Positions 1-64,000 of a DNA stretch of 64,000 bases are shown in pieces. Source of the DNA: Methanoculleus receptaculi (lineage in GTDB: Archaea > Halobacteriota > Methanomicrobia > Methanomicrobiales > Methanoculleaceae). The position numbers and the translations under genes are program-made. The notes beneath the pieces are model-generated. The model did not search any database. It was given only the letters and a program-made list of their open reading frames with translations, and was not told the origin of the DNA. The stretch is from NCBI RefSeq assembly GCF_033472595.1, contig NZ_CP137642.1, positions 186,001 to 250,000 on the forward strand. The letters are read 5' to 3'. How positions within the stretch are numbered: the stretch's first letter is position 1; the number at the start of each line of letters is the position of its first letter.

Positions 1-2070
1 CTCTGCAGGCAGGCTGTGGAACCATCCGGCGTAGATCTCTGCAGGGAGCAAAACAACGTCTCCGTCCTTTACCATACGGTCGAGCTCCCCGGGGGCCCAG
101 GTGCCGACGTTTCTTCCCTGGAGGAGCATCAGGTCGAGGAGGACGTCTTCGTCCGGGACCTCGCCGGCTACCGAGTAGCCCTCCGCCTTCATGGCGTTGA
201 GGAGGCTCGTGAGGCTCGGCACGATATCAAGGTAACTTGCGCCGAGGTTGTTCTTCCCTCCCCCGTGGTTGTAGTAGATGACGGCGATGCGCTTGTCGGG
301 GTTTGCAGTATGCCGGAGCTTCCCGAGTGCCAGAACCCTGTCGGCGAGCCAAGCAACCTGCTCGTCGACGGGTGTGATCGGGCGAAACCCGATCGCTTCT
401 GTCTCGGGGTCGATTCCCCTCCCGGCGGTCCAGATGAACTCTGTCTGGCCGTCAAGTTCGGGCATCGCGATCGAGTAACCGATCTTTGAAGCGGTGATGC
501 CGTCGGTGCCTTCCGCCCACTCTTCAGGGGTCTTTGAGTAATCAACAAGTGCGTTGATGATCGGGATGTTGTAGGCTGCCAGTTCCGCAATTCCCCGTTC
601 GGCGTTCTCACCGGACCCGTAAAACCTGAAGCACCTGATATTGACGATGGCGTCGATGACCGGCGTCCCGTTCCTGACGAAGAACCGGTCGATCACGTGA
701 GGGTTTTTATGATCGAGGAAGACCGGGAGGATGTTCGCTCCCCTGGCTTCAAATGCTCTCATGATAGCGTCATCACCGCGAAGATCGCCGGAACGGTAGT
801 GACTGTCATAGAAGATGATGCCGATGGTCGGTTTTGCCGGATCATACATGGAGTACCACGCCAGATAGTCATCCAGGTTCTCAAACGGTTCCCCGCTGTC
901 GGGATGGTAGATGCATTCCTGGGGGATGGTGATCGGATCCTTCACCGGGACGTCGGCCCCGCATAACCTGGCACTAATGTAGTCGATCAGCCTGAGCGCA
1001 TTCTCGGGACAGTTGTTGTCCCAGTAGGTCTCCACTGCCGGGTGGGCGGTCATATCGACGGTTCCGAGGGATTCATGCGTCCCTCCATGAAGGACCATTA
1101 TCGGAATCCCGAGGGCAGTGGCGTCCTTTACCGCCGGTTCGATGATATCTATTCCGGCCCCGAACATCTCAAGAAAGATGAGGTCATAGCCGGTGAGGTT
1201 GAGATCGGCAGGCAGGTTCTTTGAGGGATAGACCGTGACGTTTGCAGTGCTCTTCGCAGCTGCATCGATGTACATCGGGACATAACTCTCTCCACCGATG
1301 ATCATGACGATCCTGATCGCCTCTTGTGGTGATTGTGGAGGATCCACGGGTGTTGAGTTCCCGAAGCAGGTGTTGTCGATATACAGGAGCATGTTCAGGA
1401 TATTACCGTCACCCCCGTACTGCCAGTATCGGCTGATGTTCTGGTCCGCGGGCATACCGAATATAGTATCCGGGGAAAGGCCATAGAGGATGATCGTTGC
1501 GTTCTCACCGGCTGTGCCGTTGATACGCGCAGCGGTCTCATTGCCGATGGACGCGGCAAAGATAAGCGGTTCCCCGGCGAAATCGTGCAGCAGTGCCTCT
1601 TCTTCGGAGAAGAGGGAGACGTTCAACGGGACGCTCCCGGTCACATTGGTGATCGCTGCCCTCCTCTGGCTGTCGCCCGTGACGATCGCGATCCTGTTCT
1701 CCACAGCGGCCTCCCGCACTGTTTCGATCGTGTTCCCTTCACCAGCAGGAGTTCCAGAGTCCCCCAACGGGAGCGGGCCGCCGGCGGTTGCAGTCGGGAT
1801 CGGGGTCCCCGTTGCGTTCCCGGATTCGTCAGGGAGTGGCGTCTCCTCCACCTCTTCAGGGGCTGCAGGCTCCTCTGTTCCGGCCGCTTCCGGCATCGAA
1901 GGACTTTCAACCGGGTTCCGGGTATCCAGCCCGTTCGTTCCATTCTCCGAAACTTCTTCGCTCCCGGCTGGGTCCGCGGCGCCTTCACCTGCCGCAGGCG
2001 CGACCAGGAGCAGCGTGATCATAATCAGCGCACATAACCAGTACAGGTTGCTTTTTTTCGTAACTCTCAT
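1..2070 (-). CDS. Exported CobN-like cobaltochelatase-family protein (partial)
   Basis: Open reading frame of 690 codons with no stop; the C-terminal part lies outside the window. The ATG at 2070 follows a purine-rich Shine-Dalgarno (GGGAGGAAAAGAGG). Residues 1-28 form a signal peptide (positively charged start, then a hydrophobic core ending VAPAAG). Residues about 29-115 are a Pro/Glu/Ser/Thr-rich linker. From about 118 the protein resembles the N-terminal part of the CobN/BchH large chelatase subunit, including a stretch of the form KPTIGIIFYDSHYRSGD near 300. Classical CobN is cytoplasmic and inserts cobalt into hydrogenobyrinate with CobST partners. An exported copy therefore cannot simply be that enzyme. 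Upstream lie genes for an ExbD-shaped protein, an ExbB-like channel and a DUF2162 protein on the same strand. Corrinoid or metal handling outside the membrane is inference; the family call is firm. Confidence 0.85.
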   Translation of the reverse strand, partial: MRVTKKSNLYWLCALIMITLLLVAPAAGEGAADPAGSEEVSENGTNGLDTRNPVESPSMPEAAGTEEPAAPEEVEETPLPDESGNATGTPIPTATAGGPLPLGDSGTPAGEGNTIETVREAAVENRIAIVTGDSQRRAAITNVTGSVPLNVSLFSEEEALLHDFAGEPLIFAASIGNETAARINGTAGENATIILYGLSPDTIFGMPADQNISRYWQYGGDGNILNMLLYIDNTCFGNSTPVDPPQSPQEAIRIVMIIGGESYVPMYIDAAAKSTANVTVYPSKNLPADLNLTGYDLIFLEMFGAGIDIIEPAVKDATALGIPIMVLHGGTHESLGTVDMTAHPAVETYWDNNCPENALRLIDYISARLCGADVPVKDPITIPQECIYHPDSGEPFENLDDYLAWYSMYDPAKPTIGIIFYDSHYRSGDLRGDDAIMRAFEARGANILPVFLDHKNPHVIDRFFVRNGTPVIDAIVNIRCFRFYGSGENAERGIAELAAYNIPIINALVDYSKTPEEWAEGTDGITASKIGYSIAMPELDGQTEFIWTAGRGIDPETEAIGFRPITPVDEQVAWLADRVLALGKLRHTANPDKRIAVIYYNHGGGKNNLGASYLDIVPSLTSLLNAMKAEGYSVAGEVPDEDVLLDLMLLQGRNVGTWAPGELDRMVKDGDVVLLPAEIYAGWFHSLPAE

Positions 2071-2124
2071 ACGTTAGCCTCTTTTCCTCCCGGAGCCGAC
2101 TGCTGCGGCCGGGTGTTTACCAAA

Positions 2125-2165
2125 CTTATTTTTAGGTAGATCAAGTACGATTGATTATTAATATA
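2125..2165 (-). promoter_or_regulatory. Putative promoter and 5-bp inverted repeat upstream of the cobN-like gene
   Basis: The 142-nt gap between the DUF2149 gene and the cobN-like gene is AT-rich. On the minus strand it contains TATA-like stretches (ACGTATATTAATAATC near 2151-2166 and CCTAAAAATAAG near 2125-2136). Between them lies a perfect inverted repeat, ATCAA at 2140-2144 and TTGAT at 2151-2155. This suggests that the cobN-like gene has its own regulated promoter in addition to read-through from the upstream operon. No regulator can be named from the sequence. Confidence 0.4.
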
Positions 2166-2212
2166 CGTTACGCATCGATGCGGTGGTAGAGCCCGGTTTC
2201 TGGACAAAAGAG

Positions 2213-2554
2213 TTAGTTATCCTCGTCCCCATCGTCGGGAACGTAGATGATCTCGCCGTTCTCCAGGCGGTATGCCGTACCCATGCGGCTGCCCTGGCCG
2301 CCGGCAAGTTCTTCGGTCATATTCAGCACCTTGAGGGTCTTGCCTTCCTTGATAATGATCTGCATGTTCGGCTGTCCCGGGTTTTTCACCACCGTGAGGT
2401 CCGCTTCATCGTCGAGGAGTTCGGGAACGTTGTAGGCGACGACGAGCGCGACCAGGAGGGCGACGGCGAAGACCATAGCGACGTCAAAGAGGTTGGCAAC
2501 GCCGGAGAGAGGGTCTTCGTCCTCGTCGTCGAGAATGATGCGTCTTCTCCTCAT
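2213..2554 (-). CDS. DUF2149 protein with ExbD/TolR-like architecture
   Basis: 113 residues. The start is ATG at 2554, overlapping the stop of the upstream MotA/ExbB-like gene as ATGA; a longer frame upstream of this Met is a shadow of that gene. The protein has a very basic start (MRRRR), an acidic stretch (DDEDEDPL) and one transmembrane helix at about residues 22-41. A soluble C-terminal part of about 70 residues follows. The helix begins LFDVAMVFAVALL, with an Asp at its cytoplasmic end exactly where ExbD and TolR carry their essential channel Asp. DUF2149 is, to my knowledge, found mainly in methanogens and uncharacterised. Translational coupling to an ExbB-like gene supports a stator-partner role, which is inference. 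Confidence 0.8.
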   Translation of the reverse strand: MRRRRIILDDEDEDPLSGVANLFDVAMVFAVALLVALVVAYNVPELLDDEADLTVVKNPGQPNMQIIIKEGKTLKVLNMTEELAGGQGSRMGTAYRLENGEIIYVPDDGDEDN

Positions 2555-3171
2555 GCCACCATCCTCACCACGTATTCCATGTCGCTCAAGTCCTGTAGAT
2601 ACCACCGGCGCTTCGTCAGCATGACGGCATAGGCGATGCCTCCGGCAAACAGCCCGAGTACCGTCGTGCTGAACGCGATGACCAGGTTGGATGCCAGCGC
2701 CTCGACGTTCCCTGCCGAAAGGCCCATCAGTGCGGGACCGAGGGGTATCAGCGTTCCCATGAGCCCGAGCATTGGGGCCGTCCGCGTCAGGATCTTGAGC
2801 CGCTCCAGTTCGGCTGCAATGCGTATCTCGTAGTCCTGGAGGAGCTTTTCCGACTCGATCGAAAATCGATCGTCCCCGAGAAGTTTCGCAAGGTCGCCGG
2901 TAAACGATCTGAGAAGCGGGTTTGACCCCGACGCTGCAAGCGTCTCTGCGGCTTCGCCGTACGACCGGGCCTGGACGAGCGCCCGGGTCTCCCGGCAACC
3001 GTCTCTGAGCCGTTCGAGGTTCCGGGTCCTTGCCGAGTACTCGGAGATGAACTGGCCGAGAGCCGTCAGTGTCCAGACAACGAAGGCAAGGAGCACTATG
3101 ATTGCAGGATAGAACAACGCCCCGGACAGGGTGAACATGGTCTCCATGATCAGTGTCGACAGGTCCGTCAT
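2551..3171 (-). CDS. MotA/TolQ/ExbB proton-channel family protein
   Basis: 206 residues. A first membrane segment lies at about residues 17-40, a cytoplasmic helical region of about 80 residues follows, then two C-terminal membrane segments. The family signature is at residues 130-182 (TRTAPMLGLMGTLIPLGPAL, then VIAFSTTVLGLFAGGIAYAV). The small residues and Thr that line the ion path in ExbB/TolQ are present. In bacteria this family forms the pentameric stator that couples proton or sodium flow to work through ExbD, TolR or MotB. Its start overlaps the stop of the DUF2162 gene and its stop overlaps the start of the DUF2149 gene, so the three are translationally coupled. The energised target is not obvious, because archaea of this group have no outer membrane or TonB; the downstream exported CobN-like protein is the candidate. 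Confidence 0.87.
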   Translation of the reverse strand: MTDLSTLIMETMFTLSGALFYPAIIVLLAFVVWTLTALGQFISEYSARTRNLERLRDGCRETRALVQARSYGEAAETLAASGSNPLLRSFTGDLAKLLGDDRFSIESEKLLQDYEIRIAAELERLKILTRTAPMLGLMGTLIPLGPALMGLSAGNVEALASNLVIAFSTTVLGLFAGGIAYAVMLTKRRWYLQDLSDMEYVVRMVA

Positions 3172-3884
3172 CTGCCACCACGCTCCGCGGTGTGCCGGAT
3201 TCTGTCGGTGAACACCCCGAACGCGATCAGGGCTGTCATCAGGACGAGCGCACGGAGCATGCCGACCGGATCCGTTGCGATGCCGAATGCCGGTGCGTCC
3301 TGCGCCTGCAGGTAGGCCGGGATGAGGAGGAGGCAGAGCAGGTAGAAGAGGCCGAGGAACAGCATGACGTTACCCAGGGTGGAGGGATTGTCCATACCGG
3401 CCTTTTTCGTTATCCAGCTCGTGACAATTCCCCCTCCCGTAATCCCTGCAAAGAATAAGCCCCCGATGACGGCGCCCGCCGCAACGCCGCTCATTCCGGT
3501 GGTGCTGGTGAAGACGAGGCACGAAAGGAATGTTGCTGCAAGGCATGCCGGGCAGGGAAGCGACACCAGGAGGAATGTTCGGCGCGATAGATCTCTGCGA
3601 TCCGCCAGCCAGGCTTTTTTCGTTCTGATGCCGAAATAGACGAGCGCGAGCCCGATGATGAGATGCATGACAACGCCGAGCCCGATGACCTGCTCTGTTG
3701 CGCTCACCGGGATGCTGCCAGCGATTGCTCCTATAATGAGCGCGGTGAGCGCATACATGGATGCAAGACAGAGCGTCTCGCATCTTCGCAGTCCCGAAAG
3801 CCCGCACCCGACCCCGCTCTTCAACGCCAGAAGGGTGGTGCCGCCGAAGACGCCGGCGGTGAGGAAGTTGACAACGTCACTCAT
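3168..3884 (-). CDS. DUF2162 predicted transporter
   Basis: 238 residues and strongly hydrophobic, with about six to seven membrane segments. Two halves are visible: residues about 5-85, and about 105-235 after a basic cytoplasmic loop containing KKAWLADRRDLSRR. A Cys pair motif CPACLA sits at the start of the second half (about residue 110). Several Gly/Ala-rich helices resemble the CcdA/LysE-type export superfamily. I recognise it as DUF2162, a family of predicted methanogen transporters without a known substrate. It is the first gene of a tightly overlapping set of three (ATGA overlap with the ExbB-like gene) followed by the cobN-like gene, which suggests a metal or metallocofactor substrate (inference). 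A TATA-like box precedes it. Confidence 0.75.
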   Translation of the reverse strand: MSDVVNFLTAGVFGGTTLLALKSGVGCGLSGLRRCETLCLASMYALTALIIGAIAGSIPVSATEQVIGLGVVMHLIIGLALVYFGIRTKKAWLADRRDLSRRTFLLVSLPCPACLAATFLSCLVFTSTTGMSGVAAGAVIGGLFFAGITGGGIVTSWITKKAGMDNPSTLGNVMLFLGLFYLLCLLLIPAYLQAQDAPAFGIATDPVGMLRALVLMTALIAFGVFTDRIRHTAERGGR

Positions 3885-3910
3885 AATAATTTAAGTTTAA
3901 ACAAGTGTAC

Positions 3911-3920
3911 CTTATAAAAT
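3911..3920 (-). promoter_or_regulatory. TATA-like box for the DUF2162-ExbB-DUF2149 operon
   Basis: On the minus strand the sequence ATTTTATAAG lies about 30 nt upstream of the DUF2162 start codon, in an AT-rich stretch. An archaeal TATA box about 25 nt upstream of transcription would put the first base a few nucleotides before the ATG, giving a near-leaderless message. Read by eye only. Confidence 0.4.
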
Positions 3921-4054
3921 GGCCTGTTCTGGATCCGGAACTGGGGTGTTTTGTCGTCCTGATTCGGCATACAGCTTCGCAGATGCCTGTGCCGGAGCAG
4001 TACACTAGTATAATCGCGCCCGAGCGGGTGGATCTGCCGAAAAAGTGAATGGGA

Positions 4055-6079
<2,025 letters not shown>

Positions 6080-6170
6080 CTCTCAGCATTCCTCCGATTG
6101 AGTACCATATAGAGAGGAATTCAACGTTTTTAAATATGTGGAAAAACTCCCGGAAGATCGGATGAAACGT

Positions 6171-7580
6171 TTAACTAAAATCGATCACCCCTGGCTGGAG
6201 CGTCTGGAGGTCGACGACAACAGCCCGCCCCGGTGTGGGGTGGACGTTCATCTGTTTCTGAAACGACGTCTGCGACTGCCAGGTACCGGCGTTAACCCCG
6301 AGAACGCCCCGGTAACGTGTGAGACCGCAGATATGGATGTGCCCTGTGAGGAGGATCTCCGGGAGCGGATCGATGACAAGCCGATCGGTCTTCATCGCTG
6401 CGATCGGTGTCCGCATCCCGTAAGGGGCGGCGAGAAGCCTGCGTTTGAGCATCTCAACCATGATCTCGCCGGGACGCTCGTAACTCGCGCCGGGGATGAG
6501 CCCGATCATGTCGTCTATCGACCGGCCGTGATACATCAGGACGCGGACGCCCTGGAGGTTCAGCAGACAGGGATTCTCGACGAGGGTGCAGTTTGACGGA
6601 AAATTCGCGGCAAACTCCTGCGGGATCGCAGGCTGAGGTTCGGCCATCCTCACAACATCGTGATTCCCGGGGGCGGCAACGATCCGGATCCGGGATGGGA
6701 GGTCGCAGAGCATCTCCGCAAAGACGTCGTACTGCTCGTAGATGTTCTTTATCGTCAGTTCGTTCTCCTGTCCGGGGTAGATGCCGATGCCGTCGACGAG
6801 GTCGCCGGCGATCAGGAGGTAGGAGGCATCTGAGTCCTGGAGCCAGTCGGCGAACCGGTTCCAGGCATCCTGGAGGAAGGTGTCGCTCCCAACGTGGACG
6901 TCGGAGATCAGGACAGCCTTTCCGGGTCGATCGCTCTTGAAAGGGGCGTTGTTGATGGGGACGTCCGGACGGACGAGTTGCTCGGCAAAGAGGAGCCCCC
7001 CATCACCGGAGAGTTTTCCCTTGACCCCGATCACATCGTCAGGGAGTATACGTTCGGCCTCCTCGAAAGCCTCGTCGTGCCCCTTGTTGAAAAGCACCCG
7101 GATCACCCCGGTTGGGTCCTCCACCTCGATCATCCTGTGGCCTTTCGGGGTCGTCCGCACCTCTACAACCATCCCGATGATGCTGCACTCCTCGTCACGG
7201 TAACGGCCGGGAGACTTCAGCAGCGCCTCGACCGGCATAGCGGTCATCCGCGTCCGGATCATGGAGGATAGGGTGTTGTAGCGGTTCCGGAAGTAGTGAA
7301 CGGCGTCCTCGTGACCGCTGACGCTCCCGCTGCTTCCGGCGCTCCCCACGATCACCTCAAGCTCAGGGTCGACCAGGAACCTCGTCCCATCCCTGACCTT
7401 CTTGAGACCCGGTACGTGCTCGGTGGAGACCACCAGGGCGTCACCGGCTGCCGCCGCAATCCGGTCGATGAGCGAAGGATCGTTCTGCTCCCGGATGTAG
7501 TTCACCACGTCGGGGTGGACCTGATGCTTCGTCTCAAGGAACCGGCGTACGATCTCGGCGTTGGCAAGCATGGACTTCAT
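6171..7580 (-). CDS. polB: DNA polymerase D (PolII) small subunit DP1, 3'-5' exonuclease
   Basis: 469 residues from the ATG at 7580, which has a Shine-Dalgarno (GGGGAGA); the frame stays open further upstream, but those codons do not look like the family. The N-terminal 130 residues are a helical region with linker. An OB-fold follows (about 150-215, with GMVVEVRTTPKGHRMIEVED) and then a calcineurin-like phosphoesterase domain. Metal ligands are visible in ISDVHVGSD, AGDLVDG, APGNHD and TGHIHICG. DP1 is the proofreading subunit of the euryarchaeal replicative polymerase and pairs with the large DP2 subunit encoded elsewhere. It is convergent with nothing and stands alone between hppA and the signal peptidase gene. 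Confidence 0.95.
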   Translation of the reverse strand: MKSMLANAEIVRRFLETKHQVHPDVVNYIREQNDPSLIDRIAAAAGDALVVSTEHVPGLKKVRDGTRFLVDPELEVIVGSAGSSGSVSGHEDAVHYFRNRYNTLSSMIRTRMTAMPVEALLKSPGRYRDEECSIIGMVVEVRTTPKGHRMIEVEDPTGVIRVLFNKGHDEAFEEAERILPDDVIGVKGKLSGDGGLLFAEQLVRPDVPINNAPFKSDRPGKAVLISDVHVGSDTFLQDAWNRFADWLQDSDASYLLIAGDLVDGIGIYPGQENELTIKNIYEQYDVFAEMLCDLPSRIRIVAAPGNHDVVRMAEPQPAIPQEFAANFPSNCTLVENPCLLNLQGVRVLMYHGRSIDDMIGLIPGASYERPGEIMVEMLKRRLLAAPYGMRTPIAAMKTDRLVIDPLPEILLTGHIHICGLTRYRGVLGVNAGTWQSQTSFQKQMNVHPTPGRAVVVDLQTLQPGVIDFS

Positions 7581-7790
7581 GTTATTCTCCCCTGAGAATA
7601 TTGGCTTTACCCTTCCGCACACCCCCGTGTGATGAAGACAGGGACAGGGATTTGACATCAGATCCACAAAATTCCGGCGATCTGCGGGCAGAACCCGTCA
7701 CACCCTCTTTACATTTCACCCTGCAGAACCGATGAGAAGACCAGCCTGGGAATCTATGTATATGATGGATGGGTAACATCTTTAGAGCAG

Positions 7791-8459
7791 ATGGCGGCTA
7801 CAAACTGGCTGCAGCGTGCAGCAAATGCCGTGAGGGCGTTCCGCGATAGCGATCACCCCGGTATCTCGCTTGCCCGGGACATCCTCTGGGTCGTCGCGGT
7901 CGTTGGGGGTATCGCCCTTATCCTCTATCTCTTTGCCGGAACCTGGCCGGCGGTGGTCACGATAGAGTCGGAGAGCATGGTTCCGCACATGAACGTGGGT
8001 GACCTGGTGTTTGTCGTCGACGAGAACCGGTTCGGGGGTCTCGTCACCTGGGCCGAAGGTCAGATGATTGGCTACTCGTCTTTCGGGGACTACGGCGACG
8101 TGATCGTCTACCGGCCAAACGGCGCCGACTCCGTCCACCCGATCATCCATCGGGCGATGATCTACCTCGACACAGAGGGGGTGATAGAGTCGGGACTCGG
8201 GGCCTACTACGATGAACCGCATGGTGGCTACATCACCAAAGGTGATAACAACCCCTACACCGACCAGCCAAACCTCATGATCTCCGGCATCGGTGTGATC
8301 GAACCGGTGAAGGAGGAATGGGTCGTTGGAAAAGCCCTGGCAGCGGTGCCGCTCATAGGTTACCTCCCGCTCCACCTGCCAGAGTTTGCCGCTGTCGTCA
8401 TCCTGATCATAATTATCCACGATCTCATCCTCGCGCGCCGAGAAGAGAAAGAGGTATAA
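7791..8459 (+). CDS. Signal peptidase I (archaeal/ER type)
   Basis: 222 residues. A membrane segment lies at about residues 37-54, followed directly by the catalytic Ser motif ESESMVPHMNVGDLV. Later comes the box with TKGDNNPYTDQ that carries the conserved Asp of family S26B. A second hydrophobic helix near residues 196-216 anchors the C-terminus, and the protein ends in a basic tail. It cleaves signal peptides of secreted proteins on the outer face of the membrane, for instance the exported proteins encoded elsewhere in this window. The ATG at 7791 follows GAGCAG; a TATA-like CTATGTATATG lies about 35 nt upstream. The gene stands alone ahead of the cofH pair. Confidence 0.93.
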   Translation: MAATNWLQRAANAVRAFRDSDHPGISLARDILWVVAVVGGIALILYLFAGTWPAVVTIESESMVPHMNVGDLVFVVDENRFGGLVTWAEGQMIGYSSFGDYGDVIVYRPNGADSVHPIIHRAMIYLDTEGVIESGLGAYYDEPHGGYITKGDNNPYTDQPNLMISGIGVIEPVKEEWVVGKALAAVPLIGYLPLHLPEFAAVVILIIIIHDLILARREEKEV

Positions 8460-8487
8460 AACCTGAACCACAAAAGAAGTGCTTAAG

Positions 8488-9594
8488 ATGGCATATTCGC
8501 TGAATGACCTGCTCGACGACGTTCTTGCCGGCTACAGACTCACCGAGGAGGAGGCTGTAAGCCTGCTATCGGCGCGCGGTCGGGACGTCTGGAAGATTGC
8601 CGCCGCAGCAGACGAACTCCGGGAGCGGAAAGTCGGGGAGACTGTCACCTACGTCAGGAACCAGAACATCCACGTCACCAACATCTGCAAGAACCGTTGC
8701 GGGTTCTGTGGTTTCGGGCGGGGTGCGGATGACCCTGGCGCGTTCCGCGACGACCTGGATACGGTGCGGGAGAAGGCCAGGATCGCACGCGAGCGTAACG
8801 TCACCGAGATCTGTATCCTCTCCGGAGTCCACCCGGACTACACCCTGGACTCCTACATCGACCTAATCAGGTGCGTGCGCGAGGAGGCGCCGGGCGTGGA
8901 TATTCATACCGCAAGCCCTGACGAGATCGCCTGGGCAGCGGAACGAAGCGGAGTCTCAACCAGGGAGGCGCTCGAACAGGTGCGCGATGCGGGTCTTGGC
9001 ACGCTGCAGGGGACAGCGGCCGAGATCCTTGTCGACGACGTCCGGCGGGTGATCTGCCCGAACAAGTGCGACACCGCAACCTGGGTCCGTGTCATAAAGG
9101 AGGCGCACGGGATGGGCATCCGGTCGACAGCGACGATCATGTATGGCTCCTGCGAGAGCGAGGCCGACCGCGCAAGGCACCTCGAGATCCTCCGCGAGAT
9201 CCAGGACGAGACCGGCGGGTTCACGGAACTTGTGCCGCTCTCCTATCTCTATGAGAACACCGCGCTCTATCGGCAGGGGCTTGCGCCCGCAGGCGCCACC
9301 GGGCGCGAAGACCTGCTGCTCTTTGCGGTCGCGCGCCTCTTCCTGGACAACTTCGACCATATCCAGATCTCCTGGGGCAAGGTCGGAACGAAGATGGCAG
9401 AACTCGGGCTGCTGGCGGGCGGCGACGATCTTGGCGGGACGATGTTCTGCGACGACGTCTCGGTCGATGCCGGGGGTGAGGGTGCCGATTACCTTGACCC
9501 GGCGGAGATGCGCAGGATTGCAGAGGATCTCGGCAGGACGCTCCGGCAGCGGACGACGACATACAAGATTGTTGCGTCAACTACCCCCGACTGA
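8488..9594 (+). CDS. cofH: CofH-family radical SAM enzyme, copy 1 (divergent)
   Basis: 368 residues. I start it at ATG 8488, not at the GTG nine bases earlier, because its N-terminus then aligns residue for residue with copy 2. CofH uses radical SAM chemistry to join tyrosine-derived 4-hydroxybenzyl to 5-amino-6-ribitylaminouracil, the step before CofG in making FO, the core of coenzyme F420. The CX3CX2C cluster motif is CKNRCGFC. Conserved blocks include GTAAEILVDDVRRVICPNK and DLGGTMF. Compared with copy 2 and the usual CofH, several substrate-side blocks have drifted: HTASPDEIAWAA for the usual H-A-x-x-PMEV, LVPLSYLYENTALY for FVPLxFxHxN, and QISWGKVG for QxSWVK. It may therefore have altered substrate or role (inference). 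Family call is firm. Confidence 0.88.
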   Translation: MAYSLNDLLDDVLAGYRLTEEEAVSLLSARGRDVWKIAAAADELRERKVGETVTYVRNQNIHVTNICKNRCGFCGFGRGADDPGAFRDDLDTVREKARIARERNVTEICILSGVHPDYTLDSYIDLIRCVREEAPGVDIHTASPDEIAWAAERSGVSTREALEQVRDAGLGTLQGTAAEILVDDVRRVICPNKCDTATWVRVIKEAHGMGIRSTATIMYGSCESEADRARHLEILREIQDETGGFTELVPLSYLYENTALYRQGLAPAGATGREDLLLFAVARLFLDNFDHIQISWGKVGTKMAELGLLAGGDDLGGTMFCDDVSVDAGGEGADYLDPAEMRRIAEDLGRTLRQRTTTYKIVASTTPD

Positions 9595-9738
9595 ACTCGG
9601 GGGGGCACCACGCTCTTCACAATGCTCCTGAAACGCTCTTTAGGGTTATATCCATCGAGACCTGACCGGGAGACCCGAAGGTTCTTCTCCTGACCCCGCC
9701 AGATCAATCCATCGCACCCAGGAAGGCGAGATGAAAGT

Positions 9739-10833
9739 ATGACACCACCACTGCAACAGGTGCTCGACGACGCGCTTGCCGGCCACCGGCTAACCGAGGA
9801 GGAGGCTGTCAGCCTGCTGTCGGCGCGCGGTCGGGACGTCTGGAGGATCGCCGCCGCAGCAGACGAACTCCGGGAGCGGAAAGTCGGAGACATTGTCACC
9901 TACGTCAGGAACCAGAACATCAACGTCACCAACCTCTGCGTGAACGCCTGCGGGTTCTGTGGGTTTTCACGGAAACCGGGAGATCCCGACTCTTTCTGTC
10001 ACGACGAAGCCGTGGTTCGGGAGAAAGCCAGGGCTGCACGCGAACGCGGCGTCACAGAGATCTGCACGGTTAGCGGTCTCCACCCGGCCTTTGACGTAGA
10101 GTCCTACGTCAACATCTACTCCTGGATGAGGGAGGAGGCGCCGGGTGTCCATATCCATGCAAGCAACCCGATGGAGGTGGCCTACGCCGCGAGGAAGAGC
10201 GGCATCTCCAGCCGTGAGGTACTGGAACTGATGAGAGAGGCGGGGTTGTCTACCCTCTGCGGAACGGCAGCCGAGATCCTTGTCGATGACGTACGGCGTG
10301 TGATCTGCCCGGACAAGATAGACACTGCGACATGGATCCGGATCATAAAGGAGGCGCATGAGATGGGCATCCGGTCGACAGCGACGATCATGTATGGCTC
10401 CTGCGAGAGCGAGGCCGACCGCGCAAGACACCTCGAGATCCTCCGCGAGATCCAGGACGAGACCGGCGGGTTCACGGAGTTCGTCCCCCTCTCGTTCGTC
10501 CACCCGAATACGCCGCTCTACCGTGCGGGGCTTGCCCGGCCCGGTGCAACGGGGCGGGAGGATCTGCTGTTGTTTGCGGTATCCAGGCTATTCCTGGACA
10601 ACTTTGACCACATCCAGGCATCATGGGTGAAGATAGGGACAAAGATGGCGGGGATGGCGCTTCTTGCAGGCGCCGACGATCTGGGTGGAACACTCTTTGA
10701 GGAGAGCATCTCCCGGGAGGCTGGCGCGAGGGACACCGACTACCTTGACCCGGCGGAGATGCGCAGGATTGCAGAGGATCTCGGCAGGACGCTGCGGCGA
10801 CGGACGACGACATACACCCTTCTTGAGGGCTGA
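9739..10833 (+). CDS. cofH: FO synthase subunit CofH, copy 2 (canonical)
   Basis: 364 residues, start ATG 9739 preceded by AAGGCGAGATG. It belongs to the same family as the preceding gene and is colinear with it at a constant offset of 1251 nt without indels until the last few codons. The radical SAM motif is CVNACGFC. The substrate-side blocks match the typical CofH pattern: HASNPMEV, FVPLSFVHPNTPLY, QASWVKIGTKMA and DLGGTLFEESISREAGA. This copy is therefore the better candidate for the F420 pathway enzyme that condenses tyrosine with 5-amino-6-ribitylaminouracil. A TATA-like GGTTATATCC lies near 9644-9653, so it may be transcribed separately from copy 1. The partner CofG is not in the window. 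Blocks of near-identical DNA are shared with copy 1. Confidence 0.92.
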   Translation: MTPPLQQVLDDALAGHRLTEEEAVSLLSARGRDVWRIAAAADELRERKVGDIVTYVRNQNINVTNLCVNACGFCGFSRKPGDPDSFCHDEAVVREKARAARERGVTEICTVSGLHPAFDVESYVNIYSWMREEAPGVHIHASNPMEVAYAARKSGISSREVLELMREAGLSTLCGTAAEILVDDVRRVICPDKIDTATWIRIIKEAHEMGIRSTATIMYGSCESEADRARHLEILREIQDETGGFTEFVPLSFVHPNTPLYRAGLARPGATGREDLLLFAVSRLFLDNFDHIQASWVKIGTKMAGMALLAGADDLGGTLFEESISREAGARDTDYLDPAEMRRIAEDLGRTLRRRTTTYTLLEG

Positions 10834-10971
10834 ATCACACCCGGAAGGTCGGGTTAACCCTCAGGATGCCGGCGATATGATGGGGGAAGACGGGTTGCGC
10901 ACCCCTTCCGGGAGTTTGAGGGGCTTTCTCCGCAGAAAGTGGTACCCTGCAGAGGCGGTGGTGGCGGGACC

Positions 10972-11523
10972 TCAATCCTCCGGACGGATGTAGCGGACTA
11001 TCGTATCCGCAACCTCCCTTGCCCGCGCCATTGCCCGGTCGTCGTTACGGACATCCCCCGCAGCATACCCCCTGCCGCAGACGTAGCCGAGATACGAGAA
11101 CTCGTGAGCGTTCAGGAAACCTTCTATCGTCTCCAGAGTGCGCTCGCATCCACGGTCCGCACAGACCGCCACTGCAACCGCTCTCCTCCCTGAGAGTTTC
11201 CTGTCGTGGAAGAGTGAGTATGTCCGGTCGATCAGGTTCTTCGTCTGGCCGTTGATGTCGTAGTAGTAGGTCGGAGCACCCAGAACAAGAACCTCACACT
11301 CGACCATCCTCTGCGCAACAAACCCCCAGTCATCGTCCTCCGTCACGCACCACTTCGTCTCACGGCAGGTCTCACAGCCGGTGCATGGCCGGATCTCCAT
11401 ACCGGCAAGCGATATGTACTCCGTCTCGACACCCGCCCCCCGCACACGCTCGAGAATCGTGTTGACGAGCGTCGCGGTGTTGCCGTTCTTGCGCAGGCTT
11501 CCGGAGATTCCAAGAACAGTCAT
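10972..11523 (-). CDS. Iron-sulfur flavoprotein (Isf-like, NADPH-dependent FMN reductase fold)
   Basis: 183 residues with a flavodoxin-like fold. The FMN phosphate loop is SGSLRKNGNTATLV near the N-terminus. The compact cysteine motif CTGCETCRETKWC (CX2CX2CX5C) at about residues 47-59 matches the 4Fe-4S site of methanogen Isf, which moves electrons from ferredoxin to acceptors such as oxygen or peroxide. The block GAPTYYYDINGQTKNLIDR is the usual second flavin-contact region. Its start overlaps the stop of the DUF123 gene by ATGA, and the MBL hydrolase gene lies upstream in the same run of three genes. No link between these three functions is evident. A second Isf-type protein is encoded at 45230. 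Confidence 0.88.
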   Translation of the reverse strand: MTVLGISGSLRKNGNTATLVNTILERVRGAGVETEYISLAGMEIRPCTGCETCRETKWCVTEDDDWGFVAQRMVECEVLVLGAPTYYYDINGQTKNLIDRTYSLFHDRKLSGRRAVAVAVCADRGCERTLETIEGFLNAHEFSYLGYVCGRGYAAGDVRNDDRAMARAREVADTIVRYIRPED

Positions 11524-11975
11524 ACCCTATGCTTATCTCCCGCGTTCTTGATTCTTGTGATCCGGGCATCCAGATCGAGACGCCGGAACGCCGCCAGGAT
11601 CTCGGGGACGGGGTCACCAGGGCGATGAAATAGGTGGGAGGGGCAGTTGCAGTCGCTGCACCCGAATCCCAGGACGGATGGGTCACCGATGGCCTTTGCA
11701 AGGTCGCACTCGCAGTCACGCCCGGTGACTGCGGTTATAACGGCGACCGGTCTAAAGTGCGGATCGAGGAGCAGGTGGTCGATATGCCAGTGGGGAGGGC
11801 GGTCACGGCTGAACGCAAGGTTGACATGCCGGTCTGCGCGGCCAAGACCCCCGCTCCCCTGCGCGGATCCTATGTAGATATGATAGCCCGGAGCGAACTC
11901 CCGCACCCCCAGAGCACCGATGCGAACCCTGCAGCAGGAGTTCTCAATGAGGAGGGCGTAGACCCCCTTATCCAT
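11520..11975 (-). CDS. DUF123 GIY-YIG nuclease-like protein
   Basis: 151 residues. The N-terminus has the GIY-like strand GVYALLIE and, about 20 residues on, YHIYIGSAQGSGGL, the YIG-like block; RADRHV follows. Then comes the family-specific HWHIDHLL, and a Cys-rich segment with ECDLAKA and GCSDCNCPSHLF. This is the archaeal DUF123 family, a stand-alone relative of GIY-YIG endonucleases that is also found fused to endonuclease III in some archaea; its substrate is unknown to me. It overlaps the MBL gene upstream by 8 nt and the Isf-like gene downstream by 4 nt, so the three are translated together. Confidence 0.85.
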   Translation of the reverse strand: MDKGVYALLIENSCCRVRIGALGVREFAPGYHIYIGSAQGSGGLGRADRHVNLAFSRDRPPHWHIDHLLLDPHFRPVAVITAVTGRDCECDLAKAIGDPSVLGFGCSDCNCPSHLFHRPGDPVPEILAAFRRLDLDARITRIKNAGDKHRV

Positions 11976-12570
11976 ACAACCGGAGCGCCTCCCGTGCGGC
12001 TGCTATATGCCTCCAGCCGTCACGCTGGGCGGGCTCGCCGTGCCCCGGGTAGAGAGAGTCAACCTCCAGGCCGCTGAGGCGCTCGATGGATGCCGCGAGT
12101 GCCCTGCGGTCGCCTCCCGGAAAGTCGTAACGGCCAAACGACCCGCCGGTAAACACGGTGTCGCCCGAGAAGAGCAACCTCGCCTTCCGGTCATAGAGAG
12201 AGATCCCGCCCGGGGTGTGGCCAGGGGTGTGAAGCACGAGGAGGGTTCCTATGCGGTCGCCGTCGGCGAGCGTGACGTCCGGGACCATCCCAGGAGACCG
12301 GGCACCGAAATGCATCGCAAGACTCCTGGCGTCGTCGACAAGGCCCGGTGCGTCCGCATGGTGGATGCAGACGGTGGCATCACCGCACATGGTCGCGATC
12401 TCTGGAAGATGGGCGATATGGTCGTAATGAGCGTGGGTGATAACGATCGTATCGATAGCAGCGGCATACGGTTCCACCGCCATCGGTAGGACGCCGGCAT
12501 CGATCAGTATGTTTCCGTAAACAAACGAGTTCGCATAGGTCATGCCACCTGTGATCCACCGGACATGCAT
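11968..12570 (-). CDS. MBL-fold metallo-hydrolase (glyoxalase II-like)
   Basis: 200 residues from the ATG at 12570; the frame is open 14 codons further but the family begins near MHVRWITGGMTYANSF. The full metal set is visible: THAHYDH, then a His in HTPGHTPGGI, an Asp in SGDTVF, and a His in YPGHGEP. This pattern is typical of hydroxyacylglutathione hydrolase-like enzymes, but archaea lack glutathione, so the substrate is unknown; methylglyoxal adducts of other thiols are possible. It is first of a three-gene run with DUF123 and Isf-like genes and is transcribed divergently from thiC, with start codons 34 nt apart, so the promoters overlap. Confidence 0.88.
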   Translation of the reverse strand: MHVRWITGGMTYANSFVYGNILIDAGVLPMAVEPYAAAIDTIVITHAHYDHIAHLPEIATMCGDATVCIHHADAPGLVDDARSLAMHFGARSPGMVPDVTLADGDRIGTLLVLHTPGHTPGGISLYDRKARLLFSGDTVFTGGSFGRYDFPGGDRRALAASIERLSGLEVDSLYPGHGEPAQRDGWRHIAAAREALRLYG

Positions 12571-12604
12571 GCAGACTAATATGGCCTCCGGACAAATGGT
12601 TCTT

Positions 12605-13885
12605 ATGCACACCCTTGTTCAAGCGTGCCTGCGCGGGGTTCCTTCCGAGGTAGAGACGATCGCCCGCGATGAGGATCTCGCTCCTCACGCAGCGGCGCGG
12701 ACTGTCGCCCGCGGCCGGATCGTCATCCCGGCAAACCCCGTTCGGCCGCACCGCCTCTGCGCCATCGGAGAGGGGTGCAGGGTGCGGGTCAACGTGAACG
12801 TCGGAACGTCGGGCGTTCGGTGCGACGAGGATCTCGAGGTTGAGAAGGCAAAGACCGCCCTACGTGAAGGCGCAGACACCCTGATGGACCTCTCGACCGC
12901 CGGAGACCTCGCCCGCATCCGCCGCCGGATTCTTGAGCTTGATGCGCCGGTTGGAACCGTCCCGGTCTACGAGGCTGTCCGACGGGCGGGGAGCGCGGCG
13001 GACGTCGATGCCGATCTCCTCTTTAACGTCATCCGGGAGCACTGCGAGCAGGGCGTCGATTTCCTGACGCTGCACTGCGGTGTTAACCTGGATGCTCTGG
13101 CATCGCTCAAGGCCGATCCAAGGGTGATGGGCGTCGTCTCCCGCGGGGGGGCGTTTCACGTGGCGATGATGGCAGCGACCGGTGAGGAAAACCCCCTCTA
13201 CGCCGAGTATGACTACCTCCTTGAGATCCTGGCGGAGCACGATGTGGTCGCGAGCCTTGGGGATGGTATGCGACCGGGCGCGCTCGTGGATGCCGGGCGC
13301 CTGGCGAAGTCGACCGAGTACCTGACGCTTGGACACCTTGCAAAACGGGCGCTCGCTGCCGGGGTACAACGGATGATCGAGGGGCCGGGGCATATCCCGG
13401 CTGATCAGATCGGCTGCAACGTCAGGATGCTCAAAGAACTGACCGACAGTGCCCCGCTCTACCTGCTCGGGCCGCTCGTGACTGACGTAGCACCGGGCTA
13501 CGACCACCTGGTCGGGGCGATCGGCGGCGTGATCGCCTGCATGAACGGCGCCGACTTCCTCTGCATGGTCTCGCCAAGCGAGCACCTGGCGCTGCCGGAG
13601 ATCCGCGATATCGTGGAGGGGACACGGGCGGCGAGGATCGCGGCACACGTGGGGAGTCTCTCCCGCGCCGCCGCGCGCACAAAGAACCGCGAGATCCGGA
13701 TGGCAGAGGCGCGGCAGGCGCTCGACTGGGAGAAACAGTTTGAACTGGCGCTCATACCGGATGAGGCCCGCCGAATCCACGAGCGGGACAGCGGGCTTGA
13801 GACCTGCTCTATGTGCGGCGACCTCTGCGCCGTGAAGATGATGCGGGAGATCCTCCCTCTACCGGAAGAGCATCTGGAACCATAG
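12605..13885 (+). CDS. thiC: Phosphomethylpyrimidine synthase ThiC
   Basis: 426 residues from ATG 12605 (MHTLVQACLRG). In-frame ATGs at 12596 and further upstream are possible but lie in the divergent promoter with the MBL gene. ThiC converts the purine intermediate AIR into the hydroxymethylpyrimidine phosphate of thiamine by radical SAM chemistry. Conserved blocks include NVNVGTS, DTLMDLSTAGD, IEGPGHIPADQIGCNV and GPLVTDVAPGYDH. The C-terminal cluster motif is CSMCGDLC, which is CX2CX3C and one residue shorter than the CX2CX4C of E. coli ThiC; my recollection is that archaeal ThiC often has this shorter form. No TPP riboswitch is evident in the very short leader. Confidence 0.94.
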   Translation: MHTLVQACLRGVPSEVETIARDEDLAPHAAARTVARGRIVIPANPVRPHRLCAIGEGCRVRVNVNVGTSGVRCDEDLEVEKAKTALREGADTLMDLSTAGDLARIRRRILELDAPVGTVPVYEAVRRAGSAADVDADLLFNVIREHCEQGVDFLTLHCGVNLDALASLKADPRVMGVVSRGGAFHVAMMAATGEENPLYAEYDYLLEILAEHDVVASLGDGMRPGALVDAGRLAKSTEYLTLGHLAKRALAAGVQRMIEGPGHIPADQIGCNVRMLKELTDSAPLYLLGPLVTDVAPGYDHLVGAIGGVIACMNGADFLCMVSPSEHLALPEIRDIVEGTRAARIAAHVGSLSRAAARTKNREIRMAEARQALDWEKQFELALIPDEARRIHERDSGLETCSMCGDLCAVKMMREILPLPEEHLEP

Positions 13886-13963
13886 AGGTCAGGAACGTTC
13901 CAGGGGGCTGGCCCGGGATAGCCCCAACCCCCCGGGGAGTTTCAGAGACGGCTGGAGGAAAGG

Positions 13964-14698
13964 TCAGTGGGTCTCCCGGTAGTACTCCCACTCATCGATC
14001 TCGGTGCCGTTCTCGAAGATGCAGACACCGTACTCGCTGCCGTCTGGGTTCTTCCGGATCTCGTATCTGTGCCCCTGCTCCACACACCAGACAGCGGCAG
14101 GGTTTGCGACACCGGCGTTCCCGCCACATTTGGCGCACGCCCAGGGGATGTCGATTATCTCAAGCGGCGTCCCCCACTGCTGAATCGTCGCGGTATCCCT
14201 CTTCACCTCTCCGACGAAGGTGAGGCGCATCCCGTCAACCCGGTAGGTCTCGTTCAGGTTGAGCGGCAGGTAGCGGCCACCCTTGTCGGCGATGATCCCG
14301 TAGAACCCGCCCTCAAGGTCGATGTAGGTCACTGTCCCCGTGCCCGTAACCACCTGCCGGGAGCCATCATCGGTCTCCTCGATCTCGACGATCTTCACAG
14401 GTGTTCCCCACTGCTGGATCGTCGCGGTATCGTTCACAAAATCGGCAGAGAACCGGACACGAAGACCGTCCTTCTCGTAATCCGCCGGAAGATCGAGCGG
14501 AAGGTAACGGCCACCATCGTCGGCAACTATACCGTAGAATCCGCCCTCAAGGTCGATGAAGACAACCGTGCCATTGCCAGAGAGACGAACATCCACCGTA
14601 TCATCACCCCCGGCAGCCATGCACCCGCAGGCCAGGATGGCCCCAAACAGGGTGACCAGAACAACCAGGTATCCTGTACTTGATCCCGTCATAGGCAT
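13964..14698 (-). CDS. Lipoprotein with two tandem repeats and a DUF333-like C-terminus
   Basis: 244 residues from ATG 14698 (a TTG precedes it and an ATG lies at 14692). The N-terminal hydrophobic segment ends in a lipobox-like LACGC near residue 25, so the protein is probably lipid-anchored outside the membrane. Two copies of a unit of about 75 residues follow. Each runs V-x-FIDLEGGFYGI (or TYIDLEGGFYGI), ADxGGRYLPL, then DTATIQQWGTP. The last 55 residues begin CAKCGGNAG and contain NPAAVWCVEQGH with GSEYGVCIFENG, the pattern of DUF333 seen in small bacterial envelope proteins. Function is unknown. It stands alone between thiC and the DUF2207 gene. The repeat unit suggests a small beta-barrel. 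Confidence 0.75.
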   Translation of the reverse strand: MPMTGSSTGYLVVLVTLFGAILACGCMAAGGDDTVDVRLSGNGTVVFIDLEGGFYGIVADDGGRYLPLDLPADYEKDGLRVRFSADFVNDTATIQQWGTPVKIVEIEETDDGSRQVVTGTGTVTYIDLEGGFYGIIADKGGRYLPLNLNETYRVDGMRLTFVGEVKRDTATIQQWGTPLEIIDIPWACAKCGGNAGVANPAAVWCVEQGHRYEIRKNPDGSEYGVCIFENGTEIDEWEYYRETH

Positions 14699-14818
14699 CA
14701 ACAGGGATCCATTCTACCGCTCCCGGTAAGTAGGTTGCCTTAACTACGAAGAAATTCGAACCTATTCACCAGGAGGGGCGTGATGAAGAGGTTCCAGGAT
14801 TTTGTGGCCCGGTGGATC

Positions 14819-16645
14819 TCACCGTCCCCCGACACCGCCGCCACCGAAACCGCCGCCACCGCCGAAAGACCCGCCACCAGCACCGGCCACACCACTGCCA
14901 CCGCCTGATGGCGGGGAGAAGAGGAGTATAGGGGCAAAGATCACTGGCATGCTCGAGTAGAGCGGCACCCCTACGTCCGGGAGGTTCACATTCAGACTCT
15001 TCATCGCCGCTTCGACCTTATCCCCGAGACCGAGCGCTGTCCCGTAGACAAGCCACTCCCCCCACATGGAGAGATCCTCTGGCGAGTAATCCCTGATCAG
15101 GGCAAGATCGGAGAGGAACCTGGCAAACGCGTCCCACTCGAGTTTCTCCCGGTAACTCTCGCCCTTCCAGAACCCAAACAGTGTCGAGGGGAAGAGGGCC
15201 GCAATACCGACCTGGATTGCGGCTATGAGAGAGAGGACAGCGGCGGGCACCAGGAGATAGGCCGCGCCAGGTGCAATGAGAAACAGGAGGATGGACAAAC
15301 CACAGGGGATGGCCCCGAGGAAGGCGAGCGGCAGGATCAGCGTCCTGCCGTCCTTGATGTAGCGATAGGCAAACGAGGTATCCACATCGCGTGTAAGCGC
15401 CGCAAGCGACTGCTGGTACTGCACGATCCGGTGCTGGTAACCCGGACTCCGCCTGGCGGTCCTGGCGAGGTCCTCAAGATCGGCGGTGTCCACAACATGG
15501 TCATCGGCGAGATTTGCAAGGAAGTTTAAAACCCGCTGCTCGTATGGGTCGGTGGACTCAGTCGAGAGTATCCGGACCGTAACCCCTTTGCCCTCGGGTT
15601 TTTCGGTCACCAGGATCTTCTTCTGCCGGTGAAGGTCAAGGAGCGTCGCGTAGAACCCGTCCTCATCGAAATCAAGTGCGTCCCCCTTGAACAGGAGGTT
15701 CACCTGCCAGGGCTTTAGCGCGGTGTTCGGCGTGAAACTGAGGTATTCAGGGACAGTGAAGGACTTCTCCCTGCCGTAGCGGAGGTAGACACCAAGGAAG
15801 ATGAACGGCATAAGGAGCACGAGAACGTTTCCAAGAACGTGGAGGACGCCCGCCGCACCATACAGTATCGGCGGCCATCGGTTGGCGTCGGCCGCCTGTT
15901 GCCGGACGTCGCTGACATATGTCGGGAAACAGCTGATCTCCTCCATGAAAGCCGGGTCAAGGATCATCTCGATGTTCAGGGCATCGTTCTCTGGAGCATT
16001 TCCTGTTATGACCACAGCCTCTCCCGTCCGCTCGACCGCGAGGGTCGGGGGATGGGTGTAGACCTCCTCGATCATACCGGCAAACGGCAGCGTGACCCGG
16101 ATATCCCGGAATGGGACATGCTCATCCACAAGTTTCAGGTTCAGGTGAGCCCATTCCCTGTCATACTCGACCGGCGGCCGGAGAACGTAACGATACTCCA
16201 CTGTGTAGGTGCCGGGGGCGAAGTAATCCGGGTTAAAGATACCGACCTCGTTATCGAGTGCAAGGTTCTGGATCGTCCCGATCTCATCAGAACCGGCTGT
16301 CCCTGTGATAGTCCTTACCTCGCCCCTGTAATCCCTGACATACCCGATGGTTCCGGCAGAGGAGGTCATCCCGGAAAATTCGATATGCGGCCGGTCGATA
16401 GCATGAAAGGAGAGCGGTGCGTCCCAGTAGCGGAAAAGCATCCGGTACTCCCCCGGTACGCTGACGTCGTAGGTATAGCGCTCGATTAGTGTTCCGTTCC
16501 CGTAGAAGACAGCATCGTAGTGCTCAACCTCGAGGCCGCCCGCAAAGAATCCGGGGAGGGCGTTTGCTCCGGCAACCGCCATGACCCCTATGAGCAGGGT
16601 GAGGACGGTCAGGGTGAGTATCTGCTGTCGTTCGGTCATCCGCAT
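14819..16645 (-). CDS. DUF2207 membrane protein with Gly-rich tail
   Basis: 608 residues. A signal peptide or anchor lies at about residues 9-30. A large extracytoplasmic beta-rich region of the DUF2207 type follows, then a membrane helix near residue 270 (LGNVLVLLMPFIFLGVYL) and a cytoplasmic segment rich in winged-helix-like charged residues. Two more helices sit near 450-490. The protein ends in about 25 residues made almost only of Gly, with scattered Ser, Phe and Val. DUF2207 proteins with such Gly-rich tails commonly follow LemA; here LemA lies 13 nt upstream on the same strand, so the pair is an operon. The biochemical role is unknown. Start ATG 16645 or the ATG two codons on. Confidence 0.88.
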   Translation of the reverse strand: MRMTERQQILTLTVLTLLIGVMAVAGANALPGFFAGGLEVEHYDAVFYGNGTLIERYTYDVSVPGEYRMLFRYWDAPLSFHAIDRPHIEFSGMTSSAGTIGYVRDYRGEVRTITGTAGSDEIGTIQNLALDNEVGIFNPDYFAPGTYTVEYRYVLRPPVEYDREWAHLNLKLVDEHVPFRDIRVTLPFAGMIEEVYTHPPTLAVERTGEAVVITGNAPENDALNIEMILDPAFMEEISCFPTYVSDVRQQAADANRWPPILYGAAGVLHVLGNVLVLLMPFIFLGVYLRYGREKSFTVPEYLSFTPNTALKPWQVNLLFKGDALDFDEDGFYATLLDLHRQKKILVTEKPEGKGVTVRILSTESTDPYEQRVLNFLANLADDHVVDTADLEDLARTARRSPGYQHRIVQYQQSLAALTRDVDTSFAYRYIKDGRTLILPLAFLGAIPCGLSILLFLIAPGAAYLLVPAAVLSLIAAIQVGIAALFPSTLFGFWKGESYREKLEWDAFARFLSDLALIRDYSPEDLSMWGEWLVYGTALGLGDKVEAAMKSLNVNLPDVGVPLYSSMPVIFAPILLFSPPSGGGSGVAGAGGGSFGGGGGFGGGGVGGR

Positions 16646-16658
16646 GGTCTTATCCGGA

Positions 16659-17222
16659 TCAGAACGCTATCGTCGGAACCCTTTCGGTCTCCTCGCCAAA
16701 CTCCAGGTACTCAATCTTCGTGAAGCCCATCATCCGGGCGATAAGTTTCGAGGGGATCGTATCGATCATTGTGTTGTACTGCTGGGCGATGTTGTTGTAG
16801 GTGTAACGGTGCCGCGCGATCTCGTTCTCGACCTCTCTAACCGCGCTCATAAGGTCATTCACCGTCTGCGAGGTCTTGAGGTCAGGATAGTTCTCCGCGA
16901 CAGCGATAAGCCGTCCCAGCACCGAGCGAGACTCCCGCTCAAGTTCGCTCAAATCCGCCGGTCCGGCGCTGCCGATACGCGCCCGCATCCCGGTCACCCC
17001 GGTCAGGGTCTCCTTCTCGAACGCCGCATAACTCTTTACAGCGCCGAGGAGCTGCTCGATCATGTCAAGCCGCTTCTTCATCGCGACCTTTACCTGTCCT
17101 ATCGTCGCCTCAGCGGAATTTTTCAGGGAGAAGAACCGGTTGTAGGCGCTGATCGAGAATGCCACCACACCGATGACGACCAGCACCACCACGACAATGA
17201 GAATTATGGAGACGATATCCAA
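16659..17222 (-). CDS. lemA: LemA family protein
   Basis: 187 residues. A single membrane helix at residues 5-25 (rich in Ile and Val) is followed by a cytoplasmic or exposed helical bundle. Hallmarks are YNRFFSLKNSAEATIGQVKVAMKKR shortened to its conserved start, then YPDLKTSQTVNDLM, and RHRYTYNNIAQQYNTMIDTIPS. This is the typical LemA pattern, in which the helical bundle carries paired tyrosines and the conserved YPxL. LemA is widespread and poorly understood; together with the adjacent DUF2207 gene it forms one of the commonest two-gene sets of this family. It precedes DUF2207 by 13 nt. The start at 17222 gives the normal length. Confidence 0.95.
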   Translation of the reverse strand: MDIVSIILIVVVVLVVIGVVAFSISAYNRFFSLKNSAEATIGQVKVAMKKRLDMIEQLLGAVKSYAAFEKETLTGVTGMRARIGSAGPADLSELERESRSVLGRLIAVAENYPDLKTSQTVNDLMSAVREVENEIARHRYTYNNIAQQYNTMIDTIPSKLIARMMGFTKIEYLEFGEETERVPTIAF

Positions 17223-17326
17223 GGTTTGCCACCAATAAACTGTGTGCCCTGCAGCGTATTAAGAGCTAGCCATTAATATCGCACAGATATGCAGTAGACG
17301 ACCTTTGCGTGGAAGATGGGGCAGGG

Positions 17327-19036
17327 TCAGGCGCATGAAGCATGCTTCTGGTCATCCGGGTCTTCTGCGATCTCCTCGCCGGAACTCACCATCGCCACGA
17401 CCCTGCCATCCGTGTCACGGAGGAGGGCGTTGTGCCAGAGGACCTGCCGCTCCCGGCCATCGCGGGTGACTACCGGGCTCTTCTCAGAATGGGGTGGCTC
17501 TACCCCCCCGACCACCAGCCGCTGAAAGTTCCGCTGGAGCCTCTCGCGCAGACGCTCCGGAACGACCGTCATAAACCAGTTCTTACCTGTGAGTTCCCCC
17601 TCGGCATAGCCCAGGATCTCGTTTCCCTTCCGGTTGACGAGATCGATTGTGCCATCCGCCCCGATCACCGCGATCATAACACCCGCAGCCTCAAGGTAGC
17701 CCTTGGCCCGGTCGCGCTCGGCGACAAGGCGGTTCTCGGCGGATACGCGATCGGTGATATCCTCGGCGATCCCGAGAACGTATTTAAGGACACCCCGCGA
17801 GTTGTAGATCGGGATCTTCTTCAGCATGAGTGTCCGGCCACCGGAGAGAGAGATCCGCGCCTCCACGGGCGCAGAACGCCCGGCGATATCGCGGTCACCG
17901 TCGGCGAAGAACGTTGCCATCTCCTGCGGAAAGATCTCATCCGCCCGTTTTCCGGCCATCTCCTCCCGTGTAACCCCAAGAAAGATCTCGGCGGCTTTGT
18001 TCGCGAAGACGAACCTGTCCCTCTCGATCTCCCGGACAAAGACCATGCTCGGGATGTTGTTGACCACGGAGTAGAGGAACGACTTCCACTGCGCCACCCT
18101 TTTTAAGGCACGCGCCCGGTCGGTTACGTCGCGACAGACCATCCGGTAACCGGTGAAGTCCCCGATCATATCGTAGATCGGTGTCCCGCTCACCTCGAGA
18201 ATTACTGGACTCCCGTCACGATGGAGCATCGTCCACTCAAAGAGGACACGCGGCCTCGGATCGGCGAAGAGAGCATCAAACTGCTCTCTCACCTTTCTGG
18301 CATCCTCCGGGGGCATGAAATCGAATGGCGTCTTCTGGAGCATCTCTTCCGGGGTGTAGCCAAGGATCTCCATGCTTTTTGGGCTGACGTAAGAGAAGGT
18401 GGAGTCCCCTTCAACGTTCAGTATCAGGTCGCTGATGTTCTCGACCAGGCTCCGGAAGAGCGACTCGCTCTCGCGCAGCGCTTCCTCGGCACGCCGCGCC
18501 TCGGTGATGTTCTCAAGGATGATGGTGACGCCGGGCGTGCCGTCATTGAAGACCGTGGGCAGGAACTTGACCCGGAAGAAGAGTTCATCGCTGTGCCGGA
18601 GGAAGCGGAGCTCCTCGGTGGATTCACGGCTGTTCAGGGCGTCGGTGATCCGGCTTCGTATCAGCGGGTGGTCAAACGCAGCAAGCGGCGATGTCTCGAT
18701 GGGTTTCCCGATGATCTTGTCCCTTTCTCTCCCGGCAAATGCACATATGGCATCGTTTGCCTGAACCACCCTGCGATCCCGGTCGAGCACCAGCACGAGA
18801 TCGGAGGAGAAGTTGAGCATGGCGGCTATGGGAACCCGCTGCGAGGGATAAAAAACCTTGGCCTTACCGTATGTCTTCATCTCCACCTGCCCGGCCACCA
18901 GGAGGACGTCGAGGTAGCGGGAGACGGTGTTCCGGTTGATCCCTACGGCTGCTGCGAGATCTGAGACGGACATCCCGCGAGGTTGCTCTTTGAGAGCAGC
19001 AAGCAGGAGAGAGAGTGGATCGGTGGTGGAGCCCAT
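17327..19036 (-). CDS. HTH multi-PAS sensory protein without kinase domain
   Basis: 569 residues. Residues 1-65 form a winged-helix domain (MSVSDLAAAVGINRNTVSRYL as the recognition region). Four PAS domains follow at about 72-185, 188-305, 315-435 and 440-560. Each starts with an S-box type segment, for example SLFRSLVENISDLILNVEG, and contains typical blocks such as GYTPEEM and ITEARRAEEALRESE or DITDRVSAENRL. No HisKA, HATPase or GGDEF region is present after the last PAS, so this is a one-component sensor in which the N-terminal domain probably binds DNA. The architecture is common in Methanomicrobiales. The ligand is unknown. A TATA-like GTTATAGTATTTTATGC lies upstream on the other side of the start. 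Confidence 0.85.
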   Translation of the reverse strand: MGSTTDPLSLLLAALKEQPRGMSVSDLAAAVGINRNTVSRYLDVLLVAGQVEMKTYGKAKVFYPSQRVPIAAMLNFSSDLVLVLDRDRRVVQANDAICAFAGRERDKIIGKPIETSPLAAFDHPLIRSRITDALNSRESTEELRFLRHSDELFFRVKFLPTVFNDGTPGVTIILENITEARRAEEALRESESLFRSLVENISDLILNVEGDSTFSYVSPKSMEILGYTPEEMLQKTPFDFMPPEDARKVREQFDALFADPRPRVLFEWTMLHRDGSPVILEVSGTPIYDMIGDFTGYRMVCRDVTDRARALKRVAQWKSFLYSVVNNIPSMVFVREIERDRFVFANKAAEIFLGVTREEMAGKRADEIFPQEMATFFADGDRDIAGRSAPVEARISLSGGRTLMLKKIPIYNSRGVLKYVLGIAEDITDRVSAENRLVAERDRAKGYLEAAGVMIAVIGADGTIDLVNRKGNEILGYAEGELTGKNWFMTVVPERLRERLQRNFQRLVVGGVEPPHSEKSPVVTRDGRERQVLWHNALLRDTDGRVVAMVSSGEEIAEDPDDQKHASCA

Positions 19037-19458
19037 GCGCAGAGGAGTGTTTATCGGCCGGAGTTATAGTATTTTATGCTTTTTGCCATTCAACGGTGCC
19101 AGTATACAACGCAAGACCATAATGCATGGCAATGAACAAAAACTTTATCACTTAATCCGATCAATTCATGATCCCCGGGGTCGGAAAAAAGGGGAATCTC
19201 TCCGACAGGCACCGGATCATGCGGGCACAGGTGATCCGGTCTGGCCGGGAACGGTGAACGGAAACCTTCACCACGCTGACTGTATCAAAGATCAGGTGTA
19301 CCTGGCGCTTTTCAGGTACATCTGGGCACACCTCTCTGAACACTAAACCTCCGATGGATGCCCTGCGGCGCCGGGACGGGCGGCACAACCGTCTCCGGGC
19401 CACATGCAGGCATCGCATGGTTATCACACACCCTCCAATATTCCTTTTTGCCCATGAC
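19037..19458. other. Intergenic stretch, possible small gene only
   Basis: 422 nt between the PAS regulator and the deoxyribosyltransferase-like gene, which are both on the minus strand. The left part is AT-rich and contains TATA-like sequence near 19063-19080. On the plus strand there is one 74-codon frame described separately. The minus-strand frame running 19161-19793 is mostly antisense-frame overlap with the neighbouring gene and has no family features. I see no tRNA, repeat array or insertion element here. Confidence 0.5.
19122..19346 (+). CDS. Possible small hypothetical protein (74 aa)
   Basis: A frame from ATG 19122 to TAA 19344-19346 encodes a hydrophilic peptide starting MHGNEQKLYHLIRSIHDPRG and ending ALFRYIWAHLSEH. 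An AT-rich, TATA-like segment lies 40-60 nt upstream. It has no Shine-Dalgarno and no family I recognise. The amino-acid composition (rich in His, Gly, Leu) is plausible but not convincing, and the frame could be chance in a 422-nt gap. Confidence 0.25.
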   Translation: MHGNEQKLYHLIRSIHDPRGRKKGESLRQAPDHAGTGDPVWPGTVNGNLHHADCIKDQVYLALFRYIWAHLSEH

Positions 19459-20304
19459 TCATGGTGCGCCGGCGCCTGAGAGAAGCGACCCCAGCGTCCG
19501 GGGAAGGTCCTCTTTTGCCGTGATGACTTCGGCGGACTCCTCAAGCATGAGGTTGACCCTTTCGTGGTATCCAGCGATACGAAAGTCGGTGCGGAGCGCG
19601 ACGAGAGGTTTGCCAAGAGCGTAAGCATACCCCATCTCCCAGGATGTGCCTGAGTCTGCATCCGCACCGTCGATGACCGCAACGACGAGATCGGCGTCGC
19701 GGAGCGCCTCAAGATGCCTTGAGAATATGACCCTGTGCTCGTCCCGGCACCGGGTGTGGCTGGTATCCCCCACCTCCTGGGGGAGATAGACATCGAAGAG
19801 GTGCGCCTCGAGGAGATCGCGGAGCATCAGGTTGTAGACCCGCTCCGCTTCCGAGAAGAGCGGCGCGGCAAGGTAGACGCGGTAGCGCGCAAACTCCCTG
19901 ACGTCGATCGCCCGGATATCCGGGAACCTGGCAATAAACGCTCCGCGCCCTGGCTCTTTTTCGGAGGAGCGGTAGGTCATATTGACCCCGCAGGCTGGAG
20001 AGGAGTCCACCCCCACTATCGCAAGCGGCGGCTCCCCCCGTTCCCTGATCGCGTTACGAACATCCGCCTCGAGCGCATCCAGGAGCGCTGAAAACTCATC
20101 GGTTGCGAGCCGCTCCATAAACGAGCCCGGTTCCCGGTCGGCGCCAAGGTAAATCGTCTCCGGGCAGGGGAGCGGGACCATCTCGATCGAGAAACGCCGG
20201 CAGCGCTCGACGGCGCGGAGGAAGGAGCGAATGTCCTCCCGGGTCGTTATCCCCCGGGCGCGGCAGGCGGGATCGAGGATGCAGGGAGCGGCAAGTACGT
20301 ACAT
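19459..20304 (-). CDS. Two-domain protein: DUF523-like N-terminus and nucleoside 2-deoxyribosyltransferase-like C-terminus
   Basis: 281 residues. The N-terminal half (about 1-135) carries Cys-containing blocks: APCILDPACRARG, MVPLPCPE and GVDSSPACGVNMTYRS, reminiscent of the DUF523 family. The C-terminal half (about 150-270) begins VYLAAPLFSEAERVYN and has DADLVVAVIDGADADSGTSWE followed by GYAYALGKPLVALRTD. This is the pattern of nucleoside 2-deoxyribosyltransferase-fold proteins, in which the Asp and Glu act in N-glycosidic bond cleavage and transfer. A role in nucleotide salvage or removal of damaged nucleotides is possible; the exact substrate is unknown. It is divergent from tsr3, with start codons 35 nt apart. 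Confidence 0.82.
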   Translation of the reverse strand: MYVLAAPCILDPACRARGITTREDIRSFLRAVERCRRFSIEMVPLPCPETIYLGADREPGSFMERLATDEFSALLDALEADVRNAIRERGEPPLAIVGVDSSPACGVNMTYRSSEKEPGRGAFIARFPDIRAIDVREFARYRVYLAAPLFSEAERVYNLMLRDLLEAHLFDVYLPQEVGDTSHTRCRDEHRVIFSRHLEALRDADLVVAVIDGADADSGTSWEMGYAYALGKPLVALRTDFRIAGYHERVNLMLEESAEVITAKEDLPRTLGSLLSGAGAP

Positions 20305-20339
20305 TGATACTACCTGGGCGGCCTACCATAACAAGACAG

Positions 20340-20831
20340 ATGATACCGCTCTACATCTACCGGGACAACACCTGTGACCCGGCGAAGTGCACGGCAAAGA
20401 AACTCGCAAGGCGCGGACTTGCCCGTATCGTCCCGGCAATCGCAAAGATCCCGCGTTCGACCATCCTCCTCGACCCTACCGCCGAGAGAGCGCTCTCCCC
20501 CGCCGACCGTAACCTCCCCTCGATAACAGCGCTAGACTGCTCCTGGGAGGTTCTCGATACAGGAGCCGTCGCCTCGTGGCGCAACCGCCGGGCACTGCCG
20601 TTCCTGGTGGCCGCAAACCCGGTGAACTTCGGCCGACCGTTCAGGCTGACAACGGTGGAAGCGATGGCAGCAGCGCTCTACATCCTGGGAGAGAAGGAAG
20701 ATGCAAAAACCATTCTGGCGCCGTTTGGGTGGGGGCTCCGGTTCCTTGAGGTGAACGCCGAACCCCTGGAAGACTACGCAGGAGCAAAGGACAGCGCCGA
20801 GGTGGTCGCCCTCCAGGCGCTCTACATGTGA
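20340..20831 (+). CDS. tsr3: Tsr3-like rRNA aminocarboxypropyltransferase (DUF367)
   Basis: 163 residues from ATG 20340 (MIPLYIYRDNTCDPAKCTAK); an upstream in-frame ATG at 20304 lies over the start of the divergent gene and is unlikely. Tsr3 transfers the aminocarboxypropyl group of S-adenosylmethionine to a modified pseudouridine in the decoding region of small-subunit rRNA. Typical blocks are the N-terminal D-x-x-x-CDPxxCT, LDPTAERALSPADR, LDCSWE, RALPFLVAANPVNFG and FGWGLRFLEVNAEPLEDYA. Length fits the compact archaeal form. The frame closes at 20831, and the degraded larC region follows. Confidence 0.93.
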   Translation: MIPLYIYRDNTCDPAKCTAKKLARRGLARIVPAIAKIPRSTILLDPTAERALSPADRNLPSITALDCSWEVLDTGAVASWRNRRALPFLVAANPVNFGRPFRLTTVEAMAAALYILGEKEDAKTILAPFGWGLRFLEVNAEPLEDYAGAKDSAEVVALQALYM

Positions 20832-21003
20832 GATGCCTCCTGCGGCCTTTGGATGAGTCAACACCTCATACATCGCCAAAACCTTTCCTTCCGCTCACCG
20901 GAAACAGGGGTACAATTTTGAAACGTCGCCCTCTTCCCCAAACAGCATCTTTTTATATATTCAACCATGGTCTCGCAGACAGAGACAAGGAGGTAATCAG
21001 AAG

Positions 21004-21991
21004 ATGGATACCGAAAGAGAGAGGGTTCTCCTGGCGCTGCGATTGCTCTTTTCGAACGGCGGCGATGTCGGGGCATCCGCCGGTGGCGACGGTCTTTTCC
21101 ATCGTCGGGACGCTGCTCCTCCTCGATAGAGCGGCGTTTTTCGAGGGAGCAATAGTCGCGACGCCGCCGGTAGTTGGTTGCGGGGTGATCGAAACAGATT
21201 ACGGCAAGATCCCGGCGCCTTCGCCTGCCACCCTCGATATCCTGACACGGCACCGGTTCCCCTTCACCTCCGCCCCCATCAATATGGAGATGACAACCCC
21301 AACAGGGGCGGCGCTGCTCACCGGTCTTGCGGAGCGCGCGCTACAGCAATACCCGACCATGGTTCCCGTCAGGGTCGGCCACGGCAGCGGCGGCCGCGAT
21401 ATTCCTGGACGGCCCGACCTGCTCAGGGTTGTGGAGGGAGAGAGCCTCCCCGCCGGGGAGGAGCGCATGATCATCCTTGAGACCAACCTCGACGACACCT
21501 CGGGGGAGGTGATCGGCTATGCGGTCGAGCGCCTCTTTGCGGAAGGGGCGGTGGATGTCTTTGTCACCCCGGCGCTCGGGAAGAAGAACCGGCCTGTCAG
21601 TGTCATTTCTGTGATGACAACGGCAGGGGAGGAGGATAACCTGATCAGGGTTCTAATGGAGGAGACCGGTAGTCTGGGGGTGCGGGTGTATGAGTTCCGG
21701 AAGGTTGTGGCCGCCCGTAAGAAAGAGACAATGCTAATCCGGGTCGGTGAAAGGGAGCGTTCCGTCCGGGTAAAGACCTCGACCATAGATGGCCGCCTTA
21801 TCGCCCAGAAACCCGAATATGAAGATCTTGCGGCAATCGCACGCGAAGAGGGGATCCCTCTCCGATTTGTGGATGAAGAGGCCAGACTGCGTTTATCGGA
21901 ACGAAGAAGGGGCTACAACCCCAGAGGGGGTGCAGGGGGTGGATGCCCACCCGACCGCACAAACGCGGCGAACTCCGCACGCGACGAGTGA
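21004..21991 (+). pseudogene. larC: Decayed larC (nickel-pincer cofactor / DUF111) remnant
   Basis: From about 21074 the plus-strand frame reads as LarC. SIVGTLLLLDR, KIPAPSPATLDIL, PTGAALLTGLAE, METNLDD-type block ILETNLDDTSGEVIGY, VFVTPALGKKNRP and KPEYEDLAAIAREEGIPLR all match the middle and C-terminal parts. About 110 residues that normally precede this, including the GxSGDM start, are missing. A strong Shine-Dalgarno, AAGGAGGT at 20988-20995, sits before ATG 21004, but that ATG is in another frame and stops after 41 codons. Upstream the LarC frame has non-family codons back to 20828. The C-terminus carries about 30 unrelated residues past the usual end. This looks like an internal deletion plus frameshift in an old larC gene. 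A functional N-terminally short protein cannot be excluded. Confidence 0.7.
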
Positions 21992-22519
21992 ATACCGGCA
22001 CGTCCCCCCGGGACGTGCGCCACTCGCATCTACAGTTCTCTCATGTCACCGGGGTATTGGCTCCCCACCTAATTAGAGGATGGAGGCGATATTTATAGGA
22101 TCCTATTTCATATCGACCACCAATCGGAGGCCATCGATCCAACAACCTCATCCAGGGGATCAGCAGCTCACCCCGGGCGACCATTGAGGATACGCTCGGT
22201 GAGATATGGTCGAGCGTTGCGGCGCTGTCCCCCGGCGGTTTCGATTCTTACCTCGCCGTCGCGGTGGGACTGATCACTATATCCGCGGGGTGAACCTGCT
22301 CGGGATCTGAGATCAAGCCTCAATGCGGGTGTACTTTTGCAGGGAGCGCGATCCATCAACGAGCACTACCACGAGCAGCTCGTGAGCCTCAAGAGGGAAG
22401 AGGATCTCGGGGACAGCCGTTGCCTCGAGGACCTCCCCACCATCTGGGCGGCGAACGCCAGGGTGCGGGACCTCCGCAGCCTTGCCGTGCAGCAATCCAT
22501 CGAGAAGAGCGAGCGGGCG
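21992..22519. other. Intergenic decay region
   Basis: 528 nt between the larC remnant and the ATP-NAD kinase gene. Near 21999-22020 there is a strong hairpin (GCACGTCC with GGGACGTGC). At 22110-22293 a plus-strand frame with coding-like codon use reads NNLIQGISSSPRATIEDTLG and ends SAG followed by a stop; it has no convincing start and I do not recognise it. From 22313 the minus strand carries a PAS fragment, listed separately. The stretch looks like a graveyard of at least two broken genes. Confidence 0.5.
22313..22495 (-). pseudogene. PAS-domain fragment
   Basis: This minus-strand frame translates to HPGVRRPDGGEVLEATAVPE, then ILFPLEAHELLVVVLVDGSR and SLQKYTRIEA before a stop. It closely follows the C-terminal half of a PAS domain, in which a basic residue and DGxEVxLE are followed by TAVPI, a short gap, LLVVVxDxTERK. 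No sensible N-terminal half or start precedes it in the frame, and the segment is only about 60 codons long. I take it as the remains of a PAS-type sensor gene. Confidence 0.5.
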
Positions 22520-23623
22520 TTAATCAGGGTGGATGACCCGTTTCCGTTGCGCGATCCGGTAGCCGGAGATGACCTGGAGAGAGTCCCCGACCTCACGGTC
22601 AAGGTCCGGGTCCCCGGAATCGACGTATAGAAGAGGCGTTGCGGCAAGCTTTCCCGGCGTGGCTACCACGATCAGATTCCGTAGTCCGGTCTTCCGGAGG
22701 ACGGCCGGGCTGATCTGCTGATTTCCCCGGCCAAGGACGAACCCCTGGGCACCGATGGGGCTGAGGATGACCTTCGCCCGCGGGTGTTTGTCCAGAAGGG
22801 CAAGAAGAGTCCGCTCATCGGCGTTCCGGACGAGGATCTCGCCGTTTCGGACGACGTCCACCCCTAGCAGCGTCGGGACAAGACCGAGCCGCTCCATGAT
22901 ACGCGCCGTCGTGCTCCCGGCGCCGATGATGTAAAGCATCTCAGGGAGCATCACTTCGCTTATAAACGCCGCAATATCGTCCTTTGCCCGCTCCTCGTCC
23001 TGCTGCTCAAAGACCTGTTTCCCGCCCTGGATCCGCTCCGGGATGAAGGGGACGCGGGCGTAGCCGTAGAGATGGGTGGTGAGACGGCCTGAGCGGTAGG
23101 CCTCCTCATCGACGTCCATCACCTCGGATTCGCGGCAGGGGATCTCGCCCGCCCGGCGGATGAGGTCGGCCGCGGCCGCCGGGTTGACCGCAAAGACCGC
23201 CGAGTACATCTTCACACCGGCCGGGATCCCCAGGATCGGAACCTCCCGGCCCACTGCATCCAGGACGTCCCGGGCCGTCCCGTCCCCGCCGCAGAAGAGG
23301 ATCAGGTCAACCCCCGCCTCAAGAAACGCCCGGCAGGCTGCCCTTGTATCGGCGGCAGTGGTCGGGGTGGCGGGGTGGTGGAGGACGGTGCAGCGCTCGA
23401 TCCCCGCCGACGCCAGGACATCCCGACCCATCGGCGCCGCAGACGTGTACCACCGGATCTCCTCGCCGCGGAGTGGGGAGAGAGCCTGGAGCGCCCGGTC
23501 AGCAGCACGCGGAACCGCACCCCGCCGGATCGCCTCATCGGCCTTGCCGTCCGTCCCCGCAAGGCCAACCGCCCCGCCCATCCCTGCAACCGGGTTTACC
23601 AGGAACCCTATACTCCGCATCAT
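22520..23623 (-). CDS. ATP-NAD kinase family protein
   Basis: 367 residues from the tandem ATG at 23623/23620 (MMRSIGFLVNPVAGMGG); the frame is open further upstream but overlaps trpA. The N-terminal strand SIGFLVNPVAGMGG and the later FCGGDGTARDVLDAV are the diphosphate-binding blocks of the NAD kinase/diacylglycerol kinase fold. IPAGVKMYSAVFAVNP and AGSTTARIMERLG follow in the usual order. This archaeal branch is longer than classical NAD kinases and its physiological substrate is not certain; NAD to NADP phosphorylation is the default. It follows trpA by 29 nt at the end of the trp operon and is probably cotranscribed. Confidence 0.86.
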   Translation of the reverse strand: MMRSIGFLVNPVAGMGGAVGLAGTDGKADEAIRRGAVPRAADRALQALSPLRGEEIRWYTSAAPMGRDVLASAGIERCTVLHHPATPTTAADTRAACRAFLEAGVDLILFCGGDGTARDVLDAVGREVPILGIPAGVKMYSAVFAVNPAAAADLIRRAGEIPCRESEVMDVDEEAYRSGRLTTHLYGYARVPFIPERIQGGKQVFEQQDEERAKDDIAAFISEVMLPEMLYIIGAGSTTARIMERLGLVPTLLGVDVVRNGEILVRNADERTLLALLDKHPRAKVILSPIGAQGFVLGRGNQQISPAVLRKTGLRNLIVVATPGKLAATPLLYVDSGDPDLDREVGDSLQVISGYRIAQRKRVIHPD

Positions 23624-23652
23624 CCATGCAGTCTTTCGCATCAGGGCATATA

Positions 23653-24459
23653 TCAGGTTCGGGATGAGGATGAAAACCCATCCCGCAGGGAGACTATAGC
23701 CGCCCGGAGCGCCTCGCACAACCGGGGCCCATCGTCCATATGCTCCTCTATCAGCCTGACGAGCGCACTCCCCACGATGACACCGTCCGCCCCCGCATCC
23801 AGAACCGTCCTGACATGCTCCGGGCGCGAGACCCCAAACCCGACGGCGAGCGGGAGATCGGTCTTCTCCCGCACCGCGCCGACCAGCCCCGCGAGACCGG
23901 GCGGGAGGTGGTCGCGCTCGCCGGTCACCCCCTCAAGCGAGATGAGGTAGACAAACCCCGATGCCTCCCGGAGGATTGCATGCTGCCGCTCCGGCGAGGT
24001 CGTCGGGGCGATGAGGGCGATCCGGTCGATGCCGTATCTGGCGGCGTGAGGCGCGACCTCCTCTGACTCCTCGACGGGAAGGTCGACTATGAGGAGACAG
24101 TCCGCGCCGGCGGCCGCGGCTTCGGAAAAGAACCGGTCTACTCCACGCCGGTAGACGATGTTGTAGTAGGTGAAGAGGACGAGGGGGAGATCGGGTGCAT
24201 AATCGCGGAGCCTCCTGAGAAGGAGAAAGACGTCTACAGGTCTGGTCCCGGCCCGCAGAGCGCGGTGGTGCGCCCGCTCGATCACCGGGCCGTCGGCAAC
24301 CGGGTCGGAGTAAGGTACAGCGATCTCAAGCATATCCGCTCCCGCGTCGATCATGGCCGTTGCCGCGCTGAACGATCTCTCCATATCAGGGTCACCGGCA
24401 ACGGTAAACCCGATGAAGACCGGGCCGCCCCTGGCAAAGACCCTCTCGATCCGGCTCAT
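23653..24459 (-). CDS. trpA: Tryptophan synthase alpha subunit
   Basis: 268 residues, TIM barrel. It cleaves indole-3-glycerol phosphate to indole and glyceraldehyde-3-phosphate and hands the indole to TrpB. The catalytic Glu is in [16 protein letters not shown] and the catalytic Asp in [10 protein letters not shown]. The phosphate-binding part [12 protein letters not shown] and GVIVGSALV lie near the C-terminus. The start ATG at 24459 overlaps the stop of trpB as ATGA, giving tight translational coupling, as expected for alpha2beta2 subunits. The protein has normal length. Confidence 0.97.
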
Positions 24460-25631
24460 TCCAGACCTCCGTGATGCTTCGCGACCTCGACGACATCCTT
24501 GTCGCCCCTCCCCGAGAGGTTGATTACCAGGATCCCGTCACGGTCAAGTTCATCCGCCGCGCGGAGGGCAAAGGCGACGGCGTGGGCCGACTCGAGCGCC
24601 GGGATGATGCCCTCCGTGCGGGAGAGGCAGCTGAGGGCCTGGAGCGCTTCGGTATCGGTGGCCATCTCATACCTGATCCGGCCGGAATCCTTCAGCATGG
24701 CGTGTTCCGGGCCGACGGCAGGATGGTCGAGCCCGGCGGCGATCGAGTGCGTCTCAAGGGTCTGGCCGTCGTCGTCCTGTAGCAGGTAGGAGAGAGAGCC
24801 CTGGAAGACCCCGACCGAACCCCGCGAGAGAGAAGCGCCGTGCCTGCAGGACTCCGGCCCCTCGCCGCCGGCCTCCACGCCCACGAGAGCCACGTCGGCA
24901 TCACCCACAAACGGGTAGAATATACCGATTGCGTTCGATCCCCCGCCGACACAGGCAACTATCATGTCCGGGAGGCTTCCCTCCCGCTCAAGGATCTGCC
25001 GCCGCGTCTCCTCGCCGATGACCGACTGGAAGTCCCTGACGATCCGGGGGAATGGGTGCGGGCCGACACAGGAGCCGAGCAGATAGTGGGTGTCCCGGAG
25101 GTTTGCCACCCAGTCCCGCATCGCCGCGTTGATGGCGTCTTTGAGCGTCCGCGTCCCCGAGGTGACAGGGATGACCCTGGCGCCAAGGAGTTCCATCCGA
25201 AAGACGTTTAGCGCCTGGCGCCGGGTATCCACCTCCCCCATGTAGACCTCCACGGGAAGCCCAAGGACTGCCCCCGCGATCGCGGTCGCGACACCGTGCT
25301 GCCCGGCGCCGGTCTCGGCGATGAGCCGTCTCTTCCCCATGTACTTTGCCATCAGCCCCTGACCCAGGGTGTTGTTCAGTTTGTGCGCACCCCCATGGAG
25401 GAGGTCCTCCCGTTTCAGGTAGACCCGGCAACCCAGGTCACGGGAGAGGTTCTCGCAGAATGTGAGCGGTGTCTCCCGGCCGGCGTACTCGTGAAGATAC
25501 CAGGAGAGCCGGCTGGAGAAATCCGGGTCATCCCGCACCCTGGTGTAGGTCTCCTCAAGTTCGATCAGCGCACTCATCAGCGTCTCGGGCACGTACTGCC
25601 CACCGTATATACCGTATCGTCCTGCTTTCAT
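24456..25631 (-). CDS. trpB: Tryptophan synthase beta subunit (TrpB1)
   Basis: 391 residues from ATG 25631 ([18 protein letters not shown]), which overlaps the trpF stop as ATGA; a longer frame upstream lies over trpF. It condenses indole with serine using pyridoxal phosphate. The PLP Lys is in [12 protein letters not shown], the catalytic Glu in [11 protein letters not shown], and the phosphate-binding Gly loop is [18 protein letters not shown] near the C-terminus is the usual TrpB1 block. It partners with the adjacent trpA. A second, distinct beta-type gene of the TrpB2 class heads the same operon. Confidence 0.97.
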
Positions 25632-26185
25632 GGATCCATCATCCTGCATACCTTTACAAACGCACGCACAAGCCGCCCGTCCTTCAGACCCGGCATCGCC
25701 TCGACACCTGAACAAACATCGACGGCATACGGCCGCACCGCCCGGACGGCCGCGGCCACGTTCCCCGGGTTGAGGCCGCCCGCCAGGATTACAGGGACGC
25801 TGGAGGAGACCACGCAACGCCGGGCATAATCGGGGTCAAACGCCCGCCCTCTGCCGTGGCTTGCATCGATGATCACAGCGTCGCAGTCGTCCCGCAGAGG
25901 GTCGCCGGGAGCAAGCATCCTGATGACCCGGAGACCCGCACGGGAGGGCACCTCCAGGTCAGCCGGCACCTGGACCGCGTCCGGCCGTAAAGAGAGGATG
26001 GCCGGGAGGTCTTCCGGTCTTCCGATCGATGAAACGGCGACGGTGGTCACAGACGGCGGGACCGCCGCAAATATCTCGCGAGCCTCTTCCGGTCTCACAG
26101 ACCTGGGGGAGGGGCTTGCAAGCACCACGCCGATCGCGTCGGCCCCGGCCTCAACGGCGAGGAGTGCGTCGCGAACGTTCGTCAT
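25628..26185 (-). CDS. trpF: Phosphoribosylanthranilate isomerase
   Basis: 185 residues. TrpF isomerises phosphoribosylanthranilate to the carboxyphenylamino-deoxyribulose phosphate. It starts [20 protein letters not shown], a little shorter than usual because the family's first strand (K-x-CGxT) lies just before it. The sequence upstream on this strand reads [12 protein letters not shown], so a start further up is possible; it would reach nearly to trpC's stop at 26197. Typical blocks are [38 protein letters not shown] and [17 protein letters not shown]. It overlaps trpB by 4 nt. The true first codon may be a non-ATG codon in the 11 nt before, since the initial KICG is in frame. Confidence 0.9.
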
Positions 26186-26196
26186 CCCGCAGATCT

Positions 26197-26955
26197 TTAC
26201 GCGAATACAAACCCCTCCAGCCGTTTCTGGCGATCTTTTGCCGACATCAGTGCCGAACCGATCAGGAAGGCGTCACAGTGCCGCGATAGACGCCTGACAT
26301 CGTAGGGCCAGGCGATCCCGCTCTCAGAGACCACGATCCTCCCGGCATCCCGGGCCACCCCCGCCAGGCGGACGGTCGTCGAGAGATCGATCGTCATCGT
26401 CTCCAGGTTGCGGTTGTTGATCCCGATCAGGTTTGCACCTGTCGCAAGAGCACGCTCCATCTCGTCCCGGTTGTGAACCTCAACAAGCGGCTCAAGCCCG
26501 ATCTCAAACGCCGCCTCGACGAACGCAGAGAGCTGATCGCCGAGCAGACGGGCTATCAGGAGGACAGCGTCGGCGCCGAACGCCCGGGTCTCGGCGACCT
26601 GGCGTTCGTCGATGATGAAGTCCTTGCGAAGGATGGGGAGGGAGACCGCCCCACGCACCCGGGCAAGGTTCTCGATACTCCCCCCGAAGTAGTTGGGTTC
26701 GGTGAGTACCGAGAGCGCTACAGCTCCGGCATCGGCAAACTCCCGGGCGATCGCCGCCGGTGTGGCGCCGTCATGGATCCTGCCGCGGGAGGGGGAGGCG
26801 TACTTCACCTCGGCGATGATCGCGTGCCGCTCCCGGCAGGAAAGAATGGCCGCTTCAAGGCTCCGGTGAGGCATTCCTCCGGTCTCGGCGGCCTTCGTCT
26901 GGTCAAGACCCGCCAGCCGCTCACCTGCCGCACGGACGATCTCATCGAGTATCAT
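26197..26955 (-). CDS. trpC: Indole-3-glycerol phosphate synthase
   Basis: 252 residues, TIM barrel. It decarboxylates and closes the ring of the TrpF product to indole-3-glycerol phosphate. Blocks seen are [15 protein letters not shown] (catalytic Lys and Pro-Ser), [26 protein letters not shown] (catalytic Lys), [10 protein letters not shown] and [12 protein letters not shown]. Start ATG 26955 overlaps the trpD stop. Between its stop at 26197 and the start given for trpF there are only a few bases, so the two reading frames almost touch. Confidence 0.97.
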
Positions 26956-27968
26956 GCCCCACCTCCGCTCACCCTGGCAAGCCTGTGGAGCCGGTCAAGC
27001 GCCGCCCCTGAGTCGATCGACGCCTCCGCGCACTCGATGCCTCCGGCAAGGTCATCGGCTTTCCCGCCGATGTAGATCGCCGCCCCGGCGTTGAGGAGGA
27101 CGATATCCCGTGCCGGGCCGTCTTCACCGGCGAGGACCGATAGGAGGATCCTGGCGTTCTCCTCCGGGCTGCCACCCCTGATGACGGCAGGCGGCGAGCG
27201 CGGGATACCGAACTCTGTGCAGTCAAGCGTATACGAGACCACCTCCCCGTCATGGAGTTCCGCAACCGTCGTCTCCCCGGTCGTGGTGATCTCATCGAGC
27301 CCTGCACCGTGGACCACCATTGCCCGCCGGACGCCGAGATCGCCGAGAACCCGGGCAAGCGGGACGACAAGATGGGGGTTGTAGACCCCCAGGAGCTGAC
27401 CTGCCGCCCCCGCCGGGTTGGTGAGCGGCCCAAGGAGGTTGAATACCGTCCTGATCCCGATCTCCTGGCGGGCCGCCCTGGCATACTGCATCGCCGGGTG
27501 GTAGGCGGGGGCGAAGAGGAAGGCGATCCCGGCAGCAGAGAGGACGGCCGCCACCCGGTCGGGCGGGATCGCTACGGCGACGCCGAGCGCCTCGAGAACG
27601 TCGGCCGAACCGCATCTGCTCGACACCCCCCGGTTCCCGTGCTTCACGATGGGAACGCCCGCCCCTGCCGCCACAAAAGCGGCCGTGGTGCTTATGTTAA
27701 ACGTCCCCGCGCCGTCACCCCCCGTCCCGCAGGTATCCACCCGCATCCCTGCGTCGGGGAGAGGGACAGGGACAGCCGACGCCCGCATCACCCGGGCAAA
27801 TGCTGCGATCTCAGCAACGGTCTCCCCCTTCATCCTTAGCGCTGTCAGGAAACCTCCGATCTGGGCAGGAGTCGCGGCGCCGCGCATGATCTCCTCCATC
27901 ACTCCTTCCGCCTCGACAGCGGTGAGGTCGCTGCCCGAGGATACACGGGCGATCGCCTCGCGGATCAT
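26952..27968 (-). CDS. trpD: Anthranilate phosphoribosyltransferase
   Basis: 338 residues. It transfers the phosphoribosyl group of PRPP to anthranilate. The Gly-rich PRPP loop [14 protein letters not shown], the block [18 protein letters not shown] and the NPAG-containing [18 protein letters not shown] are all present, as is [10 protein letters not shown]. Length and order match the stand-alone archaeal enzyme, with no TrpG fusion. ATGA overlaps link it to trpG upstream and trpC downstream. Confidence 0.97.
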
Positions 27969-28546
27969 GCTGCACCGCCTCTGCCGGAGAGGAAGTTTGC
28001 AATCAGCCTGTCCCCATCGGGGGTGAGGATACTCTCCGGGTGGAACTGCACCCCCTCGATCGGGAACTCACGGTGCCGGACACCCATGATCGCCCCATCG
28101 TCGTCGCTTCTTGCCGTCACTTCGAGGCAGTCGGGGACGGTCTCGGGGTCGATCAGGAGCGAGTGGTAACGGGTAGCGATGATCGGGTCGGGCACCCCTT
28201 CGTAGATCCCGGCACCGTCGTGGTGGATGACCGACCGCTTTCCATGCATCAACCGCTCTGCCCGGACCACATTTGCGCCGAATGCAAGCCCGATCGCCTG
28301 GTGGCCGAGACAGACCCCGAGCGTTGGGACAATCCTGCTGATAGTCTCGATGACCTCACGGTAGAGGGTACACTCGCCCGGGTGCCCCGGCCCTGGCGAG
28401 AGGACGACGCGATCGAATCTCAGCGACCTGATCAGCGCAAACGGGGTGTCGCTCTTCACCACGACCGGTTCGGCCCCGAGCACCCCGATCTGCTGGCAGA
28501 GGTTGAAGGTGAAACTGTCGTAGGCATCGATCACAAGCACCCGCAT
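27965..28546 (-). CDS. trpG: Anthranilate synthase glutaminase subunit
   Basis: 193 residues, class I glutamine amidotransferase. It releases ammonia from glutamine for TrpE. The catalytic Cys is in [11 protein letters not shown], and the His-Glu pair is in VQFHPESIL. The oxyanion region [10 protein letters not shown] is intact. The first residues are [16 protein letters not shown]. The start overlaps the trpE stop by one base (TGATG). It lies between trpE and trpD, the usual archaeal order, and could serve only TrpE here, since no pabA-type partner is nearby. Confidence 0.97.
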
Positions 28547-29994
28547 CAGTCCACCTCCTCCTCTCTGCCGAGCGCCGCAAGCATCGCCCTGGCCTTGCTA
28601 CCGGTCTCGGCAAACTCGCGACCGGGTTCGGAATCAGCCACGATCCCGGCACCAACCTGGACGGAAGCGATCCCGTCCTGCACGATGACCGTCCGGATGG
28701 TTATCGCGAGATCCATCGTGCCGGAGAACGCGATATACCCGAGAGCACCTGCGTAGATCCCGCGCCGGAACCCTTCCACCTCACCTATGATCTGCATCGC
28801 CCTGACCTTCGGGGCGCCCGAGACGGTTCCCGCCGGGAAACATGACCGGAGCGCGTCGAACCGGTCGTAGCCCTCCCGGAGCCTCCCAGAGACGGTCGAG
28901 ACGATGTGCTGAACGTGCGAGAACCGTTCGATACCCATGAAATCGGTCACCGAGACGCTCCCATAGGCCGAGACCGCCCCGATATCGTTCCTCGCCAGGT
29001 CGACGAGCATGACATGCTCTGCACGTTCCTTCTCGTCCGCCAGGAGTTCAGCCGCGAGCTGGTCGTCCTCCGCCTCTGTCCGTCCCCGGGGCCGGGTGCC
29101 GGCGATGGGGACGGTCGTCACACGGCCGTCCTCCACCCGCAGCAGCATCTCGGGACTGCTCCCGGCAACCACCAGGTCGCCGAAGTCCAGGAAGTAGGTG
29201 TAGGGAGCGGGATTCTTCTCCCGGAGTCTCCGGTAGACCCCGAACGGTTCGCCCTCGAACCGGCAGGCAAGCCGCCTGGAGAGAACGGCCTGGAATATGT
29301 CGCCTGCCGCGATATGCTCCTTGATCCTTAAAACAGCGTTTGAGAACTCTTCCCGGGTGCAGGACGACGTCACGGCACCGGCACTGAACGCCTCGACGGG
29401 AGAGGATGGGGGAAGGTGGCAGAGCCCTGTGATCCGGTTCTTTATAGCCGTCAGGGCGCGGAGGTACTCCTCCTCCAGGTCGGATTCATCGGTGAGGAGG
29501 AGGTTCTCGATCACCGCAAGTCGACCCCGCCGGTGGTCGAGCGCGAGGCAGTCCTGCGCCAGCATGAACCGGGCGACCGGGTCTGTGGTCTCCTCCACAC
29601 AGCGGACGGGGTGTATAGACGATACCAGGTCGTAGGAGAAGTAGCCGGTAAGCCCGCCGGAGAACCGCGGTAACGTGGACGGCACGACCCGGAACCGTTC
29701 CATGAACTGGCGGACGGCATCGACCGGGTCTTCGGCCTCGATTCCGGCGGCAACCTCGCGGATACAGGGATCGCCGGAGACCGTCAGCGCCCCGTCCGGG
29801 GCGACGGCGATCATCGCGGTTGGAGCGGTGCAGATAAAAGAGTAGCGAGCGATCTTCTCGCTCCCCTCGATCGACTCCAGCAGGAACCCGGGGCCGTCCC
29901 GGAGGGACGCATAGATATCTGCCGGAGAAGAGGGAGGGAGTGGAACCTCAAGAAATACCGGGACTACGAGAGGCCGGTCGGTCGCGGCCTCCAT
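28546..29994 (-). CDS. trpE: Anthranilate synthase component I
   Basis: 482 residues. TrpE makes anthranilate from chorismate with ammonia supplied by TrpG. The N-terminal domain keeps the LLES tryptophan-binding motif (GFLLESIEG), so feedback inhibition by tryptophan is expected. Catalytic-domain blocks include AGDIFQAVLSRRL, AGTRPRGRTEAED, HVMLVDLARNDIG, FPAGTVSGAPKVRAM and GIYAGALGYI. It follows trpB2 by 52 nt on the same strand, with no room for a strong separate promoter, so it is most likely the second gene of the operon. Confidence 0.97.
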   Translation of the reverse strand: MEAATDRPLVVPVFLEVPLPPSSPADIYASLRDGPGFLLESIEGSEKIARYSFICTAPTAMIAVAPDGALTVSGDPCIREVAAGIEAEDPVDAVRQFMERFRVVPSTLPRFSGGLTGYFSYDLVSSIHPVRCVEETTDPVARFMLAQDCLALDHRRGRLAVIENLLLTDESDLEEEYLRALTAIKNRITGLCHLPPSSPVEAFSAGAVTSSCTREEFSNAVLRIKEHIAAGDIFQAVLSRRLACRFEGEPFGVYRRLREKNPAPYTYFLDFGDLVVAGSSPEMLLRVEDGRVTTVPIAGTRPRGRTEAEDDQLAAELLADEKERAEHVMLVDLARNDIGAVSAYGSVSVTDFMGIERFSHVQHIVSTVSGRLREGYDRFDALRSCFPAGTVSGAPKVRAMQIIGEVEGFRRGIYAGALGYIAFSGTMDLAITIRTVIVQDGIASVQVGAGIVADSEPGREFAETGSKARAMLAALGREEEVD

Positions 29995-30046
29995 GAATCC
30001 CTGGATTGGGGTCAGCTCTCTTCGAGCGCAGTCCAGTCCACCGGCA

Positions 30047-31405
30047 TCACCCCCTCACCGGCAGCCTGGAGAGAGACTCTTTGACCAACTCGAGGGGGTA
30101 TTCGTAGTCGGGAAGCTTTCCCGCAAGGTAGGCCTCGTAAGAGGAGAAATCGAAATTACCGTGCCCGGAGTTGTTAAAGAGTATAACCTTCTCTTCACCA
30201 GTCTTACGGCAGAGGAGCGCCTGGTCGATCGCGGCCTTAACCGCGTGGGCGGCCTCGGGCGCGACAATGATGCCCTCCGTCCGGGCGAAGGTCAAGGCTG
30301 CCTCAAAGACCTCGTTCTGATGGTAGGCGACCGGCCTGACCACCCCGTCGTGGACGAGCCTCGATACCAGGGGAGATGCCCCGTGATAGCGGAGCCCTCC
30401 AGCGTGGATCGCCGGCGGGATGAAGTCGTGCCCGAGAGTGAACATCCGCAGGAGCGGTGTCAGCCCTGCGACATCCCCGAAGTCGTAGGTGTATAACCCC
30501 TTTGTCAGGGTCGGGCAGGCGGCGGGCTCAACCGCAATGAGTTCGGTATCCGGGTGCTTTCCGGTCAACTTCGCGCCCGCAAACGGGAAGGTGAGCCCCG
30601 CATAGTTGCTCCCCCCGCCGACACAGCCGATCACCACATCCGGGTAATCGTCTGCAATCGCAACCTGCTCTTCTGCCTCCTGGCCGATGACCGTCTGGTG
30701 GAGACAGACATGATTGAGGACGGAACCAAGCGAGTAGTTGGTGTTATCGTGGTTCGCGGCGTCCTCAACCGCCTCGGATATGGCGATACCGAGGGAGCCC
30801 GGTGTCTCCGGGTCGTGGGCAAGCACCGCTCTGCCGGCCTGCGTCCTATCAGAGGGACTCGGGATGCACTCGGCACCGTAGACCTGCATCATGCTCTTGC
30901 GATAGGGTTTCTGGTCGTAGGAGGCCCGGACCATGTAGACGGTGCAATCCATATCGAAGAGGCTCGTTGCGAACGCAAGTGCAGAACCCCACTGCCCCGC
31001 CCCGGTCTCGGTTGCAAGCCGCTCGATCCCCTCCTCCCGGTTGTAATAGGCCTGGGCTATGGCGGTATTGGGCTTGTGCGAGCCCGGCGGGCTCACACCC
31101 TCCCACTTGTAGTAGATCTTCGCCGGCGTCTTCAAGGCCGCCTCAAGCCTTCTTGCACGGTAGAGGGGGCTTGGCCTCCAGAGGGTGAGGATATCCCGGA
31201 CCTCGCCAGGGATATCGATGTAGCGCTCCGTGCTCATCTCCTGCCGGATCAGCTCCATGGGAAAGATGTGACGGAGGTCATCCGGCGTCGCCGGTTTTCC
31301 CGTCACCGGGTGAAGGGGCGGATCCATTGGTGTCGGGAGATCCGCCTGGATGTTGTACCACCGCTTTGGCATCTCCCCCTCGTCAAGGAGGATCTTGGTC
31401 TGCAT
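30047..31405 (-). CDS. trpB2: TrpB2-type tryptophan synthase beta-like protein
   Basis: 452 residues, about 60 longer than TrpB1, with the N-terminal extension that marks TrpB2 ([20 protein letters not shown]). The PLP Lys is in [14 protein letters not shown], not the GGAHK of TrpB1. Other blocks are [29 protein letters not shown] and NNSGHGNFD. TrpB2 enzymes make tryptophan from indole and serine without needing TrpA, or salvage indole; some act on phosphoserine. It is the first gene of the trp operon. An operon headed by trpB2 and ending in trpBA encodes both beta classes. A TATA box lies about 28 nt before the ATG, so the message is nearly leaderless. Confidence 0.95.
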
Positions 31406-31457
31406 AGATCAACGTGTTCTTTGCACACATATATACATTATTATCCACTGTTGATCT
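31406..31457 (-). promoter_or_regulatory. trp operon promoter with 8-bp inverted repeat
   Basis: On the minus strand an 8-bp half-site AGATCAAC (plus 31450-31457 as GTTGATCT) and its exact complement (plus 31406-31413) flank a TATA box, ATGTATATATG, at about 31428-31438. The half-sites are 36 nt apart and the inner one touches the start codon. Binding of a regulator here would cover both the TATA box and the transcription start. A Trp-responsive repressor is the simplest reading (inference). Confidence 0.55.
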
Positions 31458-31794
31458 GTGATGATCTGATTATCCTGAAAACCAGTCAGAAGACAGAGGA
31501 ATGGCCTATACCCATTCCACCACCGGGCAACGATCTGCCTTCTTCACCCACAACACGATGGTCCTCCCCTCAGCATCGTTAGCGCAGCGATCGAACACGG
31601 CCTGAACGGGACAGACCACCCCGCTAGAGTCATCCTCGCTAGGTGCGTGGGCTACGGCACCGATCCAGGCGCTCTGCCTTCTTTCACCGGTCACAATGGC
31701 CACGAAGGGGTGCGCCACGGGCGATCGACGATCCCCTCAAACCTTTCCGTGACGATATCAATCGGGAAAAAGAGCGGTGTATAGGCCTGGGCAC
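31458..31794. other. Gap between trp promoter and ABC transporter operon
   Basis: 337 nt. It holds only one small minus-strand frame (listed at 31506-31718) and another short open stretch in a different frame near 31720-31790 that reads YTPLFFPIDIVTERFEGIVD. The two together suggest a single small gene broken by a frameshift. No tRNA or repeat is seen. Confidence 0.4.
31506..31718 (-). CDS. Hypothetical small protein (70 aa), possibly frameshifted
   Basis: The frame starts at a GTG (31718) and reads AHPFVAIVTGERRQSAWIG at the N-terminus and RTIVLWVKKADRCPVVEWV at the C-terminus, with three Cys. I do not recognise it. Immediately upstream another frame reads YTPLFFPIDIVTERFEGIVD, which looks equally protein-like, so the gene may be longer with a one-base shift near 31720. 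It lies downstream of the ABC permease gene on the same strand. Codon use includes several codons that are rare in neighbouring genes. Confidence 0.35.
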   Translation of the reverse strand: MAHPFVAIVTGERRQSAWIGAVAHAPSEDDSSGVVCPVQAVFDRCANDAEGRTIVLWVKKADRCPVVEWV

Positions 31795-32940
31795 TCACTC
31801 GTAGCGCAACGCCTCGATCGGGTTTAAGTGCGCCGCCTTCCAGGCCGGATAGAGGCCGGAGGCCACACTTGTGAAGACCCCGAACGCCATCCCGAAGAAG
31901 ATGTAGACGAGGCTTTTTGGATGGAAGAGGTAATCGGGGTTTCCGACAAAGACCGCAGTCGTCACATACCCCGCGCAGAAACTGAGCACCCCGCCTATGA
32001 CGGCACCCACAAACCCCAGGATGAGCGCCTCGTAGATGAACATCCGCATCACCTCCTTCCGCCGGGTGCCGATGCTTCGCAGGATGCCGATCTCCTTCGT
32101 CCGCTCGGTGACCGACATCAGCATCACGTTGAGGATCGAGACACCGGCTACGACGAGCGATACCGCGCCGATCCCGGCTAAAAAGACGGTGATGGCATCT
32201 GTAGCCGCAAAGATGCTCTCCAGGATCCCCCGCGTATCCATGACGTTGACGACATCCTCACGACGGTTCATCTTCTGCTCGATTGCCTCTTTGACCGCGT
32301 CCAGGTCGTTAATATCCCGGACCTTCACGATCACCTGGTCGTAATCTTCCTCATCATAGTGGTTCGAGTACCAGGAGTAGGGCACGATGATGGAGTAGTC
32401 CGGGTTGATATCAAACCCGAGCCCCCGCTCCTTGAGCACCCCAACGACACGGAGGGTATCGCCGCCGATCCTGGCCCTGGCGCCGAGTTTCAGACCGTTC
32501 TCCCGGCTGTTTGCGGCAACCTGGCTTCCTATCATGCATCCACCGCCTGTATCACGGGGGTAATTCCCCGATTCTTTCTCGAGGAGGAGGGGGATATCCT
32601 CGGCGGGGATGGCATAGATCATCACCACACTCTCTTTTTCACCCACAGTGACCTTATCGGCGGTGGTCGAGAAGGGTATGACCACGTTGGACCCGACCGC
32701 CCTGGTTATATCGCTCACCTGCCGATCGGTGAGTTTTCCGCCGCCAACGCCTGCCGCCGGCGAGACGATCAGGGTGTCGCCGACATCGGTGACCATCTCG
32801 CTGAACATCAGACCGATGCTGTTGCCCATGATCCCCAGGGTGGCGATAGCGATGACGCCGATAACGATCCCGATTACCGCAAGCGACGACCTGAGCCAGT
32901 GACGCCTGATGTTCCGAACGGCGAGATCAAAGAAGGTCAT
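31795..32940 (-). CDS. ABC transporter permease (MacB/FtsX type)
   Basis: 381 residues. One membrane helix near residues 17-40 (LRSSLAVIGIVIGVIAIATLG) is followed by a large external MacB-type domain of about 190 residues. Three more helices lie at about 245-275, 290-330 and 340-370. The C-terminal LYPAWKAAHLNPIEALRYE is the hallmark of this permease family. It pairs with the ATPase gene immediately upstream (ATGA overlap). Such permeases act in lipoprotein or peptide export, or transmit force across the membrane. The substrate is unknown; the neighbouring CARDB-like protein may be the extracellular partner. Confidence 0.92.
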   Translation of the reverse strand: MTFFDLAVRNIRRHWLRSSLAVIGIVIGVIAIATLGIMGNSIGLMFSEMVTDVGDTLIVSPAAGVGGGKLTDRQVSDITRAVGSNVVIPFSTTADKVTVGEKESVVMIYAIPAEDIPLLLEKESGNYPRDTGGGCMIGSQVAANSRENGLKLGARARIGGDTLRVVGVLKERGLGFDINPDYSIIVPYSWYSNHYDEEDYDQVIVKVRDINDLDAVKEAIEQKMNRREDVVNVMDTRGILESIFAATDAITVFLAGIGAVSLVVAGVSILNVMLMSVTERTKEIGILRSIGTRRKEVMRMFIYEALILGFVGAVIGGVLSFCAGYVTTAVFVGNPDYLFHPKSLVYIFFGMAFGVFTSVASGLYPAWKAAHLNPIEALRYE

Positions 32941-33608
32941 GCCACCACCTTCCCGTCCTCGAGGTGGATCGTCCGGTCGGCATACTCGGTCATCCGGATG
33001 TCATGGGTGACCATGACGACGGTCTTACCCTCCTCGCGGTTCATCCGGGAGAGTAGATCCATGATCGCGGTTCCTGTCTTCGAGTCAAGGTTCCCGGTCG
33101 GTTCGTCGCAGAGGAGAAAGTCAGGGTCGTTGACGAGAGCACGGGCGATCGCCGCGCGCTGCTGCTGCCCTCCAGAGAGTTCACCCGGTTTGTGGCTGAA
33201 GTGGGTCGCTGCGATCCCGACCGCCGTCAGAACCTCTTCTGCCCGTTTCCTGGCACCGTTCTGCCGTCCTTTCAGGATGAGCGGGTACTCGACGTTTTCC
33301 ACGACCGAAAGAAGCGGGATCAGGTTGAACTGCTGGAAGACGAACCCGATATGGTCACGCCGCAGCAACGTCAGGTCGTCGTCGTCCATCCTGCTGATCT
33401 TTCTCCCGGCGATGGTGACCTCGCCCGAGGTCGGGACGTCGAGCGAACCCATGATGTTCAGGAGGGTCGACTTCCCCGACCCCGAGGGGCCCATGATGAG
33501 GACGAACTCACCCTCCTCAATGGCGATATCGACACCGTCAAGCGCCACCACGTCGCCCGCCGGGAGGGGATAAACCTTGGTGACGTTCTCGAAACTTATG
33601 ACCGGCAT
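32937..33608 (-). CDS. ABC transporter ATP-binding protein (LolD/MacB type)
   Basis: 223 residues. Walker A is GPSGSGKSTLL, the Q-loop is VFQQFNLIPLL, the signature is [15 protein letters not shown], and Walker B is FLLCDEPTGNLD, with the switch His in VMVTHD. The LTLLRRDHIGFVFQQ stretch before the Q-loop is typical of the LolD/MacB group. It powers the permease whose gene overlaps it downstream. A 5-nt gap separates it from the CARDB-like gene upstream, so all four genes from YIP1 to the permease form one operon. Confidence 0.95.
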   Translation of the reverse strand: MPVISFENVTKVYPLPAGDVVALDGVDIAIEEGEFVLIMGPSGSGKSTLLNIMGSLDVPTSGEVTIAGRKISRMDDDDLTLLRRDHIGFVFQQFNLIPLLSVVENVEYPLILKGRQNGARKRAEEVLTAVGIAATHFSHKPGELSGGQQQRAAIARALVNDPDFLLCDEPTGNLDSKTGTAIMDLLSRMNREEGKTVVMVTHDIRMTEYADRTIHLEDGKVVA

Positions 33609-33613
33609 CGTCG

Positions 33614-34750
33614 TTACGTCCGCTTCCAGGAGTGGTAGATTGCCCCCGCGACGCCGAGCGCGATCAGGAGGACGACCACAGCCCCGAGGACAGGGAACCC
33701 GCCGCTCTCCTGCTCCTTAACCGGTGCCACCGTGCCGCCGCCAAGCCCGACCGTTCTCGTGCTGGTGTAGAGGTTTCCATCGTCGTCCCGGTACTCGACG
33801 ACCAGCGGGACATCCTCCACAGCAGCATCGACCCGAAGCGTCACCTCAAACGATGATATATCGTCGGGATCGAGTGTCCCGACAACGTAGACACGGAACG
33901 GGTCGATCGGGATCGCAGGCGAGGCCGGGGCGATCATCACCGACCGTGCCGACTCGAGGCCGGCGTTCATGACATCGCCCACGATCCGGTAACCGCCGCT
34001 GATAGGCGTGACCTCGACGTTGGTGATGACCGGGTTGGCCCGTTTCTTGTCCTCGCCAAACGTGACCGGCAGCACCAGGTCAGTTGTGTGGGTGTTTATC
34101 CCGTTGCGCCAGACCACCCGGAACGTGACGTCCGTCTCCGTCTCCGGCGTCAGGTTGAAGGTGACGGTTCCTGAAGCGTCAGGCTCCAGCCCGCCGACAA
34201 AACCACTGGTGGGGGTGACGGAAAAACCCGTCCCCTCCGGAACCACCTGGACACCGGAGACAGCGTTCGGCCGGGGGTTGCCGACCATGAGAGTGATCCC
34301 GGCTGTCCGGCCTTCGGAAAAGGCATCCGGCTTTTTAACCATGGAGATGCTGAGCGGGGTGTCCTCGACCTGGATCAGGACAGGGTTGCGTAAACTGCCA
34401 CCGTCGCGGAAGTCAAGGACGAAAGTGGGATAAAACGTCCCTTCCCCGGCGTCAGCCCGGACGGTGAAGGTGAACGACCTGGTGTTCCCTCCACCGATCT
34501 CCCCGACCGCCAGGTAGGGGTCGGTTGTTGGCACAACTCCTTTGCCGTAGAGCCTGGCACTCTGGATCGCGACCGGGTCGGCACCGTTGTTCTGGACAAC
34601 GATCGTGAGCGTCCCGGTATCCCCACTCATCATGACCGGCGGATCGAGGGAGGAGGAGACGACGGCGATATCCGCAGTGGCGGCCGCGACAGGTGAAGCC
34701 AGTGCCAGTGCGACAGAGAGTGCCAGTATGAAAATGTAGAGATCTTTCAT
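33614..34750 (-). CDS. Secreted CARDB/NEW3-like protein with C-terminal anchor
   Basis: 378 residues from ATG 34750 (MKDLYIFILALSVALALASP); an in-frame TTG six codons upstream is less likely. After the signal peptide there are about three immunoglobulin-like beta domains (about 27-130, 132-235, 240-345) in the manner of CARDB/alpha-galactosidase NEW3 repeats. One example is the segment GTLTIVVQNNGADPVAIQSA. A membrane helix near residues 355-375 ends in a short basic tail (HSWKRT). It is probably anchored outside the cell. Its place directly before an ABC ATPase and MacB-type permease suggests it is the external partner of that transporter. Confidence 0.85.
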   Translation of the reverse strand: MKDLYIFILALSVALALASPVAAATADIAVVSSSLDPPVMMSGDTGTLTIVVQNNGADPVAIQSARLYGKGVVPTTDPYLAVGEIGGGNTRSFTFTVRADAGEGTFYPTFVLDFRDGGSLRNPVLIQVEDTPLSISMVKKPDAFSEGRTAGITLMVGNPRPNAVSGVQVVPEGTGFSVTPTSGFVGGLEPDASGTVTFNLTPETETDVTFRVVWRNGINTHTTDLVLPVTFGEDKKRANPVITNVEVTPISGGYRIVGDVMNAGLESARSVMIAPASPAIPIDPFRVYVVGTLDPDDISSFEVTLRVDAAVEDVPLVVEYRDDDGNLYTSTRTVGLGGGTVAPVKEQESGGFPVLGAVVVLLIALGVAGAIYHSWKRT

Positions 34751-34751
34751 C

Positions 34752-35408
34752 TTACAGCCATCCAGCAAGGGTTATTACCGTATAGAGGATGTAGACGCCC
34801 ACGGGTATCCCGACGGTGAGGGCCGCATCCCTTGTCGACAGGTTCCTCGCGTATTTCATGCCGAAGATCCAGATGTTTGCACTCCAGATCACGAAGAGGA
34901 TACTCACGATACCTGCAACCTGCGCCAGTGGGTCGGTTGTAAGAACGGTCACCAGGTTCTCGGAGAATGCCGCAATCTCTTCAGCACTGCTCATGACCGG
35001 GACAGTCAGACCTGAGAGGAGGAGGTATGAAAAGATCGACCCGATTATGCCACCAAAGACCTGAGGGAGGAGTCCATAACCCGTGACCTCCAGCGTCCGA
35101 TTGAGTGAACCCTGACCCTTGAAGGCCATGGAGATGATATGAAAGATAAAACCATATATGATCCAGGCCAGGAATCCGCCTATGAAGGCAATGGCGACGA
35201 AGAACGCCACCATGAGCCATCCGAGCCCTTTCGTCTCGGCGGGCAGCATGGCAACGGTTATATCAGCCATCATTAAGGCCGAGACCGCACCGATAAGCCC
35301 GCAGACAAGCGCTATAAGCGCCGGCACCTTAAGGCTCGGGTCTTTCTGCATGCGGGACTCAAAGAACCGCCCGGGATTGAGCAGCACCTGAAGAAAACCT
35401 GTTTCCAT
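34752..35408 (-). CDS. YIP1 family membrane protein
   Basis: 218 residues with five predicted membrane segments. The N-terminus, VLLNPGRFFESRMQKDP, is the conserved cytoplasmic segment of archaeal and bacterial YIP1 proteins, followed by a helix (LIALVCGLIGAVSALMM). It has no known enzymatic role. It is the first gene of the operon that leads to the CARDB-like and ABC genes. An AAGGTG Shine-Dalgarno precedes ATG 35408, and TTTATCG near 35443-35455 is a possible TATA box. Confidence 0.9.
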   Translation of the reverse strand: METGFLQVLLNPGRFFESRMQKDPSLKVPALIALVCGLIGAVSALMMADITVAMLPAETKGLGWLMVAFFVAIAFIGGFLAWIIYGFIFHIISMAFKGQGSLNRTLEVTGYGLLPQVFGGIIGSIFSYLLLSGLTVPVMSSAEEIAAFSENLVTVLTTDPLAQVAGIVSILFVIWSANIWIFGMKYARNLSTRDAALTVGIPVGVYILYTVITLAGWL

Positions 35409-35616
35409 TTCACCACACCTTTATAATTCTGCCCTAACTAAGGCGATAAACCTTTGCCGGGCGACAGGAATCTCGACCCCTCTATCTCCGGTTTCAACGG
35501 CGAGGCCAAACTTTTTGTGGTTCTTTCGGGGAGACCCGCTGCCAGACGCCATCGGTTCACGCGCTGTCTGCATATGACGTTGTGTTAGAAAAATATAACT
35601 TTTGCCCTCACCGTTG

Positions 35617-36288
35617 CTACAGGTGACCGAGTTCCTTCAAACTCGCATACCCGTTCTTTGTGACGATGATGTGGTCGAGCACCCGGATACCCAGGATTGA
35701 CCCGGCCTCGGCAAGCTGCCGCGTGATACCGAGATCCTGCGTGGAGGGCTCGAGGCTGCCTGAAGGATGGTTGTGGACCAGGATGACGGAAGCCGCACGG
35801 TCGGTGATAGCATCAACAAATACCTCCCGGGGGTGGACCAGACTCTGGTTCAGGATCCCGATCGTGACGACCCGGCGTTCGATCACCTCACCGGCGCCGT
35901 TGAGGGTGATGCAGATGAAGTACTCCTGCTTCTTGCCCCGCCACTCCGCAACAAGCGGGAGGATATCCTCAGGAGATAGGACACGCTGCCCCGCAACCCC
36001 ATCGCCCGCAAGATAGCGACGCCCGAGCTCAAAACAGGCCATAATCTCACAGGCCTTCGCCGAACCTATACCCTCTATCTCCAGCAGATCGCTATAGGAC
36101 GGGGTGCCGCCGGCATCCTTCAGATAATTCCTGACATCGTTTGCAACCTGCCAGACATCCCGCTCCTTTGTGCCGCGCCCGAGGAGGAGGGCAATCAGCT
36201 CAGCGTCGTTGAGCGCTTGCGGGCCCCGACTGGCCAGTTTCTCTCGCGGGCGGTCGTGGTTTGGGGTATCACGCATCCTCTTTCTCAT
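35617..36288 (-). CDS. radC: RadC family JAB-domain protein
   Basis: 223 residues from ATG 36288 (MRKRMRDTPNHDRPREKLA), the usual RadC start; the frame is open much further upstream but without family features. The N-terminal helix-hairpin-helix region has LNDAELIALLLGRGT and EIEGIGSAKACEI. The JAB/MPN domain has the metal-binding set in VILVHNHPSGSLEPSTQD, preceded by EVFVDAITDRAA. RadC was once thought to be a repair protein; its real role is unknown. A 208-nt gap separates it from YIP1. Confidence 0.94.
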   Translation of the reverse strand: MRKRMRDTPNHDRPREKLASRGPQALNDAELIALLLGRGTKERDVWQVANDVRNYLKDAGGTPSYSDLLEIEGIGSAKACEIMACFELGRRYLAGDGVAGQRVLSPEDILPLVAEWRGKKQEYFICITLNGAGEVIERRVVTIGILNQSLVHPREVFVDAITDRAASVILVHNHPSGSLEPSTQDLGITRQLAEAGSILGIRVLDHIIVTKNGYASLKELGHL

Positions 36289-36479
36289 GCTTACACTGCC
36301 GGATCGGGGTTCTTCTGTAACCTGATCTGGATGAAGGAGCATGTATATGTTGCCAAATGATGCGGTGGACGGCTCATCTCCGATCCCAGCTGCGGGGGGA
36401 TCTCGCCGTCCCGGATCTGGGGAGCAAACGGGTTCTACCGAAATCCTTTTCAAGCGGTGTTCGATAATCCATCAGCAGG

Positions 36480-38132
36480 ATGGAACTTCCCTGGAAGAGT
36501 GTCGAGGCCTGGTGCAGGAAGGGGCGCGCATACACTAGGGAGGGGCAGTACAACCGGGCGGTCGAGTGCTACGATAAAGCGATCCGCCAGGACAGTGATA
36601 GGGCCGTCCTCTGGTACTACAAGGGAGTTGCCCTGGCTGCAGCCGGGCGAGACCGGGAAGCGGCAGAGTGTTTCGACCAGGCCATCAGAATCGACCCGAC
36701 CTGCGCCAGGTTCTGGCAGGCCAGGGGACGGGCGATGTACGACCTCGGGGAGTACGGCGAAGCGGCAGGTTCTTCCGAACAGGCGGTGAAACTCGCACCT
36801 GACTGCACCGACGCCTGGCTCATCCGCGGCCATGCCCTGCGAAGGATCGGCCGGACACTCGAGGCGATCGAGTGCTACGACCGGGTTGTAAAGATCGAAC
36901 CCGACCGTGTTGAGGCCTGGCTTGCCCGTGGAACCGCGCTTGCTTCCGAACGCCGCTACGATGCGGCGCTTGACTGCTATGATCGCGTCCTCACGCTCGA
37001 TCCAGGTAACGTAAACGCATGGTATGCAAAAGGGACGATCCAGATCCTCCTCTTCCGCTACGAAGACGCGATCATCTCATTCGACCGGGCCGTTTCCGCC
37101 AGCCCTGGGCACGCGGACGCCTGGTATGCTCGGGGCTGCACGTTTGCAGCCCTCCATCGCTACGAAGGGGCAATCGCCTCCTTTGATCGCGCACTCAGCA
37201 TCCGGCCCGATGATGAGGAGGCATGGTATAATCGCGGCCTGGTGCTCCAGAACCTGGAGCGCTATGAGGAGGCGCTCGATAGTTTCGAACGCGCCTTCCG
37301 GATCAACCCGGATTTCCCCCTGATCTGGTACCGCAAGGCCATCGTCCTCAAGAAACTGAAACGCTACGACCTTGCGCTTGCCTGCTTTGATCGGGCGATC
37401 CGGGAGAACGCCATCGATGCAGAGATCTGGTACCAGAAAGGAATGCTCTACACACTCCTGAAACGTTACGAGGATGCAATAGAGTGTTTCAACCAGGCTC
37501 TCAGGCTCAAGCCCGATCATCCCGACGCCGAATACTACCGAGGCGAGAGTTACTACGCCCTCGGGGACTACGGGTCAGCGATCGAGTGCTACCGCGCCGT
37601 CGTCGAGAAGGACCCAAAGAACGTCATCGCCTGGAACAACTACGGCAACGCATTATATCGCCTTGAACGCTACGAGGAGGCGCTCATCTGCTATGAACGC
37701 GCCCTGGAGATTGAACCCGATAACCTGAAGGTCTGGAGCAACAAGGCAAACGTTCTCTCGGTCCTCTCACACTACGATAAAGCCCTCGCCTGCTACGACA
37801 GGGAACTGCGGGCCCACCCGGAGAACGCTGACGCCTGGTACAACAAGGCCCTCGCGCTCTTCATATTGGGGCGCTACAGCGAGGCAGTCACCTGCTGCTC
37901 GCACGCGCTGGAGATCGATCCCGCAAGGCTCGAGGTCTGGACAACAAAGGGCAACGCTCTCGTGCTCCTGGAACGCTATGAGGAGGCGGTCGAGTGCTAC
38001 GACCGGGTTCTGGAGGTGAACCCTGACGATACCGGGGCGCTCAAAGGAAAATCGGCGGCTCTCATCAACCTTGACCAACCTGTCGAGGCGGCCAAGTGCT
38101 ACATGAGGCTGCAGCGGTTGCAGCGGGGTTAA
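36480..38132 (+). CDS. Tetratricopeptide repeat protein
   Basis: 550 residues, built almost entirely of about 16 consecutive TPR units of 34 residues. The repeated core is AWYxKGxALxxLxRYEEAIxCYDRALxIxPD with small variations (for example AWLARGTALASERRYDAALDC). No signal peptide, membrane helix or extra domain is seen, so the protein is probably a cytoplasmic scaffold. Cys recurs at the same place in most units (ECYDxAL). Its stop at 38132 lies 6 nt from the convergent aspC-like gene. Start ATG 36480 has no clear Shine-Dalgarno. Confidence 0.93.
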   Translation: MELPWKSVEAWCRKGRAYTREGQYNRAVECYDKAIRQDSDRAVLWYYKGVALAAAGRDREAAECFDQAIRIDPTCARFWQARGRAMYDLGEYGEAAGSSEQAVKLAPDCTDAWLIRGHALRRIGRTLEAIECYDRVVKIEPDRVEAWLARGTALASERRYDAALDCYDRVLTLDPGNVNAWYAKGTIQILLFRYEDAIISFDRAVSASPGHADAWYARGCTFAALHRYEGAIASFDRALSIRPDDEEAWYNRGLVLQNLERYEEALDSFERAFRINPDFPLIWYRKAIVLKKLKRYDLALACFDRAIRENAIDAEIWYQKGMLYTLLKRYEDAIECFNQALRLKPDHPDAEYYRGESYYALGDYGSAIECYRAVVEKDPKNVIAWNNYGNALYRLERYEEALICYERALEIEPDNLKVWSNKANVLSVLSHYDKALACYDRELRAHPENADAWYNKALALFILGRYSEAVTCCSHALEIDPARLEVWTTKGNALVLLERYEEAVECYDRVLEVNPDDTGALKGKSAALINLDQPVEAAKCYMRLQRLQRG

Positions 38133-38138
38133 TCGGTG

Positions 38139-39269
38139 CTAAACCCGCGCTATCCGCTCAACCGCCTCCTTGAGGTTCTCCATCGAGGTGGCGTAGGAGA
38201 GCCTGATCCAGCCGGGTGTGCCAAACGCGGTGCCGGGTGTGACAGCCAGGTGCGCGTCCTGGAGCCATGACCGGGCGACCGCCATATCGTCGCCAGCCAC
38301 ATTGATGTAGGCGTAGAACGCCCCGTCTGCAGGGGCGGTGGTATAGCCAAGGTCCTGCAGCGCCGGCACGAGGTAATCGCGGCGCCGTTCAAACTCACGG
38401 CGCATCGTCTCCACGCAATCCTGGCTGCCCCGGAGGGCAGCGAGGGCGCCGTACATCGCAAACGTCGTCGGGTGCGATACGGTGTGCTGCTGCACCTTCT
38501 CCATCTGCCGGATGATCGGCCGGGGAGCAACGGCGTAGCCTATCCGCCAGCCGGTCATCGCGTAGGCCTTCGAGAACCCGTTGACCGTGATCGTCCGTTC
38601 CGCCATTCCTGGAAGTGAGGCGAGGGAGATGTGCTCCTTCCCGTAGACCAGTTTCTCGTAGATCTCATCGGAGAGTGCATACAGGTCATGATCACTGCAG
38701 AGATCGGCAATGAGCCGGAGCGAGTCTGCATCAAGCACCGCACCCGAGGGGTTCGAAGGGGTATTGACAACGATCATCTTTGTCCGGGAACTGACGGCCT
38801 CAAGGAGTGTATCGTCGACCTGGAAGGCCACGCTGTCAAGCGCATGGTGCCGGACACCGGCGCCAGCAAGCCTGGCGCAGGGTTCGTAGGAGACCCAGGA
38901 AGGGTCCAGTATGAGCGCCTCGTCCTCCGGGTTCAGCACGGCCTCCATCGCCTGGTGGATGGCATCTTTTGCCCCGCAGGTGACCAGCACCTCATCCTGA
39001 GATGCGGAAAACCCGTTCTCGGTGGAGGTTTTCCGGGCTATCGCGGCCGTCAACTCAGGTATACCCGTGCTCGGGGCGTAGTGGGTCTCCCCCCGGCGGA
39101 GGGCGTCGATACAGGCCTCCTTTATGTGTTCCGGCGTATCGAAGTCCGGTTCCCCGATCGAGAGACTGATGACATCGATACCCTCCGCGGCCATCCGCTT
39201 TGCGGCGTTCGAGATCTCGATCGTTGCAGAGGCGGCTATACCCGCAACCTTCTCCGATAGGCTCCTCAT
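38139..39269 (-). CDS. Class I/II aminotransferase (aspartate aminotransferase-like)
   Basis: 376 residues, PLP fold type I. The start region [20 protein letters not shown] is typical of the aspartate/tyrosine aminotransferase Ia-gamma class. The PLP Lys is in [31 protein letters not shown] carries the Asn that contacts PLP, and the Arg that binds the substrate carboxylate is in WIRLSYATS. Aspartate is the likely substrate, but aromatic or other amino acids are possible. The start ATG overlaps the ribH stop, so this gene is cotranscribed with the riboflavin genes. Confidence 0.93.
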
Positions 39270-39673
39270 GCCAATCGCTGGACCATCTTCACGGCCGACT
39301 CAACGGCACGCTTTGCGTAATCGATCCGTTCGGTTGCTTCCATACGGGTCATCCCCGGGCCGGAGATGCCGAGAGAGACCGGTTTATCGAACTCGAGGGA
39401 GAGGTCGATGATCTTTCGCGCAGCATGCTGGACGACGATCTCGTCGTGCTGGGTGGCGCCCTCGATGACACACCCGATGGTGACAACCGCATCGATATCG
39501 CTGCGCCCAAGCAACTTCTTGATCGCAAGCGGCATGTCGTATGCCCCGGGGACGTAGATCGTATCGAGAACCTCCGCCTCAAGGAACCTGGCGTGCTCTC
39601 TGGCCTCTATCTCCATCATGTAGGTGATGTCGCGGTTGAACTCCGCGACGACAAATCCAAGTTTTACCGTCAT
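39266..39673 (-). CDS. ribH: 6,7-dimethyl-8-ribityllumazine synthase
   Basis: 135 residues from ATG 39673 ([17 protein letters not shown]), preceded by GGAAG at a proper distance. An ATG at 39733 overlaps the ribC stop by ATGA and would add 20 residues of non-family sequence. The enzyme joins ribityl-aminouracil with a four-carbon phosphate to give lumazine. Family blocks are [41 protein letters not shown] shortened at its start, and [16 protein letters not shown]. Its substrate is shared with CofH, encoded near 9 kb, so flavin and F420 synthesis compete for it. Confidence 0.95.
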
Positions 39674-39729
39674 CTCAATCTTCCTTTTCCAGTGTTGTAG
39701 CACCGGTTCGTGATAACTCCTCTCTTTCA

Positions 39730-41318
<1,589 letters not shown>

Positions 41319-41454
41319 GAGATATCAGTCCGTGTTGTCCCGTTCTGGACGGACGCTGTTCCTCCAAGGAACTTGGATGTGGTTTCATATCAAACTCACC
41401 ACCGTACAATACCGACAGAGAGAAAAAGATGCGGGGGGCATACTGAAATGAGGT

Positions 41455-41853
41455 ATGGTTGACGTCGCGGTGATCTGCGGTTCCGCCTCGGACGGCCCCG
41501 TCGCGGAGAAGGTGTTTGCAACCCTGAAGGAACACAGCGTCTCCTACGACTACCGGGTGATCTCAGCCCACCGTGACCCGGAGAACCTGGACGATTACGT
41601 GAAGGGGAGTGATGCCCGGGTCTTCATCGCCATCGCCGGACTTTCGGCGGCCCTGCCAGGGGTGATAGCATCAAAGACCGATCGCCCGGTGATCGGTGTT
41701 CCTGTGAGCGGGAAGTTGCTGGGTCTTGATGCCCTCCTCTCGATCGTCCAGATGCCAAAAGGCGTCCCGGTGGCCTGCGTCGGTGTGGACAACGGGGAGA
41801 ACGCCGCTCTTCTCGCAATACGGATCCTCAAAGCCGGGCGCGCCCCGGACTGA
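41455..41853 (+). CDS. purE: N5-CAIR mutase / AIR carboxylase PurE
   Basis: 132 residues, slightly short for PurE. The N-terminus [20 protein letters not shown] carries the GSxSD loop that binds the phosphate, [13 protein letters not shown] the His-Arg pair, and [20 protein letters not shown] the substrate loop. [21 protein letters not shown] is the C-terminal family block. It acts in purine synthesis with PurF and PurM, encoded farther along the window but not in the same operon. Start ATG 41455 lies 136 nt from the divergent aminotransferase gene. Confidence 0.96.
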
Positions 41854-41948
41854 ATCTTTCAGCAGTGCGCCGGCTTGCCATATATAATAGAGTGATTAGG
41901 CTAGAGCGATCCTGGAAAGGGTGCTGATGAAAAAGGAGTGGAGCCGGT

Positions 41949-42143
41949 TTAGAACCGGGGTTTTCTGTGCTTTGGAAGGCAGTCCTGACAGTAAACTGGT
42001 CTTCCTTCGGTCGGCTTGAAAGGAACTTCGCATTCCTTCCCACAGTCCGAGCAAATGGTTTTCGTCATTTCACGGGGGCCGCCAAAGTTCCTGGGACCGC
42101 CGAAATTTCTGTTTCCTCTGTTATATTCCATTGGATGTCTCAT
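41949..42143 (-). CDS. Small CxxC-x17-CxxC zinc-binding-like protein
   Basis: 64 residues. A disordered, Asn/Gly/Arg/Phe-rich start (NRGNRNFGGPRNFGGPRE) is followed by a compact domain with CSDCGKECEVPF and then CQDC about 17 residues on. The Cys pairs would bind one zinc ion. I recognise the CxxC-x17-CxxC protein group common in methanogens and Thermoplasmatota; its function is unknown, although the RGG-like start suggests nucleic-acid or protein contact. On the minus strand a clear TATA box, TTTATATA at 42183-42190, lies about 45 nt upstream. Confidence 0.85.
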   Translation of the reverse strand: MRHPMEYNRGNRNFGGPRNFGGPREMTKTICSDCGKECEVPFKPTEGRPVYCQDCLPKHRKPRF

Positions 42144-42414
42144 GCAGGTAGAAACGCTGCAGGTACATATCTGACCGGATTGTATATAAATGCAGATGCA
42201 CCGTTCATCAACTGTTTTGCCGTCCCGTTGTTCCGGGGACCATGAGCGCGTCCTGGTAGCGCGAGTGCCAAGGAACTCATGTGCCAGGGTTTGATGAATC
42301 GTTTCCAGGAACGGCCGAAGGGAGGGGGCAGGTCAATGAGAGAGTGCCCCGGAGTGACGGCATTCCCGGTTTCAGGTGCTGTCCCGCGTTAACCGTGGTT
42401 GGAGTTCCAGACGT

Positions 42415-43707
42415 TTACCCTGTCTGTGACACCGGTGCGCGGATCATGTCTGGAGGGCAGATCATCTCAAACCGCGCCCCCTCACCGGGGTTTCCGGTCT
42501 CCCTGATGGTTATACCAGTTATTGAGAGGATCTCCCGCGCAAGGAATAGACCAAGACCGGTGTTTTTGCCGTAGGCATAGGAGAATATCTTCTCCTTCTC
42601 ATCGACCGGAACACCCACACCGTCGTCCTCGCAGAAGATGACACATGAATCTCCACCCCGTTTCAGGCCAAAAGAGATCCTGGTGACCCTCTCCCCATGG
42701 CGCAGCGCGTTATCGATCAGGTTTGTAAAGACCCTCTCGATGAGGGGGTCGGCAAAGACCTCCACCCCCGGCGGGATGTTGTTCTCAAGAGAGACCGTGC
42801 CGAGCGAGACGCAACCGGCCGCCGCCTCCACAAGAGATCGGATCTCCTGCCAGGCGGGAGAAGATGTCCCGATTCCCTGGTAATCGGCCGTGAACTGGAG
42901 GGTGTTGTTGATCCGTTTCACCATCTCTACGGCATTCTCAACGTGGCGCCAGGCGTTTACCTGATCTGTATCATGCAGTGCCAGGGCAAGGTCGAGATGC
43001 CCCCAGAGAACGGAGAGCTGGTTTAAGAGGTCATGGCGGGTGATGCTCGCCATCAACTGAAGTTTCCTGCTGGCCTCAGCAAGCGCCTTCTCGGCACGCC
43101 GCCGGGTAAGGTTTTCCTCGGCAAGATTCTCATTGCTCAGCGAGATCTCATCGAGAGCCCGCCGAAGCTGACTGTTTAAAGATCTCAGCTGCGACTGCAC
43201 CTTGTGGAGCTCAGCGTTCTTCGCCACCGCGATCGTGTAGGTTGAAAGAAGGGTGTTCACGATCTGGAGTTTTCCGGCTTTGATGGTGTAGGTACTGCCG
43301 TTGAAGGGTATTTCCAGTTCTTCCGCATCCTCCGTGGCGCCGACCATCTCCCGTCCCCGCATTACGGCCTCGATCTGGGAGCAAACGTGTTCCGGGTTCG
43401 GAGGTTTGACTATGAAACTGTCGGCGCCGGCCGCAAGCCCCTTCAGGACGTCGGCAGGGTCAAAGAGGACGGTGACCATGATGACAGGGAGATCCGGGTT
43501 CTGCTGCTTTATACGGCGACAGAGTTCGTAGCCATCAATCCCCGGCATCAGGATGTCGGTCAGGACGATATCCGGCCTCGCAGTCTCCACCTGCTTTATC
43601 GCCTCGGCACCGTTGCCCGCCAGTATGACATTGTAGCCCGCGGTCTCAAGGATCTGGCGGATAAACTCGGCCTGCGTCCTGCTATCCTCCACAACGAGAA
43701 CGTTCAT
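42415..43707 (-). CDS. Response-regulator/histidine-kinase hybrid protein
   Basis: 430 residues from ATG 43707 (MNVLVVEDSRTQAEFIRQ). Residues 1-120 are a receiver domain (phosphoacceptor Asp in DIVLTDILMPGIDG, and KPPNPEHV with the conserved Lys). A coiled-coil linker follows at about 160-215. A HisKA-like region has the phospho-His in ITRHDLLNQLSVLWGHLD, and a HATPase domain has N, G1 and G2 boxes (NLIDNALRHG, EDDGVGVP, GLGLFLAREIL). The receiver at the N-terminus and kinase at the C-terminus is common in Methanomicrobiales. No output domain is present. It is transcribed alone, divergent from the DUF362 gene. Confidence 0.92.
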   Translation of the reverse strand: MNVLVVEDSRTQAEFIRQILETAGYNVILAGNGAEAIKQVETARPDIVLTDILMPGIDGYELCRRIKQQNPDLPVIMVTVLFDPADVLKGLAAGADSFIVKPPNPEHVCSQIEAVMRGREMVGATEDAEELEIPFNGSTYTIKAGKLQIVNTLLSTYTIAVAKNAELHKVQSQLRSLNSQLRRALDEISLSNENLAEENLTRRRAEKALAEASRKLQLMASITRHDLLNQLSVLWGHLDLALALHDTDQVNAWRHVENAVEMVKRINNTLQFTADYQGIGTSSPAWQEIRSLVEAAAGCVSLGTVSLENNIPPGVEVFADPLIERVFTNLIDNALRHGERVTRISFGLKRGGDSCVIFCEDDGVGVPVDEKEKIFSYAYGKNTGLGLFLAREILSITGITIRETGNPGEGARFEMICPPDMIRAPVSQTG

Positions 43708-44122
43708 TGCACTCCTGCGCTGTTTCACTTCCACAGCACTTCCCTCCACCATCGCTGCACCAAATACCCAATTACCCTGAAATCCTCATCCTGCCTCTGA
43801 CCTGGCGCGGGCGGTGCCACCCACCTGATACAACCGAACTCCAGGATCCCTGTCACCTCAGGTTGAGCACAATCTGAAATGACCATATCAAACTCATGCT
43901 GCTTAATATTTGTGATAACGGCTGTTTTGCAGGTAGACCGTCTCGATTCCCGGTCCCACGCGAGGTGAAACCACCCTCAGCCGCAGCGTAATGACCCCAC
44001 TGAACCGCACCCATTCACACCTTCGCAGCACGGACTCCTGAAACTCCCGTTCTCGACCGGGCACAACGTTTATCCCCGATCTCTCCAGAACTTACGCAAA
44101 GATACGCGGGAGAAGAAAACGA
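43708..44122. other. Divergent intergenic region
   Basis: 415 nt between the hybrid kinase (minus) and the DUF362 gene (plus). It contains AT-rich stretches near 43900-43920 (for the minus gene) and a GTTTATCC box near 44069-44076 (for the plus gene). The sequence from 43955 to 44050 is GC-rich with no open frame of family type. I see no gene in it. Confidence 0.5.
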
Positions 44123-45226
44123 ATGGCAGATGTCTATTTTGCAAACCTCAGAGCAAGAGGCCCGGGGGAGAGCAAGATCGAGAAGATCCGCCGTCTCTTC
44201 GACGCAGCCGGGTTTGACCGTGTGGTCAGGCACGATGACCTTACGGCCATCAAACTGCATGTCGGGGAGCGTGGCTGCGACACCTACCTCCACCCCCTCT
44301 TCGCCCGGCAGGTTGTCAATAAGGTAAAGGAGCGAGGCGCACAGCCCTTCATCACCGATACCGCCACACTCTACGCTGGAAGCAGGGCCGACGCAGTCAG
44401 GCACACCGTCACCGCCATCGAGCACGGTTTTGACTACTCTGTCATCTCTGCACCGGTGATCATCGCCGACGGTCTCCGTGGCGGATACTGGAGGGAGGTT
44501 GCGGTCAATGGAAATCACTTCAAATTTGTCAGGATTGCCGGAAACATCCTGGATGCAGACAGTATGATCGTGCTCTCCCACGTTAAAGGCCACGATCTTG
44601 CCGGATTTGGCGGGGCGATCAAGAACCTTGCCATGGGGTGCGCCCCACCCTCAGGAAAGGCTGTGCAACACGCCGCCAGACCCTGCGTTGATATCGAGCG
44701 CTGCATCGGCTGCGGGAGTTGCACAAAGGTCTGCCCGCAGTCGGCGATGGGCCTCTCTGAAGGGGTGGCGCATCTCAACCGTGAGCGTTGCGTCGGTTGC
44801 GGCGACTGCATGCGAGCCTGCCCCGAGGGAGCGATCGAGTTTGACTGGACGACCGAGGTCAGGCCGTTCATCGAACGACTTTGCGAATACGCTCTCGGCG
44901 CCGTCTGTAGCAGGCCGGGAAGAACTGGCTACATCAACTTCCTCCTCAACATCACACCGGATTGTGACTGTGTCCCATGGAGCGATGCGGCTATTGTCCC
45001 GGATATCGGGATCCTGGCCTCCACCGACCCGGTCGCGATCGACCACGCGAGCCTCGATCTAATAGACAGCCAGCATGGGTTTTCGCATACACTGCTTGAG
45101 AGGAATCTGGCTCCCGGTGAAGACAAGTTTAAAGGAGTCCGGGACTATACAGAGGGTAGATACCAGATCGCCTACGCCGCCAGGATCGGACTCGGTGATG
45201 AGGCATACCACCTGGTGGAGGTCTGA
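44123..45226 (+). CDS. DUF362 protein with 2[4Fe-4S] ferredoxin domain
   Basis: 367 residues. The N-terminal part (about 1-180) is DUF362-like, with IKLHVGERGCDTYLHP and HVKGHDLAGFGGAIKNLAMGC. Two 4Fe-4S motifs lie at about 194-235: CIGCGSCTKVCP and CVGCGDCMRACP. A C-terminal DUF362-type region follows (STDPVAIDHASLDLI). These proteins are common in methanogens; their electron partners and substrates are unknown. An Isf-type flavoprotein gene starts 4 nt after its stop, so electron transfer between the two is plausible. Confidence 0.92.
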   Translation: MADVYFANLRARGPGESKIEKIRRLFDAAGFDRVVRHDDLTAIKLHVGERGCDTYLHPLFARQVVNKVKERGAQPFITDTATLYAGSRADAVRHTVTAIEHGFDYSVISAPVIIADGLRGGYWREVAVNGNHFKFVRIAGNILDADSMIVLSHVKGHDLAGFGGAIKNLAMGCAPPSGKAVQHAARPCVDIERCIGCGSCTKVCPQSAMGLSEGVAHLNRERCVGCGDCMRACPEGAIEFDWTTEVRPFIERLCEYALGAVCSRPGRTGYINFLLNITPDCDCVPWSDAAIVPDIGILASTDPVAIDHASLDLIDSQHGFSHTLLERNLAPGEDKFKGVRDYTEGRYQIAYAARIGLGDEAYHLVEV

Positions 45227-45229
45227 AGG

Positions 45230-45799
45230 ATGTCAGCCGGAAAAGTTGTGCTGCTCTGCGGGAGCCCCAGACGGAGGGGGAACACCGAACTCGTGCTCGG
45301 CGAGTGTGCAAAGGTACTCGAAGCGGGGGGTCTGGAGACGGAGACCATCACTCTTGCAGATAAACAGATCCTCTCCTGCACCGCCTGCGGGCTCTGCAGC
45401 GAGGGGGAATGTGCTCTCGATGACGACTTAAACGAGATCATCGAAGAGATCAGGGGGGCCGACGGCTTCATCGTGGGTGCACCGGTCTACTTTGGCACCG
45501 CCCGCAGTGATGTCACGGCAGCCCTGCAGCGGATAGGGATGGTCTCGATGGCCTCGGACTCCTTCCTCTCGCGGAAGGTCGGCGGGCCTATCGCCGTGGC
45601 CAGGCGCGGCGGGCATACCGCAACGCTCCAGGAACTGTTGATGTTTTACCTGATCAACGACATGATCGTGCCCGGTTCAACATACTGGAACATGGTCTTT
45701 TGGGAGGCGCCCGGTGAGGCGCTGGCCGATGAGGAGGGGATGAGAACTGTGCGGCGATTCGCCGATAACGTGGCGTACCTGATCCGGAAACTCCGGTGA
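45230..45799 (+). CDS. Iron-sulfur flavoprotein-like NADPH-dependent FMN reductase
   Basis: 189 residues. The FMN phosphate loop is CGSPRRRGNTELVLGEC, and GAPVYFGTARSDVTAAL is the second contact region. The Cys motif CTACGLCSEGEC (CX2CX2CX4C) fits an Isf-type 4Fe-4S site. It follows the DUF362 ferredoxin protein by 4 nt and is surely cotranscribed with it, so it may accept its electrons. It is a second member of the family; the first is encoded at 10972-11523. Confidence 0.9.
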   Translation: MSAGKVVLLCGSPRRRGNTELVLGECAKVLEAGGLETETITLADKQILSCTACGLCSEGECALDDDLNEIIEEIRGADGFIVGAPVYFGTARSDVTAALQRIGMVSMASDSFLSRKVGGPIAVARRGGHTATLQELLMFYLINDMIVPGSTYWNMVFWEAPGEALADEEGMRTVRRFADNVAYLIRKLR

Positions 45800-45872
45800 G
45801 TTTGATCGTTATCACCGGAAACGGTCTCGTTGCAGAACCATCAGAATCGATCAAATTGGGAGAATAAACAGC

Positions 45873-46220
45873 ATGGATCTTTCCTCTGAGGCGATCAGGC
45901 CGGATGTCGCGAACACAGCACCTCTGACCCGGCGGGAGATCACCGAACTCCTGCCGGAGGTGAGAGGCTGGTCACTCAAGGAGGGGCGCCTCGCCGCTCG
46001 ATTTGGATTCAAGGGATTCCCTGAAGCCCTGGCATTCCTGAACAGAGTTGCTGAGTTTGCCGCGCGGGAGAACCACTTCCCGGATCTCAGCATCCAGGAG
46101 GAGAGGTATGTTGAGGTTGCCTGGTACACTTACGCCATAGGCGGACTCTCCAGGAACGACTTCATCATGGCTGCGCGGCTCTCAGAGCAGCTCCGCAGAC
46201 GGCGTGGCGGGATAGTCTAA
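45873..46220 (+). CDS. Pterin-4a-carbinolamine dehydratase-like protein (active-site variant)
   Basis: 115 residues. The fold is clear from the blocks FPEALAFLNRVAEFAARENHFPDL and the following GGLSRNDFIMAARLSEQL. In pterin-4a-carbinolamine dehydratase the active site is a HHP pair plus a later TH. Here these read NHFP and YTY, so only one of three catalytic His remains. It is probably not the standard dehydratase; a role in molybdopterin or a binding function is conceivable. It lies 73 nt after the flavoprotein gene, and its end overlaps the thioredoxin gene on the other strand by 4 nt. Confidence 0.85.
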   Translation: MDLSSEAIRPDVANTAPLTRREITELLPEVRGWSLKEGRLAARFGFKGFPEALAFLNRVAEFAARENHFPDLSIQEERYVEVAWYTYAIGGLSRNDFIMAARLSEQLRRRRGGIV

Positions 46221-46633
46221 CCGGGACCAAACGCACGCATGATCCGTGCCTTAATGGCCTCTTTAGGTAGAGCCCCGACCACGCGGTCAACGAGTTTTCC
46301 GTTAGCAAAGAAGAGCAATGTCGGTATCGCTGTTATGCTGAAACTGGACGCAACGAGCGGGTTTTCGTCGACATTGCACTTCCCGAATGTTACCCTGCCG
46401 GCTAAATCGTGCGCCAGATCCTCGATCACCGGCGCCACCATCCGGCAGGGACCGCACCATTCAGCCCAGACGTCGATGACAAGGGCTGAATGTTTCTGGA
46501 GAGCCTCTCCAAAGGTCACATCGGTGACCTCAATGACACCACCACGCCTGCCAGTGAACCTCTCCTCGAGTTGCCGGAGACGCTCTTCCCGCAGACGCTG
46601 AAGTTCATCGTCAAACGGTCTCTCTCCTACCAT
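46217..46633 (-). CDS. trxA: Thioredoxin
   Basis: 138 residues, with the thioredoxin fold at about 35-135 and the active site WAEWCGPCRM. The FGKCNVDENPLVA block, the cis-Pro in TAIPTLLFF and the C-terminal GALPKEAIKARI follow. A charged 30-residue N-terminal helix (DELQRLREERLRQLEERF) precedes the domain, as in several archaeal thioredoxins. It reduces protein disulfides in the cytoplasm. Its gene converges with the preceding pterin dehydratase-like gene, with overlapping stop codons. Confidence 0.96.
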   Translation of the reverse strand: MVGERPFDDELQRLREERLRQLEERFTGRRGGVIEVTDVTFGEALQKHSALVIDVWAEWCGPCRMVAPVIEDLAHDLAGRVTFGKCNVDENPLVASSFSITAIPTLLFFANGKLVDRVVGALPKEAIKARIMRAFGPG

Positions 46634-46711
46634 ACAGCGAAATTATGCCTTCAGCACCTATAAATGATTGGCCATGCGCTGTGTGCGTGGCAGAGAGGTA
46701 AGCCTGCAAAA

Positions 46712-46719
46712 GGTATATA
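46712..46719 (+). promoter_or_regulatory. TATA box for the initiator tRNA gene
   Basis: GTATATAA at 46712-46719 lies about 40 nt upstream of the tRNA 5' end, on the same strand. Transcription from about 46741 would give a short leader to be cut by RNase P. A second similar box (GTGTATATCCC) lies at 46735-46745. Confidence 0.5.
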
Positions 46720-46755
46720 ACAGCCGAGAACGAAGTGTATATCCCACAGGGGCGA

Positions 46756-46830
46756 AGCGAGGTGGGGTAGTCAGGAAATCCCGACGGGCTCATAACCCGT
46801 AGACCGATGGTTCAAATCCATCCCTCGCTA
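46756..46830 (+). tRNA. Initiator tRNA-Met (CAU)
   Basis: 75 nt including discriminator A. The acceptor stem pairs AGCGAGG with CCTCGCT, giving A1-U72 as in archaeal initiator tRNA. The anticodon stem-loop GGGCTCATAACCC carries CAU and the three consecutive G-C pairs that mark initiators. The T arm (GATGG, loop TTCAAAT, CCATC) pairs perfectly. No intron is present, and the CCA end is not encoded. Confidence 0.95.
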
Positions 46831-46951
46831 TGATCGGTTCTTCTGCGTTTCAAAAAGGTTTTATCCAAGCATTCTTTTATCGACCCCGGCCCAAACCAGG
46901 AGATGCCTGCTGCACGGTTTCAGGGAGATTACGGTTAGAAAGAATGAGAGA

Positions 46952-48388
46952 CTATGTCTCTTCCTTCCCGGAATCAAATGTTGAGAGATCGGACTGGAGA
47001 CTACCGCCCATATAACTCACAACGCAGCGAGAGGTCTTCTCCCCATCTATCTCCACAGGGTAGCACCCTGTCAGGCAACCGGTGCAGATGTCCAGCTCGC
47101 CAAACCCTGTCGCCTCCACCAGGTCTTCAAGCGGGATGTAAACAAGTGATGCCGCACCAACGCTCTCACGAACTGCCTCCACCTCCCTGCCGCTTGCGAT
47201 CAGTTCAGCGCGGGTGGGCATGTCCACTCCGAGATAACAGGGGGCGATTATAGGCGGGGAACCAACCCGCAGGTGGACCTCGTCTGCTCCCGCCTCCCTG
47301 ATCATCTTCACAATCCGCCGGGAGGTTGTCCCACGGACGATGCTGTCATCGACGAGGACCACACGTTTGTTCTTCAGGTTGCCACGGACGGTGTTGAGCT
47401 TGATCCTGACCGCTCGATCCCGCTGCTTTTGAGTAGGCATGATGAACGTCCTGCCCATGTAACGGTTCTTCATCAACCCTTCCAGGAACGGGATCCCAGA
47501 TCGTTCTGCGTAACCAGCGGCATAGGCAGTCCCTGAATCGGGGACAGGAGAGACCAGATCAGCCTCAACTGGGCTTGTTTCATAGAGTTTTTGCCCGATC
47601 TGGCGCCTGACGTCGTAGACCAGTTTCCCGTCCATCACCGAATCAGCACGGGCAAAGTAGATGTACTCGAAGATGCAGTGTGCCCTCCGGTTCGCGGTAG
47701 AGATCTGGGTCGATGATAGCCCTGATTCATCGATGCGCACGAGTTCGCCAGGGCGCACGTCGCGGATGAATGTGCCGTCCAGTGCATCGATCGCCACGCT
47801 CTCCGACGCGACGATGTAGCCCTGGTCTAGTTTACCAATACAGAGCGGTTTGATCCCGAGCGGGTCACGAAAAGCGTAGATGGCATCGTTCAGGAGTGCA
47901 ACCGTGGCGTAAGATCCACGCAACCGGCGCATGCACAGCAGGACGGCATCCTCCATGCTCTTTGACGCACGGAGTGCGTCGGCTATGATGCTGCCTATTA
48001 TCTCGGTATCAGTGGTGGTGCAGAAGATCTGTCCCCGGCGCTCATACTCCCCCCGGAGTTCGGTCGTGTTGACCAGATTGCCGTTATGGGCGATCGAGAG
48101 GGTCAGCCCGCGGTACTTGAAGTTAAAGGGCTGGACGTTCTCAGGGATCTTCGACCCGGTTGTAGGGTACCGAACGTGCCCGATTCCGGCTTTCCCCCGC
48201 AGTTCCTGCAGGGTATGCCGGTTGAATACCTCGGCAACAAGTCCCTGCGCCTTATGCGTGTAGAGGGTTGCGCCTTCAAAAGTAGAGATCCCCGCGCTCT
48301 CCTGCCCACGGTGCTGGAGAGCGTAGAGGGCATAATACAACTGAAATGAGACACCGCCAGCATCGACGATGCCAACGATACCACACAT
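46952..48388 (-). CDS. purF: Amidophosphoribosyltransferase
   Basis: 478 residues. PurF starts purine synthesis by moving ammonia from glutamine to PRPP. The catalytic Cys is residue 2 (MCGIVGIVD), so no N-terminal propeptide is present. The glutaminase block HNGNLVNTTELR and the PRPP-binding loop VVLVDDSIVRGTTS are intact. CTGCLTGCYPVEID near the C-terminus is the Fe-S or structural Cys region common in this enzyme. It is third in the run lsm-rpl37e-purF, 9 nt from L37e, an order common in archaea. Confidence 0.97.
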   Translation of the reverse strand: MCGIVGIVDAGGVSFQLYYALYALQHRGQESAGISTFEGATLYTHKAQGLVAEVFNRHTLQELRGKAGIGHVRYPTTGSKIPENVQPFNFKYRGLTLSIAHNGNLVNTTELRGEYERRGQIFCTTTDTEIIGSIIADALRASKSMEDAVLLCMRRLRGSYATVALLNDAIYAFRDPLGIKPLCIGKLDQGYIVASESVAIDALDGTFIRDVRPGELVRIDESGLSSTQISTANRRAHCIFEYIYFARADSVMDGKLVYDVRRQIGQKLYETSPVEADLVSPVPDSGTAYAAGYAERSGIPFLEGLMKNRYMGRTFIMPTQKQRDRAVRIKLNTVRGNLKNKRVVLVDDSIVRGTTSRRIVKMIREAGADEVHLRVGSPPIIAPCYLGVDMPTRAELIASGREVEAVRESVGAASLVYIPLEDLVEATGFGELDICTGCLTGCYPVEIDGEKTSRCVVSYMGGSLQSDLSTFDSGKEET

Positions 48389-48397
48389 GATACAACT

Positions 48398-48580
48398 CTA
48401 GTGCGTCGGTACCTTCGGTTTCTTCTCAGTCCATCGATAACTCCGGATCTTCCGGCTCCTGCCGAAACCACAGGCCGAACAGACCTTGTGACGCGCGTGG
48501 AACGAGATCTTGCCGCACCGCCTGCAGGCGATGTGGGTATGCTTCTGCCTCTTGCCCATTGAAGGTGTGCCTTTTGACAT
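48398..48580 (-). CDS. rpl37e: Ribosomal protein L37e
   Basis: 60 residues from ATG 48580; a GTG two codons earlier is possible. The zinc-binding site is [20 protein letters not shown]. Very basic, with the tail [10 protein letters not shown]. It is a 50S ribosomal protein of archaea and eukaryotes. It lies between lsm and purF. Confidence 0.97.
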
Positions 48581-48595
48581 TCTCACTCACCAGGT

Positions 48596-48877
<282 letters not shown>

Positions 48878-48922
48878 TTAAATATAACCGCACTGGCTGC
48901 ACCCACCACGAGGTATCGAGCG

Positions 48923-49420
48923 ATGTCACAGATCACCGTAAAGAAACGCCATGTCATCCGGAAGTCACAGGCAACCGAACTTATGAAGCACCTCGGCAAG
49001 GAGATCGGAGCATCCGCCGACCTCTTCCGCTCTGAGCGGATCGAGCGGGTTGAAACCGATGCTCCATTCGAGATCTACCTGGTCGATAAGAGACCGTTCC
49101 TTATGGGCACGGCAGACTGGGTCTTTCCGAGCCTTCGGGGGCTTGTAGAGCGGCCGATACCTGAACGGCGGGTGGTGGTCGATTCCGGCGCGGTCAGATT
49201 TGTCGTTAACGGCGCGGATATCATGCGCCCAGGGATAGTCTCGATCTCCTCTGACGTCCTTGCAGGGCACCCCGTTCAGGTCGTCGATGAAAGGCACTCC
49301 AAACCGCTTGCTGTGGGGATTGCGCTCTTTGGTGCAGCAGATATGGAACAACAGGAGAAGGGTAAATCCGTTAAAAACATCCACCGCGTCGGGGACGATC
49401 TCTGGAACCTGGAGGTCTGA
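48923..49420 (+). CDS. PUA-domain RNA-binding protein (MCT-1/DUF1947-like)
   Basis: 165 residues. The N-terminal domain (ITVKKRHVIRKSQATELMK through VDKRPFLM) resembles the pre-PUA domain of MCT-1. The C-terminal PUA domain has RRVVVDSGAVRFVVNGADIMRPGIVSIS. Archaeal relatives are thought to bind rRNA or tRNA in translation, as eukaryotic MCT-1/eIF2D does. It is divergent from lsm and 50 nt from sepF. Confidence 0.92.
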   Translation: MSQITVKKRHVIRKSQATELMKHLGKEIGASADLFRSERIERVETDAPFEIYLVDKRPFLMGTADWVFPSLRGLVERPIPERRVVVDSGAVRFVVNGADIMRPGIVSISSDVLAGHPVQVVDERHSKPLAVGIALFGAADMEQQEKGKSVKNIHRVGDDLWNLEV

Positions 49421-49470
49421 AGGCGATAATAATGGATACTATTAAATAAAACTCATTCCTCAGTTTTTCT

Positions 49471-49848
49471 ATGGTTAAAAATATCTTCGACAGCATCCTC
49501 GGTAAAAGCCCGGCACGGAGTGAGGAGGACTACATGGAACTCGATCTCGCCGCTTACGAGGTATCGAGCGAAGAAGAGCCAGCATCGATGTACGTCAAGA
49601 TCGCCACCATCGCCGACCTCAAGGATACACCCCGCGTCAAGGACGAGGTCTACAACGGCAACATCGTCATCGTCGATATCGGCCGTTTGAAGATGGACAA
49701 GGTAACGTTTGAACGGGTCATAAAAGACCTGCGCGATGTGGCAAAGGACGTTAACGGTGATATTGTCGGCCTCGGCGAACAGAAGTATGTCATCATCACG
49801 CCGATGTCGGTCAAGATCTCACGCGAGAAGATCGGCGGTGGCGTCTGA
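49471..49848 (+). CDS. sepF: Cell-division protein SepF
   Basis: 125 residues. The N-terminal MVKNIFDSILGKS forms an amphipathic membrane-binding helix, a linker follows, and the C-terminal domain of about 80 residues has MYVKIATIADLKDTPRV and NGNIVIVDIGRLKMDK. In archaea SepF is the membrane anchor of FtsZ (established in Methanobrevibacter and Haloferax). FtsZ is not in the window. The ZPR1-like gene begins immediately at its stop (TGAGTG). Confidence 0.95.
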   Translation: MVKNIFDSILGKSPARSEEDYMELDLAAYEVSSEEEPASMYVKIATIADLKDTPRVKDEVYNGNIVIVDIGRLKMDKVTFERVIKDLRDVAKDVNGDIVGLGEQKYVIITPMSVKISREKIGGGV

Positions 49849-50376
49849 GTGCGGGAATCATACTCTGGAACCTGTCCCGCCTGCGGCGGTGAGATCCAGA
49901 TCACCCATCACCGTCTGGAGATCCCGCATTTCCCGGACCTCCTCCTGGTCTCAATAGCGTGCGAGACCTGTGGCTACCGGCATACAGATACCATCATACT
50001 GGGGGAAGGCGACCCCGTTCGGTGGACGGTGCAGGTGAAGGAGCCCAAAGATCTATCCATACGGGTGGTCAGGAGCACTACAGGAACGATCAGGATACCT
50101 GAACTCGGCATGGCGATCGAGCCCGGCACTGCCTGCGAAGGGTTCATCACAAACATCGAAGGTGTTATCTCACGATTTGAAGAGGCTGTGGAGGTGATCC
50201 TGGCAGACCCTGAGAACGAGGGCGAGCGAGAGGCCGCGCTCAGGGCAAAGGGGGCGCTCGCAGCCGCAAGGGAGGCGGCATTCCCCTTCACCGTCATCCT
50301 GGAGGACCCGGCAGGGAACAGCATGCTCGTCAGCGATAAGGCCAAGAAGGCTGTCCTGGTAGAGGGGGAGACCTGA
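49849..50376 (+). CDS. ZPR1-type zinc-finger protein
   Basis: 175 residues, starting with GTG directly after the sepF stop. The zinc finger has CPACGGE and, about 30 residues on, CETCGYRHTD, the ZPR1 pattern. A single beta-rich ZPR1 domain follows (VRSTTGTIRIPELGMAIEPG and GFITNIEGVISRFE). Eukaryotic ZPR1 has two such units and chaperones eEF1A; the archaeal single-unit form is of unknown function but could play the same role. It is translationally coupled to sepF. Confidence 0.92.
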   Translation: MRESYSGTCPACGGEIQITHHRLEIPHFPDLLLVSIACETCGYRHTDTIILGEGDPVRWTVQVKEPKDLSIRVVRSTTGTIRIPELGMAIEPGTACEGFITNIEGVISRFEEAVEVILADPENEGEREAALRAKGALAAAREAAFPFTVILEDPAGNSMLVSDKAKKAVLVEGET

Positions 50377-50519
50377 CCTTTTTCCCGCTTCCAACCCCGC
50401 CAATCCAGTGAAGGAAGAGAGAGGGCTTTTCTACCGCCTGCTTGAACTGGCCTGAAGAAAGGTTTGGGAGACCAGGCCAACCTTTCCTCCCGAGATCCAT
50501 CAAATACTAGAGAGACCAG

Positions 50520-51512
50520 TCACCGGATCTCCACGCCCTTCAACCTCACACCAGGCTCTTCCGTCACCTCACCGACCACCCGGGAGTCCGGGAATATTGA
50601 CTGGATTGTGGCCACGCTCACGGCAGGCGCGATGAAAGCGTAGCCCATACCCATGTTGAACGTCCGGTACGCCTCGACCGTCCCGATACCCCCGGCCTCC
50701 TGCAGCCACTTGAATATGAGGGGGGGTTCCATGGGGTCGGTGATGGAGAAACCATAGTTTGAGAGACGTTTCAGGTTCAGGAGGCCGCCGCCGGTTATGT
50801 GGCACATCCCGTGGATGCTACAGCCCTCCGTCACCCTGAGCGCTCCGGCATAGATCCGGGTGGGGGTCAGGAGTTCCTCGCCCAGCGTCTTACCGTTCGG
50901 GAGAGGGGTCTCGTAGGAAGCACATTCCTCCACGATCTTCCGGGCAAGGGTCAGGCCGTTGCTGTGGATGCCGCTTGAGGGGAGACCGATTACCACGTCG
51001 CCGGGAGCGACCGCCTCTCCCGTTATGACACGCCCCTTCTTCTGGACGCCAAGACACGTCCCGGCAAGATCCAGGCCTTTGACGAGTCCCCGGAGGGTGG
51101 CGGTCTCGCCGCCGACTATGTTCATGTTGGCCTGGCGGGCACCCTCGTTCAATCCCTCACCGATCTGAGCCATCTTCTCCGGCGATAGTGAATCGGTCGC
51201 GATGTAATCCACGAACGCCACGGGCTCGAGGTTCATCACATAGAGGTCGTTCACGTTCATCGCGACACAATCGATCCCGACCGTCCGCCAGTCCTGCAGC
51301 GCGTCAGCAACAAGCATCTTGGTGCCGACACCGTCGACCGCGAGTGCAAGGACGTATGACCCGCAGTCGATCAGCCCGGCAAAGTGCCCGACCTCCCCGA
51401 GCATTGAGAACGCACCGGTTCTGCGGTAGGTAAGTTTATCGATCAGCGCCCGCACCGACCGGGCCTCGAGGTCGATGTCGACACCGGCATCACGGTAGGT
51501 GTGTTCTGGCAT
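50520..51512 (-). CDS. purM: Phosphoribosylformylglycinamidine cyclo-ligase
   Basis: 330 residues from ATG 51512 (MPEHTYRDAGVDIDLEA), which overlaps the lysC stop region by 23 nt; longer in-frame starts fall inside lysC. PurM closes the imidazole ring to give AIR, the substrate of both purE and ThiC encoded here. Blocks are YRDAGVDID, DGVGTKMLVAD, VAMNVNDLYVMNLEPVAF shortened at its ends, GGETATL and HITGGGLLNL. GMGYAFIAP lies near the C-terminus. All are typical. Confidence 0.96.
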   Translation of the reverse strand: MPEHTYRDAGVDIDLEARSVRALIDKLTYRRTGAFSMLGEVGHFAGLIDCGSYVLALAVDGVGTKMLVADALQDWRTVGIDCVAMNVNDLYVMNLEPVAFVDYIATDSLSPEKMAQIGEGLNEGARQANMNIVGGETATLRGLVKGLDLAGTCLGVQKKGRVITGEAVAPGDVVIGLPSSGIHSNGLTLARKIVEECASYETPLPNGKTLGEELLTPTRIYAGALRVTEGCSIHGMCHITGGGLLNLKRLSNYGFSITDPMEPPLIFKWLQEAGGIGTVEAYRTFNMGMGYAFIAPAVSVATIQSIFPDSRVVGEVTEEPGVRLKGVEIR

Positions 51513-52962
51513 GGGCAGGGCCTCCATCTCGTGACTGGGGGGACGATACAGCGGCATCTTCTGTCTCATCCGAGTTCTCCGACAGGCGGAACTCGTCGTG
51601 CAGCACCCGCAGGGCGCGCTTGCCATCCCCGGCTTTCACAACGAATGAGACGTTCACCTCGCTTGAACCCTGCGAGATCATCATCACGTTGATTCCGGCA
51701 CGGCCGAGCGCGGAGAAGATCCGTCCCCCGGTTCCGGGGGAGCCGGCCATCCCAGCACCCACTACCGCAAGTGCAACCACATCACGGTCATGGGTGACCT
51801 CGCGCACGACCCCCTGCTTCAGGATGGGGTTAAGAGCGGCGAGAGCGGCGTCGAGGTGCGACTCATCGATGATGAGGGATATGTTCGCCTCGCTTGAACC
51901 CTGGGAGATCATCATGATGTTCACCTCCCGCTCCGCAAGCGCTTCGAAGATCATCTTTGCAACCCCTGGCCGGCCGATCATCTGGGCACCGTTGACATTC
52001 ACCAGGGCCACCTTCTCGATAAGGGCTATGGCCTTGACCACCCGCTTCTCCAGATGTCTGTCCCGGCGGATAATGGTGCCGGGGGCATCTGGTCTGAAAG
52101 AGTTCTTGACGCGGATGGGGATATCCTTCTGCATTGCGGGCTCGATCGAGCGGGGGTGGAGCACCTTTGCACCGAAGTAGGAGAGCTCCATCACCTCAAG
52201 GTAGGAGATCTCGTCGAGCACCCGTGCGTCCTCGATGATTCTTGGGTCAGAGGTCATCACCCCGTCGACATCTGTCCAGATCCAGATCTCGTCGGCACTG
52301 ATCCCGGCACCGATGACGGCGGCCGAGTAGTCAGACCCGCTCCGACCCAGGGTGGTGATGACACCCTGTTCGGTCGCCCCCATGAACCCCATGATAACAG
52401 GAACGCTCTTAGCGAGCAGCGGGGCTACCCGGGCACGGATCCTCTCCTCGCTCAGAGGTAGAGCGCGGGCATCGCTGTGGTTTGCGGTCGTGACGATCCC
52501 GGCCTCGGCGCCGTCAAGGACGACTGAAGGTATGCCGCGCTGTCTGAGGGCTGCGCTAAAAATAGGGGCGGAGAGTCGTTCCCCAAAAGAGATGATGTAA
52601 TCGCGAGAGCGAGGTGTCAGCTCCTTCAGGGTGTGAACCGCGGTGAGGATGTTCTGCAGCCGGCACAGCAGATCGTCGATCATCTCCGTCACCCCGCGGG
52701 TGTGATCCGGGGCTGTTGCTTCCAGGAGCCTGATGTGGCGCTCCCGCAGCGCTGAGATGAATTCACCGATCGCTGGCTCTTCACTGCTCGTTGCGGCCTC
52801 ATCGGCCGCCGCGATGATCCGGTCGGTGATCCCGGAGCATGCCGACACCACCACCGCAACCTCATCTCCTGCCGCATGGTGTGATTCAACTATATCTGCG
52901 GCCCTCTGGATACATGCCGCTTCCCCGACAGAACTGCCGCCAAATTTCATCAAAAGCCTCAT
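51490..52962 (-). CDS. lysC: Aspartate kinase
   Basis: 490 residues. It phosphorylates aspartate as the first step to lysine, threonine and methionine. The N-terminal kinase motif is MKFGGSSVGEA, with later blocks GSDYSAAVIGAGI and YFGAKVLHPRS. Two ACT domains follow at about 325-470, with the allosteric QGSSEANISLII and QGSSEVNVSFVV, so feedback regulation by an end product is expected. It overlaps purM by 23 nt and is divergent from tfrA. A two-codon-later ATG is a possible start. Confidence 0.96.
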   Translation of the reverse strand: MRLLMKFGGSSVGEAACIQRAADIVESHHAAGDEVAVVVSACSGITDRIIAAADEAATSSEEPAIGEFISALRERHIRLLEATAPDHTRGVTEMIDDLLCRLQNILTAVHTLKELTPRSRDYIISFGERLSAPIFSAALRQRGIPSVVLDGAEAGIVTTANHSDARALPLSEERIRARVAPLLAKSVPVIMGFMGATEQGVITTLGRSGSDYSAAVIGAGISADEIWIWTDVDGVMTSDPRIIEDARVLDEISYLEVMELSYFGAKVLHPRSIEPAMQKDIPIRVKNSFRPDAPGTIIRRDRHLEKRVVKAIALIEKVALVNVNGAQMIGRPGVAKMIFEALAEREVNIMMISQGSSEANISLIIDESHLDAALAALNPILKQGVVREVTHDRDVVALAVVGAGMAGSPGTGGRIFSALGRAGINVMMISQGSSEVNVSFVVKAGDGKRALRVLHDEFRLSENSDETEDAAVSSPQSRDGGPAHARTHLP

Positions 52963-53022
52963 TCTGGCTCACTTATCCCCTGCAATTACTTTATGATAGT
53001 ATACAACGCATCGACTAATAAG

Positions 53023-54654
53023 ATGCTTGTAGACGAGATTGTGGACGCGCACGTGCTGGTTGTCGGAAGCGGCGGCGCTGGTATCCGGGCTGCCATCGAG
53101 GCATCCCGCTACGGCGATGTTGTCCTGGTCTCCAAGACCATTGCCGGCAAGGGGGGGTGCACGACGATGGCGGAGGGTGGCTACAACGCTGTGCTGCGCG
53201 ACCAGGACTCGATCGATGTCCATCGCGAGGATACGCTTGCAGGCGGGGCATACCTCAACGACCCCGAACTCGTGGACGTCCTGGTTCGCGAGGCCCCGGA
53301 GCGGATGGACGACCTCATCCGGTGGGGCGCCGTCTTCGATGTGACTGCCGAGTGTCGGGTCGCGCAGAGACCGTTTGGCGGACAGCGGTTCCCCAGGACG
53401 TGCTACGCCGGCGACCGGACCGGGCACGAGATCGTCATGACACTCCTTGAACGACTGGATGCAACGGATACGCACATCTACCAGGAAGTCACCGTAATCG
53501 ACCTTCTAACCGACGAGAATGGTGCAATCGCCGGCGCGATCGCCCTCGATCGGGATGGAGAGGTCGTGCTCTTTCGGGCCGACGCAACGGTGCTTGCAAC
53601 CGGCGGTGGGACTCAGGTCTACGACATCTCCACAAACTCCGCTGCCGGGACGGGGGACGGGTTTGCCATGGCCTACCGCGCCGGTGCGGAGCTGATCGAT
53701 ATGGAGATGGTCCAGTTCCACCCGACGGGCGCGGTCTACCCCTACGATGCCCGGGGACGGCTGGTGACCGAGGCAGTCCGGGGAGAAGGAGGTCTCCTTC
53801 TGAACGCCCGGCGTGAACGGTTCATGAGACGCTACGACCCGGAGCGGATGGAACTCTCCACCCGGGATGTGGTTGCAAGGGCGATCGCAACCGAGGTGCT
53901 GGAGGGGCGCGGGACGGCCCGCGGCGGGGTCTACCTGGACGTGACCCACCTTCCAGAAGAGACGATTGAGACACGACTCCCGGTGATGCTCGAGCAGTTC
54001 CTCGCATTCGGCGTTGATATCAGGAGGGAGCCGATGGAGGTGGCGCCCACAGCCCACCATATCATGGGCGGGCTCCGGATCACCCCTGAGTGCCGGACAA
54101 CCCTGCCGGGCCTCTTCGCATGTGGGGAGGTTGCCGGCGGGGTGCACGGCGCAAACCGCCTGGGCGGGAACGCGCTTGCCGACACACAGGTCTTCGGGAA
54201 ACGTGCAGGTGAGTTCGCCGGGAAGTCTCCGGCACGGAGCGGCCGGATCGACGAGAAGAGAGTCGATGAGATCCTCAAGACGGTGGACGGTTTCTATGAC
54301 GGGGTGATAAACCCGGCGGATGTTCGGAGAGACCTGAAACTCACGATGTGGAACCAGGCCGGAATCTTTCGAAATGCCGCCGAACTCCGGACGGCCCTGA
54401 TGCAGGTCCGGCGGCTCTCTGACCGGCGGCTCTACGCGGCATCTAACGATAACCTCGCTGAGTGCTGCACCATCCGGAACATGTGCACCACAGCCTCCCT
54501 GATAATCCGCTGCGCACTGTTGCGACCGGAGAACCGTGGCGCCCACATGAGGCTGGACGCCGGGGTCGTGACCGATCCGGCAAAGTCGCCGTTTGGACAT
54601 ACATACATCTCGCTCACGCGGGAGGGGATCGAGCGGCGTGAGGTGGCAGCATGA
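53023..54654 (+). CDS. tfrA: CoM/CoB-linked fumarate reductase subunit A
   Basis: 543 residues from ATG 53023 (MLVDEIVDAHVLVVGSGGAG); an in-frame ATG at 52993 is part of a TATA-like CTTTATGATAG. The FAD-binding GSGGAG loop is at the start, GKGGCTTMAEGGYNA is the second flavin loop, and the catalytic region is VQFHPTG through LVTEAVRGEGG. HHIMGGL and RLGGNALADTQVFG follow. The His to which FAD is covalently bound in bacterial fumarate reductase is replaced (GGCTT in place of SHT), as expected for non-covalent flavin in this soluble methanogen enzyme. With TfrB it reduces fumarate using CoM-SH and CoB-SH. The stop overlaps tfrB. Confidence 0.95.
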   Translation: MLVDEIVDAHVLVVGSGGAGIRAAIEASRYGDVVLVSKTIAGKGGCTTMAEGGYNAVLRDQDSIDVHREDTLAGGAYLNDPELVDVLVREAPERMDDLIRWGAVFDVTAECRVAQRPFGGQRFPRTCYAGDRTGHEIVMTLLERLDATDTHIYQEVTVIDLLTDENGAIAGAIALDRDGEVVLFRADATVLATGGGTQVYDISTNSAAGTGDGFAMAYRAGAELIDMEMVQFHPTGAVYPYDARGRLVTEAVRGEGGLLLNARRERFMRRYDPERMELSTRDVVARAIATEVLEGRGTARGGVYLDVTHLPEETIETRLPVMLEQFLAFGVDIRREPMEVAPTAHHIMGGLRITPECRTTLPGLFACGEVAGGVHGANRLGGNALADTQVFGKRAGEFAGKSPARSGRIDEKRVDEILKTVDGFYDGVINPADVRRDLKLTMWNQAGIFRNAAELRTALMQVRRLSDRRLYAASNDNLAECCTIRNMCTTASLIIRCALLRPENRGAHMRLDAGVVTDPAKSPFGHTYISLTREGIERREVAA

Positions 54655-56114
54655 GAGAGATCAGAGTCAGGGTCTCGCGTTTCAACCCGACAGAGGACGC
54701 GGAACCGCACATTGAAGAATATACCGTCCGGGTCAACGAGGGCGCGAGGGTGCTCCACGCACTCCACGCCATCCACGACGACCTCGACCCGACGCTAGCC
54801 TACCGTTACTGCTGCGGGGCCGGGCAGTGCGGGACCTGCGCCGTCCGCGTCGACGGGGAGCCTGTCCTTGCCTGTATGGAGGAGGCGCGCGACGGGATGA
54901 TAGTCGAACCGCTGGCGCTCCCCGTCCTTAAAGACCTGGTGGTTGACATGGAACCGGTGATCGCTAAGATCGCCAGGATATGCCCGAGACCGGACGGGGA
55001 ACTCCCACCGAGAGAGGTTATCGAGGAGATAAAACCGCTCCGGGACTGCATCGAGTGTCTCTGCTGCGTCTCCGCCTGCCCGGCGCTCCTGGTGACGGAG
55101 TTCGCCGGGCCGACGGTGATCCGCCAGGAGATGCGGCTTGCCCTCGATCCCAGGGATTCCGGCGACCGGATCACCGATGCCATCAAGAAAGGGCTCTTCT
55201 ACTGCACGACCTGCAAGCGCTGCGTGGAGGTCTGCCCGAAGGATATCGATATCCCGGGCAAGGCCATCGAGAAACTCCGGGAACTCGCGAACCGACGCGG
55301 GCTGACTCTCCCACGCCACAGGGAGGTGGGCCGGCTGGTGCAGGAGACGGGACGGAGCGTCGAACGGACAGGGGTCACGTTCCTTGAGCAGGTGCCGGAG
55401 GTGATCGAGCCCGATGGGCCGGTCCGCGGCGAGGTTGGGTTCTTTGTCGGGTGCATGTTCAACGGCCGGGTGCCGCAGACGGCGCTTGACGCGATGGAGG
55501 TCATGAAGCGCAACGGGATCAGGGTGATCATACCCCACGAGCAGGTCTGCTGCGGGTCGCCGCTGATCAGGACGGGACAGACGTCGATCGTGGACGGCCT
55601 GAAAGAGAGAAACATCGAGGCGTTCGCCAGCCGCGGGATAGAGACCGTGATGACGATCTGTGCCGGCTGCGGGGCGACGCTTAAGAACGATTATGAGACT
55701 CCATTCGTGGTCAAAGATGTCACCGAGGTCCTGACGGAGTACGGGATCGAGCCCCCAGCGAAGCTCGATGTCCGGGCGACCTACCACGATCCCTGTCACC
55801 TCCTGCGGGGCCAGGGGATCCGCGAACAGCCGCGGGAACTGCTCCGGCAGGCCGTGAAGGAGTTTGTGGAGATGCCGGTGCAGTGCTGCGGTGCCGGTGG
55901 CGGCGTCCGTTCGGGGGTGCCGGAGGAGGCGATGGCCCTCGGGGCGATGCGCGGTGAGGCGGTGAAGGCAACCGGGGCGGACGTGGTGGTGACGGTCTGC
56001 CCGTTCTGCGAGTTCCACATCGCCGACTGCACGGATGTTCCGGTGAAGAACCTGACGACGATCCTGCTTGAGGGCTACAGGAAGAAGGACGCGGAGCAGG
56101 AGGTATCCGAGTGA
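54651..56114 (+). CDS. tfrB: CoM/CoB-linked fumarate reductase subunit B
   Basis: 487 residues. The N-terminal 100 residues are a 2Fe-2S ferredoxin-like domain (CCGAGQCGTCAVRVDGEPVLAC). Two 4Fe-4S motifs follow (CIECLCCVSACP and CTTCKRCVEVCP). The C-terminal half resembles heterodisulfide reductase HdrB, with two CCG domains (HEQVCCGSPL and MTICAGCGATLK; DPCHLLRG and VQCCGAGGGV). This fusion of succinate-dehydrogenase-like and HdrB-like parts is the hallmark of TfrB, which forms CoM-S-S-CoB heterodisulfide. ATGA overlap couples it to tfrA. Confidence 0.96.
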   Translation: MREIRVRVSRFNPTEDAEPHIEEYTVRVNEGARVLHALHAIHDDLDPTLAYRYCCGAGQCGTCAVRVDGEPVLACMEEARDGMIVEPLALPVLKDLVVDMEPVIAKIARICPRPDGELPPREVIEEIKPLRDCIECLCCVSACPALLVTEFAGPTVIRQEMRLALDPRDSGDRITDAIKKGLFYCTTCKRCVEVCPKDIDIPGKAIEKLRELANRRGLTLPRHREVGRLVQETGRSVERTGVTFLEQVPEVIEPDGPVRGEVGFFVGCMFNGRVPQTALDAMEVMKRNGIRVIIPHEQVCCGSPLIRTGQTSIVDGLKERNIEAFASRGIETVMTICAGCGATLKNDYETPFVVKDVTEVLTEYGIEPPAKLDVRATYHDPCHLLRGQGIREQPRELLRQAVKEFVEMPVQCCGAGGGVRSGVPEEAMALGAMRGEAVKATGADVVVTVCPFCEFHIADCTDVPVKNLTTILLEGYRKKDAEQEVSE

Positions 56115-56274
56115 GCGATTCGCCGGGGTTCAAGCCGGCGGTCACCACGATAAAGGGCAACCGCAAAAGATCCCGGCCTGAATAAAACCAGAGAGGGAAG
56201 GGGGCTTGAGAGAGGCTGGACCAAAAAAGTGTCACTGGCGGGTTTGCACCTTCAGGGCGACCCGGCTCAAATAA

Positions 56275-56349
56275 TGGGCCCGGAGGGATTTGAACCCACG
56301 ACCGCTCGGTTATGAGCCGAGCGCTCTAACCAGACTAAGCTACGGGCCC
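56275..56349 (-). tRNA. tRNA with CAU anticodon (elongator Met or Ile2)
   Basis: 75 nt with discriminator A. The acceptor stem GGGCCCG pairs fully with CGGGCCC. The anticodon arm CTCGGCTCATAACCGAG gives anticodon CAU. Unlike the initiator at 46756, it has G1-C72 and no run of three G-C pairs beside the loop, so it is an elongator Met tRNA or the Ile2 tRNA that archaea modify to agmatidine. By eye the T stem has one U-U mismatch (GTGGG against CCCTC). No intron. A TATTTATC box on the minus strand near 56390-56398 may be its promoter. Confidence 0.9.
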
Positions 56350-56450
56350 TACAACTCCCTTATAAACATCGATCTATCACGATAAATACGTTGTGCGCAC
56401 CACGCCGAAGATGCGGACAGTATATACAATCGCAGAACTAGCAAAACAGT

Positions 56451-57281
56451 ATGCACCGGATCATCAACTGGAACGAACTCTGGAAAGCAATCTACATAAA
56501 CTCACCCGAACGGCTCGAGAAGAGCCGTGATCCCGCCGCCGCCTGGGACAGACGTGCCGCTGCCTACAGGCGGATCACCCGCGGTGAGAAAGAAGCAACC
56601 AGGCTGGAACTTGAGATCCTTAACCTCCAGGGCGGGGAGACCGTGCTCGACGTTGGTGCAGGCACAGGTAGACTTGCGGTGCCGATTGCGAGGACCGCAG
56701 CCCACGTAACGGCCCTCGACCCCTCCGAAGGCATGCTCAACGTCCTCCAGGAGCGGATGGCAGCAGAAAGGCTCACGAACTACTCCTGCGTTAAGATGCG
56801 CTTGGAGGATGCCGTGATAGGGAGAGATATCGAGCCTCACGACCTGGTCATCGCGGCATTCTCGCTTGGGTTCTATGACCTTGCCGCCGCCCTGGAAAAA
56901 CTCGACTCCGCTGCAACCCGGGCGGTCCACCTCTTCTGGCATGCGGGGGAGTGGCGCGGCCCGGAGGAGATGGCGCTCTATCGTGCAGTCTTCGGAGAAG
57001 AAGCTACCATGAGAAAGGGCTACCCCGACTACATCTTCCCGGTAAACATTCTCCATGATGCCGGTGTATACACGAACGTCAGGATCTACAACGCCGTCTG
57101 GGAGACCGTCTACGACTCTCCAGAAGAGGCCGCCCGGACATGGGCGGCGATGCACAACCCCCGTATGGAGGATCTCTCTCCGGTCAGGGACTACTTTGGC
57201 AGGGTGCTTTACAGAGACGAGGCCGGGAAGTATGTCGAGACGACGCGACGTCCCACAGCGGCGATCTGGTGGGAGAAGTAA
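56451..57281 (+). CDS. Class I SAM-dependent methyltransferase
   Basis: 276 residues. Residues about 55-165 are a class I methyltransferase fold: the SAM-binding loop is VLDVGAGTGRLAVPIA, followed by VTALDPSEGMLNVLQER as the acidic-loop strand. The C-terminal third (FPVNILHDAGVYTNVRIYNAVW) looks like the tail of the family of small-molecule methyltransferases. The substrate is unknown. A TATA box (AGTATATACAATC, 56418-56430) lies about 27 nt before the ATG, so the message appears leaderless. It is convergent with the AbrB-PhoU gene. Confidence 0.9.
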   Translation: MHRIINWNELWKAIYINSPERLEKSRDPAAAWDRRAAAYRRITRGEKEATRLELEILNLQGGETVLDVGAGTGRLAVPIARTAAHVTALDPSEGMLNVLQERMAAERLTNYSCVKMRLEDAVIGRDIEPHDLVIAAFSLGFYDLAAALEKLDSAATRAVHLFWHAGEWRGPEEMALYRAVFGEEATMRKGYPDYIFPVNILHDAGVYTNVRIYNAVWETVYDSPEEAARTWAAMHNPRMEDLSPVRDYFGRVLYRDEAGKYVETTRRPTAAIWWEK

Positions 57282-57302
57282 TACCGGTAAGGGGAGATCT
57301 CT

Positions 57303-58304
57303 TCAATCCCGGATGATCTGGTTGATGATCGCTTCAGAGATGTCAGCGGAGTACTCCCCAGCCCGCCGGATGCTCTCAGCGATGTAGCCGATCGAGAGGG
57401 CAACCTCGCCGGTTTTTTCGTGCGCAAGAGCACTTATACCATCAGTCATCCTGGCAAGATCCCCAACCATGTCGATGGTGCGATTGGCATCGACTATATC
57501 GGATGAGAAGAGAGACCGCATACTTGAATCCAGTATGGACATTGCGGCATCCGTCGCGGCCAGCATCCCGGCGGCAACCTCATCGTCAACCTCGTTTCTG
57601 ATCAGGACGGGAAGATGGGATGCAATCCGAACACCGTGGTCGCCGATCCGCTCCAGGCTTCGACTGACAGTATAATAACTTGATGCACCTTCAACGGTCA
57701 CATGGAGTTTTTCGGGGAGTGTCGCGTCCCTGAACATGAGGTGATACTGGCGCGAGACCAGCCACTGGAGTTTGTCTACCTCAACATCCCGGTTGATGAT
57801 ATCCTCTGCCAGCCCCGGGTCCCTCGCCTCGAGTGCGGTCATGGCGTCGTTATACATCGTCCCGATTATAACGAACATCCGTCTGATGCTGTTCTCAAAC
57901 GGCATCTCCGCCGGGTTCAGGATGTCCCGGATGAGGATGAATGAATCGGTCTCCTCGACGATCTGCTGGCCGATGGTCATTGAACTGAAGTCACGGACGG
58001 CTTTGCGGATGGCGGGGGAGAGCCTGGTGGACGCGGATATGCGGATGGCCGTATACCCGGCGATGTAGGAGCCCACAAGACACCGGAAGAGAAAGACGGG
58101 GTCCTTGATGGAGTCGACCTGAAACTCCTTCTCCCACGATTTTTTATCCTCCGATGAGCGGGGGAGGATGAGAAGGCTTCCGTCGGCCTGGACCTTAACA
58201 GGAAGGGGCTCGTTCTTCTTGATGTTCATAGATTGAACCCATTCCTTGGGGAGGGAGATGACGTATGAAGACCCGCCCGTCCTCTGGACCTTCCGAAACT
58301 CCAT
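57303..58304 (-). CDS. AbrB/SpoVT-PhoU domain protein, probable phosphate regulator
   Basis: 333 residues from ATG 58304 (MEFRKVQRTGGSSYVISLPKEW shortened to its conserved start); upstream in-frame codons are in the AT-rich promoter. Residues 1-45 form an AbrB/MazE-like beta DNA-binding motif (RTGGSSYVISLPKEWV). Two PhoU-like helical repeats follow (about 110-210 and 220-330; SLERIGDHGVRIASHLP and ESIRRAGEYSADISEA carry the acidic metal-binding clusters). In archaea this architecture, divergent from pst genes, is thought to regulate phosphate uptake. The start is 133 nt from pstS, with repeated motifs between. Confidence 0.92.
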   Translation of the reverse strand: MEFRKVQRTGGSSYVISLPKEWVQSMNIKKNEPLPVKVQADGSLLILPRSSEDKKSWEKEFQVDSIKDPVFLFRCLVGSYIAGYTAIRISASTRLSPAIRKAVRDFSSMTIGQQIVEETDSFILIRDILNPAEMPFENSIRRMFVIIGTMYNDAMTALEARDPGLAEDIINRDVEVDKLQWLVSRQYHLMFRDATLPEKLHVTVEGASSYYTVSRSLERIGDHGVRIASHLPVLIRNEVDDEVAAGMLAATDAAMSILDSSMRSLFSSDIVDANRTIDMVGDLARMTDGISALAHEKTGEVALSIGYIAESIRRAGEYSADISEAIINQIIRD

Positions 58305-58437
58305 AAGAGACGTGTTTCTATAGAAGTAGAAATAGTTTACTGTTATCACAATATTGAATATACCAGTATTTACCGTATAGACGTTACCATATTTAATGTC
58401 GAAAATCACTATATTGTTTTACCATCCACGTATTGTC
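58305..58437. promoter_or_regulatory. Divergent phosphate-region promoter with TTTACC-type repeats
   Basis: This AT-rich 133-nt region separates the AbrB-PhoU gene from pstS. It contains four copies of a motif close to TTTACC(G/A)TA: TTTACTGTTAT at 58336, TTTACCGTATA at 58369, GTTACCATATT at 58383 and TTTACCATCCA at 58418. The spacings are 33, 14 and 35 nt. TATA-like CTATATTG at 58409-58416 lies about 25 nt from the pstS ATG. The repeats are candidate binding sites for the divergently encoded regulator. Confidence 0.55.
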
Positions 58438-59301
58438 ATGACAGGAAAACGTCTGTCGGGTGTGACGGCGGTTGCTCTCGCCGGCATACTTATGGTAGTT
58501 CTGATGGCAGCCGGGTGTCTCGGCAGCCAGCCGTCCGGGTCACCGGCATCACCGTCGCAGCAGATCACGGTAACCGGATCGACAACGGTGCTCCCCATCG
58601 CCGAGAAAGCAAGGGAAGCCTTCGAAGACCTGTATCCCTCCACCCGTGTCCTGGTAAGCGGCGGCGGTTCAAGCGTCGGTGTCAGGGCCGTAGGTGAAGG
58701 GACCGCGGATATAGGGATGTCCTCGCGTGACCTGAAACCCGAGGAGACCGGGATGTATCCAGGACTCGTGACGCACCACATCGCCGACGATGCTGTAATT
58801 CTCATCGTCCACCCTGATAACAGCATCGAGAGTCTCACCCTGGATCAGGTGCGCGGTATATACAACGGCACCTACACGAACTGGAACCAGGTGGGCGGAC
58901 CAGACCTGGATATAGTCGTTGTTGGCAGGGACAGTGCATCGGGGACCCGTGAGTTCTTTGCTGAGTACGTGATGAATAAAGAGGACTTCACCAAAAATCA
59001 GGAGGAGTTCAACTCAAACGGCGGCATCCAGCAGAAGGTCTCCCAAACCCCGGGCGCGATCGGCTACGTGGGTCTTGGCTACACCGACGGCGTGAAATCA
59101 CTCAAGATTGAGGTCGACGGAACCCCCATCGAGCCCACGCTTGAGAACATCACCAGCAAGAAGTATCCGATCACCCGACCGCTCTTCATGCTGACCAACG
59201 GCGAGCCCGGGGGTGCTGTAAAAGAGTTCCTGGACTTCATCATGAGCGAGGAAGGGCAGCAGATCGTGGAGAGCGCCGATTACATACCGGTGCAGGGGTA
59301 A
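58438..59301 (+). CDS. pstS: Phosphate-binding lipoprotein PstS
   Basis: 287 residues from ATG 58438 (MTGKRLSGVTAVALAGILM). Signal peptide with lipobox MAAGC at about residue 27, then a Ser/Pro linker and a periplasmic-binding fold. TGSTTVLPIAEKA, VSGGGSSVGVRAV, DIGMSSRDL and GRDSASGTREFFAEYV are the phosphate-contact blocks. It binds phosphate outside the membrane and delivers it to the fused PstCA permease. A nearly leaderless start is likely. It heads the pst operon. Confidence 0.96.
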   Translation: MTGKRLSGVTAVALAGILMVVLMAAGCLGSQPSGSPASPSQQITVTGSTTVLPIAEKAREAFEDLYPSTRVLVSGGGSSVGVRAVGEGTADIGMSSRDLKPEETGMYPGLVTHHIADDAVILIVHPDNSIESLTLDQVRGIYNGTYTNWNQVGGPDLDIVVVGRDSASGTREFFAEYVMNKEDFTKNQEEFNSNGGIQQKVSQTPGAIGYVGLGYTDGVKSLKIEVDGTPIEPTLENITSKKYPITRPLFMLTNGEPGGAVKEFLDFIMSEEGQQIVESADYIPVQG

Positions 59302-59340
59302 CCCCACCACATCTCTTTTATACCGCACCCCTGAGCGACC

Positions 59341-61251
59341 ATGAAGAAAGAAGAACCAGCGGCAGTTCGATCCGGCTATCCCGGGTGGTCCGGACACTCC
59401 TGGACATGGTCTGAACTCCCCTCTACCGGTACAAAACGGCACATCATCGATCTGATCATCAGTAAACTCCTCTTCATCGTCGCGCTGTTCGCGATCCTCA
59501 TCGTCTTCTTCATCATCGGTTTCCTGCTTCGCGACGGCTACCAGATAGTTCTCGAGACCGGTATCTGGAACTTCCTGGCCGGCGTGGACTGGAACCCCAC
59601 CGGGTCGCCGCCATCGTTTGGGATACTCCCGCTCATCGTCGGCACCCTTCTGGTGACAGCGCTCGCGATGGCGATAGCCGTCCCGCTCAGTATGGCCACT
59701 GCCATCTACATCGCCGAGATTGCCGGTCCCAGGACTAAAGCGGTCGTCAAACCTGCTGTCGAGTTGCTGGCAGGTATCCCCTCGGTTGTCTATGGGTTCT
59801 TCGGGCTGATACTCCTGACTGACTGGATCCGGATCCTCTTTGACCGCCCATCCGGGTCGAGCTGGCTTGCAGGCTCGATCCTGCTTGCTATCATGGCCAT
59901 CCCGACCATCACAAGCGTCGCGGAGGACGCCCTCAGTTCTGTCCCCCGTGAGTTCAGGGAGGGCAGCCTTGCACTCGGGGCAACCCGGTGGCAGACCATC
60001 AGGAGCGTTGTCGTGCCCGGCGCTGTCTCCGGGATCAGTGCGGCGGTCATACTGGGGATGGGGCGTGCCATCGGCGAGACGATGGCGGTACTCATGGTCA
60101 CCGGGAACGCCGCCGTCATTCCTGACCCGATAACCAACGTCTTCTCCCCGGTGCGGACACTCACGGGGACGCTCGGGATAGAGATGGGCGAAGTGGCGTT
60201 CGGAAGCCTGCACTATCACGCGCTCTTCGGCGTCGCGGTTGTCCTGCTGGCGATCACACTCGCCGTCAACGGCCTGGCAAGGCTCATCATACGCCAGATG
60301 CAGAGGACACCGGCACGTTCCAGGGCGCCGGGGCCGTTGATGCAGGCCGTCCACGGCCTCATCCCGGGTTCCCTCCCTCACCGGGCCAAAAGGAGGATTA
60401 TTCACCCGAAAACCACACAGAAGTTTGCGTTTCTGCTGATCTCAATCGGGGTCGTGATCGTTCTTGCGGCTCTCGGGGCGATCCTGCTCGAGATCATCGT
60501 CAACGGGGCCGGTGCGATCAGTCTGGAGTTCCTGACCGCCCCGCCGAGCGACCTCGGGAGAGCAGGAGGGATATTCCCCGCGATCGTCGGGACGCTCTAC
60601 CTTGTTGCAGGGGCTCTGGCAGTAGCGCTCCCCCTCGGCATAGCGACCGCCATATACCTGATCGAGTACACGGCCGATACCCGGCTGACGCGGGGGATCC
60701 GTGCCGCGGTCGATCTGCTGAACGGGACACCATCCATCGTATTCGGGTTGTTCGGGTTTGCGTTTCTGGTACTCTTCCTGAACTTCGGGGTCTCGCTTAT
60801 CGCCGGGCAGATAACTCTGGGACTGATGGTCCTCCCCACCATAATAAGGACGACCGAAGAGTCGCTCCGGTCGATCCCAAAATCCCTTCGGGAAGGAAGT
60901 TACGCGCTCGGGGCCTCGAAGTGGCAGACTGTCTGGCGGGTGGTGCTCCCCCCTGCCCTCCCGGGGATCATTACCGGGGCGATCCTCTCGATAGGCCGCG
61001 CCGCCGGGGAGACTGCGCCCATCATGTTCACCGCGGTGGTCTTCAGCAACAGGTATCTTCCGTCCTCGCTCTTTGAACCGGTGATGTCGCTCCCCTACCA
61101 CCTATTCATCCTGACGACGAGCGTAGCGGGGGCGGACGACCAGAAGTTCGGAACGGCGCTTGTGCTCCTGGTGATGGTACTCTCGATATACCTCATCGCA
61201 ATACTCATCCGCCGGAGATACAACCGGGCAACGGTGATAAACAATGGATGA
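59341..61251 (+). CDS. pstCA: Fused phosphate permease PstC-PstA
   Basis: 636 residues, double the normal single permease. Residues about 40-320 are PstC-like ([20 protein letters not shown], then [19 protein letters not shown]) with the EAA-type loop [16 protein letters not shown]. Residues about 355-630 are PstA-like (with [19 protein letters not shown] and the [17 protein letters not shown] end). The joint at about 320-355 is a basic linker ([10 protein letters not shown] to KRRIIHPK) without a stop. In most organisms PstC and PstA are separate proteins. The stop overlaps pstB by 8 nt. Confidence 0.95.
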
Positions 61252-62005
61252 ATCAACGACTCTTGAGACAAGAGACCTCAACCTCTGGTATGGAACGAAA
61301 CAGGCCCTCCTGGATATCTCGATACGCATCCCGAAGAACACGGTCACGGCACTGATCGGCCCTTCGGGGTGTGGTAAATCGACCCTTCTCCGGTGCTTCA
61401 ACCGGATGAACGACCTGATCGACTCGGCACGAATTACCGGGCAGATCCTCTTTGAGGGGGATGACATCTACGCCGGTCACACAGATGTATACACGATCCG
61501 CGAGAAGATCGGTATGGTGTTCCAGAAACCAAACCCCTTCCCAAAGAGCATCTACGAAAACGTCGCCTACGGCCCCAGGATCCATGGGGTGCGGCGCAAA
61601 GAGGTGCTCGACGATATCGTCGAGACCAGCCTGAAACGCGCCGCGCTCTGGGATGAGGTGGAAGACCGGCTCCACGAACCCGCGCTCGCGCTCTCCGGCG
61701 GGCAGCAACAGAGGCTCTGCATCGCCCGATCGCTTGCGGTCGAACCGCGGGTCATCCTGATGGATGAACCATGTTCCGCCCTTGACCCTATCGCCACGGC
61801 AAAGATCGAGGACCTTATCATCAGGCTCGCCCGGGACTACACCGTCGTCATAGTCACTCACAACATGCAGCAGGCGGCGCGGATCAGCGAGTATACCGGG
61901 TTCATGTATATGGGCAGGCTGGTCGAGTTCGATAGGACGCAGCGGATCTTTGAGGACCCGACGGAAGAACTGACGGAGAACTATATCACCGGGCGGTTTG
62001 GGTAG
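61244..62005 (+). CDS. pstB: Phosphate ABC transporter ATP-binding protein
   Basis: 253 residues. Walker A is [11 protein letters not shown], the Q-loop [10 protein letters not shown], the signature [17 protein letters not shown], and Walker [15 protein letters not shown]. The stretch [10 protein letters not shown] after Walker A and [13 protein letters not shown] are typical of PstB. It drives phosphate uptake with PstS and the fused permease. Start ATG 61244 lies inside the end of pstCA. Confidence 0.98.
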
Positions 62006-62013
62006 GATGATTC

Positions 62014-62667
62014 ATGGTTAAGAAATTTCGTGCCGAACTGAGATCCCTGAAGGAGGATGTCCGGGATATGGGGGATCTCGCACTTGATATGCTGCAGCGG
62101 GCGGTAAAAGCGCTGGAGACCGGGGATGTGAGTGCGGTCGAGTCGTTTGACCGCGACAAGAAGAGACTCGCGGATCAGGATCACGAGATCGAGCAGGATT
62201 GTCTCAGGCTCATCGCGCTGTATCAGCCGGTGGCAAAGGACCTGCGGACGATCGCAACCGCGCTTAAGATGAACACCTACCTCTACCGCATCGGGCGATA
62301 CGGGAAAGATATCGCTATCCTGGTGCCCGATCTCGCCGATGTCCCGGAGTCATCAGATTGCCTCGACAGCATTCCAGTGATGGCGGATCTCGTCATCGGG
62401 ATGGTCACCGATGCGCTGACTGCATTCGAACGGGAAGACCTCTCCGTGATAGACGATATCCTGCCGAGGGAGGAGGAGGTCGATGCCCTCAGGTATGACG
62501 TCCTCCGCGAGTCTCTCGCCTCTATGGTGGATGACCCGCGAAGGATCACATGGTGCACGGACTGTATCATGATCGCGCGCTACCTCGAACGCTGCGGTGA
62601 CCATGCCTGTAAGATCGCAGAGAAGGTGCGTTATATGGTGACCGGCGACCGGGTCGAGATCCGGTAA
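62014..62667 (+). CDS. phoU: Phosphate transport regulator PhoU
   Basis: 217 residues, all helical, with the two repeats of PhoU. The metal-binding acidic clusters are visible in LYRIGRYGKDIAILVPDL and RYLERCGDHACKIAEKVRYMV. It probably adjusts the activity of the Pst transporter. Start ATG 62014, 8 nt after the pstB stop. It closes the operon; a strong hairpin follows. This is a second PhoU-type protein besides the AbrB-PhoU fusion at 57303. Confidence 0.95.
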   Translation: MVKKFRAELRSLKEDVRDMGDLALDMLQRAVKALETGDVSAVESFDRDKKRLADQDHEIEQDCLRLIALYQPVAKDLRTIATALKMNTYLYRIGRYGKDIAILVPDLADVPESSDCLDSIPVMADLVIGMVTDALTAFEREDLSVIDDILPREEEVDALRYDVLRESLASMVDDPRRITWCTDCIMIARYLERCGDHACKIAEKVRYMVTGDRVEIR

Positions 62668-62681
62668 ACCCCTTTCATCGA

Positions 62682-62708
62682 CCGCCCCCCACCACCATGA
62701 GGGGGCGG
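62682..62708 (+). terminator. GC-rich hairpin after phoU
   Basis: Perfect 8-bp stem: CCGCCCCC (62682-62689) with GGGGGCGG (62701-62708), loop of 11 nt. It lies 14 nt after the phoU stop. There is no U-run behind it, so it is either a transcript-end-stabilising structure or a protein-dependent terminator. Confidence 0.5.
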
Positions 62709-63119
62709 GCAGCAGATGGCGATAACCACACGGAAGCCATGACTGGGGCAGGAACAGGATTTTAAAAGAATGTTCGGTGAGACCGCAAAGTGGCGGCTCC
62801 CTCCCGGGCACTGTACCGATGGAGAACTGCCAACCTGAGAGGCGCTGACGGAGAGTGGGACGGAGACGTTCCCCTCCCCTGACTCTCGCATCTCACGAAG
62901 AGATATCCCTTGCAAAACCCTGGCCACCCCGAGATCTGGATGGTGCAAACGGCCCGCGGCGATTGTACACATCCCCGTGGTCATTCCCTCCATGGCGAGG
63001 CTCATCAGACCGCGACAGAGCCTGAAGGAACTCGTTTGGTAGCCTGCCATAATCAGAGGCGGCTTGCGAAAGTTTCACAGGCCATTATTTATACCCTCAG
63101 GCGAATCTCTCAGTCAGAG
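62709..63119. other. Non-coding stretch before the RNB gene
   Basis: 411 nt with no recognisable gene. Open frames exist on both strands (for example the minus frame 62631-63050) but lack family features and natural starts. Near 63083-63093 the sequence ATTATTTATACC forms a TATA box about 30 nt upstream of the RNB gene start. Confidence 0.5.
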
Positions 63120-64000
63120 ATGCAGTATCAACAGCCCGTCAACCTCAAGGGCATCGCCTGGACGGCGATGCAGCAGTACGGTTTCGTCCCGGCCTTCCCC
63201 CCATCCGTCCTCCGCGAGGTCGAAAGACTCAAACCGAGGGTCTTCCCGGCGATCATCGACGACCCTCGTGACCTCCGAACGCTCCCCTGGTCATCGATCG
63301 ACAATTACGACTCCCAAGACCTGGACCAGATCGAGGTCTGTGAAGAGGGGCCTGGCGGAGAGATCCAGGTTATGATCGCGATCGCGGATGTCGACGCCTA
63401 CGTCCCGAAGGGATCGGAGACTGATCGCCATGCCGCCCGGAACGGGACGGCGGTCTACACCGGGGTTACAACCTTTCCGATGCTGCCCGACCGTCTCTCT
63501 GCCGGCCTGACATCGCTCCTTCCCGGCCAGGAACGACTGGCGGTTGTCATCGAGTATACCGTCCTCCCCGACGGGGGCATTGTGCCCGGCGACGTCTACC
63601 GGGCAATAGTTGCAAACCAGGCGAAGCTCGTCTACGAAGAGGTCGGCGACTGGCTGGAGGGGAGCGGCCCGGTGCCCGATATGATCCGGGAGAGACCAGA
63701 CCTCATGAGACAGATCCTGCTCCAGGACCGGGCCGCAACACGGATGAAGAGTTACCGGACGGAGAGAGGCGCGCTCGTCCTTGAGACCATCGAACCCGAA
63801 CCGCTCGTGAAGGGTGATCAGGTGTTTGGTCTTGTCATCCAGCGGCAGAACCGCGCCCGCTGCCTGATCGAGGAGTTTATGGTCGCGGCGAACAGGACGC
63901 TGACAGCGTTCCTGAATAGCGCGGGTCTCCCGATGATCCACAGGGTCGTCCGCAAACCGAACTACTGGGAGGAGATCGTTGCCGTGGCGGCGGAGCGCGG
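63120..64000 (+). CDS. RNB-domain exoribonuclease (RNase R/II-like), partial
   Basis: 293 codons from ATG 63120 to the window edge, without a stop. The RNB domain begins about residue 45: AIIDDPRDLRTLPWSSIDNY, then SQDLDQIEVCEE, where bacterial enzymes have DAxDxDDA. The metal-binding Asp of the motif are kept but the usual second DD is DQ. VMIAIADVDAYVPKGSETDRHA and TGVTTFPMLPDRLSAGLTSL follow as in RNase II/R. RARCLIEEFMVAANRT is the later family block. No S1 or cold-shock domain precedes it. Archaeal RNB proteins degrade RNA from the 3' end in some lineages. TATA box and near-leaderless start. Confidence 0.93.
   Translation, partial: MQYQQPVNLKGIAWTAMQQYGFVPAFPPSVLREVERLKPRVFPAIIDDPRDLRTLPWSSIDNYDSQDLDQIEVCEEGPGGEIQVMIAIADVDAYVPKGSETDRHAARNGTAVYTGVTTFPMLPDRLSAGLTSLLPGQERLAVVIEYTVLPDGGIVPGDVYRAIVANQAKLVYEEVGDWLEGSGPVPDMIRERPDLMRQILLQDRAATRMKSYRTERGALVLETIEPEPLVKGDQVFGLVIQRQNRARCLIEEFMVAANRTLTAFLNSAGLPMIHRVVRKPNYWEEIVAVAAER

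Follow-up and report, generated by a model that had tools for sequence, protein, structure and literature searches.

A predicted exported CobN-like chelatase encoded with an ExbB/DUF2149 pair: a candidate archaeal BtuS/HmuS-type system

INTRODUCTION

Why would an archaeon encode an ExbB-family ion channel protein beside a CobN-like chelatase that appears to be exported? The question is raised by four genes of Methanoculleus receptaculi at one end of the window, a stretch of 64,000 nucleotides analyzed here (contig NZ_CP137642.1, positions 186,001 to 250,000). An earlier note on this DNA had read them as an envelope machine in which an ion-driven stator could energize an external chelatase-like protein. 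Bacteria provide a precedent in HmuSTUV/BtuS, where an anchored CobN-like chelatase occurs with partners (PMC12583661, PMC6460266); in gut bacteria, the HmuS set pulls iron from heme (PMC12583661). For archaea, the cited part of that 2025 HmuS study describes the use of the homologues as unclear and complete hmu operons as lacking. In a published table, Methanomicrobia already appear among the largest clusters of HmuS and HmuV (PMC10100974); the occurrence of homologues in this group is therefore not a new finding. New here are the archaeal operon, its gene context, and its motifs, although archaeal or ExbB connections may have been mentioned as early as 2003, in the paper that introduced the name BtuS. 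Our preferred reading, to which we give an even chance, is an archaeal BtuS/HmuS-type system in which an ion-driven motor would act on an exported chelatase for a cobalt corrinoid or cobalt chelate. If true, this would be an unrecognized cobalt or corrinoid route in many methanogens and methane-oxidizing archaea.

RESULTS AND DISCUSSION

A four-gene module in M. receptaculi

The genes for DUF2162, ExbB, DUF2149, and CobN, like all features located below, lie on the minus strand. DUF2162, a putative transporter (238 aa; 3168..3884; Pfam PF09930, 7e-47), shares a 4-base ATGA overlap with the MotA/TolQ/ExbB-family ion channel protein (ExbB; 206 aa; 2551..3171; PF01618, MotA_ExbB, 8e-11), and a second such overlap joins ExbB to the single-transmembrane-helix protein DUF2149 (HmuV family; 113 aa; 2213..2554; PF09919, 3e-35). 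The CobN/BtuS-like class I chelatase gene starts at 2070, 142 bases past the DUF2149 stop. The window holds its residues 1 to 690 (1..2070) of 1581; the full gene is G000:C1:183325-188070, of which 183325-186000 falls beyond the window, and the PF02514 domain (CobN-Mg_chel; E = 0) spans residues 348 to 1436. Coordinates and Pfam assignments confirmed the layout first noted for these genes (same strand, two ATGA overlaps, CobN next).

Residue T140 of ExbB is retained in 94 of 94 relatives, and T169 and T170 are retained in 91 and 92 of 94. Asp24 of DUF2149 (codon at 2483..2485) stands where the membrane helix begins, at a position like that of the ExbD aspartate; 109 of 110 unselected rows have Asp here, and the remaining one has Glu. 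The combination of a MotA/TolQ/ExbB protein and a one-helix partner with a near-invariant Asp is shared with ExbB/ExbD/TonB, TolQR, and MotAB; here, in contrast, DUF2149 replaces ExbD, no TonB was found, and the proposed client is a chelatase. ExbB and the ExbD-like DUF2149 would together form an ion-driven motor. A likeness of HmuV to ExbD has already been published (PMC10100974). In our comparison of DUF2149 with the ExbD profile, the Asp residues aligned at a nonsignificant E of 0.11; the DUF2149 structural model was poor (pLDDT 63.5), and a structure search with it gave no matches.

DUF2162 carries the conserved cysteine motifs GxGCG and PCPxC. Residues K22, G26, C27, P110, C111, P112, and C114 are invariant in 24 archaeal sequences; the bacterial DUF2162 protein of Trichlorobacter lovleyi lacks C27. 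The N terminus of CobN resembles a signal peptide (1987..2070; Kyte-Doolittle value of 2.42 over 17 residues) and is followed by a low-complexity Pro/Glu/Thr/Ser linker, recognized by eye in the translation (about residues 29 to 115; 1726..1986). Hydropathy also points to a C-terminal membrane helix, which falls beyond the window and so was not visible to the earlier note. Hydropathy and inspection support the signal peptide and long linker noted earlier for CobN and are consistent with its proposed export.

Conservation of the module

The four-gene arrangement is more than chance. Wherever the arrangement could be tested, ExbB adjoins DUF2149 (66/66 places in archaea and 23/23 in bacteria). 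DUF2162 is present at 59 of the 66 archaeal places, and the full set stands together at 46 of them; the places were collected by DUF2149 similarity, and close relatives are over-represented in these counts. In a 20-locus survey, 14 loci had all four genes on one strand, and locus L043 had CobN on the opposite strand. The neighborhood is thus conserved far beyond M. receptaculi, as the envelope-machine proposal required. That proposal had missed the bacterial HmuSTUV/BtuS precedent, and the archaeal set is therefore not a wholly new machine.

The motor and CobN might be neighbors without a joint function, as a same-strand CobN adjoining the motor is missing from 20 of the 66 archaeal places and 21 of 114 DUF2149 genomes lack a strong match to the CobN type with the CCHHTC motif (see below). 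Against this, a same-strand CobN adjoins the motor at 22 of 23 bacterial places (46 of 66 in archaea), and, irrespective of adjacency, DUF2149 occurs in 93 of 98 genomes with a strong CCHHTC-CobN match compared to 21 of 294 others (392 related genomes; Fisher test, with relatedness ignored). We consider mere proximity highly improbable. The M. receptaculi genome gave no match to TonB_C or to ExbD (PF02472), and ExbD was found in 4 of the 392 sampled genomes of the phylum, one of them above the cut-off, in agreement with the earlier assumption that TonB is missing here. The co-occurrence of DUF2149 with CCHHTC-CobN, the near-absence of ExbD, and the lack of a TonB match suggest that the motor most likely works on CobN; the places and genomes without such a CobN indicate that it has other or distant clients as well. 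A compact archaeal operon that holds the motor pair without outer membrane parts likewise points to the chelatase as the client of the motor, and it offers a simple system for testing motor-chelatase coupling.

The linked CobN and its relatives

Both end features, the signal-like stretch and the C-terminal helix, were found in 49 of 52 archaeal linked CobNs, 13 of 13 HmuS proteins, 6 of 7 other bacterial linked CobNs, and 0 of 26 unlinked archaeal rows. By this measure, linked CobNs look exported and membrane anchored, and the chelatase would be held outside the membrane by both ends. Trees were built from 57 chelatase rows (a hand-picked subset plus 7 references; unrooted, quick search) and from 96 CobN rows (L046, which has a masked stretch, and L082 left out); in the 57-row tree, linked CobNs grouped with HmuS (SH-aLRT 97), and biosynthetic plus unlinked CobNs were split from the linked CobN/HmuS group (SH-aLRT 99), outside of which ChlH fell as well. 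A CCHHTC motif was present in 50 of 52 archaeal linked CobNs and in 0 of 26 unlinked ones. Its two His residues suit metal binding, and among these sequences the motif is specific to the linked, apparently exported CobN type and is new here.

Judged from sequence, the module is an archaeal version of the BtuS/HmuS class, with ExbB corresponding to HmuU and DUF2149 to HmuV; DUF2149 is also the annotation of the gene at the HmuV position in bacterial hmu operons. Bacteroidota hmuYRSTUV shares with it a CobN-like protein with a signal and a C-terminal helix, an ExbB-family HmuU, and a DUF2149 HmuV, and HmuS and archaeal linked CobN fall on one branch of the chelatase tree. The archaeal set differs in having DUF2162, the CCHHTC motif, and a CobN-type active site, and in having no recognized HmuY, HmuR, or heme ligands and no TonB match in the M. 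receptaculi genome. Biosynthetic CobN (CobNST) shares PF02514 and a DxDD-type active site with the window CobN; it lies on the other side of the chelatase tree, however, and, by the cut-off used, none of the biosynthetic references has a C-terminal membrane helix, whereas the window CobN has one. AAA and/or VWA genes adjoin three of the five biosynthetic references. A search of the M. receptaculi genome for a partner ATPase with Mg_chelatase (PF01078) returned 5 matches, all weak; an ATPase in the cytoplasm would not be expected to have access to CobN if CobN is exported.

The closest bacterial counterpart in gene order is the pGLOV01 operon of T. lovleyi (receptor-DUF2162-ExbB-DUF2149-CobN-exbB-exbD-tonB), in which the order of the four genes is identical to that in archaea and the linked CobN carries a CCDHTC motif. 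It differs from the archaeal set in having an outer membrane receptor, a separate TonB motor, and two cobalamin riboswitches upstream. The operon has its own exbB-exbD-tonB, so that in T. lovleyi the DUF2149 pair probably does not serve as the TonB motor. According to the cited part of PMC3403914, the T. lovleyi genome has no CobS/CobT.

Evidence bearing on the substrate

Heme-iron salvage as performed by HmuS is an improbable function for the archaeal set. The branch and the partners are the same as those of HmuS, an ExbB-DUF2149 locus (L050) lies near FeoA/FeoB-like genes identified by eye, and two BtuS proteins of Methanosarcina barkeri respond to the iron/sulfur source, in experiments that, in the cited part of PMC10846266, did not vary cobalt. 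The heme-binding residues of HmuS, however, are missing: of the 52 archaeal linked CobNs, none has His254 and one has Met79, the window CobN having neither, and His1209 is retained in 1 of 51 readable rows. The His1209 position is His in 13/13 HmuS and 2/2 ChlH proteins and Asp in 41/52 archaeal linked and 4/5 biosynthetic CobNs; the window CobN has VDNDDCFQYVG where HmuS has LSLDHxxEFMGG with His1209. With regard to the methionine-rich insertion of HmuS, the window CobN has 7 Met in its richest 120 residues, compared to 6 to 30 in 13 HmuS proteins. Among the scanned genes flanking the M. receptaculi module, no hmuY or receptor gene was recognized.

Nickel acquisition for F430 and hydrogenases has about the same low probability in our estimation. 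A Runella trio lies inside a HypABFCDE cluster, with a permease that is weakly NicO-like (below the Pfam cut-off), and an Azospirillum trio has nikR, a receptor, and an ABC transporter in its vicinity; the metal genes recognized beside archaeal modules, in contrast, are cobalamin or cobalt genes. HmuV has been proposed as diagnostic of heme transport (PMC10100974), and the occurrence of DUF2149 in cobalamin and nickel settings speaks against that use.

Cobalamin or cobalt-transport genes are near the module at at least nine archaeal loci, an argument that rests on same-strand, near-overlapping gene order rather than on comparison with a background rate. The nine loci are mostly from ANME-1-like genomes and so represent few independent origins, and no cobalamin gene was among the scanned genes flanking the M. 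receptaculi module. Seven archaeal loci (L002, L032, L046, L056, L089, L106, and L117) showed no cobalamin riboswitch. The neighbor genes, the T. lovleyi riboswitches, and the CobN-type active site favor cobalt or corrinoids over heme, in keeping with the cobalt/corrinoid link suggested earlier, and the chelatase body would bind a metal-tetrapyrrole, for which a cobalt corrinoid or cobalt chelate is the likeliest candidate.

Chelation, transfer, and a proposed role of the motor

The catalytic His of HmuS (His538, in HFG(T/A)HG) is kept in the window CobN as HFGRHG. Among the 52 archaeal linked CobNs it is retained in 44 and lost in 7; these seven form a supported clade, still with CCHHTC and the module, and this apparent CobN clade without the catalytic histidine is new here. 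Chelation, therefore, cannot be the function common to all. No enzyme that strips corrins of their cobalt is known to us. Uptake of whole corrinoids without chelation, in which CobN would serve as a large tetrapyrrole-binding protein and the motor would drive transfer of the macrocycle, still intact, to DUF2162, would account for the His-less clade and for the TonB-dependent receptor and cobalamin riboswitches of the T. lovleyi operon. We nevertheless think it rather unlikely, given the prevalence of the catalytic His, the small size of DUF2162, and the resemblance of its conserved cysteines to metal ligands.

A natural exchange within the M. receptaculi CobN bears on how its parts are coupled. 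The extent of the DNA matches with three congeners, together with protein identity compared region by region, indicates that the chelatase body was swapped between about residues 185 to 200, where the DNA matches end (1471..1515), and about residue 1440, a downstream edge that lies beyond the window and is visible at the protein level only. This apparent natural swap of a chelatase core is likewise new here.

Returning to the chelatase reading, recombinant HmuS converts heme to PPIX alone and without ATP, and without partners it halts after one or two turnovers (PMC12583661). The motor is thus not needed for the chemical step, and room is left for it in turnover. From their co-occurrence, ExbB/DUF2149 may act on the chelatase, in place of the ATP-driven CobS/CobT or ChlI/ChlD that serve the cytoplasmic relatives; motor-driven turnover would release metal and/or ligand, and the CCHHTC site beside the anchor could hand metal to the conserved cysteines of DUF2162 for import. 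More tentatively, and with somewhat less than even confidence, we propose an ion-gradient-driven chelatase in which ExbB/DUF2149 replaces an AAA+ ATPase on the outer, ATP-free side of the membrane. The ends and CCHHTC would stay coupled to the motor and DUF2162, with the body exchangeable, as the core swap suggests; by extension, HmuU/HmuV of gut Bacteroidota would energize HmuS turnover rather than HmuR, the receptor in the outer membrane.

An electron relay, in which the bound metal would be reduced by electrons that travel outward through DUF2162 CPxC and CobN CCHHTC, with the motor as an accessory, would fit the paired cysteines in both proteins and the requirement of HmuS for NADH in vitro (PMC12583661). 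We judge it very improbable: the two His of CCHHTC suit metal binding, and, as weak evidence, a thiol-disulfide carrier turned up for DUF2162 neither in Pfam nor in the listed fold matches. The AlphaFold model of DUF2162 (pLDDT 82) gave no Foldseek match at E ≤ 0.001, and its similarity to BbZIP zinc transporters (Z up to 8.7) was tied with that to unrelated carriers and below the significance level for helical proteins. HmuT had no Pfam match (two proteins scanned) and was not found by the DUF2162 profile, so neither search supported it as a DUF2162 homologue. In the gene set, DUF2162 occupies a place similar to that of HmuT.

Organization and conservation of the four-gene module

The M. receptaculi genes for DUF2162 (window 3884-3168), an ExbB-family protein (3171-2551), and DUF2149 (2554-2213) all lie on the minus strand and are joined by ATGA overlaps; 142 bases further on, at position 2070, begins the same-strand gene for a CobN-like protein of 1,581 residues, which continues beyond the window. 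These coordinates bear out the earlier note, which had described a coupled trio followed by CobN. A genome search returned this protein as the only CobN-family match in the 1.98-Mb genome, whose DUF2149 shares 96% identity with the M. chikugoensis protein.

Of 392 genomes sampled across the phylum, 114 encode DUF2149, as do 5 of the 14 from the genus. Neighborhoods were compared among loci from the sampled genomes, the best 80 of 531 named loci (so that close relatives are overrepresented), and plasmid records; 66 of 86 archaeal and 23 of 24 bacterial DUF2149 places had enough flank to be judged. In this set, which includes those best 80 of 531, ExbB adjoined DUF2149 in 66/66 archaeal places, DUF2162 in 59/66, and same-strand CobN in 46/66, with the complete four-gene set in 46/66. 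The arrangement is thus conserved far beyond the window genome. In bacteria, ExbB adjoined in 23/23 places and CobN in 22/23, and DUF2162 was recognized in 1/23. The hmuYRSTUV operons of Bacteroides finegoldii and Prevotella nigrescens contain the same CobN/ExbB/DUF2149 trio as the archaeal module, and the four-gene set is a real, widespread archaeal variant of this known bacterial kind.

Published work describes these relatives. The P. gingivalis hmu operon is annotated in the same way (PMC10434189), and B. thetaiotaomicron HmuS, the CobN-like member, takes iron out of heme and is predicted to be membrane anchored at both ends (PMC12583661). BtuS is an earlier name of this CobN-like group, a third type next to CobN and ChlH (PMC6460266). 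The largest HmuS and HmuV clusters include Methanomicrobia (table in PMC10100974). In M. barkeri, two BtuS proteins respond to iron or sulfur source and, according to the authors, lack the operon (PMC10846266).

Several neighbors were noted. Directly upstream of the module, on the same strand, window 4055-6079 encodes a 674-residue membrane protein that by eye resembles an ion-pumping pyrophosphatase. A FecCD permease frame (L002:555-1556; G000:C1:176555-177556) lies roughly 6 kb from the end of CobN; it matches just positions 3-73 of a Pfam profile 311 positions long and is possibly broken. A 429-residue frame, by eye IS110 transposase-like, separates DUF2149 from CobN in a congener (L032:7552-9211; G153). 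ArsR-type regulator genes (two of nine scanned by Pfam) occur near the module in L040, L041, L061, L090, L094, L098, L100, L105, and L113; in L061, L090, and L105 the gene is divergent and directly upstream, a candidate metal sensor.

A putatively exported CobN class with a CCHHTC signature

Both a hydrophobic N terminus and a C-terminal membrane helix were found in 49/52 archaeal CobNs adjacent to DUF2149/ExbB (linked), 13/13 HmuS proteins, and 6/7 other bacterial linked CobNs, and in 0/26 unlinked archaeal rows (among which one protein is counted twice and another is a tandem copy near a module). In an unrooted 57-row tree (quick search, hand-picked rows, biosynthetic CobN and ChlH references included), linked CobNs and HmuS formed one group (SH-aLRT 97) and biosynthetic and unlinked CobNs another (SH-aLRT 99). 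A 96-row FastTree without those references likewise separated linked from unlinked rows and placed the tandem copy among the linked ones. By their sequence signals, linked CobNs look like an exported and anchored class.

The motif CCHHTC, directly after the chelatase body, occurred in 50/52 archaeal linked CobNs (of the two others, one is masked) and 0/26 unlinked ones, and is a new signature of the class. T. lovleyi has CCDHTC and Runella CGHTTC at this site, 11/13 HmuS proteins keep the C-x4-C core, and the motif was absent from four bacterial linked CobNs (L082, L136, L137, and L139). A profile of the segment gave 113 matches over the 392 genomes, 98 strong (E < 1e-16) and 15 weak (E > 1e-5). 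DUF2149 was also present in 93 of the 98 genomes with strong matches (Fisher p 2e-62, in a test that ignores relatedness of genomes), so CCHHTC-type CobN is rarely found without DUF2149, adjacent or not; 21 DUF2149 genomes had no strong match. Four genomes (G383, G345, G135, and G157) showed a strong expansion, with 6 to 10 CCHHTC-type matches each and only 2 to 4 DUF2149 copies.

Exchange of the CobN body in Methanoculleus

Five other Methanoculleus loci lie at the same chromosomal site (L032, L052, L053, L178, and L179; L180 duplicates the L052 DNA), with shared flanking DNA verified for L032, L052, and L053. Their CobNs are 58 to 87% identical to the window CobN over residues 1-200 and 80 to 89% over 1441-1581 but merely 43 to 44% over the body (201-1440). 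CobNs of L067 (Methanoregulaceae) and L034 (G163) show the reverse pattern, with ends 26 to 42% and bodies 72% and 66% identical, respectively. DNA matches stop sharply at the upstream boundary; downstream, the change shows in the protein sequences. HxGxHG is missing from all five congeners and CCHHTC is retained in each; the three included in the 96-row tree belong to a 7-row clade in which Phe occupies the position of the catalytic His (HmuS His538). From identities and motifs, the CobN of the window species combines native ends with a body of the catalytic type. This is most simply read as recombination, in either direction, that replaced a substrate-handling part and kept a part that would be coupled to the motor.

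The putative ExbB/DUF2149 motor and a proposed mechanism

ExbB Thr140 was kept in 94/94 relatives and Thr169/170 in 91 and 92 of 94; we take these to be the equivalents of the E. coli ExbB channel threonines. DUF2149 has Asp at the helix start in 109/110 rows, and its homology to ExbD was not significant in profile comparison. A profile search found no TonB_C match in the window genome, and ExbD matched in 4/392 genomes, one above the cutoff. In T. lovleyi, a complete exbB-exbD-tonB set follows the four genes and an outer membrane receptor gene is also present; the DUF2149 pair is therefore not required for TonB there.

A likeness of HmuV to ExbD is reported in PMC10100974. According to PMC12583661, recombinant HmuS without partners performs only 1 to 2 turnovers, and its chemical step needs no ATP. 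This limit is consistent with a motor that drives turnover, without proving one. We infer that the motor serves the CobN chelatase, and what it does there is the new, testable claim. The sequences themselves show the gene set, the signals for export and anchoring, the motifs, the co-occurrence, and the core swap. In the proposed mechanism, ion-driven work on CobN would release a metal or ligand, which could then be transferred via CCHHTC and DUF2162 cysteines. The loss of the catalytic His in one clade suggests that the shared role may lie in capture and transfer instead of chelation.

Elsewhere, ExbB-DUF2149 pairs by eye adjoin large, apparently secreted proteins (L049:8277-19001 and, twice, L050:2025-12518), which suggests that the motor has other clients; the L050 pairs lie near FeoA/FeoB-like genes.

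Metal or ligand

Cobalamin synthesis or cobalt transport genes lie within the fetched stretch in at least nine archaeal loci (L046, L054, L056, L089, L091, L106, L114, L115, and L117). In five representative loci, the assignments of CbiQ, CbiM, tetrapyrrole methylase (two proteins), and CbiA/GATase_3 were confirmed by Pfam, which matched the CbiT-like protein only to generic methyltransferases; other names were assigned by eye. The L106 genes run DUF2162-ExbB-DUF2149-CobN-cbiT-cbiL-cbiF with almost no intergenic gaps, and two cobalamin riboswitches lie directly upstream of the T. lovleyi operon. The HmuS His1209 position is Asp in 41/52 archaeal linked and 4/5 biosynthetic CobNs and His in ChlH (2/2) and HmuS (13/13), both of which act on porphyrins; of the HmuS heme ligands, His254 was present in 0/52 and Met79 in 1/52 archaeal linked CobNs. 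Because of these neighbors, the riboswitches, the Asp, and the missing heme ligands, cobalt or a corrinoid is favored as substrate with modest confidence. Two bacterial side lines (Runella and Azospirillum) point toward nickel. The 2,133-residue linked CobN of Methanococcoides seepicolus (L081:430-6828), with FDHVYEFFGG at the His1209 site, stands alone among the archaeal linked rows in having His at this position and is a candidate archaeal heme-type enzyme.

Follow-up and report, generated by a model that had tools for sequence, protein, structure and literature searches.

A DUF2149 protein of Methanoculleus receptaculi as a probable functional counterpart of ExbD, encoded between an ExbB-like and a CobN-like protein

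Class I chelatases such as CobNST and ChlHID need an AAA+ motor (CobS/T or ChlI/D). In Bacteroides, the membrane-anchored HmuS protein strips iron from haem, and its activity in lysates requires NADH, not ATP (PMC12583661). HmuV, encoded in the hmu operon of Bacteroidota, was called an ExbD homologue in 2023 (PMC10100974). In Pseudomonas aeruginosa, the Zur-regulated PA1922-PA1925 genes include those of the CobN-like PA1923, the ExbB-like PA1924 and PA1925, a DUF2149 protein (PMC9431628, PMC4542158). Archaea have been said to lack the rest of the hmu operon (an EMBO Journal paper, PMC12583661; a proteome study of Methanosarcina barkeri, PMC10846266). In M. barkeri, two CobN-like proteins are more abundant with iron present as pyrite or given with cysteine (PMC10846266). 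We found that, in many archaea, the chelatase gene is accompanied by genes for a putative motor ring, its axle and a permease.

The window, a stretch of 64,000 nucleotides of Methanoculleus receptaculi, harbours on its minus strand a four-gene cluster in the order DUF2162, ExbB-like, DUF2149 and CobN-like. The DUF2149 protein (113 residues; positions 2213-2554) gives a full-length match to PF09919 (E 2.8e-35, 121 bits), and we propose from gene order and conservation that it is the B-subunit, or axle, of a stator. The gene before it (2551-3171) codes for an ExbB/TolQ/MotA-like protein of 206 residues (MotA_ExbB, PF01618, E 7.8e-11), the sole ExbB of the genome. An earlier note on this DNA, which read the DUF2149 protein as an archaeal equivalent of ExbD and TolR, had reported a 4-nt overlap between these two genes. 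We found it at 2551-2554, and the DUF2162 and ExbB-like genes also share a 4-nt overlap, so that the first three genes overlap at both junctions. The flanks, which that note did not cover, are occupied upstream by the gene of a predicted DUF2162 permease (238 residues; 3168-3884; PF09930, E 7.2e-47) and downstream by that of a CobN-like protein (PF02514, E 6.5e-82), the proposed client of the motor. The latter gene starts at position 2070 and continues past the window edge, so that only the N-terminal part is encoded within the window (1-2070); the whole protein, read from the genome, comprises 1581 residues (L031:5326-10071). Named relatives with 91-98% identity belong to Methanoculleus, which fits a methanogenic host. 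Just upstream of the cluster, on the same strand (4055-6079), is the gene of a large membrane protein that resembles membrane-bound pyrophosphatases by its sequence.

The locus is similar to the hmu operon of Bacteroidota, in which HmuV is a DUF2149 protein (that of B. finegoldii matches PF09919 with E 2e-34), HmuU resembles ExbB, and HmuS belongs to the CobN family and has a helix at each end. In contrast with this operon, the archaeal loci are devoid of HmuY, HmuR and TonB, and DUF2162 takes the place of HmuT. Because HmuV has already been named an ExbD homologue, the assignment of DUF2149 to the stators is not wholly new. The description of DUF2149 as 'archaeal' proved too narrow, since both HmuV and PA1925 belong to it. 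The PA1922-PA1925 system has the same three types of components, but it also includes a TonB-dependent receptor and is zinc-responsive. With ExbB-ExbD and TolQ-TolR, the archaeal system shares the gene order, a single helix that carries an Asp close to its start, and threonines of the ring equivalent to T148 and T181; it differs from them in having no TonB or TolA, no equivalent of Glu176 and an external domain that is not recognisably that of ExbD. Finally, CobNST and ChlHID have a homologous large subunit, and an HFGxHG motif is present in the CobN-like protein of the window. However, they work in the cytosol with an AAA+ ATPase as their motor, whereas the large subunit of the window is anchored and predicted to be outside the cell.

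The DUF2149 protein has the ExbD-like plan that had been described for it, with an Arg-rich N-terminus, one helix and a small external domain. In the AlphaFold2 model, the single transmembrane helix spans residues 17-40 (2435-2506, minus strand), with pLDDT values of about 85-90 there. The proposed ion-path acid, Asp24 (codon at 2483-2485, minus strand), is located within NLFDVAMVFAVALL. Among 67 representatives with <90% identity, from archaea, Bacteroidota, Pseudomonadota and Trichlorobacter plasmids, 66 have Asp at this helix-start position, the exception being a Glu in Runella, and the Asn three residues ahead of it is invariant (67/67); like the pairing counts below, these numbers are drawn from related sequences and are thus non-independent samples. 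As read from these alignments, the conservation of the Asp is far beyond chance, and its loss across the family, which would have refuted the earlier reading, was not seen. The external domain is modelled as five strands, with no helix outside the membrane, at low confidence (mean pLDDT 68.7, pTM 0.37). Foldseek searches with this model gave no significant match and no match to ExbD. With Foldseek and VIA-align 2, the best hits (Z 4.0) were fatty-acid/retinoid-binding beta-barrels, and ExbD was not listed. Scans of IMG/VR for ExbD and DUF2149 found nothing. Two contigs labelled Planctomycetota and Poribacteria code for archaeal-like DUF2149 proteins with 59-61% identity to that of the window (L125:9506-9982 and L134:1490-1975), and these might be binning errors.

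In ExbB-ExbD structures, T148 and T181 of ExbB face Asp25 of ExbD. Their equivalents in the ExbB-like protein of the window are Thr140 (2752-2754, minus strand), which is a Thr in 77/77 representatives, and Thr170 (2662-2664, minus strand), a Thr in 73/77. None of the 77 keeps a Glu at the position equivalent to Glu176 of ExbB, which we count against the stator reading. An ExbB-like gene is found directly upstream of the DUF2149 gene in all 123 testable loci, namely those with at least 700 bases available upstream. In a set of 295 genomes from the same phylum, DUF2149 occurs in 92 and an ExbB above the cut-off in 90, and the two are found together in 89 (Fisher p about 8e-71, shared ancestry being uncorrected). 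The three genomes with DUF2149 only are incomplete draft assemblies, and the single genome with ExbB only, G204, is also the sole one of the 295 with a true ExbD above the cut-off. This canonical ExbD, which is encoded together with an ExbB (L161, contig C139), may come from a contaminating bacterial contig or from transfer. A search for TonB_C in 100 genomes of the phylum found it in none. The strict pairing, the co-occurrence in 89 genomes, the presence of a true ExbD in a single genome and the lack of TonB_C in the 100 genomes searched thus indicate that DUF2149 occupies in this phylum the place that ExbD has in bacteria.

Working like ExbD and belonging to its family are separate matters. 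The Pfam ExbD profile (PF02472) matched neither the DUF2149 protein of the window nor five bacterial relatives (E up to 1). In a profile-profile comparison, hhalign aligned DUF2149 and ExbD over a 20-column helix only, a weak match (Prob 6.5, E 0.0056) that nevertheless places Asp on Asp25, where the earlier note had expected it. This score was reached by 0/150 column shuffles over the full length and by 10/150 within the helix; a larger DUF2149 alignment (A6) scored lower (E 0.14) and left the register unchanged. When single sequences were used, Asp fell on Asp25 of ExbD for 121 of 133 DUF2149 proteins, which are mutually related, versus 17 of 250 other membrane ORFs. As a yardstick, MotB of E. 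coli, which is accepted as a relative, matches the ExbD profile with E 0.04, and the helix match of DUF2149 is of about this weakness. In a 2025 survey, searches for MotB relatives mostly failed to detect ExbD and TolR (PMC12505986). The functional half of the proposed equivalence with ExbD and TolR is well supported by the conserved acid, the partner residues of ExbB, the strict pairing, the co-occurrence and the near absence of true ExbD, and DUF2149 very probably works as an ExbD. In contrast, the data do not establish it as an ExbD family member: given the lack of a Pfam match, the weak, helix-only alignment and an external domain that is all-beta in a low-confidence model and not recognisably ExbD, we limit the claim to a protein that works like ExbD.

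Each of the 43 well-assembled genomes with DUF2149 that we tested has a CobN, and it is encoded within 3.5 kb of DUF2149 in 39 of the 52 loci with room for it. The other 13 have no CobN nearby, so that the CobN-like protein may not be the only client of the motor. Hydropathy predicts hydrophobic segments at residues 9-27, maybe a cleaved signal, and 1558-1576 of the window's protein, and such segments are found at both ends in 64 of 83 archaeal CobN copies. Its best match in the PDB is HmuS (566 bits), followed by CobN (515) and ChlH (about 470). Of the first HmuS motif, HFG(T/A)HG, which contains the catalytic His-538, the window's protein keeps the His in HFGRHG, with Arg at the T/A position. 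The second motif, LSLDHxxEFMGG (His-1209), is missing from it; the protein reads DNDDCFQYVG, in which DD..QY replaces the second histidine of HmuS, and a DHxxE form was found in 7/83 archaeal copies. We therefore rejected HmuS proper as the partner in the window, and with that histidine replaced the range of possible substrates stays wide: haem, a cobamide, F430 or another metal chelate. In three loci, tandem CobN-like genes of different lengths accompany one ExbB-DUF2149 pair, as if several chelatases were served by one motor (L143:10500-20312, L126:10535-20339 and L132:2132-17963).

Within the 45 residues ahead of the C-terminal helix, we found a VxGxxM motif in 50 of 62 distinct archaeal CobN tails, whereas 500 shuffles gave a mean of 0.6 and a maximum of 4. 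It is preceded by a Ser/Thr/Pro-rich stretch and also occurs in the tails of the Trichlorobacter (VEGFEM) and Runella (VKGYKM) proteins. This juxtamembrane motif is a possible docking site for DUF2149; the cytosolic CobN tail ends with VQGGAV, so that VxGxxM may be an old CobN tail and not a new docking peptide. The bacterial plasmid trios are found beside nickel genes (hyp in Runella, nikR in Azospirillum) or cobalamin genes (Trichlorobacter), and the Trichlorobacter plasmid has a separate canonical exbB-exbD-tonB set beside its DUF2149 set. Thus, from Bacteroidota and Pseudomonas to the plasmid trios, the common factor of these loci is the CobN-like protein and not TonB.

We next related the type of CobN to the presence of an AAA+ motor in the 43 DUF2149 genomes. 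All 17 genomes with a short, cytosolic-type CobN have a motor of the CobS/T or ChlI/D type, whereas 13 of the 26 genomes with long CobN only have none (Fisher p 4e-4). The genome of the window, with an anchored CobN only, has no CobS/T or ChlI/D-type motor. The remaining 13 of the 26 carry ChlI/D-like genes, which we count against a replacement of the AAA+ motor by a stator. In an unrooted tree whose bacterial members are all DUF2149-linked, ten cytosolic CobN copies are set apart from all DUF2149-linked copies, archaeal and bacterial. The need of HmuS for NADH in lysates was counted against a chelatase driven by an ion motor, and its independence from ATP in favour of one. Tentatively, class I chelatases placed outside the cell, where ATP is lacking, could have an ion-gradient stator instead of their AAA+ ATPase: ExbB-DUF2149 might power the anchored CobN/HmuS-type protein via VxGxxM, and HmuU-HmuV might likewise act on HmuS in Bacteroidota and not on the outer membrane receptor.

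The DUF2162 permease gives a helical model (pLDDT 88.5), whose matches are only middling and thus uninformative (SLC33A1, Z 8.1; ZIP transporters, Z about 7.8). Its PCPAC motif (residues 110-114; 3543-3557, minus strand) sits in a helix and is a possible metal site, with P110, C111 and P112 invariant in 38 sequences and C114 conserved in at least 90%. DUF2162 is not equated here with HmuT, to which it has no profile similarity (Prob 0.5). In Runella, a gene for a HupE/NicO-like nickel permease is found at its usual place, inside a hyp hydrogenase-maturation cluster (L155:7599-8225), and this protein also has no profile similarity to DUF2162.

These comparisons give good support to the assignment of DUF2149 as a stator subunit, based on conservation and pairing, and to its genetic link with a chelatase. 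We favour a model, which we regard as more probable than not, in which ExbB-DUF2149 is an ion-driven stator motor that most likely drives the co-encoded anchored CobN-like protein. DUF2149 would be the single-helix axle of an ExbB/TolQ/MotA-type motor whose ring would be made of the protein of the preceding ExbB-like gene. As in the known 5:2 motors, ions flowing via Asp24 and Thr140/Thr170 of the ring would turn the ring against the axle, and the force would be passed outside the cell to the CobN-like protein. To our knowledge, these archaea have no outer membrane, and the search of 100 genomes revealed no TonB; hence, that protein is the most likely recipient of the force. Once driven, it might open, release a product, or remove or insert the metal of a metallo-tetrapyrrole, and DUF2162 would carry metal or ligand inward. 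Rotation, the ion used, the coupling to the chelatase, the substrate and the direction of metal transfer are what we infer beyond the assignment itself.

Other roles can be envisaged for the pair. It might power the DUF2162 permease for metal or tetrapyrrole uptake, the CobN-like protein merely passing the cargo on. In 68 of 88 testable loci, the gene directly upstream is indeed that of DUF2162, frequently with gene overlaps, and the PCPxC motif of DUF2162 is conserved. However, loci of Azospirillum, Comamonadaceae and Runella keep ExbB-DUF2149-CobN without DUF2162, and HmuT of Bacteroidota does not resemble it, which makes this role unlikely. The role proposed for HmuU/HmuV and PA1924 (PMC10100974, PMC4542158), that of energising a TonB-type receptor in the outer membrane, would fit the TonB-dependent receptor genes of the Bacteroidota and Trichlorobacter loci. 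The archaea have no outer membrane for such a receptor, TonB_C is found in 0/100 genomes, which led us to reject this role for archaea, and the Trichlorobacter locus has its own exbB-exbD-tonB; overall we deem it very unlikely.

The weak similarity to ExbD and the different, uncertain fold of the external domain would also suit a protein that stabilises or gates the ExbB-like ion channel, in which the Asp would be structural, as a helix cap, and no mechanical work would be done on a client. We find this rather improbable, as the acid is conserved jointly with the two threonines that face it and the sole departure, Glu, is also ionisable. Lastly, the motor might work on the cell surface, on the S-layer or other surface proteins, and be linked with the chelatase by co-regulation only. 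Two Methanolobus-type loci have an ExbB-DUF2149 pair without CobN directly downstream of an S-layer gene (PF07752; L150:6444-9983 and L039:9778-13284), which hints at a possible second client. In two ANME-type loci, the pair is next to a long DUF2162 gene and, in place of CobN, the gene of a NosD-like beta-helix surface protein (L051:8863-13021 and L054:4909-9656); the DUF2162 protein of L051 has an additional TPR-like N-terminal part. Nevertheless, CobN is the usual neighbour in archaea and bacteria alike, and a surface client in place of the chelatase appears very unlikely.

The motor idea has been published in part via HmuV, and what is new here is the proposed client, a CobN-like chelatase. 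If the favoured model is correct, the uncharacterised DUF2149 family would gain a mechanism, and organisms that lack an outer membrane would be seen to have an ExbB/ExbD-type motor. The hmu operon, which is found in common gut anaerobes, would be re-read, as HmuU-HmuV may energise the haem de-chelatase and not the TonB receptor. The archaeal homologues of HmuS and CobN, unexplained in published work, would gain partners, and there would be a testable answer to the question of how large chelatases outside the cell obtain their energy.
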